A program made the translations under genes and the position numbers. Positions 1 to 50,793 of a stretch of DNA of 50,793 nucleotides are shown piece by piece. This stretch comes from Lachnospiraceae bacterium (GTDB taxonomy: Bacteria; Bacillota; Clostridia; Lachnospirales; Lachnospiraceae), in the NCBI GenBank assembly GCA_022799355.1, contig JAAWOG010000020.1, forward strand, positions 1 through 50,793, read 5' to 3'. The notes below the pieces were generated by a model. It ran no database searches and was not told where the DNA came from. It was given only the letters and a program-made list of their open reading frames with translations. The first letter of the stretch is position 1. Each line of letters begins with the position of its first letter.

Positions 1-101
1 AGCAGGAAGTAGGTGAAGTCCATGCGTATGCCCAGGCCGTAGGAAGCGGCAATCTGCTTGTAGAATTTGTTGAACTTGAACATGCCGCCGGGCTGGTTGC
101 G
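1..101 (-). other. Foreign-looking end: fragment of a Bacteroidota BamA-like outer-membrane barrel
   Basis: In a minus-strand frame different from the TetR gene, bases 98 to 1 translate without a stop to NQPGGMFKFNKFYKQIAASY followed by GLGIRMDFTYFL. A run 'FYKQIA..YGLGIR.DF.YFL' is what I recognise from the last barrel strands of Bacteroidota BamA/TamA-type surface antigens. A Gram-positive Lachnospiraceae cell has no such protein. Immediately upstream in this frame is TGA (105-107), so the gene does not continue rightwards, and the switch from TetR to barrel coding falls at about 98-104. The likely cause is chimeric joining at a contig end; a real rearrangement is much less likely. Confidence 0.6.
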
Positions 102-640
102 GCGTCAAAGTCACCGGAAAGGAAGCGCTCTTCCATCAGATTTTTCAGCGTGTAGCGCAAAATACGGCGCAGCTTATCGATATCCGCATCGGCAGGGAGT
201 AAAGAGGGTTCCGTCTGGGCGTCAAAAGATTCATAGAGAGCGGTGAGCTCCAGCTTTTTTTCTTTAATGGCAGCGGAAGCGTCCGGCGAAGTTTCCACAC
301 TGCATTTTTCCAGAAAGAGCTGCATACAGGGGTAGTTTTTCAATACCTGCAGCTTTCCGGCTTCGATCTGTTTTTGCAGCGTAAAATAATTCGTTTCATC
401 CGCGTGTACGGCAGCTTTTAATTCCATGGACATAAAACGGACACTGTAATCATATATAAAGCCGTAGAGCCCTAGCTTGGAACCAAAGTAGTGAAAGAGC
501 AGTCCCTTGCTGATGCCGGCTTCCTTTACGATATCGTCGGTGCTGGCAAAGGGATAGCCGCGCATACCGAATACTTTCAGCGCGGCGTTGATCATGCGGT
601 CCTGTTTTTCTTTTTTCAGGTCAAAAAATTTTTCATTCAT
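1..640 (-). CDS. TetR/AcrR-family transcriptional regulator, 3' end missing
   Basis: Read on the minus strand from the ATG whose complement is at 638-640, the product begins MNEKFFDLKKEKQDRMINAA and continues through a typical TetR_N helix-turn-helix (residues about 15-60: ALKVFGMRGYPFASTDDIV, then KEAGISKGLLFHYFGSKLGL). The following helices (about 60-180) would be the ligand-binding and dimer domain. The reading frame stays open to the window edge, but after about codon 180 (SGDFDA) the sequence stops looking like TetR and becomes serine/threonine-rich nonsense, because bases 1 to ~101 belong to another sequence (see next entry). It is divergent from the gene at 899, so autoregulation of the shared intergenic region is likely. 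The ligand is unknown. TetR membership is secure; the C-terminus given here is not real. Confidence 0.85.
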   Translation of the reverse strand, partial: MNEKFFDLKKEKQDRMINAALKVFGMRGYPFASTDDIVKEAGISKGLLFHYFGSKLGLYGFIYDYSVRFMSMELKAAVHADETNYFTLQKQIEAGKLQVLKNYPCMQLFLEKCSVETSPDASAAIKEKKLELTALYESFDAQTEPSLLPADADIDKLRRILRYTLKNLMEERFLSGDFDAATSPAACSSSTNSTSRLPLPTAWAYAWTSPTSC

Positions 641-709
641 TGGTATTTCCATTCCTTCGGGTGTAAAATTGCGGACAACAGGAAAAAATAGGAAGTATAT
701 TTTCTGTTG

Positions 710-738
710 TTGACTTTAGCGGTCAGTTCTTTTACTAT
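710..738 (+). promoter_or_regulatory. Promoter with a TetR-type half-site pair, upstream of the 899 gene
   Basis: TTGACT (710-715), 17-nt spacer, TACTAT (733-738). The -35 region lies in an imperfect inverted repeat, TGAC-N7-GTCA (711-725), the kind of site that an adjacent TetR regulator often binds. The assignment of this site to the TetR gene is inference. Confidence 0.45.
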
Positions 739-782
739 AGCACATTTTTTTACTGCAATCAAGAAATATTGCAGCAGCTTAA

Positions 783-808
783 CCCTGTGAAATTTCACCC
801 TGTGAAAT
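783..808. repeat. Overlapping GTGAAA palindromes in the TetR/899 intergenic region
   Basis: CCCTGTGAAAT occurs twice, 15 bp apart (783-793 and 798-808). The halves form a perfect 12-bp palindrome GTGAAATTTCAC (787-798) and a second one, TTTCAC-CCT-GTGAAA (793-807), so three half-sites alternate in orientation. It lies about 90 bp before the 899 start, a plausible operator position. The regulator is unknown. Confidence 0.5.
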
Positions 809-898
809 AAATGAATCTTCCTCTTTTCATTTTCGGGGATTCGTATTAAGATACTAGTAAGAGGCAACAAGAAAACCATATGAATAAAGGAGAGAGAA

Positions 899-1429
899 AT
901 GGCTAAAAAATTCGGAAAATTTTTAATGGTTACGGCAGCGATGGGAGCAGTGGCGGCAGGTGCTTATTATTATCTGCAGGAAAAAGGAAAGACTGTAAAA
1001 CAGGTGCTGGATGAGGATGATGATTTTGATGATTTCAGCGAAGACCTGGATGAGGAGATGGAAGAGAGAGGCTATGTGACGCTGACACCGGAGAAGGTAT
1101 CGGAGACTGTGAAGAAGGCGGCGGAAGAAGCAAAGGATTTCGCCCAGTTCGCGGCGGGAGAGGCGAAGGAATTTGCCCATGGCGTGATCCAGGGGGCGAA
1201 AGAGACTATCGCGGCAAGAAAAGAGAGCGCAAGGGCAGCGGCGGAGGAAGCAGCGGAAGCCGTACAGGATACCGTGGAGGTAGCGGAAGAAGCAGTGGAA
1301 GAGACTGCGGAGAAAACGGAAGATTTTTTCGAGGATGCTACGGAGAAGGTGAAGGAAGAGGTAAAAGAGGCTGCTGAAGCAAAGGAGCCCAAGGTGGAAA
1401 CTTTTATTGATGATGAGGATGAAGCATAA
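899..1429 (+). CDS. Membrane-anchored, highly charged helical protein of unknown function
   Basis: 176 residues. Residues 7-26 (KFLMVTAAMGAVAAGAYYYL) form a single N-terminal membrane segment. An acidic stretch follows (EDDDFDDFSEDLDEEMEE, about 39-56). From about 65 on there is a long alanine-, glutamate- and lysine-rich amphipathic helix with loose 11-residue periodicity (KKAAEEAKDFAQFAAGEAKEF and similar), ending in another acidic tail. This resembles YtxH-like or apolipoprotein/LEA-like helical proteins in composition, but no specific family can be named. The start is fixed by GGAGAG at 888-893 before the ATG. It lies 33 bp before addB on the same strand and may share its transcript. The long antisense frame over it is a composition artefact. 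Confidence 0.75.
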   Translation: MAKKFGKFLMVTAAMGAVAAGAYYYLQEKGKTVKQVLDEDDDFDDFSEDLDEEMEERGYVTLTPEKVSETVKKAAEEAKDFAQFAAGEAKEFAHGVIQGAKETIAARKESARAAAEEAAEAVQDTVEVAEEAVEETAEKTEDFFEDATEKVKEEVKEAAEAKEPKVETFIDDEDEA

Positions 1430-1462
1430 AATATAACGCCTGTTATCATAAAGGGGAAATGC

Positions 1463-4400
1463 ATGTTGTCATTTATTTTTGGCGGTTCGGGCGCGGGAAA
1501 GAGCAGCATACTGCAGGAGCGGATCATTCAGGAGTCCCTGAAACATCCTGAGAAGAGGTATCTGTTTCTCGTGCCCGATCAGTTCACAATGGAAACACAG
1601 AGGTCTTTAGTGGAAAAACATCCCTGCCACGGCATTATGAACATAGATGTTTTAAGCTTTGGCAGGCTGTCATACAGAGTCTTTGAAGAAACCGGCGGAG
1701 TATCTCAGCCGGTTTTAGACGATACGGGGAAAAATCTGATCCTGCGGATTGTGGCGGACCGGTTGAAACCGGAGCTTAAGGTGCTGGGCGGCTATCTGAA
1801 AAAGCAGGGATATATCCATGAGATCAAGTCCGCTATCTCGGAATTCATGCAGTACGGGATCGGGCTTGCGGAACTGGAGAAGATCATAGCCTTTTCCGAA
1901 AAGCGGGGAGCGCTGGCGGGAAAGCTGAAAGACCTTCTGTTGTTGTATCGGGGATTTGAGGAGTATATCAGGGACCACTATCTGACAAAAGAGGAATCAT
2001 TACAGGTGTTATCTTACAGAATAGCCTCCTCCTCCCTGCTGCGGGGGAGTGTTCTTGCCTTTGACGGCTTTACCGGTTTTACGCCCATTCAGCTTCAGGT
2101 GATCAGGGAGTTGATGAGTGTGGCGGAGGAGGTCTGCTTTACGCTGCTTTTTGACGGAAATCAGGAACCCCGTCAGGAAATCGGAGAACAGAATCTGTTT
2201 GCCCTTTCGGCAAAGACTTTCAGGGCGCTGGAGAAGTGTGCGGAGGAAGCGGGAACGGACAGGGGAGAGGATCTGTATTTAAAGGAGGTGCCGGTAAAGC
2301 GCCTTAACAACGTACCGGCACTGGCGCATCTGGAACAAAATCTGTTCCGGTATCCGCAGAAGGGCTTTTCGGGAGAGCCAACGGGGATTCATCTCGCCTT
2401 TTTGCCGGGGATGCGGGAGGAGGCGCGCTACGCGGCGAGGATGGTCCGGCGGCTGATTCGGGAGGAAGGGTATTATTTCAGGGATATCGGAGTAGTCTGC
2501 GGCAATCTGGAAAATTATGAATCTGTGATCAGCAGCGAGTTTTCCAAGCTGGGAATTCCTTTTTTTATCGACCAGAACAGGGGGATTTTGTTAAATCCGT
2601 TTGTGGAGTTCATACGAAGCGCGCTGCGGCTCTACAGCCAGGATTTTTCCGTGGATGCGGTGAATCACTATATCAGGACCGGGCTGACGGGGCTTTCTTT
2701 GGAGGCGGCGGATGAGTTGGACAACTATATCAGGGAGATGGGCATTCACGGTTACGGAAGGTGGAACAGGCTTTTTACAAGGCTGCCTGTCGGAGTAGAT
2801 CAAAAGAGCGCCACGGAGGAAGAAGGGGAGGGGGCGGATTTTCTTGCCCGTATAAATGAAGCGAGGCAGGAGATTGTGCGCAGTGCCGCATTTTTAAAAG
2901 AGATGGGAAAAACCGCTTCCGAAAAAGTACGGGCGCTCTACGATTTTATTGAGGAGAGCCGGATTCAGGAGAAACTTGCCGCCTTTGAAAAAGAATTTGA
3001 GGAAAAAGGGGAGATGGTGCGGGCGAGGGAGTACCATCAGATCTATCCCTTTATTATCGATCTGCTTTCGGAGATCGTGGAATTATCCGGGGGGGAAGAA
3101 ATGACGGATCAGGAGTTCGCGGAACTTCTGGACGCCGGATTTTCGGAGATGCAGGTGGGTACGATTCCCCAGAATGTGGACCATGTGACGATAGGAGACA
3201 TGCAGCGGAGCAGGCTGAAAGAAATACGGGTGTTATTATTTCTTGGCATCAACGACGGCAATATTCCGGGCAATGTGGGAAGCGGCGGCATTCTCTCCGA
3301 TATTGACAGGGAATTTTTACAGGAGTCGGAGTTTGAACTGGCGCCCTCACCGCGGCAGAAGATGTATACTCAGAGGTTATATCTGTATATGAATATGACA
3401 AAGCCCTCCGAAAAGTTGTATATGACATGGGCGGGCTGTGATCAGGACGGAAAGACGCTGCGTCCGGCTTATCTGGTGGAGACGGTGAAAAAACTGTATC
3501 CTGATTTGGTTGTGGAGACGCCGGAGGAAGAGACTATATTTGAGCGGCTGGAGACCTGGCAGGACAGCTATGATTATGTGGCGGACGCTCTGCGGGAGGC
3601 GGTTTCGGGGACTCTGTACGGGGAGCGGGAAGAGAAGCTTGTGCAGATGCTGAAGGTGATGCAGGAGAGGGAGGAGACGGCGGAAGAAGCCGGGAGGCTG
3701 ATGGGGAGCGCTTTTGCCGGATATGAGGAGGAGCGGCTTCCGAAGCAGCTTGCGCTGGCGCTCTGCGGGAGCAATCTGGTGGGAAGCATTACAAGGCTGG
3801 AGACTTTTGCTGCCTGTGCCTATGAGCATTTTCTGAAATATGAACTCCTTCTGGAGGAGCGGAAGGAATTTGGCTTTGCGGCGGTGGATATGGGGAATAT
3901 TTTCCACAGCGTGTTAGCGGAATTTTCGGAAAAACTCCCGGATAGGGGTTATAGCTGGCTGGATTTTCCGAAGGAGGAGGGTGAGAAGCTTCTGCAGGAG
4001 ATTCTGGAGGCAAAGACGGCGGCATACGGGAATGCGGTGCTTTATGAGACGGCGAGAAGCAGATATGCGCTTAAACGGATCGGGCGGATTATGAGGCGGG
4101 CCGTCTTTACATTGCAGTATCAATTGCAGCAGGGACAGTTTACCCCGAAAAAGTTCGAGATGTCCTTTTCCTCCCTGCAGGATTTAGAGGCGGTCAATGT
4201 GGCTCTGACACAGGAGGAGAAACTCAGGCTGGTAGGGCGGATTGACAGGCTGGACACCTGTGAGGAAGATAACAAGTGTTATGTAAAAGTGATAGACTAT
4301 AAATCAGGAAAAAACAGTTTTGATATCGTTGCGCTGTATCACGGGCTGCAGCTTCAGCTTGTGACTTATCTGAACGCGGCGATGGAATATGAGAAAAAGT

Positions 4401-4897
4401 CTGATCCCGGGAAGGAGATTGTACCAGCCGGTATTTTGTATTATCATATCGACGATCCGGTTCTGGAAATCCGGGAGGAAAAGACGCCGGAGGAGATCAA
4501 TGCGGAACTGCGGAAGGTGCTGCGTCTTACGGGGATCGTAAATGACGATGCGGAGATTATCGAGAAGATCGATGCCTCGCCGGGGACGGCAAAGGAGGTA
4601 CTGCCGCTGAGCAGAAAAAAGGACGGGAGTTTTGCGGAAAGTTCCCTGCTGATGAGTCGGGAGAACATAGAATTGATTTCGGATTTTGCAGCGAAAAAAC
4701 TGAAGGAGTTAGGCGGCAGCATTTTAAGCGGCGAGATCGGAATGCATCCCTACAGCCGTAAAGACAGGGAAGCCTGCACTTATTGTCCCTATGGCAAAGT
4801 TTGCGGGTTTGATAAAAAGCTGCCGGGATGCAGGAAGCGCACTCTGCCGGAGGAAGGGCGGGAGGAGATTTTTGAGAAAATGCGGGATGAAATGTAG
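1463..4897 (+). CDS. addB: ATP-dependent helicase/deoxyribonuclease subunit B (AddB)
   Basis: 1144 residues, the usual length for AddB. It partners with AddA in the Gram-positive counterpart of RecBCD: it processes double-strand breaks, recognises Chi-like sites and loads RecA. Visible features are the N-terminal Walker A-like GGSGAGKSS (residues 7-15), a RecB-type nuclease motif with VIDYKSGKNSF at about 944-954, and the four-cysteine Fe-S site: one cysteine near 786 (FAACAYEHF) and three near the C-terminus (CTYCPYGKVC, about 1104-1113). All expected nuclease and cluster residues are present, so it should be active. ATG at 1463 follows AAGGGG. addA starts 97 bp downstream, the conserved order. 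Confidence 0.97.
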   Translation: MLSFIFGGSGAGKSSILQERIIQESLKHPEKRYLFLVPDQFTMETQRSLVEKHPCHGIMNIDVLSFGRLSYRVFEETGGVSQPVLDDTGKNLILRIVADRLKPELKVLGGYLKKQGYIHEIKSAISEFMQYGIGLAELEKIIAFSEKRGALAGKLKDLLLLYRGFEEYIRDHYLTKEESLQVLSYRIASSSLLRGSVLAFDGFTGFTPIQLQVIRELMSVAEEVCFTLLFDGNQEPRQEIGEQNLFALSAKTFRALEKCAEEAGTDRGEDLYLKEVPVKRLNNVPALAHLEQNLFRYPQKGFSGEPTGIHLAFLPGMREEARYAARMVRRLIREEGYYFRDIGVVCGNLENYESVISSEFSKLGIPFFIDQNRGILLNPFVEFIRSALRLYSQDFSVDAVNHYIRTGLTGLSLEAADELDNYIREMGIHGYGRWNRLFTRLPVGVDQKSATEEEGEGADFLARINEARQEIVRSAAFLKEMGKTASEKVRALYDFIEESRIQEKLAAFEKEFEEKGEMVRAREYHQIYPFIIDLLSEIVELSGGEEMTDQEFAELLDAGFSEMQVGTIPQNVDHVTIGDMQRSRLKEIRVLLFLGINDGNIPGNVGSGGILSDIDREFLQESEFELAPSPRQKMYTQRLYLYMNMTKPSEKLYMTWAGCDQDGKTLRPAYLVETVKKLYPDLVVETPEEETIFERLETWQDSYDYVADALREAVSGTLYGEREEKLVQMLKVMQEREETAEEAGRLMGSAFAGYEEERLPKQLALALCGSNLVGSITRLETFAACAYEHFLKYELLLEERKEFGFAAVDMGNIFHSVLAEFSEKLPDRGYSWLDFPKEEGEKLLQEILEAKTAAYGNAVLYETARSRYALKRIGRIMRRAVFTLQYQLQQGQFTPKKFEMSFSSLQDLEAVNVALTQEEKLRLVGRIDRLDTCEEDNKCYVKVIDYKSGKNSFDIVALYHGLQLQLVTYLNAAMEYEKKSDPGKEIVPAGILYYHIDDPVLEIREEKTPEEINAELRKVLRLTGIVNDDAEIIEKIDASPGTAKEVLPLSRKKDGSFAESSLLMSRENIELISDFAAKKLKELGGSILSGEIGMHPYSRKDREACTYCPYGKVCGFDKKLPGCRKRTLPEEGREEIFEKMRDEM

Positions 4898-4994
4898 AAT
4901 CGTTACCGGAGGTGCGCATAATTTTGGGTGGTGCGGAAGAACGGAACGGATACGGTTTTGATAGGACTGTTTACAGGAAGAGACAGGAGAGGGT

Positions 4995-7900
4995 ATGAAG
5001 AGACAGTTTACGGAAAGCCAGCAGCAGGCGATCGAGCTGCGGGATAAGAATATTCTGGTGTCGGCAGCGGCGGGAAGCGGGAAGACGGCGGTGCTGGTGG
5101 AACGTATTATTCGGATGATCAGCGAAGGGGATCGTCCGGCAGACATTGACCGTCTTCTGGTTGTGACATTTACCGGAGCGGCGGCAGGTGAGATGCGGGA
5201 GAGGATCACTGCCGCCATTTCGGAAAAGCTGGCGTCGGAGCCGGAAAACGAGCATTTGCAGCGGCAGTCCGCGCTGATCCACAATGCCCAGATCACAACC
5301 ATCCACAGTTTTTGCCTTTTTGTGATACGGAATCATTTTCAGGAGATCGGGCTTGATCCGGCGTTCCGGGTGGCGGATGAGGGGGAAGTCGGGCTGCTGA
5401 TGCAGGATGTGCTGGAGGATGTGCTGGAAGAGGCATTTGGAGAATTGGAGAGGGCAAAAGAGGAGGAGAAGGAAGCATTTCCGTTTCAACTGCTGGTGGA
5501 AGCCTACGGCACCGGGAAGAAGGAGACCGTACTGGAAGAGAGCATTTTGTCCCTGTATCGTTTTGCCATGAGTTATCCCTGGCCGGAAGAGTGGCTCAGA
5601 GAACATGGGGAGGATTATGAATTTTCCACGGCGGAGGAGATGGAGCGGGCTCCTTTTATGAAATATCTGATGGAGTATACCGGAAATATGCTGCCGGAGT
5701 TGGCACAGCAGTTAAAGGACTGTATCAGGATCTGTGAAGAACCGGATGGTCCGTATATGTACGGGGAAAATCTGGAAAAGAGTTTTGAGGCGCTGGAGAG
5801 GGCGGCACAGGCGGAGGGTTTTTCGGGATGTCGAAAAGCGCTGGATGGAGTGACATTTGACAGGCTGTCCTCAAAAAAGGATGCGTCTGTGAACCCGGAG
5901 AAGCGGGAGGCGGTAAAACAGGCGAGAAACGGTGTGAAAAAGCAGTTGGAGCAGATTCGGGAGCAGTTTTTTCTGTTGGATGGGGAAGCCGTATTTGCGC
6001 AGTGCAGGCAGGTTTCACCGCTGGTACGGGAGCTGGCGGCGATTACGCTGCGCTTTGGGGAGCGCTTTGCGGAGAAAAAGCGGGAGAAGAACATAATAGA
6101 TTTTTCGGATATGGAGCATCTGGCGCTTCGCATTTTGTGCCGGCATAAGGAAGGAGAAGGAAGCACTGTTACGGAGCCAACCGCGGCCGCGCTGGAACTT
6201 CGGGAGTATTTTCAGGAGATCATGATAGATGAATACCAGGACAGCAATCTGGTGCAGGAATGTATTCTGAGCTGTATTTCAGGGGAAGATACGGGGCATT
6301 TTAATCGTTTTATGGTGGGGGATGTGAAACAGAGCATCTATAAATTCAGGCTGGCAAGGCCGGAGCTGTTTATGGAAAAGTTTTATGATTATGCCGGGGG
6401 GAGGGAGTGTTGTCAGAGAATCGATCTGCGCAGGAATTTCCGAAGCCGCATGGAAGTGATAGAAAGTGTGAATCTGATCTTTTCCCAGCTTCTTTCCCGG
6501 AATCTGGGCGGAATTGATTATGATGAGAACGCAAGGCTTCATTACGGAGCGGTGTATTATGATGAAGCGGAAGGCGCGAATAAGACGGAGCTTTTGATCA
6601 TAGAAAAACCGGAAGATGAGGATAAGTCCGCGGCGGAGCAGGAGGCGGAGTGCATCGCCCTGCGTATCAAGAAGCTGATGCGGGAAATGGAGGTACTGGA
6701 TCAGGAGAGCGGGCGTATGAGGCCTCTGCGGTATGGGGATATTGTTATTTTACTGCGCAGCAGCAGCGGGGTGGATGAAGCGTTTCAGGAAGTACTGGAA
6801 AAACAGGATATTCCTTGCTTTATCAGTTCGCGGACCGGATATTTTCAGACGTCGGAAGTGCAGGTTATCCTGCAGTTTCTGCGGGTGCTGGACAATCCTC
6901 TGCAGGATATTCCGCTGTTCGGCGTGCTGAAATCCTGCTTTGCCTCCTTTACGGATGTGGAGGTGGCGCAGATTGCGGCAGCGTTTCCATGCCGGCAGAA
7001 GCTGTATAAAAAGCTGGAGAAGTATGCGGAGCGTTCAGGTGGGAAAGGGGGTTTATGTTCTGAGGAATTTTCAGAAGAACTTTCCCGGAAATGCCGCAGG
7101 TTCCTTAACAGGATAGAAGAACTGCGGCGGTGCACGGTCTTTCTTTCGGTTCGTGAGCTGCTTGCAAAGATCATGGAGGAGAGCAGGTATCTGGAATATG
7201 TGACGGCTCTGCCGGGGGGAAGGCAGCGCCGCGCCAATGCCCAGATGCTGCTGCAGAAGGCGGCGGCTTTTGAGAAAACCAGCTTTAAGGGACTTTACCA
7301 TTTTATCCGTTATATCGATCAGATGGAAAAATACAGCATAGATTACGGGGAGGCGGGAACACAGGATGAGCTGGCGGATGTAGTCAGGATCATGACGGTG
7401 CATAAGAGTAAGGGGCTGGAGTTTCCGGTCTGTTTTGCAGCCGGTATGGGCAGAAAGATGAACCGGAGGGATGCCTCCGGGGCGGTGCTTACCGATATGG
7501 AAATGGGGATAGCGGTGGATCTGGTAGATCCGGTGCTGCGCATAAAACAGAAAACGCTTCGGAAAGCGGTACTTTCCCGGAAGATACAACTGGACTCCCA
7601 GGCGGAGGAGCTTAGGATTCTGTATGTGGCTCTGACGAGGGCGAAGGAGAAATTGATAATAACGGGTGTTACTGATGATCCGGCGAAGCAATTGCGCGGA
7701 AAAGCGGGAATCCTGAGGCAGAAAAATATGGCACTTCCCTACTCGGTCAGGAGCGGCGCGGGGAGTTTTCTGGAATTATTAATAGCATGTGTTATGAGAA
7801 AAGAGGGGATGGAGAATATTTTTTCGCAGCTACAGATAGAGGCGGAAGCTCAAAATATTTTTTTAGAGGACAAAATTCAGTGTAAAATAATGGAAAATGC

Positions 7901-8846
7901 CAGTATTCATGGGGATTTGACAGGGGAAGAACAGCAGATCAGAAATGACATAAAATCCTTCAAAATAAAACTGGATTTTAGCAAAACAGATGCAAAAATG
8001 AAGGAATACTTGCAAAATAGATTTGGATATTGTTACCCGCATCGGAATCTGCAGGGACTCTATGCCAAGACTACGGTGTCGGAATTAAAGATGGCGGCGA
8101 TCCGAAATCCGGCAGGAAATGGATCGGAAGAGATGCTTGACGGAGAAGAGGGCGGAGCCCATCTTTTCGAGGAGGAAACACCGGCGCCTTATTTGCCGTT
8201 ATTTTTGCGGAAGCAGGAAGAGGAAGAAAAGATTACCGGCGCCGTCCGGGGAAGCGCCGTGCACCGGGTGATGGAGTTGATTGATTTTGGGGGATTGTAT
8301 AAAAATATGGAGGAAAAAGAGAAGAAGCCTCCGGAGGCGCAGTTGAAAGCGGCGGAGTGGGTACCGGAAAAGGAAGATACTTCGCGAATTTTCGCATACG
8401 ATATGAAACGGCTTTGTGATGATATTGATACATGGTGCGCGTCGGGACTTCTATCAGAAGAGTATAAGGCTGCTGTCAACCGAAAGAAAATCCTTTATTT
8501 TATAAATAGTCCTCTCGCTGAGAGAATGCATGACGCGGCGAAGGCGGGGCTGTTGTGGAAAGAACAGCCGTTTATGCTGGGGATCAGTGCGGACAGGCTG
8601 TCGGAAGAGTTTCCGGAGACGGAGCAGGTACTGGTACAGGGAATTATAGATGTGTTCTTTGAGGAGGACGGGGAGATCGTCCTGCTGGATTACAAAACGG
8701 ATGTTATTGAATCTCCCCGGGAACTGGCGGACAGATATAGGGTGCAGCTTGACTATTACGGTGAGGCGCTTGAGAGAATGACGGGTAAGAGAGTGAAGGA
8801 GAGAATTTTGTATTCGTTTTATTTGGAAGAAGAAGTTTTGGTGTGA
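4995..8846 (+). CDS. addA: ATP-dependent helicase/nuclease subunit A (AddA)
   Basis: 1283 residues, a UvrD-like 3'-5' helicase with a C-terminal RecB nuclease domain; it supplies the motor of the AddAB break-repair complex. Motifs in order: Walker A SAAAGSGKTAVL (about 23-34), motif Ia VVTFTGAAAGEM (residues 56-67), Walker B MIDEYQDSN (about 411-419), GDVKQSIYKFR (about 441), the TVHKSKGLEFP motif (about 801) and the nuclease LLDYKTDV (about 1231). Residues about 935-1020 (around 7800-8030) are noticeably more AT-rich than the rest and look like a variable linker between helicase and nuclease halves. The ATG follows ACAGGAGAGGG. It is followed by an AT-rich stretch and a separate promoter, so the operon probably ends here. 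Confidence 0.97.
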   Translation: MKRQFTESQQQAIELRDKNILVSAAAGSGKTAVLVERIIRMISEGDRPADIDRLLVVTFTGAAAGEMRERITAAISEKLASEPENEHLQRQSALIHNAQITTIHSFCLFVIRNHFQEIGLDPAFRVADEGEVGLLMQDVLEDVLEEAFGELERAKEEEKEAFPFQLLVEAYGTGKKETVLEESILSLYRFAMSYPWPEEWLREHGEDYEFSTAEEMERAPFMKYLMEYTGNMLPELAQQLKDCIRICEEPDGPYMYGENLEKSFEALERAAQAEGFSGCRKALDGVTFDRLSSKKDASVNPEKREAVKQARNGVKKQLEQIREQFFLLDGEAVFAQCRQVSPLVRELAAITLRFGERFAEKKREKNIIDFSDMEHLALRILCRHKEGEGSTVTEPTAAALELREYFQEIMIDEYQDSNLVQECILSCISGEDTGHFNRFMVGDVKQSIYKFRLARPELFMEKFYDYAGGRECCQRIDLRRNFRSRMEVIESVNLIFSQLLSRNLGGIDYDENARLHYGAVYYDEAEGANKTELLIIEKPEDEDKSAAEQEAECIALRIKKLMREMEVLDQESGRMRPLRYGDIVILLRSSSGVDEAFQEVLEKQDIPCFISSRTGYFQTSEVQVILQFLRVLDNPLQDIPLFGVLKSCFASFTDVEVAQIAAAFPCRQKLYKKLEKYAERSGGKGGLCSEEFSEELSRKCRRFLNRIEELRRCTVFLSVRELLAKIMEESRYLEYVTALPGGRQRRANAQMLLQKAAAFEKTSFKGLYHFIRYIDQMEKYSIDYGEAGTQDELADVVRIMTVHKSKGLEFPVCFAAGMGRKMNRRDASGAVLTDMEMGIAVDLVDPVLRIKQKTLRKAVLSRKIQLDSQAEELRILYVALTRAKEKLIITGVTDDPAKQLRGKAGILRQKNMALPYSVRSGAGSFLELLIACVMRKEGMENIFSQLQIEAEAQNIFLEDKIQCKIMENASIHGDLTGEEQQIRNDIKSFKIKLDFSKTDAKMKEYLQNRFGYCYPHRNLQGLYAKTTVSELKMAAIRNPAGNGSEEMLDGEEGGAHLFEEETPAPYLPLFLRKQEEEEKITGAVRGSAVHRVMELIDFGGLYKNMEEKEKKPPEAQLKAAEWVPEKEDTSRIFAYDMKRLCDDIDTWCASGLLSEEYKAAVNRKKILYFINSPLAERMHDAAKAGLLWKEQPFMLGISADRLSEEFPETEQVLVQGIIDVFFEEDGEIVLLDYKTDVIESPRELADRYRVQLDYYGEALERMTGKRVKERILYSFYLEEEVLV

Positions 8847-8878
8847 TGTGGAAAAAGATAATATTGTTTCAGAATTTG

Positions 8879-8907
8879 TTGTTTTTTAATTATATTTGCT
8901 TTATAAT
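8879..8907 (+). promoter_or_regulatory. Promoter of the AT-rich two-gene cassette
   Basis: TTGTTT (8879-8884), 17-nt spacer, TATAAT (8902-8907), in a stretch much richer in A+T than addA. It would give a leader of about 130 nt before the 9046 start. A second TATAAT at 8966-8971 has no good -35 at the right distance. Confidence 0.45.
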
Positions 8908-9045
8908 GTTGTTAAATAAATTTGTATACACACATTGTTTCTACAGATTATGCTGTTTTATATTGTATAATTCCGTCAAAAGGGGAATTTTATGAGCAGC
9001 AGAGATGTAGATAGTTTTTACAAAAAAGATAAGGAGGTGAATATC

Positions 9046-9249
9046 ATGCCGTCTGTTGAACTGATTGAGTGTGAAAAAGTAGCCTATATTAATGGAATGA
9101 AAGAATACTTGAAACAATTAAAAAGTATGGAACAAAGCCAGGCAAAAAAAATTTCTTTGGAGAATTTGAAAAAGAGTAAGATAATTGGTGAAAATGGGGA
9201 ATTTACAGAACACTATGAATATATGCGAATGAGTGTACAGAAGAGGTAA
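9046..9249 (+). CDS. Small protein, partner of the ART-like gene; possible antitoxin
   Basis: 67 residues from the ATG at 9046, chosen because a consensus AAGGAGGTG (9031-9039) precedes it; an upstream in-frame ATG at 8992 lacks such a site. The protein is charged and predicted mostly helical (ECEKVAYINGMKEYLKQLKS, then QAKKISLENLKKSKIIGENG) and ends MSVQKR. No named domain is recognised. Its stop is 6 bp before the next gene, so the two are co-translated. A short first gene immediately before a predicted toxin-fold gene, in an AT-rich island with its own promoter and terminator, is the usual arrangement of a toxin-antitoxin or immunity pair. That reading is inference only. Confidence 0.65.
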   Translation: MPSVELIECEKVAYINGMKEYLKQLKSMEQSQAKKISLENLKKSKIIGENGEFTEHYEYMRMSVQKR

Positions 9250-9255
9250 TATTGT

Positions 9256-9879
9256 ATGTACAGTAATTTACCGAATTTAGTATTAGCATTTCATGGTTGC
9301 GATGAGGAGACATATAAGAAAGTCCTGTATGAGCATGAACCATTATTGCCAAGTGTTAATTCTTATGATTGGCTTGGAAATGGAATATATTTTTGGGAAA
9401 ACAGTTTTCCCAGAGCACAGGAATGGGCGATAGCATATTGTGAGCGAAATCATAGAAAATATCCGGATAAGGAAAAGAAGAAACCTGCGGTTATCGGAGC
9501 AGTAATTGCATTAGGTCACTGTTTGAACCTGACAGATTATGGAAGTTCCGAAGTGCTGAAAAATGGATATGAGATACTGGCTTACGAGTTGTCGCTTCAT
9601 GGTAAGGAATTGCCGGTTAACAGAAATGTGAAGGGAAACAGTGATCTTTTATTAAGGGAGTTAGACTGTGCAGTTATTCAGCGTATTCATCAGTATAATG
9701 AAGAATTGCATAATAAAAGTTATGATAGTGTCAGAGGTATTTTTATAGAGGGTAATCCAGTGTATCCGGAATCCGGCATTATGGAAAAATCACATGTACA
9801 ATTATGTGTTGTTAATCCTAACTGTATTAAAGGATATTTTAGTCCGTTATTACCAGATCATAAATGGGATATAGTATAA
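9256..9879 (+). CDS. Predicted ADP-ribosyltransferase-fold (DUF3990-like) protein; possible toxin
   Basis: 207 residues. The N-terminus has LAFHGCDEET (residues 10-19), then SYDWLGNGIYFWENSFPRA (about 36-54) and EWA. An 'H-G' strand followed by 'G-x-G-I-Y-F' and an alanine-rich helix is the pattern of PARP/DUF3990-type folds, where His and Tyr contact NAD. The C-terminal KSHVQLCVVNPNCIKGYF could supply the third (Gln/Glu) position. There is no signal peptide or membrane segment. It follows the 67-aa gene by 6 bp and ends at a strong terminator. Base composition is far more A+T-rich than addA and clpB on either side, which suggests transfer. NAD use has not been shown; the fold call is by motif pattern only. 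Confidence 0.55.
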   Translation: MYSNLPNLVLAFHGCDEETYKKVLYEHEPLLPSVNSYDWLGNGIYFWENSFPRAQEWAIAYCERNHRKYPDKEKKKPAVIGAVIALGHCLNLTDYGSSEVLKNGYEILAYELSLHGKELPVNRNVKGNSDLLLRELDCAVIQRIHQYNEELHNKSYDSVRGIFIEGNPVYPESGIMEKSHVQLCVVNPNCIKGYFSPLLPDHKWDIV

Positions 9880-9884
9880 GTTTG

Positions 9885-9926
9885 ATAAGGCATATCAGAT
9901 GTAAAGTCTTTTGTGCCTTATTTTTA
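9885..9926 (+). terminator. Rho-independent terminator after the ART-like gene
   Basis: ATAAGGCA (9885-9892) pairs with TGCCTTAT (9914-9921), followed by TTTT. The stop codon is only a few bases upstream. Confidence 0.75.
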
Positions 9927-9995
9927 ATGTTCACTTAATGGTGTGATTGTTTGTCAGGGCTTGATAAATTTAATTCACAAAATTTTCAGAAAATT

Positions 9996-10022
9996 TTAGC
10001 ACTCATCTATTGACTTGGCTAA
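9996..10022 (+). promoter_or_regulatory. Degenerate CIRCE element (HrcA operator) before clpB
   Basis: TTAGCACTC (9996-10004) is a perfect left CIRCE half. After exactly 9 bases comes CTTGGCTAA (10014-10022), which keeps the distal GCTAA of the canonical right half GAGTGCTAA. It covers the -35 hexamer of the clpB promoter, as expected for HrcA repression. The right half is weak, so binding may be reduced. Confidence 0.6.
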
Positions 10023-10043
10023 CAAGTGGTGTTATTTTATAAT
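10015..10043 (+). promoter_or_regulatory. clpB promoter
   Basis: TTGGCT (10015-10020), 17-nt spacer, TATAAT (10038-10043). The -35 lies inside the right half of the CIRCE-like site. Confidence 0.65.
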
Positions 10044-10099
10044 CGCAATAGCAAAAAAGGAAAAACGGCACATAATAACAGGAATAGGGAGGTGCTTTT

Positions 10100-12703
10100 A
10101 TGAACATTTCAAAATTTACGCAAAATTCCATTCAGGCAGTGGAGAGGTGTGAGAAGCTGGCTTATGAGTATGGCAATCAGGAAATCGAGCAGGAGCATCT
10201 GCTGTATAGTTTGCTTACAATAGAGGATTCTCTGATTTTAAAACTGATCGAGAAGATGGAGATCCAAAAAGAGTATTTTGTGAACCGCGTAAAACAGGCG
10301 CTTGAAAAGCGGGTGAAAGTGCAGGGCGGCCAGGTTTACATCGGGCAGTATTTGAATAAGGTCCTCATCTCTGCGGAGGATGAGGCGAAGCGGATGGGAG
10401 ACGAATACGTTTCCGTGGAGCATTTGTTTTTAGAGATGATCAAGGAGCCGAACAAAGAGATCAAGGAGATATTCCGGGAATTCGGCATAACAAGGGAGCG
10501 TTTTCTGCAAGCATTGTCCACAATCCGGGGAAATCAGCGAGTGACCAGCGATAACCCGGAGGCTACCTATGATACGCTGGAAAAGTACGGGCAGGAACTG
10601 GTGGAGCGGGCGCGCCAGCAGAAGCTTGATCCCGTGATCGGCAGGGACAACGAGATTCGGAACGTGATCCGCATTCTCTCCAGAAAGAGTAAAAACAATC
10701 CGGTGTTGATCGGTGAGCCGGGCGTCGGTAAGACCGCCGTGGTGGAAGGACTGGCACAGCGTATTGTCAGGGGTGATGTGCCCCAGGGGCTGAAAGATAA
10801 GAAGATTTTTGCGCTGGATATGGGCGCACTTGTGGCGGGTGCCAAGTACCGGGGCGAGTTTGAGGAACGGCTGAAAGCCGTGCTGGAGGATGTGAAAAAA
10901 TCCGACGGGCAGATCATTCTGTTTATCGATGAGCTGCACACCATTGTCGGCGCGGGTAAGACCGACGGGGCGCTGGACGCCGGAAATATGTTAAAGCCCA
11001 TGCTGGCAAGGGGCGAGTTGCACTGTATCGGGGCAACCACCTTAAATGAATACAGACAGTATGTGGAGAAGGATGCGGCGCTGGAGCGGCGTTTCCAGCC
11101 GGTGCTGGTGGAGGAGCCTACGGTGGAAGATACGATTTCCATTCTCAGGGGACTCAAAGAGCGGTATGAGGTCTATCATGGAGTGAAAATTTTAGATACG
11201 GCGCTGGTGACGGCGGCAACCTTGTCCAATCGGTATATTTCGGACAGATTTCTGCCTGACAAGGCGATCGATCTGGTGGATGAGGCGTGCGCGCTGATCA
11301 AGACGGAACTGGATTCCATGCCGGCGGAGTTGGATGAGCTGAACCGTCATGTGATGCAGATGGAGATCGAGGAGGCGGCGCTGAAAAAGGAGGACGATAA
11401 TTTAAGCAAGGAGCGGCTTGCAAACCTGCAGAGAGAGCTGGCGGAGGAAAAAGCGGAGCTGGATAAGCGGAAAGCGCAGTGGGATAACGAGAAACACTCC
11501 GTGGAGAAACTGTCGAAACTGCGGGAGGAGATCGAGGCTGTCAGCGGGCAGATCGAGATAGCCCAGAGGGAGGGCGACTATGAGAAGGCGGGTGAACTGC
11601 AGTATTCCAGACTTCCCTCTTTGAAACGGCAGTTGGAGATCGAGGAGGAAGCCGTAAAAAATAAGGATCTGTCACTGGTACATGAGAAGGTGACGGAGGA
11701 GGAGATCGCCCGGATCATTTCGCGCTGGACCGGAATCCCTGTGGCAAAGCTGACCGAGAGCGAGAGAAACAAAACCCTTCATCTCGATAAGGAACTGCAC
11801 AGGCGCGTTATCGGACAGGACGAGGGCGTGACAAGGGTGACGGAGGCGATTATCCGCTCCAAAGCAGGTATCAAAGATCCGTCGAAACCGATTGGCTCTT
11901 TCCTGTTTCTCGGTCCTACCGGCGTAGGAAAGACGGAACTGGCGAAGTCTCTTGCCGCCTGTCTGTTTGACGATGAGAGCAATATGGTGCGGATCGATAT
12001 GAGTGAATATATGGAAAAATACTCTGTGTCAAGGCTGATCGGAGCGCCTCCCGGCTATGTGGGATATGAGGAGGGCGGACAACTGACCGAAGCGGTCAGG
12101 AGAAAGCCCTATTCGGTAGTGCTCTTTGACGAGATAGAAAAGGCGCATCCGGATGTATTCAACGTATTATTGCAGGTGCTGGACGATGGGCGGATCACGG
12201 ATTCCCAGGGACGGACGGTGGACTTTAAAAATACGATCCTGATCATGACTTCCAATATCGGCGCATCCTATCTGCTGGAGGGGATTCAGGCGGACGGCTC
12301 CATCAGTGAGGAGAGCGAGCGGGCCGTGATGGAAGAGTTGAGAGCCCATTTCAGACCGGAATTTTTGAACCGGCTGGATGAGCAGATTCTGTTTAAACCG
12401 TTGACAAAGGAAAATATCGGCGGTATCATTACGTTGATTATCAATGACCTGAACAGACGGCTTGCCGATAGGGAACTGCGCATCGCTCTTTCGGAGGAGG
12501 CGAAGGACCATATTATCGAGCAGGCGTATGATCCGGTTTACGGGGCAAGGCCGCTGAGACGGTATATTCAGAAACATGTGGAGACATTGTCGGCAAAGCT
12601 GATCCTTTCGGGGGAGGTGCATGAAAAGGACGTGATCCACATTGAACTGAAGGACGGCGGCCTGACAGCGAGAAGAGAAGCCGGAAGTTCTGCCGGTTTA
12701 TGA
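10100..12703 (+). CDS. clpB: ATP-dependent chaperone ClpB (disaggregase)
   Basis: 867 residues, matching ClpB. It is a hexameric AAA+ disaggregase that works with DnaK to rescue aggregated proteins after heat stress. Domain order: N-domain (1-145, starting [20 protein letters not shown]), AAA-1 with GEPGVGKTA (about 205) and FIDELHTI, a long charged coiled-coil middle domain (about 400-530, which separates ClpB from ClpC), and AAA-2 with GPTGVGKTE (about 606) and LFDEIEKA. No IGF-type ClpP-docking loop is apparent. The ATG follows GGGAGGTG. Regulation by HrcA is suggested by the upstream CIRCE-like site. Confidence 0.97.
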
Positions 12704-12764
12704 GCGTAAAGGAAGCTGCCGTCACAGACCGGAGAAAAAAGCGAAAATAGAAGGAGAAGAATCC

Positions 12765-12938
12765 ATGATACCATCAGATCCTATTATGTTACTCAGTTTT
12801 GTCAATCTAAAGCTGCGGGATTATTACGAAAGTTTCGGCGCAATGTGCGAAGATCTGGATATTTCCGAAGAAGAGGTCCGGGCGAAACTGGAGGCAGTGA
12901 ATTATCATTACGATGCGGAAAAGAATCAGTTTGTGTAA
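12765..12938 (+). CDS. DUF4250 domain-containing small protein
   Basis: 57 residues from the ATG at 12765, preceded by AAGGAG (12751-12756). It begins MIPSDPIMLLSFVNLKLRDY, continues YESFGAMCEDLDISEEEV and ends DAEKNQFV. This is the full-length signature of DUF4250, a small cytoplasmic family in Clostridia of unknown function; the EDLDISEEEVRAKL part looks like a helix-turn-helix-sized helical pair. It starts 61 bp after clpB and is closed by the terminator at 12971, so it is probably the last gene of the clpB transcript. Confidence 0.8.
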   Translation: MIPSDPIMLLSFVNLKLRDYYESFGAMCEDLDISEEEVRAKLEAVNYHYDAEKNQFV

Positions 12939-12970
12939 AAACGGGATTTGTGCCGGATAAATACCAAAGT

Positions 12971-13014
12971 AAAAATGCCATGCGGAGAAAGATTGGGGCG
13001 CATGGCATTTTTTT
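12971..13014 (+). terminator. Rho-independent terminator of clpB-DUF4250
   Basis: ATGCCATGCG (12975-12984) pairs perfectly with CGCATGGCAT (12999-13008) and is followed by a six-T run. The rest of the gap to 13219 shows no gene; a weak TTGCAT-N18-TAGAAT (13134-13163) could be the promoter of the next gene. Confidence 0.85.
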
Positions 13015-13219
13015 GTTGGCAGCGCCGGGAAAACCTTTGAAGGGGGCGGCGGCTTTTTTGATCGTTATGACATACCGTCTTAACGAAGTGACATTGACTG
13101 CCGCATTGGAATTTTTTACGGCGGAGGGCGTACTTGCATTTTGAAATATTTCGGACATAGAATGTGAAAAGGGAAAAAATCAGAGGGGACCATTGTCATC
13201 GGACAGATGGGGGATTTTT

Positions 13220-13984
13220 ATGAGGAAATTTAAAAAGCAGGAGTGGATGGTTCTCGGACTGGAAGCAGCGCTGGCATTGCTTCTGATCTTTGGGTATAAA
13301 AATACTGCGGCACAAAAGGTCGATACATGGAGCGGGCATGTGGAGAGCGGCGCCGATGAAAAGGAAAAAGGCATAAAGGCGGGTAAAAAGAAAGGGGAAG
13401 AAAAAGAGGAAGAGGAGGAGATGCTGCAGGAGAAAAAGATTGCCATCACCTTTGACGACGGTCCTCACCCTGTCTACACCGAAAAGCTGCTGGACGGTTT
13501 GAAGGACAGGGATATCAAAGCAACCTTTTTTGTGCTTGGGGAGAAGGCGAAGGAACATCCGGAAATTATAGAGAGAATGCAGGAAGAGGGACATATTATC
13601 GGCAATCACACCTATACGCATATCCAGTTGAGGAGCACAAACAGGGAGAAATTCAGAGATGAGCTGATACGGACCAATCAGGTGATCAGCGGGATCACGG
13701 AGCAGGAAGTGCAGTATGTCCGCCCGCCCTACGGGACCTGGGACAAGAAACTGGAGGAAGAGCTGAATATGTTTCCGGTGCTCTGGAATGTAGATCCTAA
13801 CGACTGGTGTACCGGAAATACGAACCGGGTGACAAAAAGTATTGTGGATAAAGCGAAAGAAAACAGCATTATCCTGCTGCATGACTGCTATCAGAGCAGC
13901 GTGGATGCGGCGTTATCTTCCATCGATATACTGGAGGAGAGAGGGTTTCGGTTTGTGACGGTGGAGGAGATATTGTTTGAGTAG
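13220..13984 (+). CDS. Membrane-anchored polysaccharide deacetylase (NodB homology)
   Basis: 254 residues. The N-terminus has a signal-anchor (about residues 10-26, MVLGLEAALALLLIFGY), then a charged lysine/glutamate linker, then a NodB domain: ITFDDGPHP (catalytic Asp and the metal-binding Asp, near 75-83), IIGNHTYTH (metal His pair), RPPYGTWD, WNVDPNDW and IILLHD (catalytic His near the end). All five motifs are intact. It should deacetylate N-acetylated sugars, most likely peptidoglycan, at the outer face of the membrane, as PgdA or PdaA-type enzymes do; the exact substrate cannot be told. The ATG at 13220 follows GGGGG; an upstream TTG at 13193 after GAGGGG is the alternative. Confidence 0.88.
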   Translation: MRKFKKQEWMVLGLEAALALLLIFGYKNTAAQKVDTWSGHVESGADEKEKGIKAGKKKGEEKEEEEEMLQEKKIAITFDDGPHPVYTEKLLDGLKDRDIKATFFVLGEKAKEHPEIIERMQEEGHIIGNHTYTHIQLRSTNREKFRDELIRTNQVISGITEQEVQYVRPPYGTWDKKLEEELNMFPVLWNVDPNDWCTGNTNRVTKSIVDKAKENSIILLHDCYQSSVDAALSSIDILEERGFRFVTVEEILFE

Positions 13985-14010
13985 GGCGCGGAGCGGATAT
14001 AAACAGCTTT

Positions 14011-14047
14011 ACCGCGCTGTGAGTTATAAATTAAAGCACAGCGCGGT
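14011..14047. terminator. Stem-loop between convergent genes, probable bidirectional terminator
   Basis: ACCGCGCTGTG (14011-14021) pairs perfectly with CACAGCGCGGT (14037-14047) around a 15-nt loop. It lies between the stops of the deacetylase (13984) and lacI-family gene (14058). T-tracts are poor on both sides. Confidence 0.6.
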
Positions 14048-14057
14048 TCTGTTCAGA

Positions 14058-15053
14058 TCAGGTAGTTTCCCGCTCCACGATATCCGAGAAGATCATCATT
14101 TTATTGGCAACCTTTTCCCCCCGCAGGACTTTAACCAGAATATCGGCGCAGGTAATGCTGAGCTGTTCAAGCTTGTTGTCCAGGGTGGTGAGCTTGGGGG
14201 AGGAAATTTTTGCGTAGGTGGAATTATCCACGCCTATGACCGCCACCTGTTCGGGTATGCGGATGCCCGCATCTTTCAGAGCCAGGACGCCTGCGTTGGC
14301 AAGAAAGTCCGTGGCATAGATAATGCTGTCCGTATCGGGATAATCCCGGATCAGGCGGAGGGTGGCGTCATAGCTGCCCTGCCATTCTTCCTCCTTTGTA
14401 TCGAGCCAGATGACGGGAGGAGTTTCGTAGCCTGAAAGTTCCCGCAGCGCGTTTCTGAATCCGAGAATTTTCAGGTTATTACTGGGGGTATCCCCCCGGT
14501 TGATAAAAGCCGGACGGCGCCTGCCTTTGGTGTGCAGGAGCCTGACACAATCCGAAATGCCGTTTTGCTCATCTGCCAAAACGCCATAGACATTCGGCAG
14601 ATTGATATAACCGTTTTCAATGATTACAGGCAGTCCTTCGAGGTATTCGAGGATTGCTTTTTTGATGTTTTCCGACTGGAATGTGGAACCGACCAGAACA
14701 ATCGCCTCCACTCTGCGGGAAAACAGGGTGCGGATGCTTTCCTCCCGCGCCTCGTCGGAAAAGCCGGAATTGATAATAATACAGTTATAACCGTAATGTT
14801 TCAGTTCCTGCTCCATAAAATACGCCCCTTCCGCGTGATGGGATGTACGGATATCCGACATAAGGATGCCGATGATCTTGGTGGACTGCTGTACCAGTCC
14901 CCGGGCGGAAGCATTGGGCTCAAAATTATATTTTTTAAGAAGTGATTCCACTAATATGCGGTTCTGTTTGTTGACTCCTTTTTTCTTGTTGATCACGCGG
15001 GAAACGGTGCTGGCGGAAACGCCGGCTTCCTGGGCGATATCGTAGATAGTCAT
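14058..15053 (-). CDS. LacI-family transcriptional regulator
   Basis: 331 residues. Residues 1-50 hold the LacI helix-turn-helix and hinge (MTIYDIAQEAGVSASTVSRV, then INKKKGVN); the remainder is a periplasmic-binding-protein-like sensor domain (IIGILMSDIRTSHHAEGAYF; VIIENGYINLPNVYGVLADE; VAVIGVDNSTYAKISSPKLTT). The effector is unknown but should be a metabolite of the adjacent operon. AGGAGGG lies 7 nt before the ATG. It is divergent from the 13-gene operon starting at 15479, and operator-like sites flank both promoters, so it very probably represses both itself and the operon. Confidence 0.93.
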   Translation of the reverse strand: MTIYDIAQEAGVSASTVSRVINKKKGVNKQNRILVESLLKKYNFEPNASARGLVQQSTKIIGILMSDIRTSHHAEGAYFMEQELKHYGYNCIIINSGFSDEAREESIRTLFSRRVEAIVLVGSTFQSENIKKAILEYLEGLPVIIENGYINLPNVYGVLADEQNGISDCVRLLHTKGRRRPAFINRGDTPSNNLKILGFRNALRELSGYETPPVIWLDTKEEEWQGSYDATLRLIRDYPDTDSIIYATDFLANAGVLALKDAGIRIPEQVAVIGVDNSTYAKISSPKLTTLDNKLEQLSITCADILVKVLRGEKVANKMMIFSDIVERETT

Positions 15054-15186
15054 GGCTTCATCCCTCCTGTTTTACCTGCTTTTTAAATACCGGCGTCGGG
15101 CAGTCTCAATTTTATGACACCATGTATGTGTCCGGTATTTTCGGCATTCTGTAACAATTTTATTATACACGAACCGCCGGCAAATG

Positions 15187-15232
15187 GAAATCGATTTCTT
15201 ATATAGTATAAAAGAAATGGAAATCGATTGCA
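15187..15232 (-). promoter_or_regulatory. Promoter of the lacI-family gene with two operators
   Basis: On the minus strand TTGCAA (-35, complement of 15230-15235 region) is followed by 17 nt and TATACT (complement of 15207-15212). One operator, GGAAATCGATTGCA (15219-15232), covers the -35; a second, the perfect palindrome GAAATCGATTTC (15187-15198), lies just downstream of the -10. The two centres are 33 bp apart, about three helical turns. Confidence 0.65.
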
Positions 15233-15349
15233 AGAAACATTTGCAAAACAATAAAAAGAATCTTGCAAAAAGTATTCAAAATGTATTGAAATCTTATACT
15301 TTATAACTTTTGCATAAAAATAAACTGTAAATTTTGTATAAAAACACAA

Positions 15350-15408
15350 TTGCAATCGATGTCAACTATTGGTATAGTATTGGACATAGGAAATGGAAAT
15401 CGATTGCA
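15350..15408 (+). promoter_or_regulatory. Promoter of the 13-gene catabolic operon with two operators
   Basis: TTGCAA (15350-15355), 17-nt spacer, TATAGT (15373-15378). Operator TTGCAATCGATG covers the -35 (centre 15357/15358); another, GGAAATCGATTGCA (15395-15408), lies downstream of the start point. The plan mirrors the divergent lacI promoter: one ATCGAT-centred site on the -35 and one just after the -10. These four sites and two promoters account for the 425-bp gap 15054-15478; nothing else was seen in it. Confidence 0.7.
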
Positions 15409-15478
15409 GTTTTTCTGCCAGATACAAGTTGTCCATACTGATGAGAATATAAATCAGGGAAAGAGAGGAAGTAGAGAG

Positions 15479-16468
15479 ATGATTAAGTTTGTTTCATTTT
15501 TCGGGGAAAGGTCTCCATTGTTTGAAGAACTGAACGAAAAAACAAGGCTGTATGCAGCCGAGAGAGGCATCGAATATGTCTGGGTGCCTCAGACGCCCTA
15601 TAACGTGGAAGAAGTGATCAGCAATTTAAATGACGCGGATGCCGGGATGATCGATGTGGAACCTTATGATGAAAATATTTTTGGGCGGATGAACGACCGC
15701 TGTAAACTGCTTGTGCGGTTCGGCGTAGGTTTTGATAAAGTAGACCTTCCGGCGGCCTCAGCCCATGGTATTTGTGTGACAAGGACCACCGGCGCCAACA
15801 GGACCGGTGTAGCAGATATGGCATTGATGATGATGATGGCTGCAGGACGGCAGGTTATGATAAACAGAAAGACCGTGGAATCCGGTGTCTGGGTAAAAAA
15901 CATCGGAAGTGAACTGATCGGAAAAAAAATCGGCATTCTGGGCTTCGGGAACATCGGCATTACACTGGCGAAATTACTGACTGGTTTTGACTGTGAGGTG
16001 GTTGCGTATGATGTATATCGGAATGAAGAGGCAGCTAAAGCATATCATGTAAGATTTACGGACCTGGAAGAAATTTTTACCACCTGCGATGCTGTCAGCG
16101 TGCATCTGCCCTATAACAGCGAGACGGACCATCTGATCGATGCCGGCGTATTCGATAAAATGAAAAAAAATGCTGTTTTGGTTTGTACGGCAAGGGGCAA
16201 TATTATTGATGAGGATGCTCTGTACGATGCACTTGTAAACCATAAAATTGCCGCCGCCGGGCTGGATGTGTATGCAAAAGAGCCGCTACCGAAGGATTCC
16301 AGGCTGATCGGTCTGGACAATATTATTCTGACACCTCATGTGTCAAGCCAGACCAGTGAATCCATCTGGTATACCTATAAAAAAGGAGTGGATATTGTGG
16401 CTGATTTCTTTGCAGGAAAGGAACTTGACAGAGGAGATCTGCTGAATCCGGACTATAAAGGCAGCTGA
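15479..16468 (+). CDS. D-isomer-specific 2-hydroxyacid dehydrogenase, NAD-dependent
   Basis: 329 residues. The start ATG (15479) follows GAGAGGAAG; the upstream frame lies in the promoter and is not coding. The N- and C-terminal segments form the substrate domain. The nucleotide domain has GKKIGILGFGNIGITLAKLL with an Asp at the end of the next strand (VVAYDVYRN), which favours NAD over NADP. Catalytic positions of the family are visible: Arg in RFGVGFDKVDL (about 81), a second Arg in ARGNIIDEDAL, Glu in AKEPLP and His in LTPHVSSQT. It oxidises or reduces a 2-hydroxy/2-keto acid (phosphoglycerate-, glyoxylate- or hydroxypyruvate-reductase-like). It is the first gene of the LacI-controlled operon, so its substrate is probably a sugar-acid intermediate of that pathway. 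Confidence 0.88.
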   Translation: MIKFVSFFGERSPLFEELNEKTRLYAAERGIEYVWVPQTPYNVEEVISNLNDADAGMIDVEPYDENIFGRMNDRCKLLVRFGVGFDKVDLPAASAHGICVTRTTGANRTGVADMALMMMMAAGRQVMINRKTVESGVWVKNIGSELIGKKIGILGFGNIGITLAKLLTGFDCEVVAYDVYRNEEAAKAYHVRFTDLEEIFTTCDAVSVHLPYNSETDHLIDAGVFDKMKKNAVLVCTARGNIIDEDALYDALVNHKIAAAGLDVYAKEPLPKDSRLIGLDNIILTPHVSSQTSESIWYTYKKGVDIVADFFAGKELDRGDLLNPDYKGS

Positions 16469-16580
16469 TCTGAAAAAGGAGAAATTTGAGGAAGCATCCC
16501 GAACGATGCACAGGCAGCGTACCGGGCAGACATATTGCAAATTGCAATGCACAATAAAGAGAAACAGGAGGATGAAGACA

Positions 16581-17645
16581 ATGAAGATGATGCACTGTGA
16601 TGAAAAACGAACGGAAAGACAAAATGTATTTATTGAGACAGCGGATGGAAAGTTCAAATATCAGCTTTTCATGGATTATGCGAAAGGGCTTCCGAAGAAT
16701 CTGGAGATGGTTCCTTATATGGGCAATATTTCAGGCGGCTGCGTGGGACCGGATGACAGTCTTTACTGCGGCCTTCGGGGAGGCAGCTTTATGTCGCCTG
16801 AGCCGCCAAGCTGTCTGATCAAACTGGATTCTGAGGGAAATTTCGTGGAAACCATAGGAGGCTTGCATTTCTTTGAAGTGACGGATCATCATACGGTGGT
16901 AATTCCCGATACGGGCATGAGTTATGCGTATGAGCTGGACCTTGATACAAAGGAGGTTGTCCGTACGTTCGGGGAGAGGGGAAAACCCTGCGACAATTTA
17001 AGTGATCCTTATGTGTTTACAAGAGTCAGGATGCGCAACGGTATTTTTGCAACGGAGCCTCAGCATGGCTATAACGGCGGTTCTTATGAGTGGATGCTGA
17101 AACACGAGTTAAAAGAACTGGGGAAGCCTTTTCACAATCCCACGGATGTGGATTTTGATTCTGAGGGTAATTATTATTTTTCGGACGGCTACAGCAATCT
17201 GGCGGTGCATAAATTCGATAAAAATGGCAAATATGTTGAAACATGGGGCGGCAAAGGTGTATTTGATCCCTATACGGATACGCCCGGAAAGTTTCTCGTG
17301 GTACATTCCCTGTGTGTGGATAAAAACGATAATATCTGGGTTTGTGACCGTGAGAAGGACGCTGTCCATGTATTTAATAAGAAGGGCGAAGTTGTGGCTT
17401 ACTGCAGCAACAATATGGCGCAGCCTTCCGGTGTGGATACGGACGGAACCTATATCTATGTAGTGGGGCGCGGAGGCTATATCACGATCTTCGATCCGGA
17501 GTTCAATATTGTCGGCGAGCTGGGCTTCTTTAACGGCAACCTGCGGGGGCATACGATAGCGGCGGACAGTAAGGGAAATCTTTATATTTTCCCGACACAC
17601 GCAAATGAAGAGCATCAGATCATCGCATTGAAGAGGATTTCATAA
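16581..17645 (+). CDS. NHL-type six-bladed beta-propeller protein
   Basis: 354 residues from the ATG at 16581, placed 9 nt after AGGAGG; ATGs at 16572 and 16587 are alternatives. NHL-like blades are clear in the second half: NPTDVDFDSEGNYYFSDGY, then VHKFDKNGKYVETWG, then VVHSLCVDKNDNIWVCDRE and AVHVFNKKGEVV, then PSGVDTDGTYIYVVGRGGY. This arrangement is seen in peptidyl-alpha-hydroxyglycine lyase-like and SMP-30-like proteins. No signal peptide is present, so it is probably cytoplasmic. It could be a lactonase or a lyase; the reaction cannot be assigned. Second gene of the operon, 112 bp after the dehydrogenase. Confidence 0.75.
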   Translation: MKMMHCDEKRTERQNVFIETADGKFKYQLFMDYAKGLPKNLEMVPYMGNISGGCVGPDDSLYCGLRGGSFMSPEPPSCLIKLDSEGNFVETIGGLHFFEVTDHHTVVIPDTGMSYAYELDLDTKEVVRTFGERGKPCDNLSDPYVFTRVRMRNGIFATEPQHGYNGGSYEWMLKHELKELGKPFHNPTDVDFDSEGNYYFSDGYSNLAVHKFDKNGKYVETWGGKGVFDPYTDTPGKFLVVHSLCVDKNDNIWVCDREKDAVHVFNKKGEVVAYCSNNMAQPSGVDTDGTYIYVVGRGGYITIFDPEFNIVGELGFFNGNLRGHTIAADSKGNLYIFPTHANEEHQIIALKRIS

Positions 17646-17679
17646 AAGGCAGGAAACTTTTATGGGAAAGGAGACAGGA

Positions 17680-18666
17680 ATGGCTCGTTATATCATAAAA
17701 AGAATTTTATGGATCATCCCGATCCTGCTCGGCGTTATAACAATTGTTTTTTTTATATCGGCTCTGACACCAGGGGATCCGGCAGCTTCGCTGCTGGGTT
17801 CCACGGCGACACAGGAGGAGATTGAGGCGATGCACCATACGCTGGGGCTTGACCAGCCTCTGATCAAAAGATGGTTTGACTATATTGTGGGTATTTTTAC
17901 AAGACTTGATTTTGGCACATCCTATGTGACGAGGCAGCCTGTAATCAAAGAGATACTGGTGTATTTTCCGGTCACCATAAAACTGGCGCTGGCGGCGACA
18001 CTGCTGGGGGTTGTTCTGGGAATCCCGCTGGGGGTGATCTCTTCTTTGAAACAGTATACCTGGATTGATTCTGCGATACTGGTTTTGTCGGTGCTGTTTA
18101 TTTCCCTGCCGAATTTCTGGCTGGCAATGATGCTGCTGAAAGTCTTTGCGGTGAATCTGAACTGGCTGCCGTCTTTCGGGCTTGACCGTCCTTCTGGCTG
18201 GATTCTTCCGATAATTTGTGCCGGACTGCAGTCCATGACGCAGAACATTCGTATTACCCGTTCCAGTATGCTGGAGGTGATGCGGCAGGATTATATCAGA
18301 ACGGCGCGGGCAAAGGGACAGAGGGAAGGAACGATCGTGACAAGGCATATGCTCCGTAACGCCATGATTCCTGTGGCGACCAGCATCGGTTCCGGGCTGG
18401 GAAACCAGCTTGGCGGTAATATGGCGCTGGAGTCCGTATTTGCCCTGCCGGGGCTTGGAAATTATATTGTGAAAGCCATTACGGCGATTAATACACCGGC
18501 GATGCTTGGCGGCATCCTGTTTGTGGCTATCATGTTTACGCTGGTAAACCTGTGTGTGGATATCTCTTATGTATTGATTGATCCAAGGCTGAAAACCAGG
18601 GTGACGGGCAGGAAACTGAGCAAAAAGGCAATAAAAAGAATGCTTACGGAACAGGGGGCAGGATAA
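17680..18666 (+). CDS. Peptide/nickel-type ABC transporter permease (DppB/OppB family)
   Basis: 328 residues. The first membrane helix starts directly (MARYIIKRILWIIPILLGVI); six helices are expected. The DppB signature is present early (ALTPGDPAASLLGS), and the cytoplasmic EAA-type loop reads RTARAKGQREGTIVTRHMLR near 210-230, which docks the ATPases. The ATG at 17680 is preferred because AAAGGAG lies 6 nt upstream; an in-frame ATG at 17662 has no site. Its stop overlaps the next permease start by one base (TAATG). Confidence 0.92.
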   Translation: MARYIIKRILWIIPILLGVITIVFFISALTPGDPAASLLGSTATQEEIEAMHHTLGLDQPLIKRWFDYIVGIFTRLDFGTSYVTRQPVIKEILVYFPVTIKLALAATLLGVVLGIPLGVISSLKQYTWIDSAILVLSVLFISLPNFWLAMMLLKVFAVNLNWLPSFGLDRPSGWILPIICAGLQSMTQNIRITRSSMLEVMRQDYIRTARAKGQREGTIVTRHMLRNAMIPVATSIGSGLGNQLGGNMALESVFALPGLGNYIVKAITAINTPAMLGGILFVAIMFTLVNLCVDISYVLIDPRLKTRVTGRKLSKKAIKRMLTEQGAG

Positions 18667-19577
18667 TGGCAAAAAACATAACACCGGAAATGGAAAAAAT
18701 GAATGCGCGCCGGATGAAACGGGGAAAGAAAAAACACCACTCCACACCAATGCGGGATGCATGGAGAAGGCTTTGCAGAAACCGTACTGCCATTTTGGGA
18801 ATGGTGATCATAGCGGTACTTGTGCTGATGGCAGTTTTTGCACCGTTCATCGCACCATATATGTACGATGAGATGGACGTGATGAATATGCTGAAAGGTC
18901 CCAGTGCCATCCATCTGTTTGGAACGGACAATCTGGGAAGGGATATGTTTTCGCGCTGTATCTACGGCGCCAGGATCACGCTGCCGATTGCGATTTTCAC
19001 GGTTGCGGTTGCGGTGCTGACAGGCGGAACGCTTGGGGTACTTTGTGCCTACTTCGGCGGCCAGTTTGACATGATTGTGATGAGGCTGCTGGATATTTGG
19101 GGCTCCATTCCCGGACTGATGCTCAGTATTGCGATTGTGGCGGCCCTTGGAAACAATATGCATGTACTGGTGATCGGGCTTTCGGTGGGGGCGGTGCCGA
19201 ACATGGCGAGAACTTTCCGCGGGGCAATCTTTACGGTGGTGGACAGCGATTATGTGGAAGCTTCCCGTTCCATAGGAGCCGGCAATTTCAGCATTATGTT
19301 TCGACATCTTCTGCCCAACGCGGTGGGACCAGTGATTCTGGCAATTGTGGGATTACTGGGAGTCGAAGTGCTTTGTGTGTCAACCTTAAGCTTTCTGGGA
19401 GTAGGGGTGCAGCCTCCGACGCCGGAATGGGGATCTTTACTTGGAGCAAGCAAGGAGTTTCTGAACTCGGCATCCTACCTGTGTACTTTTCCGGGCATCT
19501 TTATCGTTTTGTCGGTATTGGGCTTTAACCTGTTAGGAGACGGACTGCGGGATGCGCTGGATCCGAGACTGAAATAA
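18666..19577 (+). CDS. Peptide/nickel-type ABC transporter permease (DppC/OppC family)
   Basis: 303 residues. A charged N-terminal tail (residues 1-35) precedes the first helix (TAILGMVIIAVLVLMAVFAP), and the DppC hallmark HLFGTDNLGRDMFSRCIYGA follows. The EAA loop reads SDYVEASRSIGAGNFSIMFR. It forms the heterodimeric channel with the preceding permease, to which it is coupled by a TAATG overlap. Confidence 0.92.
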   Translation: MAKNITPEMEKMNARRMKRGKKKHHSTPMRDAWRRLCRNRTAILGMVIIAVLVLMAVFAPFIAPYMYDEMDVMNMLKGPSAIHLFGTDNLGRDMFSRCIYGARITLPIAIFTVAVAVLTGGTLGVLCAYFGGQFDMIVMRLLDIWGSIPGLMLSIAIVAALGNNMHVLVIGLSVGAVPNMARTFRGAIFTVVDSDYVEASRSIGAGNFSIMFRHLLPNAVGPVILAIVGLLGVEVLCVSTLSFLGVGVQPPTPEWGSLLGASKEFLNSASYLCTFPGIFIVLSVLGFNLLGDGLRDALDPRLK

Positions 19578-19589
19578 GGAGGATGACAG

Positions 19590-20612
19590 ATGGCTAAGGA
19601 TATGGAAAAAAATACGCCTGTGGTGGAGGTTGACGATCTGGTGGTCCATTATGAGACCTATGAGGGAGTTGTGGAAGCGGTGAACGGCGTTTCCTTCCGA
19701 ATAGATAAGAGAGATGTGCTGGGGCTTGTGGGAGAGACGGGAGCAGGAAAGACAACAATAGCCCTGGCGCTGATGCAGCTTTTGCCGGTACCGCCGGGGC
19801 ACATCATACGGGGCAGCATCAAACTGGATGGTGAGGAACTTGTATTGCCTGACAAGGCATCTGGGGCACAAAAGGCGGAGCTGGAAAGGAAAATGCGGAA
19901 ATATCGGGGGAAAAAGATCAGTATGATATTTCAGGATCCCATGACGGCATTGAATCCGGTAATCCCGATCGGAGACCAGATCAGTGAGGTGATCGGATTG
20001 CATGAACACTGCTCTAAAGAGGAGGCGGAGAGAAAAGCCCTGGATATGCTGGAAATGGTCGGCATCCGGCCGGAACGTTATAAGGATTATCCTCATCAGA
20101 TGTCCGGCGGTATGAAACAGAGGGTGGTTATTGCGATTGCACTGGCGTGCAGTCCTGAGCTGCTGATCGCTGATGAGCCGACAACGGCACTGGATGTCAC
20201 AATTCAGGCACAGGTACTGGATATGATGAAAGATTTGCGAAACCGTTTGGGAACCGCAATGATGCTGATCACCCATGATTTTGGCATTGTGGCGGACATC
20301 TGCAACAAGTGCGCGGTGGTATATGCGGGGGAGATCGTGGAATGCGGGAGTGTGGAGGATATTTTTGACAGGCCGGGGCACCCCTATACGATTGGGCTGT
20401 TTGGTTCCATACCAAGCCTGACAAAGGATGTGGAGCGGCTGATGCCCGTACAGGGACAGACCATTGATCCGAATGACCTGCCACCATATTGCAGTTTTTA
20501 TGATCGCTGTTCCAGGTGTACAAAGGAGTGCAAAGAGCAGGATCCGGCACTTACGGAGGTGACAAAGGGACATTATGTCAAATGCATCTATGCACGGAAG
20601 GAGGATAAGTAA
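19590..20612 (+). CDS. Peptide-type ABC transporter ATPase (DppD/OppD family)
   Basis: 340 residues. Walker A GETGAGKTT (about 48-56), Q-loop MIFQDPMTALNP, signature MSGGMKQRVVIAIAL, Walker B LLIADEPTTALDV and switch His in LITHDFG are all intact. The C-terminal region carries the oligopeptide-ATPase cysteine motif (CSFYDRCSRCTKECKEQDP), which in this family binds an Fe-S cluster. AGGAGG lies 7 nt before the ATG; the gap from the permease is 12 bp. Confidence 0.94.
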   Translation: MAKDMEKNTPVVEVDDLVVHYETYEGVVEAVNGVSFRIDKRDVLGLVGETGAGKTTIALALMQLLPVPPGHIIRGSIKLDGEELVLPDKASGAQKAELERKMRKYRGKKISMIFQDPMTALNPVIPIGDQISEVIGLHEHCSKEEAERKALDMLEMVGIRPERYKDYPHQMSGGMKQRVVIAIALACSPELLIADEPTTALDVTIQAQVLDMMKDLRNRLGTAMMLITHDFGIVADICNKCAVVYAGEIVECGSVEDIFDRPGHPYTIGLFGSIPSLTKDVERLMPVQGQTIDPNDLPPYCSFYDRCSRCTKECKEQDPALTEVTKGHYVKCIYARKEDK

Positions 20613-21590
20613 ATGGCATTGCTTGAGGTGAAACATTTGAAAAAGTACTTTCAGGTAAGCAGCGGAATCCTCCATGCCGTGGATGATGTGTCTTTTACAC
20701 TGGAAGAAGGAAAGACACTGGGAGTGGTAGGAGAATCAGGATGCGGCAAGTCTACTCTGGGGAAAACCATTATACGTCTGACAGATCCCACGTCAGGAAA
20801 AGTGATTTTTGATGGAAAGGATGTGGCAGGGTATTCCGTGAAAGAATTTCACAAAGTCCGCCCTGATATGCAGATGATCTTTCAGGATCCGTTCGCGTCA
20901 CTGGATCCGCGCCTTACGGTGACAGAGCTGATTGCTGAGCCGATGAGGATCTACAAAAAAGGAACAAAGGAGGAAATTTATAAAAGGGTAAAGGGACTGA
21001 TGGACATGGTGCAGTTGGCGGAGCGTTTTGCAAACAGCTATCCCCATGAGTTAGATGGCGGGAGAAGGCAGAGAATCGGAATTGCCAGAGCACTTGCACT
21101 GCATCCTAGGTTTGTGGTCTGCGATGAACCGGTATCTGCGCTGGATGTGTCGATTCAGGCTCAGGTTCTCAATCTTTTGCAGGATCTGCAAAAGGAGCTG
21201 AAACTGACATACATGTTTATTACCCATGACATGTCTGTTGTGAAGCATATATCAGATGACATTATTGTCATGTATCTTGGACAGATCGTGGAGAAAAGCC
21301 CGGCAAAAGAATTGTTTCAAAGGCAGTTCCATCCCTATACCAATGCACTGCTTTCCGCGATTCCGGTGCCCTCCCTGCATGGGCGGAAAGAGAAGATTCT
21401 GATTCAGGGGGAATTATCCTCTCCGATCAATCCGAAGGATTGCTGTCGTTTTGCAGGCAGGTGCGCTTATTGTATGGAGCAGTGCAAAAACAGTCCGGCT
21501 CCGCCATTAAAAGAAGTATCGCCGAATCATTTTGCAGCCTGTCACAGAGTTGAGGAGATGCAGGATGTGCTGAACAAAGCCGGGGGTTGA
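20613..21590 (+). CDS. Peptide-type ABC transporter ATPase (DppF/OppF family)
   Basis: 325 residues. Walker A GESGCGKST (about 40-48), Q-loop MIFQDPFASLDPR, a signature that reads LDGGRRQRIGIARAL where LSGGQ-type is usual (the second residue is Asp), Walker B FVVCDEPVSALDV and MFITHDMSVV. The C-terminal cysteine cluster CCRFAGRCAYCMEQC is present. The start abuts the preceding stop (TAA-ATG). It forms the heterodimeric ATPase with the previous protein. Asp in place of Ser in the signature could make this half-site weak or degenerate. Confidence 0.94.
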   Translation: MALLEVKHLKKYFQVSSGILHAVDDVSFTLEEGKTLGVVGESGCGKSTLGKTIIRLTDPTSGKVIFDGKDVAGYSVKEFHKVRPDMQMIFQDPFASLDPRLTVTELIAEPMRIYKKGTKEEIYKRVKGLMDMVQLAERFANSYPHELDGGRRQRIGIARALALHPRFVVCDEPVSALDVSIQAQVLNLLQDLQKELKLTYMFITHDMSVVKHISDDIIVMYLGQIVEKSPAKELFQRQFHPYTNALLSAIPVPSLHGRKEKILIQGELSSPINPKDCCRFAGRCAYCMEQCKNSPAPPLKEVSPNHFAACHRVEEMQDVLNKAGG

Positions 21591-21644
21591 GGAAGCGGAA
21601 GGGAAAAGCGCGGCTTTAGAGCAGGCGCCGGAAAGAAGATAACC

Positions 21645-21665
21645 ATATGGCATTTGCGGCCATAT
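21645..21665 (+). other. Intergenic hairpin between the ATPase and binding-protein genes
   Basis: ATATGGC (21645-21651) pairs with GCCATAT (21659-21665), followed by a short U-rich run. This position, just before a binding-protein gene that is usually made in excess, fits a processing/stabilising hairpin or a leaky terminator. Confidence 0.4.
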
Positions 21666-21690
21666 CATTTTGATACCAGGAGGAAAAACA

Positions 21691-23337
21691 ATGAAAGCAA
21701 AAAAATTAATGGCACTCTGGCTGACGGGAGCAATGTGTTTCTCCATGCTGACGGGCTGCGGAAACAGCACTGCCGATATGCAGGCAACTGAGAAGGAAGA
21801 AACGGCGGGAGGCGAAGAAGCGGTGCAGGAAGAGAATGTGGCAACGGCCGTGCCGGAAGGGATGGTACCTGCAGAAGGTATTTCCGATGAGACACTGAAG
21901 GTGGCGTGTGATGGGGAACCTACGTCTATTTTTCCCAATTATGTAACCAATAAGACATCCAACCGCGTAGACAGCTGTCTGTTTGATACGCTTGTGCGCT
22001 GGAATGATGAAGAAAAGAAAGCCTATCCGTCTCTGGCCACGAAATGGGAGTTTATCGATGATACCCATGTGGAATTTACGCTCCGCGACGATGTGTATTT
22101 CAGCAATGGAGAACTGATGACAGCGAATGATGTAAAGGCGTCCCTCCAGGCTTCCTTTGATTATACGCTCAATCACTACAGCCTGATGTTTGATATGGAA
22201 CATACGGAAGTGGTGGACGATACCCATATTATTGTTGCGCTGTCAAGGCCCTACGGGAACCTGCCGGAGATTCTAGGCTGTACTTACTACGCCATCTTTT
22301 CGGAGAAAGCGTTTGAGGAAGCGGGAAAAGATGAGACGGTATTTGCGATGAATCCTGTAGGTTCAGGTCCTTACGTGCTGGATTCCTGGCAGACCGGTGA
22401 AAAGATGACACTGGTGCGCAATGAGAATTATTGGGACAGGGAAAATCTTCCCTACTACAAATATATCGAATTTTCCTTTATCCAGGATCCTGTGGCACGT
22501 GCGACGGCGCTGCAGTCCGGCGATGTACAGATTGCATTTAACCTGTCCACGAACCAGGTAGAAGAATTGCGGGAGAAAGATAATATTACGGTCAATGTAT
22601 ATGAACAGAACGTTACTTTGCCGATCTGGTTTACACCGAAGGCATATCCGGTACTGGAAGATGAAAACGTAAGAAAGGCGATACTGCTTTCGCTGGATAA
22701 GGAACTGCTGGCACAGGCAGCCTACGCAGGCTTTGCGGAGCCCTCCTATTCTTCCGTGACGGGACCGGCATCTCCCTACTACTATGAATGTGAAGATTAT
22801 GAACAGAATGTGGAAGAGGCAAAACAGCTTATCGCAGATTCCGGCTACGGCGCGGAGGAGCTTACCTTTACCACCTATGCGGTAAACGGAGCATCATCCG
22901 CACATTATGAGGTAATGAAAGCACAATTGGCAGCCATTGGTGTCACATTAAATATCGAGACGGTGGATCTGGTTGTTATGTTGCAGCATTCCTGGAACGG
23001 AGAGATTGCCATCGGGTTTGGAGAGAATGATACCTGGGATGTGGGACGTATGCTGGAATTTGCAGACAGCAGGATAGAGACTTCCTGGAATGCATATGTC
23101 GGCGAAGGCGAAGAGGAACTTCATGATCTGATTGACGCGGCATGGGCGGCTTCCGATGAGGAGAGATATGATGCTTATGCGAAGGTACAGGATTTCCTGG
23201 CAGATCATTATGCCTGCTCCACCGTCTGTGATGTTGTGATACCGGATGCATGGGCTTCCAACCTGACAGGTGTTGTATATGATGCTCATTGCTGGCCGAA
23301 TATCTATAATGTACGTCCGCTGGTTGAAAAAGAGTGA
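21691..23337 (+). CDS. Extracellular solute-binding lipoprotein of the peptide-type ABC importer (SBP family 5)
   Basis: 548 residues. Signal peptide with a lipobox at MLTGC (Cys about 23), then a disordered glutamate-rich linker (to about 60), then an SBP_bac_5 domain: VDSCLFDTLVRWNDEEKKAY, YVLDSWQTGEKMTLVRNENY, ATALQSGDVQIAFNLST. It is exported and lipid-anchored on the outer face of the membrane and delivers the ligand to the preceding permeases. Family 5 proteins bind peptides but also sugars, nickel and glycosides, and the neighbouring sugar-type enzymes argue for a carbohydrate-derived ligand here. AGGAGG lies 7 nt before the ATG. Confidence 0.92.
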   Translation: MKAKKLMALWLTGAMCFSMLTGCGNSTADMQATEKEETAGGEEAVQEENVATAVPEGMVPAEGISDETLKVACDGEPTSIFPNYVTNKTSNRVDSCLFDTLVRWNDEEKKAYPSLATKWEFIDDTHVEFTLRDDVYFSNGELMTANDVKASLQASFDYTLNHYSLMFDMEHTEVVDDTHIIVALSRPYGNLPEILGCTYYAIFSEKAFEEAGKDETVFAMNPVGSGPYVLDSWQTGEKMTLVRNENYWDRENLPYYKYIEFSFIQDPVARATALQSGDVQIAFNLSTNQVEELREKDNITVNVYEQNVTLPIWFTPKAYPVLEDENVRKAILLSLDKELLAQAAYAGFAEPSYSSVTGPASPYYYECEDYEQNVEEAKQLIADSGYGAEELTFTTYAVNGASSAHYEVMKAQLAAIGVTLNIETVDLVVMLQHSWNGEIAIGFGENDTWDVGRMLEFADSRIETSWNAYVGEGEEELHDLIDAAWAASDEERYDAYAKVQDFLADHYACSTVCDVVIPDAWASNLTGVVYDAHCWPNIYNVRPLVEKE

Positions 23338-23364
23338 GGCTGTTAAGCCGGAAGGAGATACCTG

Positions 23365-23967
23365 GTGAAAGCACTGTCAAAAAGATATTTTCAGGATTAT
23401 GAGATGCAGGAGAACTTCGGAAAAGACGGAAACATTAAGAGGGAGCTGATTTATATCGGAAACACTTACAGCGCAGCTATGCCGGAAAAAAGATGGCGCA
23501 GGAAGAAGGCGGTATTTGCGGTATTGTCCATCTGTTGTATCGTTCTTTTCCTGGCAGCAAATCTGCAGGATACCAGAAGCAATATTGTGGGAATACTGCC
23601 GGCTTTCGGGGTGATTGTTGTGATACCTCTGTTTGTCTTATGCTGCGGCTGTATCTGCGGCATCCGGAAAAAACAGACGATGACAAGAGCGGAGTTTGTG
23701 GAATATTCCATGATGATCAGGTTCGGAGGTTTTTTGACGACAGTGCTGGGATGTCTTAACTTTTTGTGGCACGGAAAGTTCCTGATGCGGGATGCTCTGC
23801 CGGGCGGTCTGGGAAAGGAAGCGGCAGTGATTGTGATGTGGCTTTTGCTGACGTTGCTTGGCGGCTTTCTGTGGATTGCGGAGATGAGGACGGAATATAT
23901 TGTGCGCAACCGCTACGGTACGGTACTGCATCAGGAACATTTGCGAAGAAAGGACGGACAGGTATAA
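23365..23967 (+). CDS. Uncharacterised membrane protein with about four helices
   Basis: 200 residues from a GTG at 23365 after AAGGAG. A hydrophilic N-terminus (1-46) precedes hydrophobic segments near 48-65 (AVFAVLSICCIVLFLAANL), 74-95 (LPAFGVIVVIPLFVLCCGCI), 115-132 and 152-172 (AAVIVMWLLLTLLGGFLWIA), with a basic C-terminus. No family is recognised. It sits 27 bp after the binding protein and 36 bp before the lactonase, so it is in the operon; a role with the transporter or in signalling is possible but not supported by sequence. Confidence 0.75.
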   Translation: MKALSKRYFQDYEMQENFGKDGNIKRELIYIGNTYSAAMPEKRWRRKKAVFAVLSICCIVLFLAANLQDTRSNIVGILPAFGVIVVIPLFVLCCGCICGIRKKQTMTRAEFVEYSMMIRFGGFLTTVLGCLNFLWHGKFLMRDALPGGLGKEAAVIVMWLLLTLLGGFLWIAEMRTEYIVRNRYGTVLHQEHLRRKDGQV

Positions 23968-24003
23968 AAAGATTTGTCGTTTCACGCAGAGGAGGAAACA
24001 GGT

Positions 24004-25047
24004 ATGGGTAACTCATATTATCAGGCATATATCGGCACAAATTCCGTGCGGGGAAGCAGGGGCATATACTGTGTTCGGATTGATGCGGAGACTTTTGAAC
24101 CGGAACTTATTGCTGCGGAGCAGGCTTATAACAGCGGCAGTGTGGCATTGGATCAAAAAGGAAAGTTTCTTTATGCGGCCAGTGAGGGCATGACTTTTGA
24201 GGGCTATGCGGACGGAGGCGTGTCCGCATACGAAATCGGGATGGACGGGACATTGAAAAAGCTGGGCGGACAGAGGACTTACGGACAAAGGACCTGCTGC
24301 GTGGCGGTGGATGAAAAGGGAGAAAACGTATATGCCTGTAATTTTTATAAAGGTACCTTCTCGGCATTTCCGGTGGCGGATAAGGGGGGACTTTACCCGG
24401 CGAAATATGTGATAAAACCACCTGCTGAAACGGGCTGGAAAGCGCTTCACTGCGTGGCGCCCATCGGGGATGGGTATATCGGTGTGATTTCTTTGGCGGA
24501 GTGTGCTCTTGTTATCTACAGGGCTAAAGACGGAGAGAGGATCACATCCTACACATTTCCGGGAAATCCCTTTCCACGTTATTTTGAGACGGCGGGAAGC
24601 CATATTTACGCCATGATGCAGATGCCGGATGATATATATGTTTTTGAGGAACGGCTGAACAGGGATGGCAGTATACGTCTTGTGCAGAAAATTTCCGTGA
24701 TGGATCAGACATATCAGGGCATGGCGGCAACCAGTACGCTGCGGGCTACGCCTGATGGGAGGTTACTGCTTGCGGCAAACAGGCCTTCCGATTCCATAAC
24801 GGTGTTTGAGAGGCGGCAGGACGGGAGGCTGGAGAGAAAGCATATAACCAGACTGCCGGGAAGAGGCCCGAGAGATTTTCATATTTCGGGGGACGGAAGG
24901 ATTGTTGTGGCAGCACTGCAGCATTCCGATGAGATCAGCGTGCATGAGATTGATTATGAAAAAGGAAGCCTTACACAGCGGGGAAAAAAGCTTTCCATAC
25001 CGTCGCCGGCGGCCGTGGCCATCAGCGGGCGGATAAAGATGGAATAA
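24004..25047 (+). CDS. Lactonase-family seven-bladed beta-propeller protein (6-phosphogluconolactonase-like)
   Basis: 347 residues from the ATG at 24004, which follows GAGGAGG. The blades repeat the motif 'D..G..lYa.n...s.s(v/a)f': VALDQKGKFLYAASEG, VAVDEKGENVYACNFYKGTF, ATPDGRLLLAANRPSDSITV, ISGDGRIVVAALQHSDEISV. This matches the PF10282 lactonase/Pgl family that hydrolyses sugar lactones, as well as muconate-lactonising relatives. The N-terminal YQAYIGTNSVRGSRGIYCV is also typical. No signal peptide. In this operon, with a hydroxyacid dehydrogenase and a sugar kinase, opening of an aldonolactone is a reasonable guess. Confidence 0.85.
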   Translation: MGNSYYQAYIGTNSVRGSRGIYCVRIDAETFEPELIAAEQAYNSGSVALDQKGKFLYAASEGMTFEGYADGGVSAYEIGMDGTLKKLGGQRTYGQRTCCVAVDEKGENVYACNFYKGTFSAFPVADKGGLYPAKYVIKPPAETGWKALHCVAPIGDGYIGVISLAECALVIYRAKDGERITSYTFPGNPFPRYFETAGSHIYAMMQMPDDIYVFEERLNRDGSIRLVQKISVMDQTYQGMAATSTLRATPDGRLLLAANRPSDSITVFERRQDGRLERKHITRLPGRGPRDFHISGDGRIVVAALQHSDEISVHEIDYEKGSLTQRGKKLSIPSPAAVAISGRIKME

Positions 25048-25113
25048 GGCAGGGCGAAGAAAGGGTGCTGCCATAATGGCAATGCCTGTTAAAACGGGCA
25101 GATGGGAGTTGAG

Positions 25114-25893
25114 ATGAAGGAAGGCAAGGGAGATTTTTCGCCGGAAGAATGGAGGCGGAAGATAGAAGAACGGGTTCTGGAACTGGAGAATAAGACAAAG
25201 AAATTAGAAGCGGAGAGGGCGATCGCCAATCTTATGGGGCGGTATGCGTTTTACTGCGGCGCCGGCGAAGGAGAACGGATCATAACGGAACTGTGGACAA
25301 AGAGTGAGGAAGCCAGTCTGGAATATGGGGCATCCGGAGTATATCGGGAGCTTTGGAAGGTAAGGGCTTTTTATCTGAAAAAAGCGATTCCCGGAGTGAT
25401 GACAACAGTGTCATTTTCCACACCATATCTTAGGGTATCACAGGACTTAAAAAGCGCCACGGGTGTATGGATGGCGTTTTCCACGGAAACGGATGCGGGG
25501 GATTTGGGTGTTGTAAAGCCCTTAGAGGCAGATACCAGGAGAGTATTACTTTCAAGTACCGGAAAGGATGGGAAACGGTACCGGGCGGAGATTCTGCTGC
25601 AGAAATATGAGGTGGAATTCAGAATGGAGGAGGGTGAGTGGAGGATATACAGTCTCCATGTGAGCGAGTATTTCCGGTGCCCCTATGACAGAGACTGGGT
25701 GCGGTATGCCGCGGAGCGGTTTGTGACGGACGGTATGTGGCTGGAATCCTTATTTGAATCACCGGAACCCCTGCCGCCTTGTTCCCATGGAGAGAATCTT
25801 CCCAGTGAAGCAAGTACGGAACACTGGCAGTATGCACCGGACAGGCTGCCTGGGGCGCTGCCGGTGGTGCTTCGGGAAGAAAGGGAATCATAA
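25114..25893 (+). CDS. SnoaL-like (NTF2-fold) domain protein
   Basis: 259 residues from the ATG at 25114, preferred because GGGAG lies 5 nt upstream; an ATG at 25102 is the alternative. Residues 10-40 are a short coiled coil (KIEERVLELENKTKKLEAER). The NTF2-fold part follows (AIANLMGRYAFYCGAGEGER; TELWTKSEEASLEYGASGVY; RAEILLQKYEVEFRMEEGEW), like the SnoaL_4 group that includes dehydratases, isomerases and hydroxylating enzymes such as BaiE. The C-terminal 60 residues have no recognised domain. No catalytic dyad can be fixed by eye. In this pathway a dehydration or epimerisation is conceivable. Confidence 0.6.
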   Translation: MKEGKGDFSPEEWRRKIEERVLELENKTKKLEAERAIANLMGRYAFYCGAGEGERIITELWTKSEEASLEYGASGVYRELWKVRAFYLKKAIPGVMTTVSFSTPYLRVSQDLKSATGVWMAFSTETDAGDLGVVKPLEADTRRVLLSSTGKDGKRYRAEILLQKYEVEFRMEEGEWRIYSLHVSEYFRCPYDRDWVRYAAERFVTDGMWLESLFESPEPLPPCSHGENLPSEASTEHWQYAPDRLPGALPVVLREERES

Positions 25894-25967
25894 AGATACT
25901 GTTATGGTCCGCGCCGGTATCATGATGGTGCGGAAAATCTGAAAAATGGAAGGAGAGGATGAGCAGG

Positions 25968-26438
25968 ATGTTCACGGGTAATGTGGAAGATATCAAAAAA
26001 TATAAATGGTGCAATGAAGAGGGTATTCAGGAACGTTTTCAAAAGGCTTTTCAGTTTCTGGCAGAAACGGATCTGATGGGACTGACGCCGGGGGAGGAGA
26101 TACCGGTGGCGGACGGTATTATCGCGAAGGTGCAGGAGTATACTACCGATCCGGAGGAAAGCAGAAGATTTGAAACCCATCGCGATTACTTTGATATCCA
26201 GTTTGTGGTAAAGGGAGAAGAATTTGTGGGGATTGTGCCGGCAAAGGGGCTTACATTGGACGGAGGGTACAGTGAAAAGGATGATATCCAGTATTATCAG
26301 ACGCCGGCAAAGCATGGCGGTGCAGTGCTACGGGATGGGGATTTTGTTGTTGTTCCCACTACGGATGCCCACAGACCGAACTGCATGACGGATAAAAAGA
26401 GTACGGTCAGAAAGATCGTTGTGAAAGTGCGGGCATAG
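25968..26438 (+). CDS. YhcH/YjgK/YiaL family protein
   Basis: 156 residues from the ATG at 25968 (GGAGAGG 9 nt upstream); an ATG at 25959 is also possible. It shows the family pattern: FETHRDYFDIQFVVKGEE with the metal-type His and the HxDxQ-like run, DIQYYQTPAKHG, and FVVVPTTDAHRPNCM near the end. The fold is a cupin-like beta barrel. Members accompany catabolism of sialic acid and of sugar acids such as 2,3-diketo-L-gulonate (YiaL), probably as epimerases or anomerases. Its presence with a LyxK-like kinase in the same operon recalls the enterobacterial yia operon. Confidence 0.88.
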   Translation: MFTGNVEDIKKYKWCNEEGIQERFQKAFQFLAETDLMGLTPGEEIPVADGIIAKVQEYTTDPEESRRFETHRDYFDIQFVVKGEEFVGIVPAKGLTLDGGYSEKDDIQYYQTPAKHGGAVLRDGDFVVVPTTDAHRPNCMTDKKSTVRKIVVKVRA

Positions 26439-26475
26439 TGTGGCAGGATGGCATTTGGCGATGTGAGGATATAAA

Positions 26476-27750
26476 GTGAAAAAAAGTATTCATAAACGAA
26501 TGATAGCGGTGACGGTACTGTTGCTGTCGCTTGTGCAGATGGCGCCCACCGGTTTATCCCCGATGATGGCAGGTGTAAGCGAAACCTTTCCGGAGGCATC
26601 TGCGGAGAGTGTTCAGTTTCTGATAACGATGTCGGGGATTTTTGTGCTGGTATTATCTCTGGTTTCAGCGGTACTGACACAGCGGTTTTCCAAGAAACTG
26701 CTGATTTGCATCGGCTGTATCAGTATGATGCTGGCGGGCATTTTGCCGGTAGCGTTTCATGAAAGTATGGCAGTTTTGCGGATCTGGTCGGCTCTTTTGG
26801 GAATTGGCATGGGGCTGCTGTGTGGGCTGGCGATCTCATTGCTGACGGATTATTTTGCAGGATCGGAAAAGGCACAGCTTATGGGCATACAGTCCGGAGC
26901 CAATAATCTCGGGGCGATGATGATGAGTCTTGCAGGGGGTGTGCTGGCATCGTCGGCATGGTACCTGAATTACCTTGTCCTGCTGTTGGTACTGCCGGGA
27001 TTTCTGTGCTGCATCCTGTTTGTACCGGGAGAGAAGAAACGCAGGTTAGACTTTCGGGAGAAAACGGAGGCAGGGGAAAAGCAGTGCGTGGGAGAAGGGC
27101 AGAAGATAAGGATTAACGGAACAATGATTACATACGCTGCAATTGGTATGTTGTTTCTTTTTTACTTTAATGCGGTGCCGACCAATTTATCCATGTATCT
27201 TGAGGAAAATGGCATGGGAAATGCGAAAGAAGCAGGTGTTGCCTCCGCTATGTGTCTTCTCGGGGGCACTTTTGCAGGTGTATTTTTCGGAAAGGTAAAC
27301 AGACTTCTGCGTATTTATACGATTCCTCTGGGTTACATATGTTTGTGTGCGGGAATTGCTGTGATCTCATGGGGGCATACGCCGGCATTACTGCTGGCAG
27401 GCTGCTTTATGGCGGGTTCCGCCATTACATTTGTTATGCCTCAGTGCATGATGCAGGCCACAAAAGACGTAAATCCCGGGCAGGCGGCAATGGGAACGGC
27501 AATGATGATGGCGGGAGGCAATCTGGGGACCTTTCTGACGCCGCTTATATCGACGGCGGCCTGCCGGATTACCGGGAGCAGCGTTGTTGTCAACAGATAC
27601 CATATCTGTATCGCTATGACATTTGTACTGGCGGTGGCTTTGGCAGCCGGTATGCGGTATAACGAGAAAAAAGCGGATAAGAATATGCTGTTCACTTCTT
27701 CCGATTCATGTTACAATAAAAACCATAATCTTATACCGGATAAAAAATAG
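26476..27750 (+). CDS. Major facilitator superfamily transporter
   Basis: 424 residues from a GTG at 26476 after TGAGGAT. About twelve hydrophobic segments are visible (e.g. MIAVTVLLLSLVQMAPTGLS, GIFVLVLSLVSAVLTQRF, FGKVNRLLRIYTIPLGYICL), with a charged central loop (about 190-215) and the usual glycine-rich short loops (LLGIGMGLLCGLAISLLTDY). The substrate is unknown. It is the second carrier in the operon besides the ABC importer, so it may take up the degradation product or export an end-product. Confidence 0.85.
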   Translation: MKKSIHKRMIAVTVLLLSLVQMAPTGLSPMMAGVSETFPEASAESVQFLITMSGIFVLVLSLVSAVLTQRFSKKLLICIGCISMMLAGILPVAFHESMAVLRIWSALLGIGMGLLCGLAISLLTDYFAGSEKAQLMGIQSGANNLGAMMMSLAGGVLASSAWYLNYLVLLLVLPGFLCCILFVPGEKKRRLDFREKTEAGEKQCVGEGQKIRINGTMITYAAIGMLFLFYFNAVPTNLSMYLEENGMGNAKEAGVASAMCLLGGTFAGVFFGKVNRLLRIYTIPLGYICLCAGIAVISWGHTPALLLAGCFMAGSAITFVMPQCMMQATKDVNPGQAAMGTAMMMAGGNLGTFLTPLISTAACRITGSSVVVNRYHICIAMTFVLAVALAAGMRYNEKKADKNMLFTSSDSCYNKNHNLIPDKK

Positions 27751-27818
27751 AAGTTGCGGAATTGAGATGGAATAGAAGCGGAAATATTGAGAAGGAACAT
27801 ACAAACAGGAGGGGCTGC

Positions 27819-29351
27819 ATGAAATATTATCTTGGACTGGACAACGGGGGAACGGCGACAAAGGCGGCGGTCTTTGACGAAAACGGAACGGAGCTGGCGA
27901 CAGCCGGCATGGACACGGCGATGCTTGTGCCGAGGGCAGGGTTTACCGAGCGGGATATGGATGAGATGTGGGAGGCAAATTGCCAGGTGATCAGGAACGC
28001 GCTGGAGAAGGCGAAAGTGAGCGGAGATCAGATCGCCTGCGTGGCTGTCTGCGGCCACGGTAAGGGGCTCTATTTATGGGGAAAGGACGGACGCCCTGTG
28101 CGAAACGGTATTATCTCCACGGACAACCGTGCCTGGAATTATCCTGTGAAGTGGAAAAAGGACGGGACGGAGGAGAAAGTTTTTGCCCGTTCCTGCCAGC
28201 ATATTTTAAGCAGTCAGCCGGTATCGCTGCTGGCGTGGCTGAAAGATAATGAACCGGGAGTGATCGAAAAGACGCAGTGGATCTTTGCCTGCAAGGATTA
28301 TGTGCGGTTTCGGCTGACGAGGGAAGCGTTTGCGGAACGGACGGATTACTCCGGCTGCAATCTGGTCAATCTCCGCACCGGGGAGTACGATCCGGAACTC
28401 CTTGGGCTCTTCGGGCTGTCCGGGTGTATGGAAAAACTTCCGCCCCTTCGCTATTCTACGGATATCTGCGGCTATGTGACGAAGGAGGCCGCGGAAAAGA
28501 CAGGATTAAAGGAAGGGACGCCGGTGGCGGGCGGTGCTTTCGATATCGATGCCTGTGCGGTGGCGGTGGGCGTTACGGATGAAGAACATCTCTGCATGAT
28601 AGCGGGTACCTGGAGCATCAATGAATATATCGGAAGAGAACCGGTGACGGATGGAAGCGTGATGATGAATTCCTTTTTCTGTCTGCCGGGGTATTATCTT
28701 GTGGAGGAGTGCAGCCCCACTTCGGCGGGGAATAACGAGTGGTTTATGAAAACGCTGCTGCCGGAGCTGCGGGAGGAATGCCAAAAAACCGGAAACAATA
28801 TTTATGAACAGATGAATCAGTGGGTGGGGGAAATTCCGCCGGAGGAGTTTACGCCAATCTATCTGCCGTTTCTGATGGCAAGCAATGTACACCCTAACGC
28901 CTGCGGGAGTTTTGTGGGTATCAGCAACTTCCATACAAGAAAGCACCTTCTCAGGAGCGTGTATGAAGGAGTGACTTTCTGTCACAGGTATCATCTGGAA
29001 AAACTGCTTAAGACCAGAAAAGAGCCGCCCAAATCCATCCGGCTTGCGGGAGGTGCGGCGCGCTCGCCCATGTGGACGCAGATGTTTGCGGATGTGATGA
29101 AGCTGCCGGTGGAGAGTGTAGAGGTGAATGAGACAGGCGCCTTCGGCTGCGCTTTGATCGGCGCGGCGGCGTGCGGAGATTATAAAGACGTAGGAGAGGC
29201 GGCGGATCGTATGTGCCGGATTTCCAAACCGGTGCTTCCTGATCCGGCGCGGTCAGCCGTTTATGATGAGAAATACCGGTTGTACTGTAAGACGATAGAA
29301 TCTTTAGACGGACTCTGGGATTCCATACAGGCGTATCGGGATAAACATTGA
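27819..29351 (+). CDS. FGGY-family carbohydrate kinase, LyxK (L-xylulose kinase)-like
   Basis: 510 residues from the ATG at 27819, which follows ACAGGAGGGG. The N-terminal actin-fold phosphate loop reads YYLGLDNGGTATKAAVFDE. FGGY marks include GHGKGLYLW, STDNRAWNYPVKW, AGGAFDIDACAVAVG with the catalytic-base Asp (about 237), MIAGTWSINEY and a C-terminal GGAARSPMWTQMFADVM ATP-site motif. By memory of the sequence pattern, E. coli LyxK is the closest well-known relative (shared 'VSLLRWLKEHEP' and 'ASPTSSGNLEWF'-type runs, here VSLLAWLKDNEP and CSPTSAGNNEWF). It should phosphorylate a ketose or sugar acid derivative. Last gene of the LacI-controlled operon. Confidence 0.9.
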   Translation: MKYYLGLDNGGTATKAAVFDENGTELATAGMDTAMLVPRAGFTERDMDEMWEANCQVIRNALEKAKVSGDQIACVAVCGHGKGLYLWGKDGRPVRNGIISTDNRAWNYPVKWKKDGTEEKVFARSCQHILSSQPVSLLAWLKDNEPGVIEKTQWIFACKDYVRFRLTREAFAERTDYSGCNLVNLRTGEYDPELLGLFGLSGCMEKLPPLRYSTDICGYVTKEAAEKTGLKEGTPVAGGAFDIDACAVAVGVTDEEHLCMIAGTWSINEYIGREPVTDGSVMMNSFFCLPGYYLVEECSPTSAGNNEWFMKTLLPELREECQKTGNNIYEQMNQWVGEIPPEEFTPIYLPFLMASNVHPNACGSFVGISNFHTRKHLLRSVYEGVTFCHRYHLEKLLKTRKEPPKSIRLAGGAARSPMWTQMFADVMKLPVESVEVNETGAFGCALIGAAACGDYKDVGEAADRMCRISKPVLPDPARSAVYDEKYRLYCKTIESLDGLWDSIQAYRDKH

Positions 29352-29393
29352 GAGGAGACGCAGCATTTTATTCAGTTAAGAATTATCCGACTA

Positions 29394-29454
29394 TGAGGGA
29401 AATAAAATGCTCCGGCGCTTTTTAACGGGCTCCTTGAGCATTTTATTTCCCTCA
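29394..29454. terminator. Perfect 19-bp stem between convergent operons
   Basis: TGAGGGAAATAAAATGCTC (29394-29412) is exactly complementary to 29436-29454, around a 23-nt loop. It separates the kinase stop (29351) from the minus-strand phosphorelay operon ending at 29495. There is no T-tract on either side, but the stem itself is A/T-rich. The likely role is bidirectional termination or insulation. An imperfect echo of one arm (CAGCATTTTATTCAG) occurs at 29371-29385. Confidence 0.6.
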
Positions 29455-29494
29455 CGGAAATTTATTTATTTTATACCAGAAAAATATTTCAGCA

Positions 29495-32194
29495 TTAAGC
29501 CGTCTCATTCGGATCGGATGCTTCGGAATAGGAAATAACCGCATCATTCTTTTTCATAAACAATAAACCGAAAGAGCCGGGACCGCAGTTGGAGGCTACG
29601 GCGGAAGAGGCTTTCTGCAAGTATACCCGTTCAAAAGGACAATATTGCTGCACCAGAGACCGGATATAGCGCAGCTTCTCCTCATTCATGCCGACATATG
29701 TGATAAACAGGACGCGGCGGTCAATATTCCTGGAGTTGATCAGCATTTTTCTGACGTAATGTCTGGCAACATGTGTAAAATTGCCGATTGCCATGCCGCT
29801 TACGACCATTTTGCTCTGGCGGAGCCGGATGATCGGGTGGAGCAGCAGCGCATCACAGAGAACCTGTATTCGTTTGGGAATCTTTCCCGCCTGACACATC
29901 ATATGGGTGCTGTCAAGGATGGAAGTAGAGGAAATATAGCGCCTTAAGTCTTTCACGGTAAGGATAATTTCCGCTTTCGGGGCATGCTTTTCCGCCATGG
30001 AAGCGGCGTATAAAACGCAGAGCCCCATACCGCCGGAAAGATGCCCGGAATCCAGTACGGTGACGTTCTCAAAGGATTTTGCCGCTTCAAGAGCATTGTG
30101 ATATCCCTGACCGGCATGCTTTGCCATTGTAATATGAATGACGTTTTGGGCTTCGGTCAGCTTCTGGGCAAAAAATCTTTCATAATCCTCCACTTCCGGC
30201 GCCTGGGAGATACATTCTCTTCCGGAAGCCACAAGAGAGAGCAGCTCGTCGGCTTTTAATTCGATGCCGTCCAGGAACCGGCCTTCCTCGGTGCGGATAT
30301 AGTAAGGGCATACGGAAATGCCGAACTCTTTTATCAGGGATTCCGACAGGTCGCATACACTGTCGGTTGTAACAATAAGAGAGTGCCGCTGCGCCTGTTC
30401 AAAGATCAGCACGTCCTTTGCGATCTCCGCCTGAATACTTTCCTCATTGAGCGTTACCAGTTCTTTTGGCAGGATGCTCAGAACGGCAGCCTCCAACAGA
30501 GCGCCGCTGACCGGTTTTGCCAGATAGCCGCTGAAACCTTCCTTCCGATACAGAAGCTGGTTGTTGCTGCCGGCATTGGCTGTGAGTGCGATCACGGGTA
30601 CATTCTGGCACAATCCGCCGGGCTGGCTGCGCAGAGCGTGAAGGCATTCGATACCGTCCATTTCCGGCATCAGATGATCCATCAGGATAGCATCATAATG
30701 CAGATTCTGTGTCAGCTTCAGGCATTCGGCACCGGAGGAAGCCGTGTCGATCTGAACTTTTGTCTCTGTCAGGAGCTTTCGCACCACTTTCAGGTTCATG
30801 TCATTATCGTCTACTACCAGGATATGTGCTTCCGGTGCCTCGAAACTCTGTCTGTAGTGTTCCCCGTCATGTATTTTGGCACGGGATGCCAGTGTGAATG
30901 TTCCCAGTTCCTGATCATCCACAATATCCTGCTCCAGCATAACCAGGAAGGTGGAGCCTTTGGTATAGACACTGTTGACGCTGATCTCTCCGCCCATAAG
31001 TTCCACAAGCTGGTGGACAATGCTGAGTCCTAAACCGGTGCCTTCGATATGGCGGTTTTTTTCTTCATCCACCCTCTTAAATGCATTAAAGATATAGGGG
31101 ATATTTTCCTTTTTAACACCAAGCCCGGTGTCCTCCACGGAATACCAGACGCGCACTCTGTTCAGCGTCAGGCGCTCACAGCGGACGGAAAGTGTGATGG
31201 AGCCCTGGCTGGTATATTTTACGGCGTTATTGAGCAGATTGATCAGAACCTGCTTGATGCGCACTTCATCGCCGCAGAGCATACTGGGGATCGAGGAGTC
31301 CACATGCAGCCGAAAGTCCAGCCCTTTTTCTTTTGCCTTAATCCATATCATATTGACAATTTCGGAAAACAGAGCCCCTGTTTCGTAGGAAACGTTAATA
31401 ATCTCCATTTTCCCCGACTTGATCTTGGAGATATCCAGAATGTCGTTAATGAGGGTGAGCAGCATTTTACTGGCACCCTGAATATTTCTTGCATTTTCAG
31501 CCACATCATCGGAAATATCTCCCCGCAGGATAATCTCGTTTAACCCGATAATCGTGTTGATGGGGGTGCGGATTTCATGGCTCATGCTGGAGAAAAAGTG
31601 ATTTTCCGCCTTGTTCAGTTCTTCAATCTCTTTTTTCTGCCGTACCGATAATTCGTTTTCCTCTTCATAGAGCTTCTGCAGAAACAGAAGCATGATACTG
31701 GTCAGCAGCCCGACTAAAATAACGGAAGTGGCGGAGTCAAAAAAGGAATGGCGCTGTGTATTGGTGGCGACAAGTTCCGGGAAGCGGAAAGCGATGTAAT
31801 AACAAAGCAGCGTCTCCGCACTGCAGAGCAGGAAAAAGATGCCTTTTCGCCTGCCTTCAAGAGTAATGCTGATATAAATAAAACAGAGCACAAACCACTC
31901 GGGCATACCACTGTAAAATCCGCCCGCCGTAAAAAAGCTGAAAGGGAAAAGCAGGAGAAGAAGCACGGAGATCGCCGTGGCTCCTCCGTGAATGCAGTTC
32001 TTCCGGATGCTGAATTTTACAATGGATGCTATACATACAAGGCTTGCCGCCAGGATCAGAAGATTGATAAAATTCCTGCCCATGGGAAGGATAATAATCA
32101 GCGAGACCATACAAATGCCCGTAACGATGCGGAACATACGCTCTTTCAGGCTGATTCTGTGATCAGAGATCGTTTCGATCCATTTTTTAAACAC
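29495..32194 (-). CDS. Hybrid histidine kinase-receiver protein fused to a DegV domain
   Basis: 899 residues from a GTG at 32194 (AGGAGG 8-9 nt upstream). Order: six or so membrane helices (about 20-190); a short coiled coil; HisKA with MSHEIRTPINTIIGLNEIIL (phospho-His about 203); HATPase_c with NLLNNAVKYTS and GTGLGLSIV; a receiver (AHILVVDDNDMNLKVVRK, phospho-Asp in ILMDHLMPEMDG near 503); and from about 598 a full DegV domain (LIVTTDSVCDLSESLIKEFG; SQAPEVEDY; TVLDSGHLSGGMGL; LLLHPIIRLRQSKMVVSG). DegV/FakB proteins bind fatty acids. The usual SSGLSGT loop is replaced by TMAKHAGQGY, so ligand choice may differ. It is the last gene of a three-gene operon and has no DNA-binding output. Confidence 0.88.
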   Translation of the reverse strand: MFKKWIETISDHRISLKERMFRIVTGICMVSLIIILPMGRNFINLLILAASLVCIASIVKFSIRKNCIHGGATAISVLLLLLFPFSFFTAGGFYSGMPEWFVLCFIYISITLEGRRKGIFFLLCSAETLLCYYIAFRFPELVATNTQRHSFFDSATSVILVGLLTSIMLLFLQKLYEEENELSVRQKKEIEELNKAENHFFSSMSHEIRTPINTIIGLNEIILRGDISDDVAENARNIQGASKMLLTLINDILDISKIKSGKMEIINVSYETGALFSEIVNMIWIKAKEKGLDFRLHVDSSIPSMLCGDEVRIKQVLINLLNNAVKYTSQGSITLSVRCERLTLNRVRVWYSVEDTGLGVKKENIPYIFNAFKRVDEEKNRHIEGTGLGLSIVHQLVELMGGEISVNSVYTKGSTFLVMLEQDIVDDQELGTFTLASRAKIHDGEHYRQSFEAPEAHILVVDDNDMNLKVVRKLLTETKVQIDTASSGAECLKLTQNLHYDAILMDHLMPEMDGIECLHALRSQPGGLCQNVPVIALTANAGSNNQLLYRKEGFSGYLAKPVSGALLEAAVLSILPKELVTLNEESIQAEIAKDVLIFEQAQRHSLIVTTDSVCDLSESLIKEFGISVCPYYIRTEEGRFLDGIELKADELLSLVASGRECISQAPEVEDYERFFAQKLTEAQNVIHITMAKHAGQGYHNALEAAKSFENVTVLDSGHLSGGMGLCVLYAASMAEKHAPKAEIILTVKDLRRYISSTSILDSTHMMCQAGKIPKRIQVLCDALLLHPIIRLRQSKMVVSGMAIGNFTHVARHYVRKMLINSRNIDRRVLFITYVGMNEEKLRYIRSLVQQYCPFERVYLQKASSAVASNCGPGSFGLLFMKKNDAVISYSEASDPNETA

Positions 32195-32241
32195 CTGGTG
32201 TTTCCTCCTGTTTTTTATGATAAGGATAAGTTATCCATTTT

Positions 32242-34845
32242 TCAGGATGTTTCCTGCAGTCCGGCAATGTGTTCGCATACTTCATCATAGAGAGAGAGCA
32301 GCAGCGGGTGATTTTGCCGGATATATGCCTCATCCGCTTTTTTACCTGCCAGTTCCAGTGCTTTCGCCTGTTCCGACAGCTTTTCCGCGCCGATGGTCAG
32401 CGATGTGCTTTTTAAGGCATGGACCTTGATCGCATAATCCGCCCAGACGGCAGCGTCATACAGGGAGATAATTTCGGCCTTTTTCTCCTCGGCCTGTGAA
32501 CAAAACATTTCCAGCATTTCCAGATAAAAATCCTCTTCTCCGCCGCAGTAATCCAGCCCCATCTCGATGTTGATGCCGATTTGTGCCAGAGAGTCAAAGG
32601 AGAGGGACGGCGGGGCATCGCTGCCGGAGGTATCCGAAGGAGCCGGTTTCGCCAAAGTATCCGAATCGGAGGGGGCTGCCGGAGCATCTGAGGGAGCCGG
32701 TTTCGCCGGAGTATCCAAAGCGGAAGATTCCGCCGGAGCGTCCGAAGGTTCCCATTCCCGGGAAGAAACCGGGGATTCGGATGAGGTTTTATACTGAATA
32801 TGGTTCTTTGGCAGTACTTTGCGCAATACCCGCTCTAAAACGGAGCGTTCAATGGGCTTGGGTATAAATTCCGTGAATCCTTCATGCCGGAACATTTCTC
32901 TTGCGCCGCTGACCGTGTTTGCCGTCAGAGCGATAATCGGCAGATCCTGATAGATGCCGTTTTCCATCTCACGGATTTTCCTTAAAGTCTGTACACCGTC
33001 AAAACCGGGCATCATATGGTCAAGGAAAACAATGTCGTAGGTAGTATCGGCACATCGCTCTACGGCTTCTCTGCCGCTTAAGCAGGTGTCCACCTGTATT
33101 CCGTAGCTGCCTAAAACTCCTTTTGCAACGACCAGGTTCATCTCTTCGTCATCCACCGCAAGAACACGGACTCCCGTACAGGAAAAAGGCTTGCGGCCTG
33201 CGGCCTGTGCTTCATCAAAGTCATTTTTCGTCGCTTCCCCATTTAAAAGGTTCACCACGGAAAGGGCAAAGAACGGTTTGCGGATCAGCAGCATCTTACT
33301 GTCTTTATCCGGTATAAAATCTCTTTCCGCGATCACTATGATCCGGATGGAGGCGTCAAGTTCTTCATAATAAGAGCGGTTCTCTTCATATTCGGACTGG
33401 GCAATAAATATATGAGTCAGCGCGTAGCTGCGCATCAGCTTCTGCAGCCCTTCCAGGTTGTGTGCCTGGTGCCCCTGAATACCAAGTCCCTCCATCATAT
33501 GCCGCAGCATATCGTCATAGTATCTGCGCACTTCATCGCTGCCGTATCTTTCCGGGCGGAAATAGCATGCGACACAAAGCTGTTCCGCATGGGAAACAAC
33601 CATGGAAGGCGTATCATCCTCCACACCCTGGGGGATGACAATATGGACCTGGAGGCCTTCCTGTCCCTTGCTGTCAAAATGGATAAAACCGCCCATGGCA
33701 TGAAGCAGTCCCCGGGCAATGGGAAGCCCCAGCCCCAGTCCGCCTGCAAAGCGGCTGCTTCCCGAATCGGCCTGATAGAAATCATCGCATATTTTGGTAA
33801 GCTGAGAGCCGGTCATACCGATTCCGGTATCATACATATCAATGGTAAGATTGACACCGTAGCTTTCCTTTCTGAAACCGACGCAGATGTTGATGCCTCC
33901 CTCCTCCGTAAATTTGATGGAATTTTCCATCAGAATTTTCAGAACATGGGAGATTTTTTCGGCGTCTCCGATCAGGACAGCCGGTATCCGGGGATCAATA
34001 TCAAACACCATTTCCAACTGATGGCGGTTGCTCTGCATGGCGGTCATGGTAATCACGTCATTCAGGAGGGAAGTGATCATATACGGTTCCCATGCGGGAG
34101 TCAGCGTACCTTCCACGATCTCCGTATAGTCCAGCATATTATTAATCTGGTTTGAGAGACGCTTGCCCGCCAGTTGTATGGAGTGCATATCTTCCCGAAC
34201 TTCCGGGGAGATGTCTTTTTCCAGTATGACTTCGCTGATCCCCAGCACCATATTGATGGGGGTTCTGAGTTCGTGGGATACGTTGGATAAAAATTCGGCG
34301 TTCTGCCGCCCGGCGGTCTCCAGTTCCGTAAGCATATCCGTCTGCTTTTTCTGATCATCCAGTCTTTTGTTGATCCGGTATATGGCTATTGCCATGGCGC
34401 CCGCCACAACGGTAGAGCCGAACCCCAGCCGTGCCAGGTTTTGCGGGCTCATAATATAAGTGATGGTGCGTAAAATAAAAAAATGGTACAGTAATTCCAG
34501 CAGATACAGACCGACTGTCATATAGAGCAGGATCTTTTTGTCAAACATGGAAAATACCAAAAGCAGCATACAGGCTACGGCAGGGATGTCGTAGAGGATA
34601 ATATTATGTACGCCAAAGAAAAAAAAGCCGACCATCAACAGGCCTGCGCATAAAGCCTCATAAAATGATTCGGTACCGATTCTCCCGATATGGAGAATCC
34701 ATACAAGGGAATTGCCGGTCACAATAATGGGAACCATCCATGGTTCCCAGGACATGGCAATGGTAATCAGCATCAGCATGACGCCGAATATGGTAACAAT
34801 ACCTGCCAGAAGCAGGTGTATGCTTGTTTGTCCTTTTGCTCTCAT
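32242..34845 (-). CDS. Hybrid histidine kinase with pseudo-receiver, receiver and HPt domains
   Basis: 867 residues. Membrane helices occupy about 10-150; HisKA has VSHELRTPINMVLGISEVIL (His about 188); HATPase_c has ENSIKFTEEGG and GGLGLGLPIARGLL. A degenerate receiver follows (about 400-540, lacking the acidic phosphorylation loop), then a good receiver (RVLAVDDEEMNLVVAKGVLG; FLDHMMPGFDG near 607). A proline/serine/aspartate-rich linker repeat (about 700-760) leads to an HPt domain with VHALKSTSL (His about 810). This is a phosphorelay protein that could pass phosphate back and forth with the two partners. Its ATG overlaps the preceding receiver's stop in ATGA. Confidence 0.9.
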   Translation of the reverse strand: MRAKGQTSIHLLLAGIVTIFGVMLMLITIAMSWEPWMVPIIVTGNSLVWILHIGRIGTESFYEALCAGLLMVGFFFFGVHNIILYDIPAVACMLLLVFSMFDKKILLYMTVGLYLLELLYHFFILRTITYIMSPQNLARLGFGSTVVAGAMAIAIYRINKRLDDQKKQTDMLTELETAGRQNAEFLSNVSHELRTPINMVLGISEVILEKDISPEVREDMHSIQLAGKRLSNQINNMLDYTEIVEGTLTPAWEPYMITSLLNDVITMTAMQSNRHQLEMVFDIDPRIPAVLIGDAEKISHVLKILMENSIKFTEEGGINICVGFRKESYGVNLTIDMYDTGIGMTGSQLTKICDDFYQADSGSSRFAGGLGLGLPIARGLLHAMGGFIHFDSKGQEGLQVHIVIPQGVEDDTPSMVVSHAEQLCVACYFRPERYGSDEVRRYYDDMLRHMMEGLGIQGHQAHNLEGLQKLMRSYALTHIFIAQSEYEENRSYYEELDASIRIIVIAERDFIPDKDSKMLLIRKPFFALSVVNLLNGEATKNDFDEAQAAGRKPFSCTGVRVLAVDDEEMNLVVAKGVLGSYGIQVDTCLSGREAVERCADTTYDIVFLDHMMPGFDGVQTLRKIREMENGIYQDLPIIALTANTVSGAREMFRHEGFTEFIPKPIERSVLERVLRKVLPKNHIQYKTSSESPVSSREWEPSDAPAESSALDTPAKPAPSDAPAAPSDSDTLAKPAPSDTSGSDAPPSLSFDSLAQIGINIEMGLDYCGGEEDFYLEMLEMFCSQAEEKKAEIISLYDAAVWADYAIKVHALKSTSLTIGAEKLSEQAKALELAGKKADEAYIRQNHPLLLSLYDEVCEHIAGLQETS

Positions 34846-35204
34846 GCCTTCTCCAATCCCAGTGCAACCCGTTTTAACAGTTCCTGGGGAGGAAAGGGTT
34901 TTTTCAGGTAATTGACAGCCCCCAGCTTTATCGCATTTCGTACATCGTCTTCATCCCCGGACGCCGTTAAGAAAATAACGGGAACATCAGTGGAAGACTC
35001 TTTCATACGTTTAAACGTTTCAATTCCGTCCATTTCCGGCATTGCGATATCAAGGAGGATCAGATCGATATTTTTGCCTTTGATCTGATCAAGCGCTTCC
35101 TTTCCCGAGCCGGCAAGAATAACTTCATATTCCGCTTTTAAAATTCTCTCTGCCCTTCTTAAATTCATGGTATCGTCATCTACGACTAAAATCCGTTTTT
35201 GCAT
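34842..35204 (-). CDS. Stand-alone receiver-domain response regulator
   Basis: 120 residues from the ATG at 35204 (AAGGAGG upstream). It is a single CheY-like receiver: RILVVDDDTMNLRRAERIL, phospho-Asp in LILLDIAMPEMDG (about 51), Thr in VIFLTASGDED and Lys in VNYLKKPFPP. No output domain is attached. It heads the operon and is translationally coupled (ATGA) to the HPt hybrid kinase, which suggests it is a phosphate shuttle or sink between the two kinases. Confidence 0.93.
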   Translation of the reverse strand: MQKRILVVDDDTMNLRRAERILKAEYEVILAGSGKEALDQIKGKNIDLILLDIAMPEMDGIETFKRMKESSTDVPVIFLTASGDEDDVRNAIKLGAVNYLKKPFPPQELLKRVALGLEKA

Positions 35205-35253
35205 GGCTGCCTCCTTATCTTCAAGGGAAATCTGATGGATTCTCACAAAGTTT

Positions 35254-35282
35254 ATTTTAAAATAGGAATGTGATAAAGTCAA
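35254..35282 (-). promoter_or_regulatory. Promoter of the phosphorelay operon
   Basis: On the minus strand TTGACT (complement of 35277-35282), 17-nt spacer, TAAAAT (complement of 35254-35259), giving a leader of about 40 nt before the receiver gene. Confidence 0.65.
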
Positions 35283-35391
35283 CAGTTACAGGTGTTATGT
35301 CATGATTGAGATTGAGCCGGGAATGTGGCTGCAATTAATATAGAAAATATATAGTTTATACTAATGAATTTATAAATATTTAAGGTCATAA

Positions 35392-35543
35392 GGTTGAATA
35401 AATTCTCTGATGAGCAATTTATTCAACCAAGAATTTGTGCCGAAGCGTCACAAATTCTGTTGATCGCAGAGCAGAATTTGAAATTCTGCTCGCGTCCTCA
35501 ACGCAAAGCGCTTCGGAATGGAGGGAAAAATGAACTTCATTTT
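35392..35543. repeat. Array of four consecutive hairpins
   Basis: In 152 bp there are four perfect inverted repeats one after another: a 13-bp stem GGTTGAATAAATT (35392-35404 / 35416-35428), a 10-bp stem AGAATTTGTG (35430-35439 / 35449-35458), an 11-bp stem GAGCAGAATTT (35469-35479 / 35481-35491) and an 8-bp stem AAAATGAA (35527-35534 / 35536-35543). An outer pair, CCGAAGCG (35440-35447) with CGCTTCGG (35509-35516), could enclose the third. There is no coding frame. It may be a miniature element or a structured RNA. Confidence 0.6.
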
Positions 35544-35581
35544 CGTATATTGATTTACTCATAAGTGATGCCTCCAAAATA

Positions 35582-35624
35582 AAAAAGTGTAAAGCCCTTG
35601 ATAATTCAATAGACTTTACACTTT
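35582..35624 (-). terminator. Terminator of the 63-aa gene
   Basis: On the minus strand AAGTGTAAAG (complement of 35614-35623) pairs with CTTTACACTT (complement of 35585-35594) and is followed by a T-rich run. One arm is part of the 30-bp inverted repeat described next. Confidence 0.6.
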
Positions 35625-35935
35625 GTTTTGTGTGATATGTGATTGTTATTTACTCTTTGATCTCGTCAATGTTTGTGAGATTTACGCCGGAAACCTGCAA
35701 CAATGCTTTTATTGTCAGATATTCTTTTTTAAGCTTTGCATATGTTTCAACGGCATTTTCTTTTTTTGCTAAAAGCATATACTCTTGAATCTTTTTAAAA
35801 TCATCAAGTGCTTGCTTTGTTACTTCGATACCTGATGGCATATAATCACCTGCTTTCTACAGCTTCGCCGTGAATTGTATTGTTATAATGTAAGTATATC
35901 ACAGACAAAGTGTAAAGTCTATTCAATTATCAAGG
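35596..35935. mobile_element. 340-bp unit bounded by a 30-bp inverted repeat, carrying a 63-aa gene
   Basis: Bases 35596-35625 and 35906-35935 are inverted copies of each other with one mismatch in 30 (core AGACTTTACACTTTG). The right end cuts a transposase remnant at its C-terminal side. Between them lies the 63-aa minus-strand gene. The size, ends and placement resemble a miniature inverted-repeat element with a passenger gene. Target-site duplication is not obvious. Confidence 0.5.
35650..35841 (-). CDS. Small helical protein of unknown function inside the inverted-repeat unit
   Basis: 63 residues, ATG at 35841 after AGGTGA. The sequence is amphipathic helical (VTKQALDDFKKIQEYMLLAK; TYAKLKKEYLTIKALLQVSG) and ends NIDEIKE, with no named domain. 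A minus-strand promoter can be drawn with TAGACT in the right inverted repeat and TATACT 17 nt further, and a terminator lies at the left repeat, so it looks like a complete expression unit. It may be a small regulatory or antitoxin-like protein, but nothing in the sequence proves that. Confidence 0.55.
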   Translation of the reverse strand: MPSGIEVTKQALDDFKKIQEYMLLAKKENAVETYAKLKKEYLTIKALLQVSGVNLTNIDEIKE

Positions 35936-36094
35936 TGCCACGGAAATCAATTTTCGACAAATGAAATAAATAAGGACAAGTGCCGTAAAGCAGGTCGCAA
36001 AGTGTGCATCGATATGATTATTGGTCCATACGAAAACAGGCCTTGAATCAAATTCGGATTTTGATATCTTAAAGGTATCTTCTATACGGAAATC
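35930..36094 (-). pseudogene. Transposase remnant (IS4/IS1634-type C-terminal part)
   Basis: The minus strand reads DFRIEDTFKISKSEFDSRPV, then FVWTNNHIDAHFATCFTALV, then LIYFICRKL before a stop in the inverted repeat. The pattern 'IE.(S/T)F...K...RPV(F/Y)V...I.AHF..CF.AL' is the familiar end of IS4/IS1634-type DDE transposases, with the catalytic Glu in IEDTF. Upstream it is out of frame and stopped (TGA at about 36095). About 54 codons survive, so the gene is dead. Confidence 0.6.
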
Positions 36095-36163
36095 TCACAG
36101 CACTGTTAACAGATTTTAGCAGTGCTTTTATATAGATTTTATATGAATCGGAGGACGATTTTT

Positions 36164-36373
36164 ATAAAAGAAAATTATTTAAATGTAAATGATTTATTGA
36201 AATATATCACAGAAAACGGTATGATTGATTTATCATATGTGCAAGAGCAGATTGAGATGAAAAAGCGAAAAGATTTGCTAAAAAGGCACTCATACAAAAT
36301 ATATCAGGGAAAGGATGGTAAATGGTATACTTATCTTCCGGATGAAAATAAGGGAAGAAAATCAGAATACTAA
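36164..36373 (+). pseudogene. Truncated tyrosine integrase, N-terminal arm-binding part only
   Basis: The frame gives KENYLNVNDLLKYITENG, then MIDLSYVQEQIEMKKRKDLL, then YKIYQGKDGKWYTYLPDENK before stopping at 36373. 'YKIYQGKDGKWYTYLPDE.KGRK' is the N-terminal region of many Firmicutes integrases; the core-binding and catalytic domains (RHRY residues) are gone. A textbook GGAGG (36150-36154) sits 9 nt before ATA at 36164, exactly where ATG is expected, so the start codon appears to have mutated. Upstream in-frame GTG (36122) and ATG (36143) have no ribosome site. It points towards tRNA-Val 100 bp away, the usual integration target. Confidence 0.6.
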
Positions 36374-36381
36374 ACTTATAC

Positions 36382-36404
36382 TTTGACTACCTGTTTGACT
36401 ACCT
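36382..36404 (+). repeat. Tandem 12-bp direct repeat between integrase remnant and tRNA-Val
   Basis: TTTGACTACCT occurs at 36382-36392 and again at 36394-36404. Short direct repeats beside an attachment site often bind the arm domain of an integrase. That role is inferred from position. Confidence 0.45.
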
Positions 36405-36432
36405 AACTATTTTTATCTATTGTCAAACCCTG

Positions 36433-36452
36433 AAAAAACCGCGTATTTACGC
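36433..36452 (-). terminator. Probable terminator of tRNA-Val
   Basis: On the minus strand GCGT-AAAT-ACGC (complement of 36441-36452) is followed by GG and six T. A further T7 run directly follows the tRNA 3' end. Confidence 0.55.
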
Positions 36453-36473
36453 CATTCTCAGGACATAAAAAAA

Positions 36474-36547
36474 TGGAAGCAAGGAGGCTCGAACTCCTGA
36501 CCTTTCGCGTGTGAGGCGAACGCTCATCCCGGCTGAGCTATGCTTCC
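36474..36547 (-). tRNA. tRNA-Val (anticodon CAC)
   Basis: The minus strand folds into a full cloverleaf: acceptor GGAAGCA/TGCTTCC with discriminator A at 36474, D-stem GCTC/GAGC, anticodon stem TTCGC/GCGAA around CTCACAC (anticodon CAC, reads GUG valine), and T-stem AGGAG/CTCCT with loop TTCGAGC. The 3' CCA is not encoded. An integrase remnant lies beside its 3' end, marking it as a former attachment site. Confidence 0.95.
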
Positions 36548-36593
36548 ATCATGTTACTTTATTTATCATAGCATAACTTTGGGAAAAAGAAAA

Positions 36594-37235
36594 GTGGAAA
36601 ATTATTTTCGTGAGGCATTACAAAATTTTGTTTTTGAGGAAGCGGGCGGCGGAGCGATACGCCATTTGGCTGACAGAGGGTATACGGCGCGGCAGATTGC
36701 GGATGCGCTGAGTTTTCCTGTGCCCTATGAAAAGGTTCGGGAGACTTTGACCGGCTATCTGATGGACAGCGCCGTTTTGCTGAGAGAGAATCCAGGGGCA
36801 TATAGTAAGCCTGAGAAGGCAGAGTATGTAAGAGAGTATGACAGCTACGGCAAGCCGAGTTTCAGGAGAGTGGTGGTTTCGGAAGGAGCGGGAAGCGGGA
36901 AGCCGGGAAACGAAGGAGCAGGCGGAGGGAAATGGAGAAAAACAGGACTTTCCGAGTTTCTTCTATTATATAAGGATGGTTTGGGAAAAATAAAACTGTC
37001 GGCGGAGACAGAGCGTAAGGAGGCGGAGAAATCGGCCTATATTTCCTGTGATTTTGGATTGTACGGGGAAGAGGATTTATTGCAGGGACTGGATATGGCA
37101 CAGCGGGAGTATATTCTGGGAATCTGCTGGATGAAAAGGAGGATGTACCATCTGCTGGATAAGAGGATGCTGGGGATTGCGGCTGGGCTGGGGGAGAAGG
37201 GACTGATGGAGGAAGTCTGGCTTTTGGAGAGATGA
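36594..37235 (+). CDS. Hypothetical protein, conserved-looking but unassigned
   Basis: 213 residues if begun at the GTG at 36594; the frame is open further upstream, but the earlier ATG lies inside tRNA-Val and is rejected. It starts VENYFREALQNFVFEEAGGG and has an HTH-like stretch, GYTARQIADALSFPVPYEKV (about 30-50), suggestive of a resolvase-like helix-turn-helix. A glycine/lysine/glutamate-rich low-complexity linker follows (about 100-125), then a mixed C-terminal part (LQGLDMAQREYILGICWMKR). The ribosome site is weak. No family can be named; DNA binding is a guess from the short helix pattern. Confidence 0.6.
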   Translation: MENYFREALQNFVFEEAGGGAIRHLADRGYTARQIADALSFPVPYEKVRETLTGYLMDSAVLLRENPGAYSKPEKAEYVREYDSYGKPSFRRVVVSEGAGSGKPGNEGAGGGKWRKTGLSEFLLLYKDGLGKIKLSAETERKEAEKSAYISCDFGLYGEEDLLQGLDMAQREYILGICWMKRRMYHLLDKRMLGIAAGLGEKGLMEEVWLLER

Positions 37236-37242
37236 ACCAATG

Positions 37243-37331
37243 CCCTTTCATCGTAGGTGAACTTAAAATAGGGCGGATTCAGTAATAGTGCAGCCGAAAG
37301 GCTGAACTGTTACCGGGGCGGGGGGCTTCCC
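37243..37331 (+). ncRNA. Candidate structured RNA element (unassigned)
   Basis: A 7-bp stem GTAATAG/CTGTTAC (37282-37288 with 37307-37313, one G-U pair) encloses CAGCC-GAAA-GGCTG (37291-37304), a GAAA-capped hairpin. GCCCT near 37243 can pair with AGGGC near 37270. It lies between the 36594 gene and the promoter at 37343, so it would be at the end of the upstream transcript. It does not match any riboswitch I can name. Confidence 0.35.
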
Positions 37332-37342
37332 TGTATTAGGCG

Positions 37343-37371
37343 TTGAGAAAACAAAAATTTTCCTGTATACT
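37343..37371 (+). promoter_or_regulatory. Promoter of the spermidine-synthase-like gene
   Basis: TTGAGA (37343-37348), 17-nt spacer, TATACT (37366-37371). The resulting leader of about 145 nt contains GGATACC (37375-37381), which can pair with GGTATCC near 37472, so it may be structured. Confidence 0.65.
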
Positions 37372-37521
37372 AAAGGATACCAGGGGAAAAGAGCAAAGTA
37401 TTTTTTCTCCCAATATCATGAAATAAAGGGATATGCGGCAGGAATATTGGTCGTTGGTATCGTAACCGGCCAGGTATCCGCAGCCCGCTGTCGGGACATT
37501 GTAAAAGAAAGGCATAGATAA

Positions 37522-39120
37522 ATGAAGCAGGATATATTGAGCAACAAGTATTATTTATACGCCACGGAATTTTTTGCAGGCATGGCCGTAATGGCGGTGG
37601 AGTTAGGGGCGAGCCGGCTGCTGGCGCCTTATTTCAGTTCTTCGCAGATTGTGTGGACGATTATTATCGGGACAATCATGATCGCTATGGCGCTGGGGAA
37701 TATTTACGGCGGGAGAAGCGCCGATAAAGATCCGAATCCAGACCGGCTTTACCGGCGGCTTTTGATCGCGGCAGTCTGGATTGCGGCGATTCCGGTGGCG
37801 GGAAAATATGTTATACTGGGGATTTCCGGGGCGCTGATTTTGACGATCAGCACAAACTTTCTGATTCTGGCGGCATTTTTTGCCTGTATGGTGATTTTTG
37901 TGTTTCCATTGTTTTTGCTGGGAACGGTAACCCCTTCCTTAGTAAAATATACGATGGGAAGCCTGGATGAGAGCGGGAAAACGGTGGGGGCGCTGGGGGC
38001 GTGCAACACCATAGGCAGTATTATCGGTACCTTTCTGCCGACCTTTGTGACGATTCCTGCGGTGGGGACGTCCATTACTTTTTTAATCTTTTCCGGTATA
38101 CTGCTGCTTCTGGGGCTGCTGTATTTTATCAGCAAAAAGACGGCAAAAACGGCATGTGCGGTTTCCGCGGTACTTTTTGTGCTGTGCAGTTTGCTGGGGC
38201 ATTCCGGCAGCTTTGCTTTCTGGGAGACGAATCTGACTTACGAGGGAGAGTCCATTTATAATTATCTCCAGGTCAAGGAAGATGACAGAAGCGTCATATT
38301 GTCCACAAATGTGTTATTCGGGGTGCAGTCCATTAAGATGAAGGAAGATGGGCTGACCGGCATGTATTATGATTATGCGCTGGCGGCTCCGCTGATGGCG
38401 GATCTGCCGAATAAGGATAAAACGGAACTGTTGATCCTGGGAATGGGGACGGGCACTTATGCCCATCAGTGTATGAGATATTTTGACAATGTGACGGTGG
38501 AGGGCGTGGAGATAGATCAGAAAATTACGGATCTTGCCGGAACTTATTTTGACCTGCCGTCGGATGTGCGGGTGACGACCTATGACGGGCGCGCCTATTT
38601 ACAGGCGGTGGATCAAAAATACGATGTGATTATGGTGGATGCCTATCAGGACATTACGATTCCGTTTCAGATGTCTTCCGTGGAATTTTTTACGCTGGTC
38701 AGGGACCATCTGAAGGAGGACGGCGTGATGGTGGTAAATATGAATATGAAATCCGACGGGGAGGGCGGTATCAACGTCTCTCTTGCGGATACCATCGCCA
38801 GTGTATTTCCCAATGTTTACACTGTGGATGTAAAGGGGGCAACCAACAGGGAACTCTTTGCTTCGGAGAATGACAATATTCTGACATTACTGTCAGAAAA
38901 CAGAAAACATTTAAGTCAGGAAGAACTGACAGTGATGATGGAACGCGTGGAAGAGAATCTAACACCTTACGAGAGCACCGGGGAGATGCTGACAGACAAT
39001 AAAGCACCGGTGGAGGTACTTGGCATGCGTGTCATCGATGAGCTGATTCAGGATGAGATCGGTTATTATAAAGATATCTTTCAGGAGCAGGGGATAGATG
39101 GACTGCTTGGCTCCATGTAG
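37522..39120 (+). CDS. Fused membrane domain/spermidine-synthase-like protein
   Basis: 532 residues. The N-terminal half has about seven hydrophobic segments (FFAGMAVMAVELGASRLLAP; VWTIIIGTIMIAMALGNIYG; FLLGTVTPSLVKYTMGSLD). The C-terminal half (about 250-500) is a class I methyltransferase-like aminopropyltransferase: LLILGMGTGTYAHQCMRYFD glycine motif, VEGVEIDQKI acidic strand end, VRVTTYDGRAYLQ and YDVIMVDAYQDITIPFQMSS. PGAP-style names for such proteins are 'fused MFS/spermidine synthase'. Whether it makes a polyamine is untested in this family, and the DAYQ motif differs from the D-x-Y-D of true spermidine synthases. ATG follows AAAGAAAGG. Confidence 0.85.
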   Translation: MKQDILSNKYYLYATEFFAGMAVMAVELGASRLLAPYFSSSQIVWTIIIGTIMIAMALGNIYGGRSADKDPNPDRLYRRLLIAAVWIAAIPVAGKYVILGISGALILTISTNFLILAAFFACMVIFVFPLFLLGTVTPSLVKYTMGSLDESGKTVGALGACNTIGSIIGTFLPTFVTIPAVGTSITFLIFSGILLLLGLLYFISKKTAKTACAVSAVLFVLCSLLGHSGSFAFWETNLTYEGESIYNYLQVKEDDRSVILSTNVLFGVQSIKMKEDGLTGMYYDYALAAPLMADLPNKDKTELLILGMGTGTYAHQCMRYFDNVTVEGVEIDQKITDLAGTYFDLPSDVRVTTYDGRAYLQAVDQKYDVIMVDAYQDITIPFQMSSVEFFTLVRDHLKEDGVMVVNMNMKSDGEGGINVSLADTIASVFPNVYTVDVKGATNRELFASENDNILTLLSENRKHLSQEELTVMMERVEENLTPYESTGEMLTDNKAPVEVLGMRVIDELIQDEIGYYKDIFQEQGIDGLLGSM

Positions 39121-39160
39121 AGGCAGCTTCAGCAGTTTTTTACGGATAAGGAGAATTTCC

Positions 39161-40507
39161 ATGGATTTATTTGAGTATATGAGACAGGGCGCCATGAAAA
39201 AGGAATCCCCGTTAGCGGCAAGGCTTCGCCCGCGGACGCTGGATGAAGTGGTGGGACAGCAGCATATTATAGGAAAAGATACGCTGCTCTATCGGGCAAT
39301 CCGGGCGGATAAGATCAGTTCCGTTATTTTTTATGGCCCGCCGGGTACGGGAAAGACCACCCTGGCGAAGGTGATCGCAGGGACGACCAGCTCCGAATTT
39401 ACGCAGATCAACGCTACGGTGGCAGGAAAAAAGGATATGGAAGCGGTTGTGGAGAAGGCGAAGGATGATCTGGGGATGTTCGGGAAACGGACCATCCTTT
39501 TTATCGATGAGATCCATCGCTTTAACAAGGGGCAGCAGGACTATCTGCTTCCTTTTGTGGAGGACGGGACCATCGTGCTAATTGGGGCGACTACGGAAAA
39601 TCCTTATTTTGAGGTGAACGGGGCTTTGATCTCCCGTTCCATTGTATTTGAGTTAAAGCCGCTGCAGTCGGAGGATATCAGGGTACTGATCCGGCGTGCC
39701 GTGGAAGATAAGGAACGGGGGATGGGGGCTTATGATGCCGTGATAGAGGAGGATGCACTTTCGTTTCTGGCGGATCTTTCCGACGGGGATGCGCGGCGTG
39801 CCTTAAATGCGGTGGAACTGGGCGTGCTGACGACAGAACGCAGTGAGGACGGGAAGATTCATCTGACGCTGGAGGTGGTAAAGGAGTGCATTCAGAAGCG
39901 CAGCATGCGTTATGATAAGACCGGCGATAACCATTATGATGTGATTTCAGCTTTTATTAAGAGTATGCGGGGCTCAGATCCGGATGCGGTTGTATATTAT
40001 CTGGCAAGAATGCTGGAATCCGGCGAGGATATCAAATTTATTGCCAGACGTATTATGATATGCGCATCGGAGGATGTGGGCATGGCTGATCCGAATGCAT
40101 TGACCGTTGCGGTCAGTGCATCCCTGGCGGTGGAAAGAGTAGGAATGCCGGAGGCAAGAATCCTTCTGGCGCAGGCGGCCGTCTATGTTGCCACGGCGCC
40201 AAAGAGCAACGCGTCCTATATGGCAGTGAACGATGCGATAGCAGAGGTGCAGAGGACAGGGAACCTGCCGGTCCCGACTCATCTTCAGGACGGCAGCTAC
40301 AGGGGTGCTAAAAAACTCGGCAGAGGCATCGGCTATAAATACGCCCATGATTATCCGAACCACTATGTGGAACAACAATATCTCCCTTACGAACTGACCG
40401 GAAAAGAATTTTTCAAACCCGGAGGAAACGGGTACGAGGTAAAGATCAAAGACCACATGAAGAGCCTGAGGGAGGCGCAGGATGTAAAAGATACAAACCT
40501 AAAATAA
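39161..40507 (+). CDS. rarA: Replication-associated recombination protein RarA (MgsA)
   Basis: 448 residues from the ATG at 39161, which follows TAAGGAG; the open frame before it overlaps the previous gene and is not used. It is a clamp-loader-like AAA+ ATPase acting at stalled forks. Visible: LAARLRPRTLDEVVGQQHII, Walker A GPPGTGKTT (residues 59-67), Walker B LFIDEIHRF (about 112), sensor LIGATTENPYF and arginine finger region SRSIVFELKPL, then the RarA-specific C-terminal tetramerisation part ending with the conserved YKYAHDYPNHYVEQQYLP. Its 3' end overlaps that of the opposite-strand gene by 9 bp. Confidence 0.95.
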   Translation: MDLFEYMRQGAMKKESPLAARLRPRTLDEVVGQQHIIGKDTLLYRAIRADKISSVIFYGPPGTGKTTLAKVIAGTTSSEFTQINATVAGKKDMEAVVEKAKDDLGMFGKRTILFIDEIHRFNKGQQDYLLPFVEDGTIVLIGATTENPYFEVNGALISRSIVFELKPLQSEDIRVLIRRAVEDKERGMGAYDAVIEEDALSFLADLSDGDARRALNAVELGVLTTERSEDGKIHLTLEVVKECIQKRSMRYDKTGDNHYDVISAFIKSMRGSDPDAVVYYLARMLESGEDIKFIARRIMICASEDVGMADPNALTVAVSASLAVERVGMPEARILLAQAAVYVATAPKSNASYMAVNDAIAEVQRTGNLPVPTHLQDGSYRGAKKLGRGIGYKYAHDYPNHYVEQQYLPYELTGKEFFKPGGNGYEVKIKDHMKSLREAQDVKDTNLK

Positions 40508-41014
40508 TTTTTGAACCAGCATCTGATAAATCTCTTCATTTTTCTCGCGCCAGTTTTTGCAGATCGAAGCCGCGGTTTCTTCGGCGGGCACGGAAAGGGT
40601 GATTTTCACAAGGGGAATCCCCCTTTCTTTTGCGATGAGATGCGCCTCAAATTCCCCGGTGGATGCCCTGTCATAGTTGGAGGTGACAGAGAGTTCGCTG
40701 AGCAGTTCGAGTTTGTTTTCCCGCAGATAAGTGTTGATCTCCTCTTTGGTAATGTCGCTGATATTGCCCTGGAAAAAGGTGAGCGCCTGCGCCCCCTCCT
40801 CCGTCAGGGAGAAGTGGGAGCGCTCGTTGATAAGCTGTTCGGCTATCATGCCGGCATCGAGGAGTTCGCCGATTGCCTGATTTAATATAATATAATTCGT
40901 ATATCCTTTGTCGAGGATGAAGTCGCAGACTCTTTTTTTGGATAAGGGCAGAGCGGCCCGTTTCAATAAATATAAAAGAATCAGCTTATAGAGTGTAAGC
41001 GGTTCCTGCAGCAT
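40499..41014 (-). CDS. DUF4364 family protein
   Basis: 171 residues from the ATG at 41014, preceded by GGTGGG. The N-terminal 80 residues are a winged-helix-like fold (MLQEPLTLYKLILLYLLKRA; LPLSKKRVCDFILDKGYTNY) and the C-terminus carries LVKITLSVPAEETAASICKN, which is the DUF4364 pattern. The family is common in Clostridia and may regulate transcription; the target is unknown. The frame is open 144 bp further upstream, but that would start inside the malic enzyme stop region, so the internal ATG is chosen. It ends 9 bp into rarA. Confidence 0.82.
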   Translation of the reverse strand: MLQEPLTLYKLILLYLLKRAALPLSKKRVCDFILDKGYTNYIILNQAIGELLDAGMIAEQLINERSHFSLTEEGAQALTFFQGNISDITKEEINTYLRENKLELLSELSVTSNYDRASTGEFEAHLIAKERGIPLVKITLSVPAEETAASICKNWREKNEEIYQMLVQKLF

Positions 41015-41114
41015 ATCGCCCACCTGTACCTTTCCGTGGCGTTTAACGACAGATGTGTCATAAAATAGTTTCTGATTGAGGACAAGATCTGTAAACGGAT
41101 CGCTTCCCGGAACT

Positions 41115-42266
41115 TTACCGGATGTGATCTTTGACCGCCTGAGCGACAGCTTCCACAACGGTGGGATCGAAGGCCTCTGGCATAATAAAGTCTTCCGCTA
41201 ATTTGTCGTCCGGAACAAGGGAAGAGATGGCTTTCGCGGCAGCCAGCTTCATTTCCTCCGTGATCTGTCTGGCACGTCCTTCCAGAGCGCCCTTGAAGAT
41301 GCCGGGGAAAGCAACTACGTTGTTAATCTGGTTCGGGAAATCGGAGCGGCCTGTGCCGACTACTTTCGCGCCGGCAGCCTTTGCGATATCCGGCATGATT
41401 TCGGGAACCGGATTTGCCATGGCAAATAAAACCGCATCTTTGTGCATTGCCTTCACCATATCAGGCGTTACGATATTCGGAGCGGAAACGCCCACAAAAA
41501 TATCGGCATCCTTCATCGCATCGGCGAGAGTACCGTTCTCCTGGGCAGGATTTGTGACATCCATCATCTCTTTCTGCATCCAGTTAAGCCCTTCGGAAGT
41601 TTTGGAGAGGATTCCGCTTTTATCACACATGATCACATTGGTAAATCCGTAGGTCAACAGCAGCCTGGTGATGGCAACGCCGGCGCTGCCTGCGCCGTTT
41701 ACCACGACTTTGCAGTTTTCGGCTTCTTTGTTTACCACTTTCAGGGCGTTGATGATACCCGCAAGAACAACGATGGCGGTGCCGTGCTGGTCATCGTGAA
41801 AGACGGGGATATCCAGCGTCTCTTTCAGGCGCCGTTCGATCTCAAAGCATCTGGGGGCTGAGATGTCCTCCAGGTTGATTCCGCCGAAACCCGGCGCGAG
41901 ATAAGTGACGGCCTTGATGATTTCCTCCGTATCCTGAGTGTCAAGGCAGATGGGGACGGCATTGACGCCTCCAAATTCTTTAAACAGGACGGCCTTGCCT
42001 TCCATCACGGGCATAGCGGCATGGGGGCCGATATTGCCAAGTCCCAGAACGGCGGAACCGTCCGAGACAACCGCTACCGTGTTTGCCTTCCAGGTATAGG
42101 TGTACGCCGCGTCTTTGTTTTCGGCGATTACTTTGCAGGGTTCCGCGACACCCGGGGTATAAGCCAGTGAGAGGTCCTCCCTTGATTTGACGGGGGTTTT
42201 GGAGGTCGTCTCGAGTTTTCCGTTCCAGGTTTCATGCAGTTTCAGTGCTTTTTCATTTATGGACAT
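41115..42266 (-). CDS. Malic enzyme (malate dehydrogenase, oxaloacetate-decarboxylating)
   Basis: 383 residues from the ATG at 42266 (AAGGAG 8 nt upstream), a normal length for the short bacterial form. It converts malate to pyruvate and CO2 with NAD(P). Seen: [20 protein letters not shown] (catalytic Tyr), [20 protein letters not shown] with catalytic Lys nearby, [20 protein letters not shown] (metal-binding Asp), nucleotide fold [20 protein letters not shown] with VIMCDKSG after it, and [17 protein letters not shown]. The Asp at the end of strand 2 suggests NAD, though this is not certain. The open frame before the ATG is AT-rich leader and is rejected. Confidence 0.94.
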
Positions 42267-42309
42267 ATGTATTGGCTCCTTGATCGCGTGAGATTTTGTA
42301 ACATATAAT

Positions 42310-42338
42310 ATGATATATACTTTAAAAAAAAATGACAA
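42310..42338 (-). promoter_or_regulatory. Malic enzyme promoter
   Basis: On the minus strand TTGTCA (complement of 42333-42338), 17-nt spacer including a T-run, TATCAT (complement of 42310-42315). Confidence 0.55.
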
Positions 42339-42438
42339 GCTTTTTGTTAAAATTCTTTTGAAAGCCGAAGCCGTAAGTGAAAAAAGGCAAAATGTAACCG
42401 GAAAAATAAAAATATTTTTACAAAAATGAAAAAAAAGG

Positions 42439-42467
42439 TTGGCACTTTTCGTTTTGTACGGTATAAT
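42439..42467 (+). promoter_or_regulatory. rho promoter
   Basis: TTGGCA (42439-42444), 17-nt spacer, TATAAT (42462-42467). It gives a leader of about 180 nt before rho. With the malic enzyme promoter it explains the 386-bp divergent gap 42267-42652. Confidence 0.7.
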
Positions 42468-42513
42468 GGGCGTATTGAAAAGAGATATCTTTATCAAATC
42501 TTGGTATTGGACG

Positions 42514-42660
42514 ATGTACCGTAAAGTATCTGCATGCTATTCGATATCCGTAACAAAATCCAGAATGTTAATGATAAACGAAAAAAACGGACAAGAGGAA
42601 AAAGTGTCTGAGAGTATGATAATGAAAACCAGAAAGGAGTTAAAACCGAAGTATGAGTGA
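42514..42660 (+). CDS. Possible leader peptide overlapping the rho start
   Basis: A 48-codon frame from ATG 42514 (begins MYRKVSACYSISVTKSRM) runs to a TGA at 42658-42660, 8 bp into rho (rho ATG at 42653). It sits in the rho leader after the promoter. There is no good ribosome site, and the composition is not clearly coding. It may only be chance; its interest is that Rho genes are often autoregulated through their leader. Confidence 0.25.
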   Translation: MYRKVSACYSISVTKSRMLMINEKNGQEEKVSESMIMKTRKELKPKYE

Positions 42661-43999
42661 TATGAGAGAAAAGTATGAATCTCTTGCATTGAACGAACTA
42701 AAGGAAATAGCGAAAGTGAGGGGAATTCGCGTATCGGGACTGAAAAAGGCGGATCTGATCGAAGCTATGCTGACAGAGGACAGGAAAGATGAGGAAAAGG
42801 GAAAGGTAGTGGAGGCGAAGTCTATTATTCCCGGCAGCGCGCCCGAGGGGGAGAAATATCCGTCGGAGCTTGACAGCGGAATCAAAGCCAACGGCATTTT
42901 AGAGGTAATGCCGGACGGCTACGGCTTTATCCGCTGTGAAAACTATCTGCCCGGGGAGAATGATGTGTATGTGGCGCCCAGCCAGATCAGGCGGTTTAAT
43001 TTAAAGACCGGCGATATCGTGGAGGGAAATACAAGGATCAAAACCCAGAGCGAAAAGTTCAGCGCGCTGTTGTATGTCAGGAAGATCAACGGCTTTCCGC
43101 CGGAGATTGCGCAGCGCAGGACAAACTTTGAGGATCTGACGCCTATCTTCCCGAATGAGCGCCTGCGGCTTGAGACGCCGGGAGCTTCCGTGGCAATGCG
43201 TATTATGGATCTGATCAGTCCGGTAGGTAAGGGGCAGAGGGGTATGATCGTGTCACCGCCGAAGGCAGGTAAGACAACGCTGTTAAAGGAGATAGCGAAG
43301 TCCCTGAAAAAGACGAGCCCGGAAGTGCATCTGATTATTCTGCTGATCGACGAGCGCCCGGAGGAAGTGACGGATTTCAAGGAGGCGATCGAAGGCCCCA
43401 ATGTGGAAGTGATCTATTCTACCTTTGATGAACTGCCGGAGCATCATAAACGTGTGGCGGAGATGGTAATCGAGCGGGCCAAGAGGCTGGTGGAACATAA
43501 ACAGGATGTCTGCATTTTGCTGGATTCCATTACCCGTCTGACAAGGGCGTATAACCTGACGGTACCGCCCTCAGGAAGAACACTCTCCGGCGGTCTTGAT
43601 CCGGCGGCGCTCCATATGCCCAAGCGCTTCTTCGGCGCGGCAAGAAATATGCGGGGCGGCGGCAGCCTGACGATTCTGGCAACCGCTCTTGTCGAGACAG
43701 GTTCTAAGATGGATGACGTGATCTATGAGGAATTTAAGGGAACCGGTAATATGGAGATGGTTCTTGACCGGAAGCTTTCCGAAAAGAGAGTGTTCCCGGC
43801 TGTGGATATTCCGAAGTCCAGCACCAGAAGAGAGGATCTGCTCCTGACACCTGACGAACAGGAGATCATCAATATCCTGAGAAAGGCGTTAAACGGCATG
43901 AAAGCGGACGAGGCGGTGGACAAGATACTGGATCTGTTTGCGAGGACAAAGACAAACGGGGAGTTTGTTAATATGGTCAGGAAGATGAAGTTTATCTGA
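42653..43999 (+). CDS. rho: Transcription termination factor Rho
   Basis: 448 residues, a compact Rho without the long insert seen in some Clostridia and Actinobacteria. It is a hexameric RNA helicase ending transcription. Order: N-terminal helical domain ([20 protein letters not shown]), RNA-binding OB fold ([32 protein letters not shown]), Walker [16 protein letters not shown] (about 201-215), Walker [17 protein letters not shown], and the R-loop region [11 protein letters not shown]. All are intact. AAAGGAG lies about 13 nt before the ATG, rather far; a second ATG at 42662 gives longer spacing still. A stem-loop (CTGATAA/TTATCAG, 43996-44015) overlaps the stop but lacks a T-tract. Confidence 0.96.
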
Positions 44000-44035
44000 T
44001 AAAAGAGATTATCAGAAAAAAGAAAAAATTAATAC

Positions 44036-44064
44036 TTGCGCAGATGAGGACGCTATGCTATAAT
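44036..44064 (+). promoter_or_regulatory. rpmE promoter
   Basis: TTGCGC (44036-44041), 17-nt spacer, TATAAT (44059-44064). Confidence 0.7.
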
Positions 44065-44142
44065 GAATAAGCTGTCGCTGAGAGGCGGGCAATTTTGTAA
44101 TAGAGAAAAATAAGCGCAAATGAAAATAGAGAGGTGAGAGAA

Positions 44143-44346
44143 ATGAAAGAAGGACTGCATCCTGCCTACTATCAGGCAACTGTCACATGTAACTGCGGGA
44201 ATACATTTGTAACGGGTTCCACTAAGCCGGAAATTCACGTTGAGGTTTGTTCCAAATGTCATTCATTCTATACTGGCCAGCAGAAGTCAGCCAGAGCAGA
44301 TGGACGTATTGATAAGTTCAACAAAAAATACGGCATGGCAAAATAA
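44143..44346 (+). CDS. rpmE: 50S ribosomal protein L31
   Basis: 67 residues from the ATG at 44143 (AGAGGTGAGAG upstream); an in-frame GTG at 44134 is too close to that site to be used. It starts [20 protein letters not shown] and ends [17 protein letters not shown] and CSKC supply the zinc-binding cysteines of the C+ form of L31, so this is the zinc-containing type. It lies between rho and the DUF1385 gene, a conserved order in Clostridia, with its own promoter and terminator. Confidence 0.97.
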
Positions 44347-44356
44347 GACGATTATG

Positions 44357-44391
44357 ATGGGGTTGGGGAATGGTTTTCTCAACCCCTTTTT
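44357..44391 (+). terminator. Rho-independent terminator of rpmE
   Basis: GGGGTTG (44359-44365) pairs with CAACCCC (44380-44386), followed by five T. Confidence 0.85.
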
Positions 44392-44535
44392 CGTTAAATA
44401 CAGGGGCAGTCCGCAGAGCGTGCTGTCCGTTGTTTTAAGAAGCGGGGAAGGACGGAGCTGTCCGCATCAGTCCGGGTGGTTGTGTCCGCCCGCTTTTTGG
44501 CAGTTATTTCAGGAAGATATAGCAGGGAGTATAAG

Positions 44536-46269
44536 ATGGGCAGAAAAAGAAGATGCTATTCCGGCATAGGCGGCCAGGCGGTGCTGGAAGGGATTATGAT
44601 GAAAAACAATACACGGTATTCCGTGGCTGTCAGAAAGCCGAATGGTGAGATTGATGTGGAAATCGGGGAATATGCCGGTATACTGGGGAAAAGTGCGGTG
44701 ACGAAGGTTCCCTTTATCCGGGGAATTTTTTCTTTTGTGGATTCTCTGAGGCTGGGGACAAAATGCCTGAATCATTCCGCCGCTTTTTTTGCGGAAGAGG
44801 AGACGGCTGAGGAGAGCGCAGCGGACAAGATGCTGAATAAGGTTTTTAAGGATAAGGCGGAAAGTATTCTGATGGCGCTGACGATGGTCGTTGCGGTTGT
44901 TTTCGCTGTGGGTATTTTTATGGTGCTGCCTTATATTCTTTCCAGCTATCTCGAGAGGTTTGTGCGGAATGAATCTCTTCTGGCTATTATAGAAGGATTG
45001 ATCCGTATCCTGATTTTTGTGATGTATGTTTTGTTGATTTCGCTGATGAAGGATATCAGACGCGTGTATATGTACCACGGTGCGGAGCACAAATGTATTA
45101 ATTGTATTGAACGGGGAAGAGAGCTGACCGTTGAAAACGTGATGAAAAGTTCCAAACAGCACAGGCGCTGCGGCACCAGTTTTCTGTTGTTTGTGATGCT
45201 GGTCAGTGTGATATTGTTTTTCTTTATCAGGGTGGACAATATGGCGCTGAAAATATTGCTTCGGATTTTACTGATACCTGTTATCGCCGGCATTGCCTAT
45301 GAGATGATCCGTCTGGCGGGCAGGACTGACAACTGGCTGGTCCGCACTGTTTCAGCGCCGGGGCTTTGGCTGCAGGGGCTTACCACAAAGGAACCCGATG
45401 AGGGGATGGTGGAAGTGGCAATCAAAGCGGTGGAAGCCGTGTTTGACTGGAAGGCATATCTGAGGGAAAACTTCGGATATGAGGACGAACAGGAATCGGA
45501 AGGGTATGTCGGAGAGGATGAGTATTCGGAAGGATATACCGGGGAGAGCGGATATTCGGAAGAGGCTGTCGGGGAGGACGGATATTCGGAAGAAGAGTAT
45601 GCTGTAGAAAAAGGGCGGCCGGAAGAGGCGTATTTTGCAGAGAAAGGGAAGCCGGAAGAGGAGTATCTTGTAGAGAAAGGGTACCCGGAAGAGAAAGCTG
45701 CCATAGAGGAAGGAAATATCGAAAAGGAGTATGCCGGAGAGCTGAGACCGGAGGGGGAACAGTCCCCAAAAGTAGGAACTCGTCGTAAAACAGTACGGAA
45801 AAAGATCGAATCAGACGAGAAACAGCAAAAGGCTATACAGGGGGAAGTAAAACAGGAGAGAGTAAAACGGGAGAAAGTAAAGCAGGGGGATGCAAAGCCG
45901 GATAAGATTATACAAGGGGAAGTAAAACAGGAGAGAGTAAAACGGGAGAAAGTAAAGCAGGGGGAAGCGAAGCCGGATAAGGCTATACAGGTGGAAGTAA
46001 AGCAGGAGAGAGTAAAACGGGAGAAAGTAAAGCAGGGGGAAGCGAAACAGGATAAGGTTATACAGGGGGAAGTAAAGCAGGAGAGGGTAAAACGGGAGAA
46101 AGCAAAGCAAGGGGAAGCAAAGCCGGATAAGGTGAAACAGGAGAAGGTAAAACGGGAGAAGATAAACCAGCAGAAAGTAAAACCGGAACCCGAACGGTTA
46201 AAGGTAGTGGAGCTGGGAATAGAGGATGAGGATGAGCCCAGTTTTATCGGCAGCGACAGTATTGAGTGA
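44536..46269 (+). CDS. DUF1385 (YqhQ-like) membrane protein with long charged repeat tail
   Basis: 577 residues from the ATG at 44536 after CAGGGAG. Residues 1-310 are the DUF1385 core: GGQAVLEGIMMKNNTRYSVA at the start, two or more pairs of membrane helices (LMALTMVVAVVFAVGIFMVL; SLLAIIEGLIRILIFVMYVL; TSFLLFVMLVSVILFFFIRV) and the signature MYHGAEHKCINCIERGRELT. Function of the family is unknown. The tail is unusual: about 340-430 is an acidic tandem array (GYSEEAVGEDGYSEEEYAVE) and about 435-555 a basic array of 25-residue repeats (KQERVKREKVKQGEAKPDK). Typical members end soon after the core, so the tail is an addition. It overlaps prmC by 4 bp. Confidence 0.88.
   Translation: MGRKRRCYSGIGGQAVLEGIMMKNNTRYSVAVRKPNGEIDVEIGEYAGILGKSAVTKVPFIRGIFSFVDSLRLGTKCLNHSAAFFAEEETAEESAADKMLNKVFKDKAESILMALTMVVAVVFAVGIFMVLPYILSSYLERFVRNESLLAIIEGLIRILIFVMYVLLISLMKDIRRVYMYHGAEHKCINCIERGRELTVENVMKSSKQHRRCGTSFLLFVMLVSVILFFFIRVDNMALKILLRILLIPVIAGIAYEMIRLAGRTDNWLVRTVSAPGLWLQGLTTKEPDEGMVEVAIKAVEAVFDWKAYLRENFGYEDEQESEGYVGEDEYSEGYTGESGYSEEAVGEDGYSEEEYAVEKGRPEEAYFAEKGKPEEEYLVEKGYPEEKAAIEEGNIEKEYAGELRPEGEQSPKVGTRRKTVRKKIESDEKQQKAIQGEVKQERVKREKVKQGDAKPDKIIQGEVKQERVKREKVKQGEAKPDKAIQVEVKQERVKREKVKQGEAKQDKVIQGEVKQERVKREKAKQGEAKPDKVKQEKVKREKINQQKVKPEPERLKVVELGIEDEDEPSFIGSDSIE
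45841..46125 (+). repeat. 75-bp tandem repeat inside the DUF1385 gene (about 3.8 copies)
   Basis: Units begin at 45841, 45916, 45991 and 46066 and encode GEVKQERVKREKVKQGEAKP plus DKxIQ. Copies differ by few bases, which suggests recent expansion by slippage or unequal recombination. Each unit is in frame, so copy-number change alters only tail length. Confidence 0.85.
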
Positions 46270-47120
46270 AAAAGGCATGGAATGAGATGCGGTATCAGGA
46301 GATTTACAGGCAGGGAGTATACGCTTTAGAGCGGGCAGGGATAGAGGAGGCGGCGCTGGATGCCAGATTGCTTTTGGAGGATGTCTGCGGTACGGATAGG
46401 ACGGCGCTGTATGCACATGGCGAACAGGAGCTGACCGGTGGGCAGGAGGAGCGGTATCTGGAAAAGATCAGACACCGGGCGGAGAGGATTCCGCTCCAGC
46501 ATATCCTTGGAAAAACGGAATTTATGGGATTGACTTTCAAGGTCAATGAGGATGTGCTCTGTCCTCGCCCGGATACGGAAATACTGGTGGAAGAGGTGTT
46601 AAAACATCTGCATGATGGTATGCGGATTCTTGACATCGGTACGGGCAGCGGCTGTATTTTGCTGAGCCTGCTTCATTATTCCAATGATTGTCAGGGAGTC
46701 GGGGTGGATATTTCCGAAAAAGCGCTGCAGGTGGCGAAGGAAAATGCGGAAAAACTGTCGGCGGATCGGGCATCTTTTATCAGGAGTGATCTGTTTGGTG
46801 GGGTGGAAGGCGTTTTTGAGATTATTGTGTCCAATCCGCCTTATATCAGAAGCAGCGAGATAGAGCACCTGATGCCGGAAGTAAGAGATCATGATCCGCG
46901 CGCTGCCCTTGACGGCAGGGAGGACGGCCTGTTTTTTTACCGGGAGATCACAAAAAGGGCAAAAGAGTATCTGCCCGGTGGCGGTATGCTGTTTTATGAA
47001 ATCGGATATGATCAGGGAGAAGCGGTCAGCAGAATAATGAGAGACAACGGGTTCCGGGAAGTTGAGATCATAAAGGACTTTTCGGGGCTGGACAGGGTTG
47101 TATCGGGGACGGCGTATTGA
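46266..47120 (+). CDS. prmC: Release factor glutamine methyltransferase PrmC (HemK)
   Basis: 284 residues. The start is the GTG at 46266, which overlaps the previous stop by GTGA; ATG 46287 is the alternative. It methylates the GGQ glutamine of release factors. The N-terminal helical domain (RQGVYALERAGIEEAALDAR) is followed by the SAM site ILDIGTGSGCILLSLLHYSN, VGVDISEKALQVAKENAEKL, and the catalytic substrate-glutamine motif VSNPPYIRSSEI. The RF1 gene, its substrate, lies 75 bp downstream, the classic pairing. Confidence 0.95.
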   Translation: MKKAWNEMRYQEIYRQGVYALERAGIEEAALDARLLLEDVCGTDRTALYAHGEQELTGGQEERYLEKIRHRAERIPLQHILGKTEFMGLTFKVNEDVLCPRPDTEILVEEVLKHLHDGMRILDIGTGSGCILLSLLHYSNDCQGVGVDISEKALQVAKENAEKLSADRASFIRSDLFGGVEGVFEIIVSNPPYIRSSEIEHLMPEVRDHDPRAALDGREDGLFFYREITKRAKEYLPGGGMLFYEIGYDQGEAVSRIMRDNGFREVEIIKDFSGLDRVVSGTAY

Positions 47121-47195
47121 GAGATTGATATATGGCCGGTTATCCGGTACAGAGATTGATAAATATTGCGGAGAAAATAAGGAGAGGTATTTCAT

Positions 47196-48269
47196 ATGTT
47201 TGACAAATTGGATGATCTGCTGCGGAGATTTGAGGAGATCATGAACGAACTGGCTGAGCCGGGAGTTACGGATAACCAGAAGCATTTCCGTGAACTGATG
47301 AAGGAACAGAGCGACCTCACCCCTTTGGTGGAGGCGTATAAAGAGTATAAAAAATGCGGGCAGGATGTGGAGGATTCTCTGGCAATGCTGGAGGAGGAGT
47401 CTGATGAAGATATGCGGGATATGCTGAAAGAGGAACTTTCCGCATCCAAAAAGCGTATTGAAGAGTTGGAAAACGAGTTGAAGATCCTGCTGCTGCCGAA
47501 AGATCCCAATGATGACAAGAATGTCATTGTGGAGATCCGTGCCGGCGCCGGCGGCGATGAGGCGGCTCTTTTTGCGGCGGAAATATATCGTATGTATGTG
47601 CATTACGCGGAGACAAAAAGATGGAAGGTGGAGACGCTGGAGGTGGAGGAAATCGGCATCGGCGGCATGAAGAGCGTGACCTTTATGCTCAGCGGCCAGG
47701 GCGCTTACTCCATTATGAAATATGAGAGCGGAGTGCATCGGGTACAGCGCGTGCCTGAGACGGAATCCGGCGGGCGCATCCATACGTCCACAATCACCGT
47801 GGCAGTGATGCCGGAGGCGGAGGAAGTGGATGTGCAGATCGATGAGCGGGATATTCGGATCGATGTATGCAGATCTTCAGGAGCCGGCGGACAGTGTGTC
47901 AACACCACGGACTCCGCGGTACGTCTGACACATATTCCCACGGGAATCGTGATTTATTCCCAGACTGAAAAGTCTCAGATACAGAACAGGGCAAAGGCAT
48001 ATGCTCTTCTGCGCACAAAACTCTATGATCTGGAGCAGCAGAAAGCTCATGATGCGGAGGCGGAACTGCGCAAGAGTCAGGTGGGGACAGGCGACCGGTC
48101 CGAAAAAATCAGAACCTATAATTTCCCTCAGGGCAGGGTGACGGATCACAGGATCAACCTGACTTTGTATAAGCTGGATAAGATCATGAACGGGGATATC
48201 CAGGAGGTCATAGATGCATGCATTGCAGCCGATCAGGCAGCAAAATTGTTGAAGATGGGAGAAAACTGA
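47196..48269 (+). CDS. prfA: Peptide chain release factor 1
   Basis: 357 residues; ATG follows AAGGAGAGG. It reads UAA and UAG stop codons and frees the peptide. The acidic N-terminal coiled-coil domain is followed by [18 protein letters not shown], the codon-recognition PxT motif as PET in [15 protein letters not shown], and the catalytic GGQ in [17 protein letters not shown] (Gln about 234). PxT rather than SPF marks RF1 instead of RF2. Confidence 0.97.
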
Positions 48270-48324
48270 GTTCCCGGAAGATGTACTGAAAGAGATCATG
48301 CGGAACTGGAATAAGGAGAAAAAT

Positions 48325-48654
48325 ATGATACTTGATTTTAAACAGATGGAAGAGACGATAATGCCTCATTTTAAGGGCGGCGAGAAGCAGATGGCAGCAA
48401 AGATGTATGCGGATGAGAAAAACCGTATTCTGCTGAGCAGGCTGATTCCGGGGGCGAGTGTGGGACTGCATACTCATGAGGGCAGCAGTGAGATCATCTA
48501 TATTCTGGAAGGTGCGGCGAAGGTATTTTATGACGGTGAGGAGCTGCGGATCGGTGCGGGAGAGGCGCATTATTGTCCGGAGGGGCACGAGCACAGTCTG
48601 ATCAATGATACGGACAGTGATCTTGTGTTTTTTGCTGTGGTGCCGCAGCAGTAG
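48325..48654 (+). CDS. Small cupin-domain protein
   Basis: 109 residues from the ATG at 48325, which follows AATAAGGAG; the longer frame from 48298 has no site. Two cupin motifs are visible: GLHTHEGSSEIIYILEGAAK (metal His, His and Glu) and GEAHYCPEGHEHSLINDTD (His). It is a single-domain cupin, possibly a metal-dependent isomerase or a sensor. The substrate is unknown. It lies 56 bp after prfA. Confidence 0.85.
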   Translation: MILDFKQMEETIMPHFKGGEKQMAAKMYADEKNRILLSRLIPGASVGLHTHEGSSEIIYILEGAAKVFYDGEELRIGAGEAHYCPEGHEHSLINDTDSDLVFFAVVPQQ

Positions 48655-48692
48655 GAGGCATATACTGTAAAAAAGATTTTTTTGAGGTATCA

Positions 48693-50480
48693 ATGGCTTC
48701 ACAGAAACTGGAAAACTTGTTAAATCTGTCTTTGGAGGCATCACCCGGGGAGCGGGAGAGGTCTCTGGAATTGCCGGTTGGCGTGGAAGAGGACAGGTGG
48801 GAACTGATCATAAAATATCATGGAGACCTTGGGGAGGCTTTACGCAGAGCCGGTTTGCTGCCGGCAGATCAGGATATGACGGCAGGAGATTTGACCGAAA
48901 CGGTACAGGTGGAATATTTACTGCCGGGATATGCGATTATGACGGCAGGGCAGGAGGCGATAGCGCTGCTTCCTTCCCTGCCGGAAATTGATTTTGTGGA
49001 AAAGCCCAAGGCACTGTATGAGGGAGAGATCAGTATCGGCCAGGGCAAGCTTGCCTCCTGTGTGCAGGAAGTGACGGAGAGGGAGCCCTATTTGAGCGGA
49101 CAGGGATGTCTTGTCGGAATACCGGATTCCGGTATCGATTATAAAAACGGCGTGTTTCTGGATGAACAGGGACAGAGCCGCATTTTGTTTTTGTGGGATC
49201 AAACCCTGCAGGCAGATAAGGAAAAGAACCTTGTATCGCCGCAGGGCTTTTTTCATGGTGTGGAATTTACGAAGGAGCAGCTTGATCAAAGTATTGTATC
49301 CGGCGCAGCGCTTACATTTGACCGTTCGGGGCACGGGACCGGAGTGGCAGCCATAGCGGCAGGAAAGGAGGGGGTTGCGCCCGGAGCAGGGCTTTTGGTT
49401 GTAAAGCTTGGGAAGGGAAGCGGCGCGGCAGGCTCTTCCCGCACGACGGAACTGATGCGCGCTGTGGCATGGATGCTGCAAAAGGCGCAGGAACTTGGGA
49501 TGCCCCTTGCAATCAATATCAGTTATGGCAGTACCTATGGTTCCCATGACGGAACATCGCTGCTGGAGACTTTTTTAAACAGTGCGGCGGAAAGTTACAA
49601 GACGGTAATCTGTGTGGGAAGCGGGAATGAGGGAGCGGCGGCAGGGCATACGCAGGTTATTTTAGACGGGGAGAAACGGGTGGAGTGCAGCATAGCGGGC
49701 TATCAGGGTGCTTGTAATATTTCGATGTGGAAAAATTACGGGGATGTCTTTCGGTTAGAGCTGATATCTCCGGGAGGCGGCAGTCTGGAAATTCCGCTGG
49801 ACAGGATCGGAAAAAGGGAATTTGTGCTAGATGGGACAAAGATATTGTTTTACTGCGGGGAACCGGCGCCTTATACCAAGCTGCAGGAATATTATTTCGA
49901 CTTTCTTGGTACGCCTTACATTGTGGCGGGAATCTGGACTTTTGTGCTGACACCTCTTAAGGTCATCCAGGGCGCCGTCAGTTTTTATCTGCCTTCGGCG
50001 GAGGCGGTAAACAGGGGCACCAATTTTTTCCGTCCCACGGCGGCGGTGTCCATGACGATCCCCTCTACGGCGCAGAAGGTCATTACCGTGGGGGCATATA
50101 ATCCCCTTTATCAGGAATATGCGGATTTTTCCGGCAGGGGTTATCTCATAGGGGAAGGGACGGCGGAGGAAGGAAAATTTTTCTATGAGCAGCAGATGAA
50201 ACCGGATCTGTGCGCGCCCGGTACGGATCTTCTGGTACCGGATGGGCAGGGAAGTTATGCGGTAGTCTCCGGTACATCTTTTGCGGCACCCTTTGCCGCC
50301 GGCAGCAGTGCACTGCTGATGGAGTGGGGGATCGTGCAGGGGAACGATCCGTATCTGTACGGGGAGAAAGTGAAGGCTTATTTTATCAAGGGGGCGAAGA
50401 GGCTGCCGGGGTTTACGAGATATCCGAATGAGATGGTTGGGTGGGGGGCGCTTTGTGTTGAAAATAGTTTGCCTGTGTAA
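48693..50480 (+). CDS. S8 subtilisin-like protease of the Csp-like clostridial type
   Basis: 595 residues. The catalytic triad is complete: Asp in GIPDSGIDY (about 147), His in DRSGHGTGVAAIAAG (about 213) and Ser in VSGTSFAAPFAAG (about 529), so it should be active. The N-terminal ~100 residues look like a prodomain (LPGYAIMTAGQEAIALLPSL, EIDFVEKPKALYEG). About 330-450 is an insert with beta-rich sequence between His and Ser blocks, as in CspBA/CspC germination proteases. There is no signal peptide, so it may act in the cytoplasm or be packaged in a spore. The start is preceded by TGAGG. A role in spore germination is plausible but not proven by context. Confidence 0.88.
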   Translation: MASQKLENLLNLSLEASPGERERSLELPVGVEEDRWELIIKYHGDLGEALRRAGLLPADQDMTAGDLTETVQVEYLLPGYAIMTAGQEAIALLPSLPEIDFVEKPKALYEGEISIGQGKLASCVQEVTEREPYLSGQGCLVGIPDSGIDYKNGVFLDEQGQSRILFLWDQTLQADKEKNLVSPQGFFHGVEFTKEQLDQSIVSGAALTFDRSGHGTGVAAIAAGKEGVAPGAGLLVVKLGKGSGAAGSSRTTELMRAVAWMLQKAQELGMPLAINISYGSTYGSHDGTSLLETFLNSAAESYKTVICVGSGNEGAAAGHTQVILDGEKRVECSIAGYQGACNISMWKNYGDVFRLELISPGGGSLEIPLDRIGKREFVLDGTKILFYCGEPAPYTKLQEYYFDFLGTPYIVAGIWTFVLTPLKVIQGAVSFYLPSAEAVNRGTNFFRPTAAVSMTIPSTAQKVITVGAYNPLYQEYADFSGRGYLIGEGTAEEGKFFYEQQMKPDLCAPGTDLLVPDGQGSYAVVSGTSFAAPFAAGSSALLMEWGIVQGNDPYLYGEKVKAYFIKGAKRLPGFTRYPNEMVGWGALCVENSLPV

Positions 50481-50501
50481 AAGAGAGTAGATTTTTAGGG
50501 A

Positions 50502-50549
50502 AATAAGCACTTTGTTTTGGCATATATATTGTCGAATAAAGTGCTTATT
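50502..50549. terminator. Stem-loop after the protease gene
   Basis: AATAAGCACTTT (50502-50513) is perfectly complementary to AAAGTGCTTATT (50538-50549) around a 24-nt loop. The T-tract is poor. Bases 50550-50656 show no gene. Confidence 0.55.
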
Positions 50550-50656
50550 GTACGTTGTTTGGATTTTATATAAATATTTGGTAGGGCTAAAACGAATCAC
50601 AATTTATAAATAGCATGGATTTTTAAGATGGAAATAGAACTTGCGTTCGAAACTAA

Positions 50657-50685
50657 TTGAAAAAGTAAAGATGGTATGCTATACT
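50657..50685 (+). promoter_or_regulatory. Promoter of the last, truncated gene
   Basis: TTGAAA (50657-50662), 17-nt spacer, TATACT (50680-50685). Confidence 0.65.
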
Positions 50686-50733
50686 TCTACATGTGTAATA
50701 AGATTTTAATCAGTGCCATATGGGAGGAGAAGG

Positions 50734-50793
50734 ATGGGAAAAAATAAAGTAATTGTGGTGCAAAACATTAACGTTACTGTTTCAGAGGAAAAT
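50734..50793 (+). CDS. Gene cut by the right edge; possibly a KilA-N-type protein
   Basis: ATG at 50734 follows GGGAGGAGAAGG, and 20 codons remain: MGKNKVIVVQNINVTVSEEN. The beginning 'I.VQN..VTV..EN' resembles the start of KilA-N domain proteins of phages and gut bacteria, which would continue with a 'DYI.LTDMA' run. Too little sequence is present to be certain. If it is KilA-N, it would mark the edge of a phage-related or other accessory region. Confidence 0.5.
   Translation, partial: MGKNKVIVVQNINVTVSEEN

Follow-up and report, generated by a model that had tools for sequence, protein, structure and literature searches.

Three adjacent genes on the minus strand (29495–35204) of the window, by which we mean the whole stretch of 50,793 nucleotides analysed, encode a lone receiver, a membrane HK-REC-HPt kinase and a membrane HK-REC-DegV kinase. 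The explanation we favour, with about an even chance of being right, is a phosphorelay gated by a FakB-derived ligand-sensing domain and with a c-di-GMP or motility output, which in function would be similar to RpfC/RpfG. The three genes would form a self-contained relay in which two membrane hybrid kinases are paired and have one HPt in common. Each kinase would phosphorylate its own receiver; the gene 2 HPt would then accept the phosphate and deliver it to the lone receiver of gene 1, which in its phosphorylated form may act by binding a protein. The C-terminal DegV domain of gene 3 would be a ligand-binding regulatory domain that preserved the FakB fold and, in part, the polar head-group site but lost FakA docking. 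When a fatty acid or a comparable acyl ligand binds, it would therefore be read as a signal gating the kinase-receiver step and would not be passed on for phosphorylation. The ligand, the direction of phosphate flow and the output of the window's member are what we infer; the evidence is laid out below.

Organization of the locus

Gene 1 (34842–35204, minus strand) runs from an ATG at 35204, preceded by GGAGG, to a stop at 34842 and encodes a single-domain receiver of 120 residues (Pfam Response_reg, E = 4.7e-33). Gene 2 (32242–34845, minus strand), whose ATG at 34845 overlaps the gene 1 stop as ATGA, encodes a membrane hybrid kinase of 867 residues with the Pfam order HisKA-HATPase-REC-HPt. 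Gene 3 (29495–32194, minus strand) follows after 47 bp with a GTG at 32194 behind an AGGAGG and encodes a membrane hybrid kinase of 899 residues with the Pfam order HisKA-HATPase-REC-DegV. The first-pass annotation had described these three proteins as encoded together, the first two genes being translationally coupled, and the genes, their Pfam domains and the start/stop overlap confirm this. That there is a single promoter, as it proposed, remains no more than a suggestion: of the promoter-like sites in the region, the highest-scoring one (TTGACT-17-TAAAAT, 35254–35282, minus strand, score 10/12) does lie just before gene 1, and no minus-strand terminator-like site was listed in the interval between genes 2 and 3, but the number of promoter-like sites in the region is close to that in shuffles (11 vs. 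8.6 ± 3.2) and a second, weaker site (32245–32217, 9/12) is found directly ahead of gene 3. A perfect 19-bp inverted repeat with a 23-nt loop after gene 3 (29394–29454) is a possible transcript end. The nearest neighbours look unrelated to the trio. One flank encodes an FGGY sugar kinase, an MFS transporter and a YhcH-type protein; the other encodes a small protein whose match is sub-threshold, a protein to which Pfam gives no match, and a spermidine-synthase-like protein.

Both kinases have several hydrophobic stretches at their N-termini, and Pfam named no HAMP domain in either. The REC of gene 2 spans residues 561–673 (32827–33165, minus strand; E = 1.2e-19) and its HPt, the sole one of the trio, residues 776–852 (32290–32520, minus strand; E = 1.5e-7). 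By eye, the segment between the kinase core and the REC (about residues 412–556; 33178–33612, minus strand) may be receiver-like; it has no Pfam match and its acceptor Asp is not apparent. In gene 3, a membrane sensor region (residues 1–180; 31655–32194, minus strand) was delimited by hydropathy and by helices in a low-confidence full-length AlphaFold model (pLDDT 59.2, pTM 0.33) that served only to note membrane helices. It is followed, on the same strand and by Pfam, by the HisKA-HATPase core (residues 198–421; 30932–31603), the REC (residues 458–571; 30482–30823) and the DegV/FakB-fold domain (residues 608–881; 29552–30373; E = 5e-35). H206, D506 and K560 are invariant in 32 aligned gene 3 sequences, and full-length identity to the 31 relatives aligned is 73–83%.

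The DegV domain scores 121.6 bits against a cut-off of 27 with the superfamily model PF02645, and 132.8 against 99.7 with TIGR00762. The Pfam limits lie slightly inside residues 598–899, the limits set by the earlier reader. The region has the two-domain DegV/FakB fold; the structural comparison with FakB, on which the earlier assignment had been made to depend, bears it out. The DegV domain evolves faster than the kinase core, with a mean identity to the window of 71.6% vs. 91.1%.

Distribution and conservation of the trio

When 200 genomes from the same family, one of them the window's own, were searched with the DegV part, 73 gave matches at E 1e-20. In 36 of the 200 the DegV domain is part of a long frame or, in two of these (G163, G174), of a frame truncated by a contig end; the sole genome of the same genus listed had none. 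A DegV-domain match at E 1e-40 was present in 157 of the 398 genomes of a phylum sample; long frames among the listed matches occurred only in the window's genome, in two further genomes of its family (1145 and 724 aa) and, as a single 580-aa frame, in its class. The HK-REC-DegV architecture is mainly a feature of the window's family.

A scan of named genomes yielded 96 relatives, of which 80 were examined. A lone REC, an HK-REC-HPt and an HK-REC-DegV follow each other in this order in 68 of the 80 close relatives when all open frames are counted. Six close loci that had seemed to be without gene 2 were found by tblastn to have it, and the count over all frames shows the trio in them. Genes 1 and 2 overlap in 67 of the 68; with the window added (69 loci), the overlap is 4 bp in 62 and 1 bp in six, and in one locus the genes are 2 bp apart. 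Nine of the other 12 loci are cut by contig ends (L100, L102, L115, L134, L135, L141, L142, L143, L164), L122 has no lone receiver, L139 has a partial gene 2 with no lone receiver found, and in L146 the gene 2 homologue is split between frames. The flanks differ: no flanking gene family (ORFs of at least 110 aa within 6 kb, grouped at 40% identity) is common to more than six of 80 loci (79 relatives and the window). Because the trio is carried by so many close relatives in differing surroundings, it is not a chance assembly. The HK-REC-DegV order, for which a rare assembly or annotation error had been considered, is common in relatives and does co-occur with HK-REC-HPt and a lone receiver.

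Some loci carry an Oscillospiraceae label. Taxon labels were taken from record titles, many of them of metagenome bins; Lachnospiraceae is the label on the window's nearest named relatives. A long enough protein was present in 14 of 15 and 36 of 39 labelled loci. In a quick tree, 12 of the 14 Oscillospiraceae-labelled rows form one clade inside the Lachnospiraceae-labelled rows; a single transfer, which would explain most of the Oscillospiraceae rows, is therefore likely, and repeated transfer between the families was rejected on the same ground.

One HPt per kinase pair

Among 126 loci with a DegV kinase, the frame of a partner kinase was found in 112; the remaining 14, with contig ends, broken or unusual frames and two pseudokinase loci, were set aside. 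The HPt resides on the partner in 102 loci, on the DegV kinase in six (HK-REC plus HK-REC-DegV-HPt) and in a separate adjacent gene in three; it is absent from one (L139, where the partner is partial) and on both kinases in none. One HPt per kinase pair is thus found in 111 of 112 loci, which is expected if the two kinases form one relay in which any protein can carry the HPt. The phosphorelay residues (H-box, receiver Asp, HPt His) are intact: gene 3 retains H206 and D506, the 112 HK-HPt proteins without DegV have the HPt box in all cases and the H-box in 111, and Pfam matches are present in all three proteins of the trio. Extra HPt proteins do occur near some pairs: L046 has an HPt gene, and L051, L062, L064, L082 and L109 have additional HK-REC-HPt kinases, which were not counted in the pair.

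Loss of FakB marker residues in the fused DegV domain

FakB1 residues T62, S95, S171, R173, R205 and H270 align with S663, G695, A769, K771, I803 and N869 of gene 3. The Thr62-Ser95-Ser171-His270 carboxylate network is hence not preserved in the window's domain, nor are the FakB marks Arg205 (Ile803) and Arg173 (Lys771). Arg205 docks FakB to FakA and the membrane (PMC8892158), and Arg173 is needed for FakB catalysis (PMC9136124). Both arginines are described as completely conserved in FakB.

The same positions were counted in 57 fused domains (the window, L102, seven of 78 close rows and all 48 distant rows) and 16 free DegVs. The 78 close rows exclude L102 and L134 of the 80 loci, and the 48 distant rows exclude L088 and L089, whose proteins are split. 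Neither the fused nor the free count includes N_L188 (misaligned, with only 14% of its columns filled) or N_L189 (the same protein as L085). The equivalent of Arg205 is Arg in two of the 57 fused domains versus 15 of the 16 free ones, having been lost in 55, and that of Arg173 is Arg in 27 versus all 16, being absent in 30. His270 is changed in 56 fused domains, to Asn in 52, and kept in 15 of the free proteins. The hydroxyl at T62 is retained in 47 fused domains (Thr/Ser in 16/16 free), and S95 is Ser in 33 (16/16 free). Position 171 is a poor marker, since 15 of 16 free DegVs have Gly there. At S95 all 78 close relatives have Ser and the window has Gly; with Ala at the S171 equivalent, the carboxylate site is therefore weaker in the window than in its kin. 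The gene 3 domain is a member of the DegV superfamily that, judged on these residues, lacks the tested marks of a FakB carrier.

These changes bear on three readings of the domain. It could be a FakB-fold scaffold or dimerisation module without a ligand, which holds the kinases together while its pocket decays. Such a role would agree with the change of the S95, R173 and R205 equivalents in the window, with the absence of Ser at S95 in 24 of the 57 fused domains and with the lower conservation of DegV relative to the kinase core; we nevertheless regard it as unlikely, as the histidine has given way to one replacement residue, Asn, in the great majority (52/57), the T62 hydroxyl is kept (47/57) and 36 columns are invariant in an alignment of 47 DegV domains (46 fused, one free), and a specific site therefore seems to be under selection.

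The domain could also be the output, receiver phosphorylation triggering fatty acid uptake or release for FakA and so coupling the kinase to lipid use. This is the least probable of the explanations weighed here and we consider it very doubtful, even though REC-DegV resembles the REC-output order of response regulators and FakA is encoded in the window's genome (a 566-aa frame on C68, 309.6 bits). That genome is already served by eight free DegVs, and the arginines assigned to docking and catalysis in PMC8892158 and PMC9136124 are missing from most fused domains (55 and 30 of 57). That the arginine for docking to FakA and the membrane and the histidine of the head-group site are lost, with a hydroxyl kept at one site, argues against an effector feeding FakA. 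Further, the DegV domain persists where no working receiver is attached to it: in L081 and L084 it sits on a kinase without a recognisable H-box or receiver, and in L088 and L089 it is a free protein encoded in the next frame after, and overlapping, HK-REC-HPt. An input role is favoured because in these four loci DegV has no attached working receiver to control it. The first-pass annotation had left sensor and effector equally open; the fold it assumed stands, and the balance now tilts away from the effector.

The ligand-sensing reading is preferred over both: having lost the contacts for feeding lipid metabolism, a fused DegV may serve as a switch that responds to lipid. Domains that follow a receiver at the C-terminus are, however, outputs more often than inputs. 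This position, the Gly and Ala of the window at S95 and S171, the presence of Ser at S95 in only 33 of 57 fused domains and of Arg at R173 in 27, and the faster evolution of DegV count against the preferred reading.

Companion genes and the likely output

Pfam named no DNA-binding domain in the three proteins, in agreement with the first-pass annotation, which had placed the output at the post-translational level or elsewhere. The gene runs of 50 family loci (L040–L089), with part of the neighbours annotated, were surveyed for an output. Enzymes of c-di-GMP turnover occur in the same gene run in 23 of the 50: REC-HD-GYP in ten, REC-GGDEF-REC-HD-GYP in four, REC-GGDEF-REC in two, REC-GGDEF in four (L053, L064, L082, L088), a protein with REC, EAL and GGDEF in one (L057), and two GGDEF membrane proteins after the gene in L081 (by Pfam) and L084 (by like length only). 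HD and GYP motifs are present in 14/14 HD-GYP proteins and the GGDEF motif in 10/10 GGDEF regulators checked. In eight further loci the gene directly upstream encodes a methyl-accepting chemotaxis protein (by Pfam, 8/8); CheA and CheW precede it by Pfam in L071 and, judging from length, in most of the others. Of the remaining loci, five contain a lone receiver, five are truncated at contig ends and nine have other neighbours. As the operon of relatives holds c-di-GMP phosphodiesterases, cyclases or chemotaxis proteins, motility or c-di-GMP control would be the most likely output. Targets for a lone receiver exist in the window's genome, since it encodes flagellin (three hits), CheW-domain proteins (three), PilZ (two), GGDEF (seven) and HD_5 (four), and contig 53 holds a separate cluster of an HK-REC-REC, an HPt and two REC-HD-GYP proteins.

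The first matches of gene 1 outside lone receivers of the close type are HD-GYP receivers (L044 48%, L051 48%, L045 50%). In a receiver tree of 65 rows and 121 columns, few for so many rows, lone receivers fall on one side of an 87/97 branch. Gene 1 as a trimmed REC-HD-GYP was kept as a lead only, the lone receiver not being clearly nested among HD-GYP receivers.

Alternatively, the trio could be an ordinary phosphorelay in which gene 1 is an intermediate on the way to a transcription factor encoded at this locus or at another one of the genome, and DegV is one input of several. Spo0F-like receivers are of the intermediate type, and gene 1, like them, consists of a receiver and nothing else; the window's genome has other HPt and hybrid kinases, and in L046 a REC-LytTR gene lies in the run of the pair. 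This explanation is nonetheless improbable, for the output is HD-GYP or GGDEF in the 14 REC-HD-GYP loci and in most others with an annotated regulator, and L046 is the only one of the 50 family loci, with part of the neighbours annotated, in which a DNA-binding regulator was found in the run. OmpR-type regulators adjoin L056 and L072, each with its own kinase gene. DNA-binding regulators in relatives are thus rare but present, and the output left open earlier is narrowed by the relatives mostly to c-di-GMP turnover or chemotaxis, although the run of L046 includes a LytTR-type regulator as well. The REC-LytTR and extra HPt genes of L046, the OmpR-type regulators, the additional HK-REC-HPt kinases near five pairs and the unclear nesting of the lone receiver also weigh against the preferred reading of a ligand-sensing relay to c-di-GMP or motility.

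A broader proposal, possible but held with clear reserve, is that the Lachnospiraceae have a phosphorelay family in which a FakB-derived intracellular fatty-acid receptor signals to c-di-GMP or chemotaxis, a Gram-positive counterpart of RpfC/RpfG built from different parts. A carrier would here have become a receptor by losing its kinase-docking arginine, and the DegV kinase could act only through its partner because the pair has a single HPt. If true, fatty acids of the cytoplasm or membrane would have a defined route to the control of motility and second messengers in gut Clostridia, and the family would show how the carrier subunit of an enzyme can turn into a signal receptor. The residue changes, the one-HPt rule and the split and pseudokinase relatives provide clear predictions. 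No study of the HK-REC-DegV architecture was found in the open-access literature, where absence is not proof; the DegV of PMC12688256 is a free one.

Comparison with known systems

Free DegV/FakB proteins (PF02645; S. aureus FakB1, T. thermophilus 2dt8, B. stearothermophilus 1pzx) differ from the gene 3 domain, which is fused behind HK-REC and belongs to a set that has mostly lost the Arg205 equivalent (55/57) and changed His270 (56/57). Gene 2 shares its HK-REC-HPt layout with the tripartite hybrid kinases BarA, TorS and ArcB, and BarA is its best NCBIfam match; unlike the equivalogs, it scores 296.2 bits against a cut-off of 890 (BarA) and 248.5 against 676.5 (TorS), and unlike all three kinases it is paired with a DegV kinase. 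CheY, DivK and Spo0F are single-domain response regulators, a type to which gene 1 as a 120-aa receiver is alike, but gene 1 is encoded with, and overlaps, its hybrid kinase. Among the NCBIfam matches listed for gene 1, 25/25 are under the cut-offs.

In Xanthomonas, the fatty acid DSF activates RpfC, a hybrid kinase of the membrane that carries a REC and an HPt but lacks a HAMP domain, and RpfC signals through an HD-GYP phosphodiesterase (PMC5391125). Gene 2 resembles RpfC in its membrane location, in having both a REC and an HPt and in the lack of a HAMP, a likeness of layout, and an HD-GYP regulator adjoins HK-REC-HPt in 14 of the 50 family loci as in RpfC/RpfG. The DSF synthase RpfF is not among the ten annotated genes of the window. 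Unlike in RpfC/RpfG, a second kinase carries a FakB-type domain, and gene 1 in the window's own clade is a bare receiver without the HD-GYP of RpfG. In layout, RpfC/RpfG would be the nearest working analogue of the trio.

Genomic context and distribution of the DegV kinase loci

Inverted repeats flank the operon encoding the trio (a lone receiver, an HK-REC-HPt kinase and an HK-REC-DegV kinase) on both sides. Gene 3 is followed by a 19-bp inverted repeat whose arms match perfectly (29394–29412 and 29436–29454) around a 23-nt loop, and two neighbouring inverted repeats of 13 bp each (35392–35458) lie upstream of the operon's promoter-like site. The 19-bp repeat (29394–29454) is absent from the terminator-like sites listed in the site scan of the region; it could be a bidirectional transcript end or a small repeat element.

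The same genome carries further phosphorelay genes. Contig 53 (L205) encodes, in a row, an HK-REC-REC protein of 1017 aa, an HPt protein of 118 aa and two REC-HD-GYP proteins, which form a separate phosphorelay. A second locus encodes an HK-REC-HPt kinase of 986 aa (L206:6420–9380) with 41% identity to gene 3 across 394 residues, and no DegV gene was found near it within the stretch read.

Among the 80 close relatives (L090–L169), 23 have MGBC or iMGMC names (mouse gut catalogues) in their record titles, and others have muris or musculi in their names. These names may mean that the close subfamily specialises in the mouse gut, or they may reflect biased sampling. Broken copies also occur: in one, two frames share a split gene 2 homologue (L146:3048–5595), and in another the DegV kinase is interrupted within its DegV part (L134:1–1689).

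Companion proteins and variant DegV architectures

Proteins of 248–263 aa recur as companions of the DegV-locus kinases. In six loci (L051, L053, L061, L064, L081 and L085) they have a C-terminal receiver preceded by ~130 residues in which Pfam names no domain; a protein in L075 resembles them by length alone. At L046:903–4474, consecutive genes for REC-LytTR, HPt and REC-GGDEF-REC-HD-GYP proteins precede the kinase pair, an arrangement suggesting that a single relay may feed transcription as well as c-di-GMP.

Two DegV proteins (L081:7290–9878 and L084:7451–10063) have a kinase part without a recognisable H-box or receiver. The former is followed by two GGDEF proteins and the latter by two proteins that are like that pair in length. 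Such proteins offer a natural test of the idea that the C-terminal DegV domain of gene 3 is a FakB-derived ligand-binding input gating the phosphorelay.

A free DegV protein of a sister type is encoded directly upstream of one trio (L128:4118–5038), and similar free proteins are present in the phylum sample. It has the motifs DSGN and HCGPN and retains Arg173, Arg205 and His270 of FakB1.
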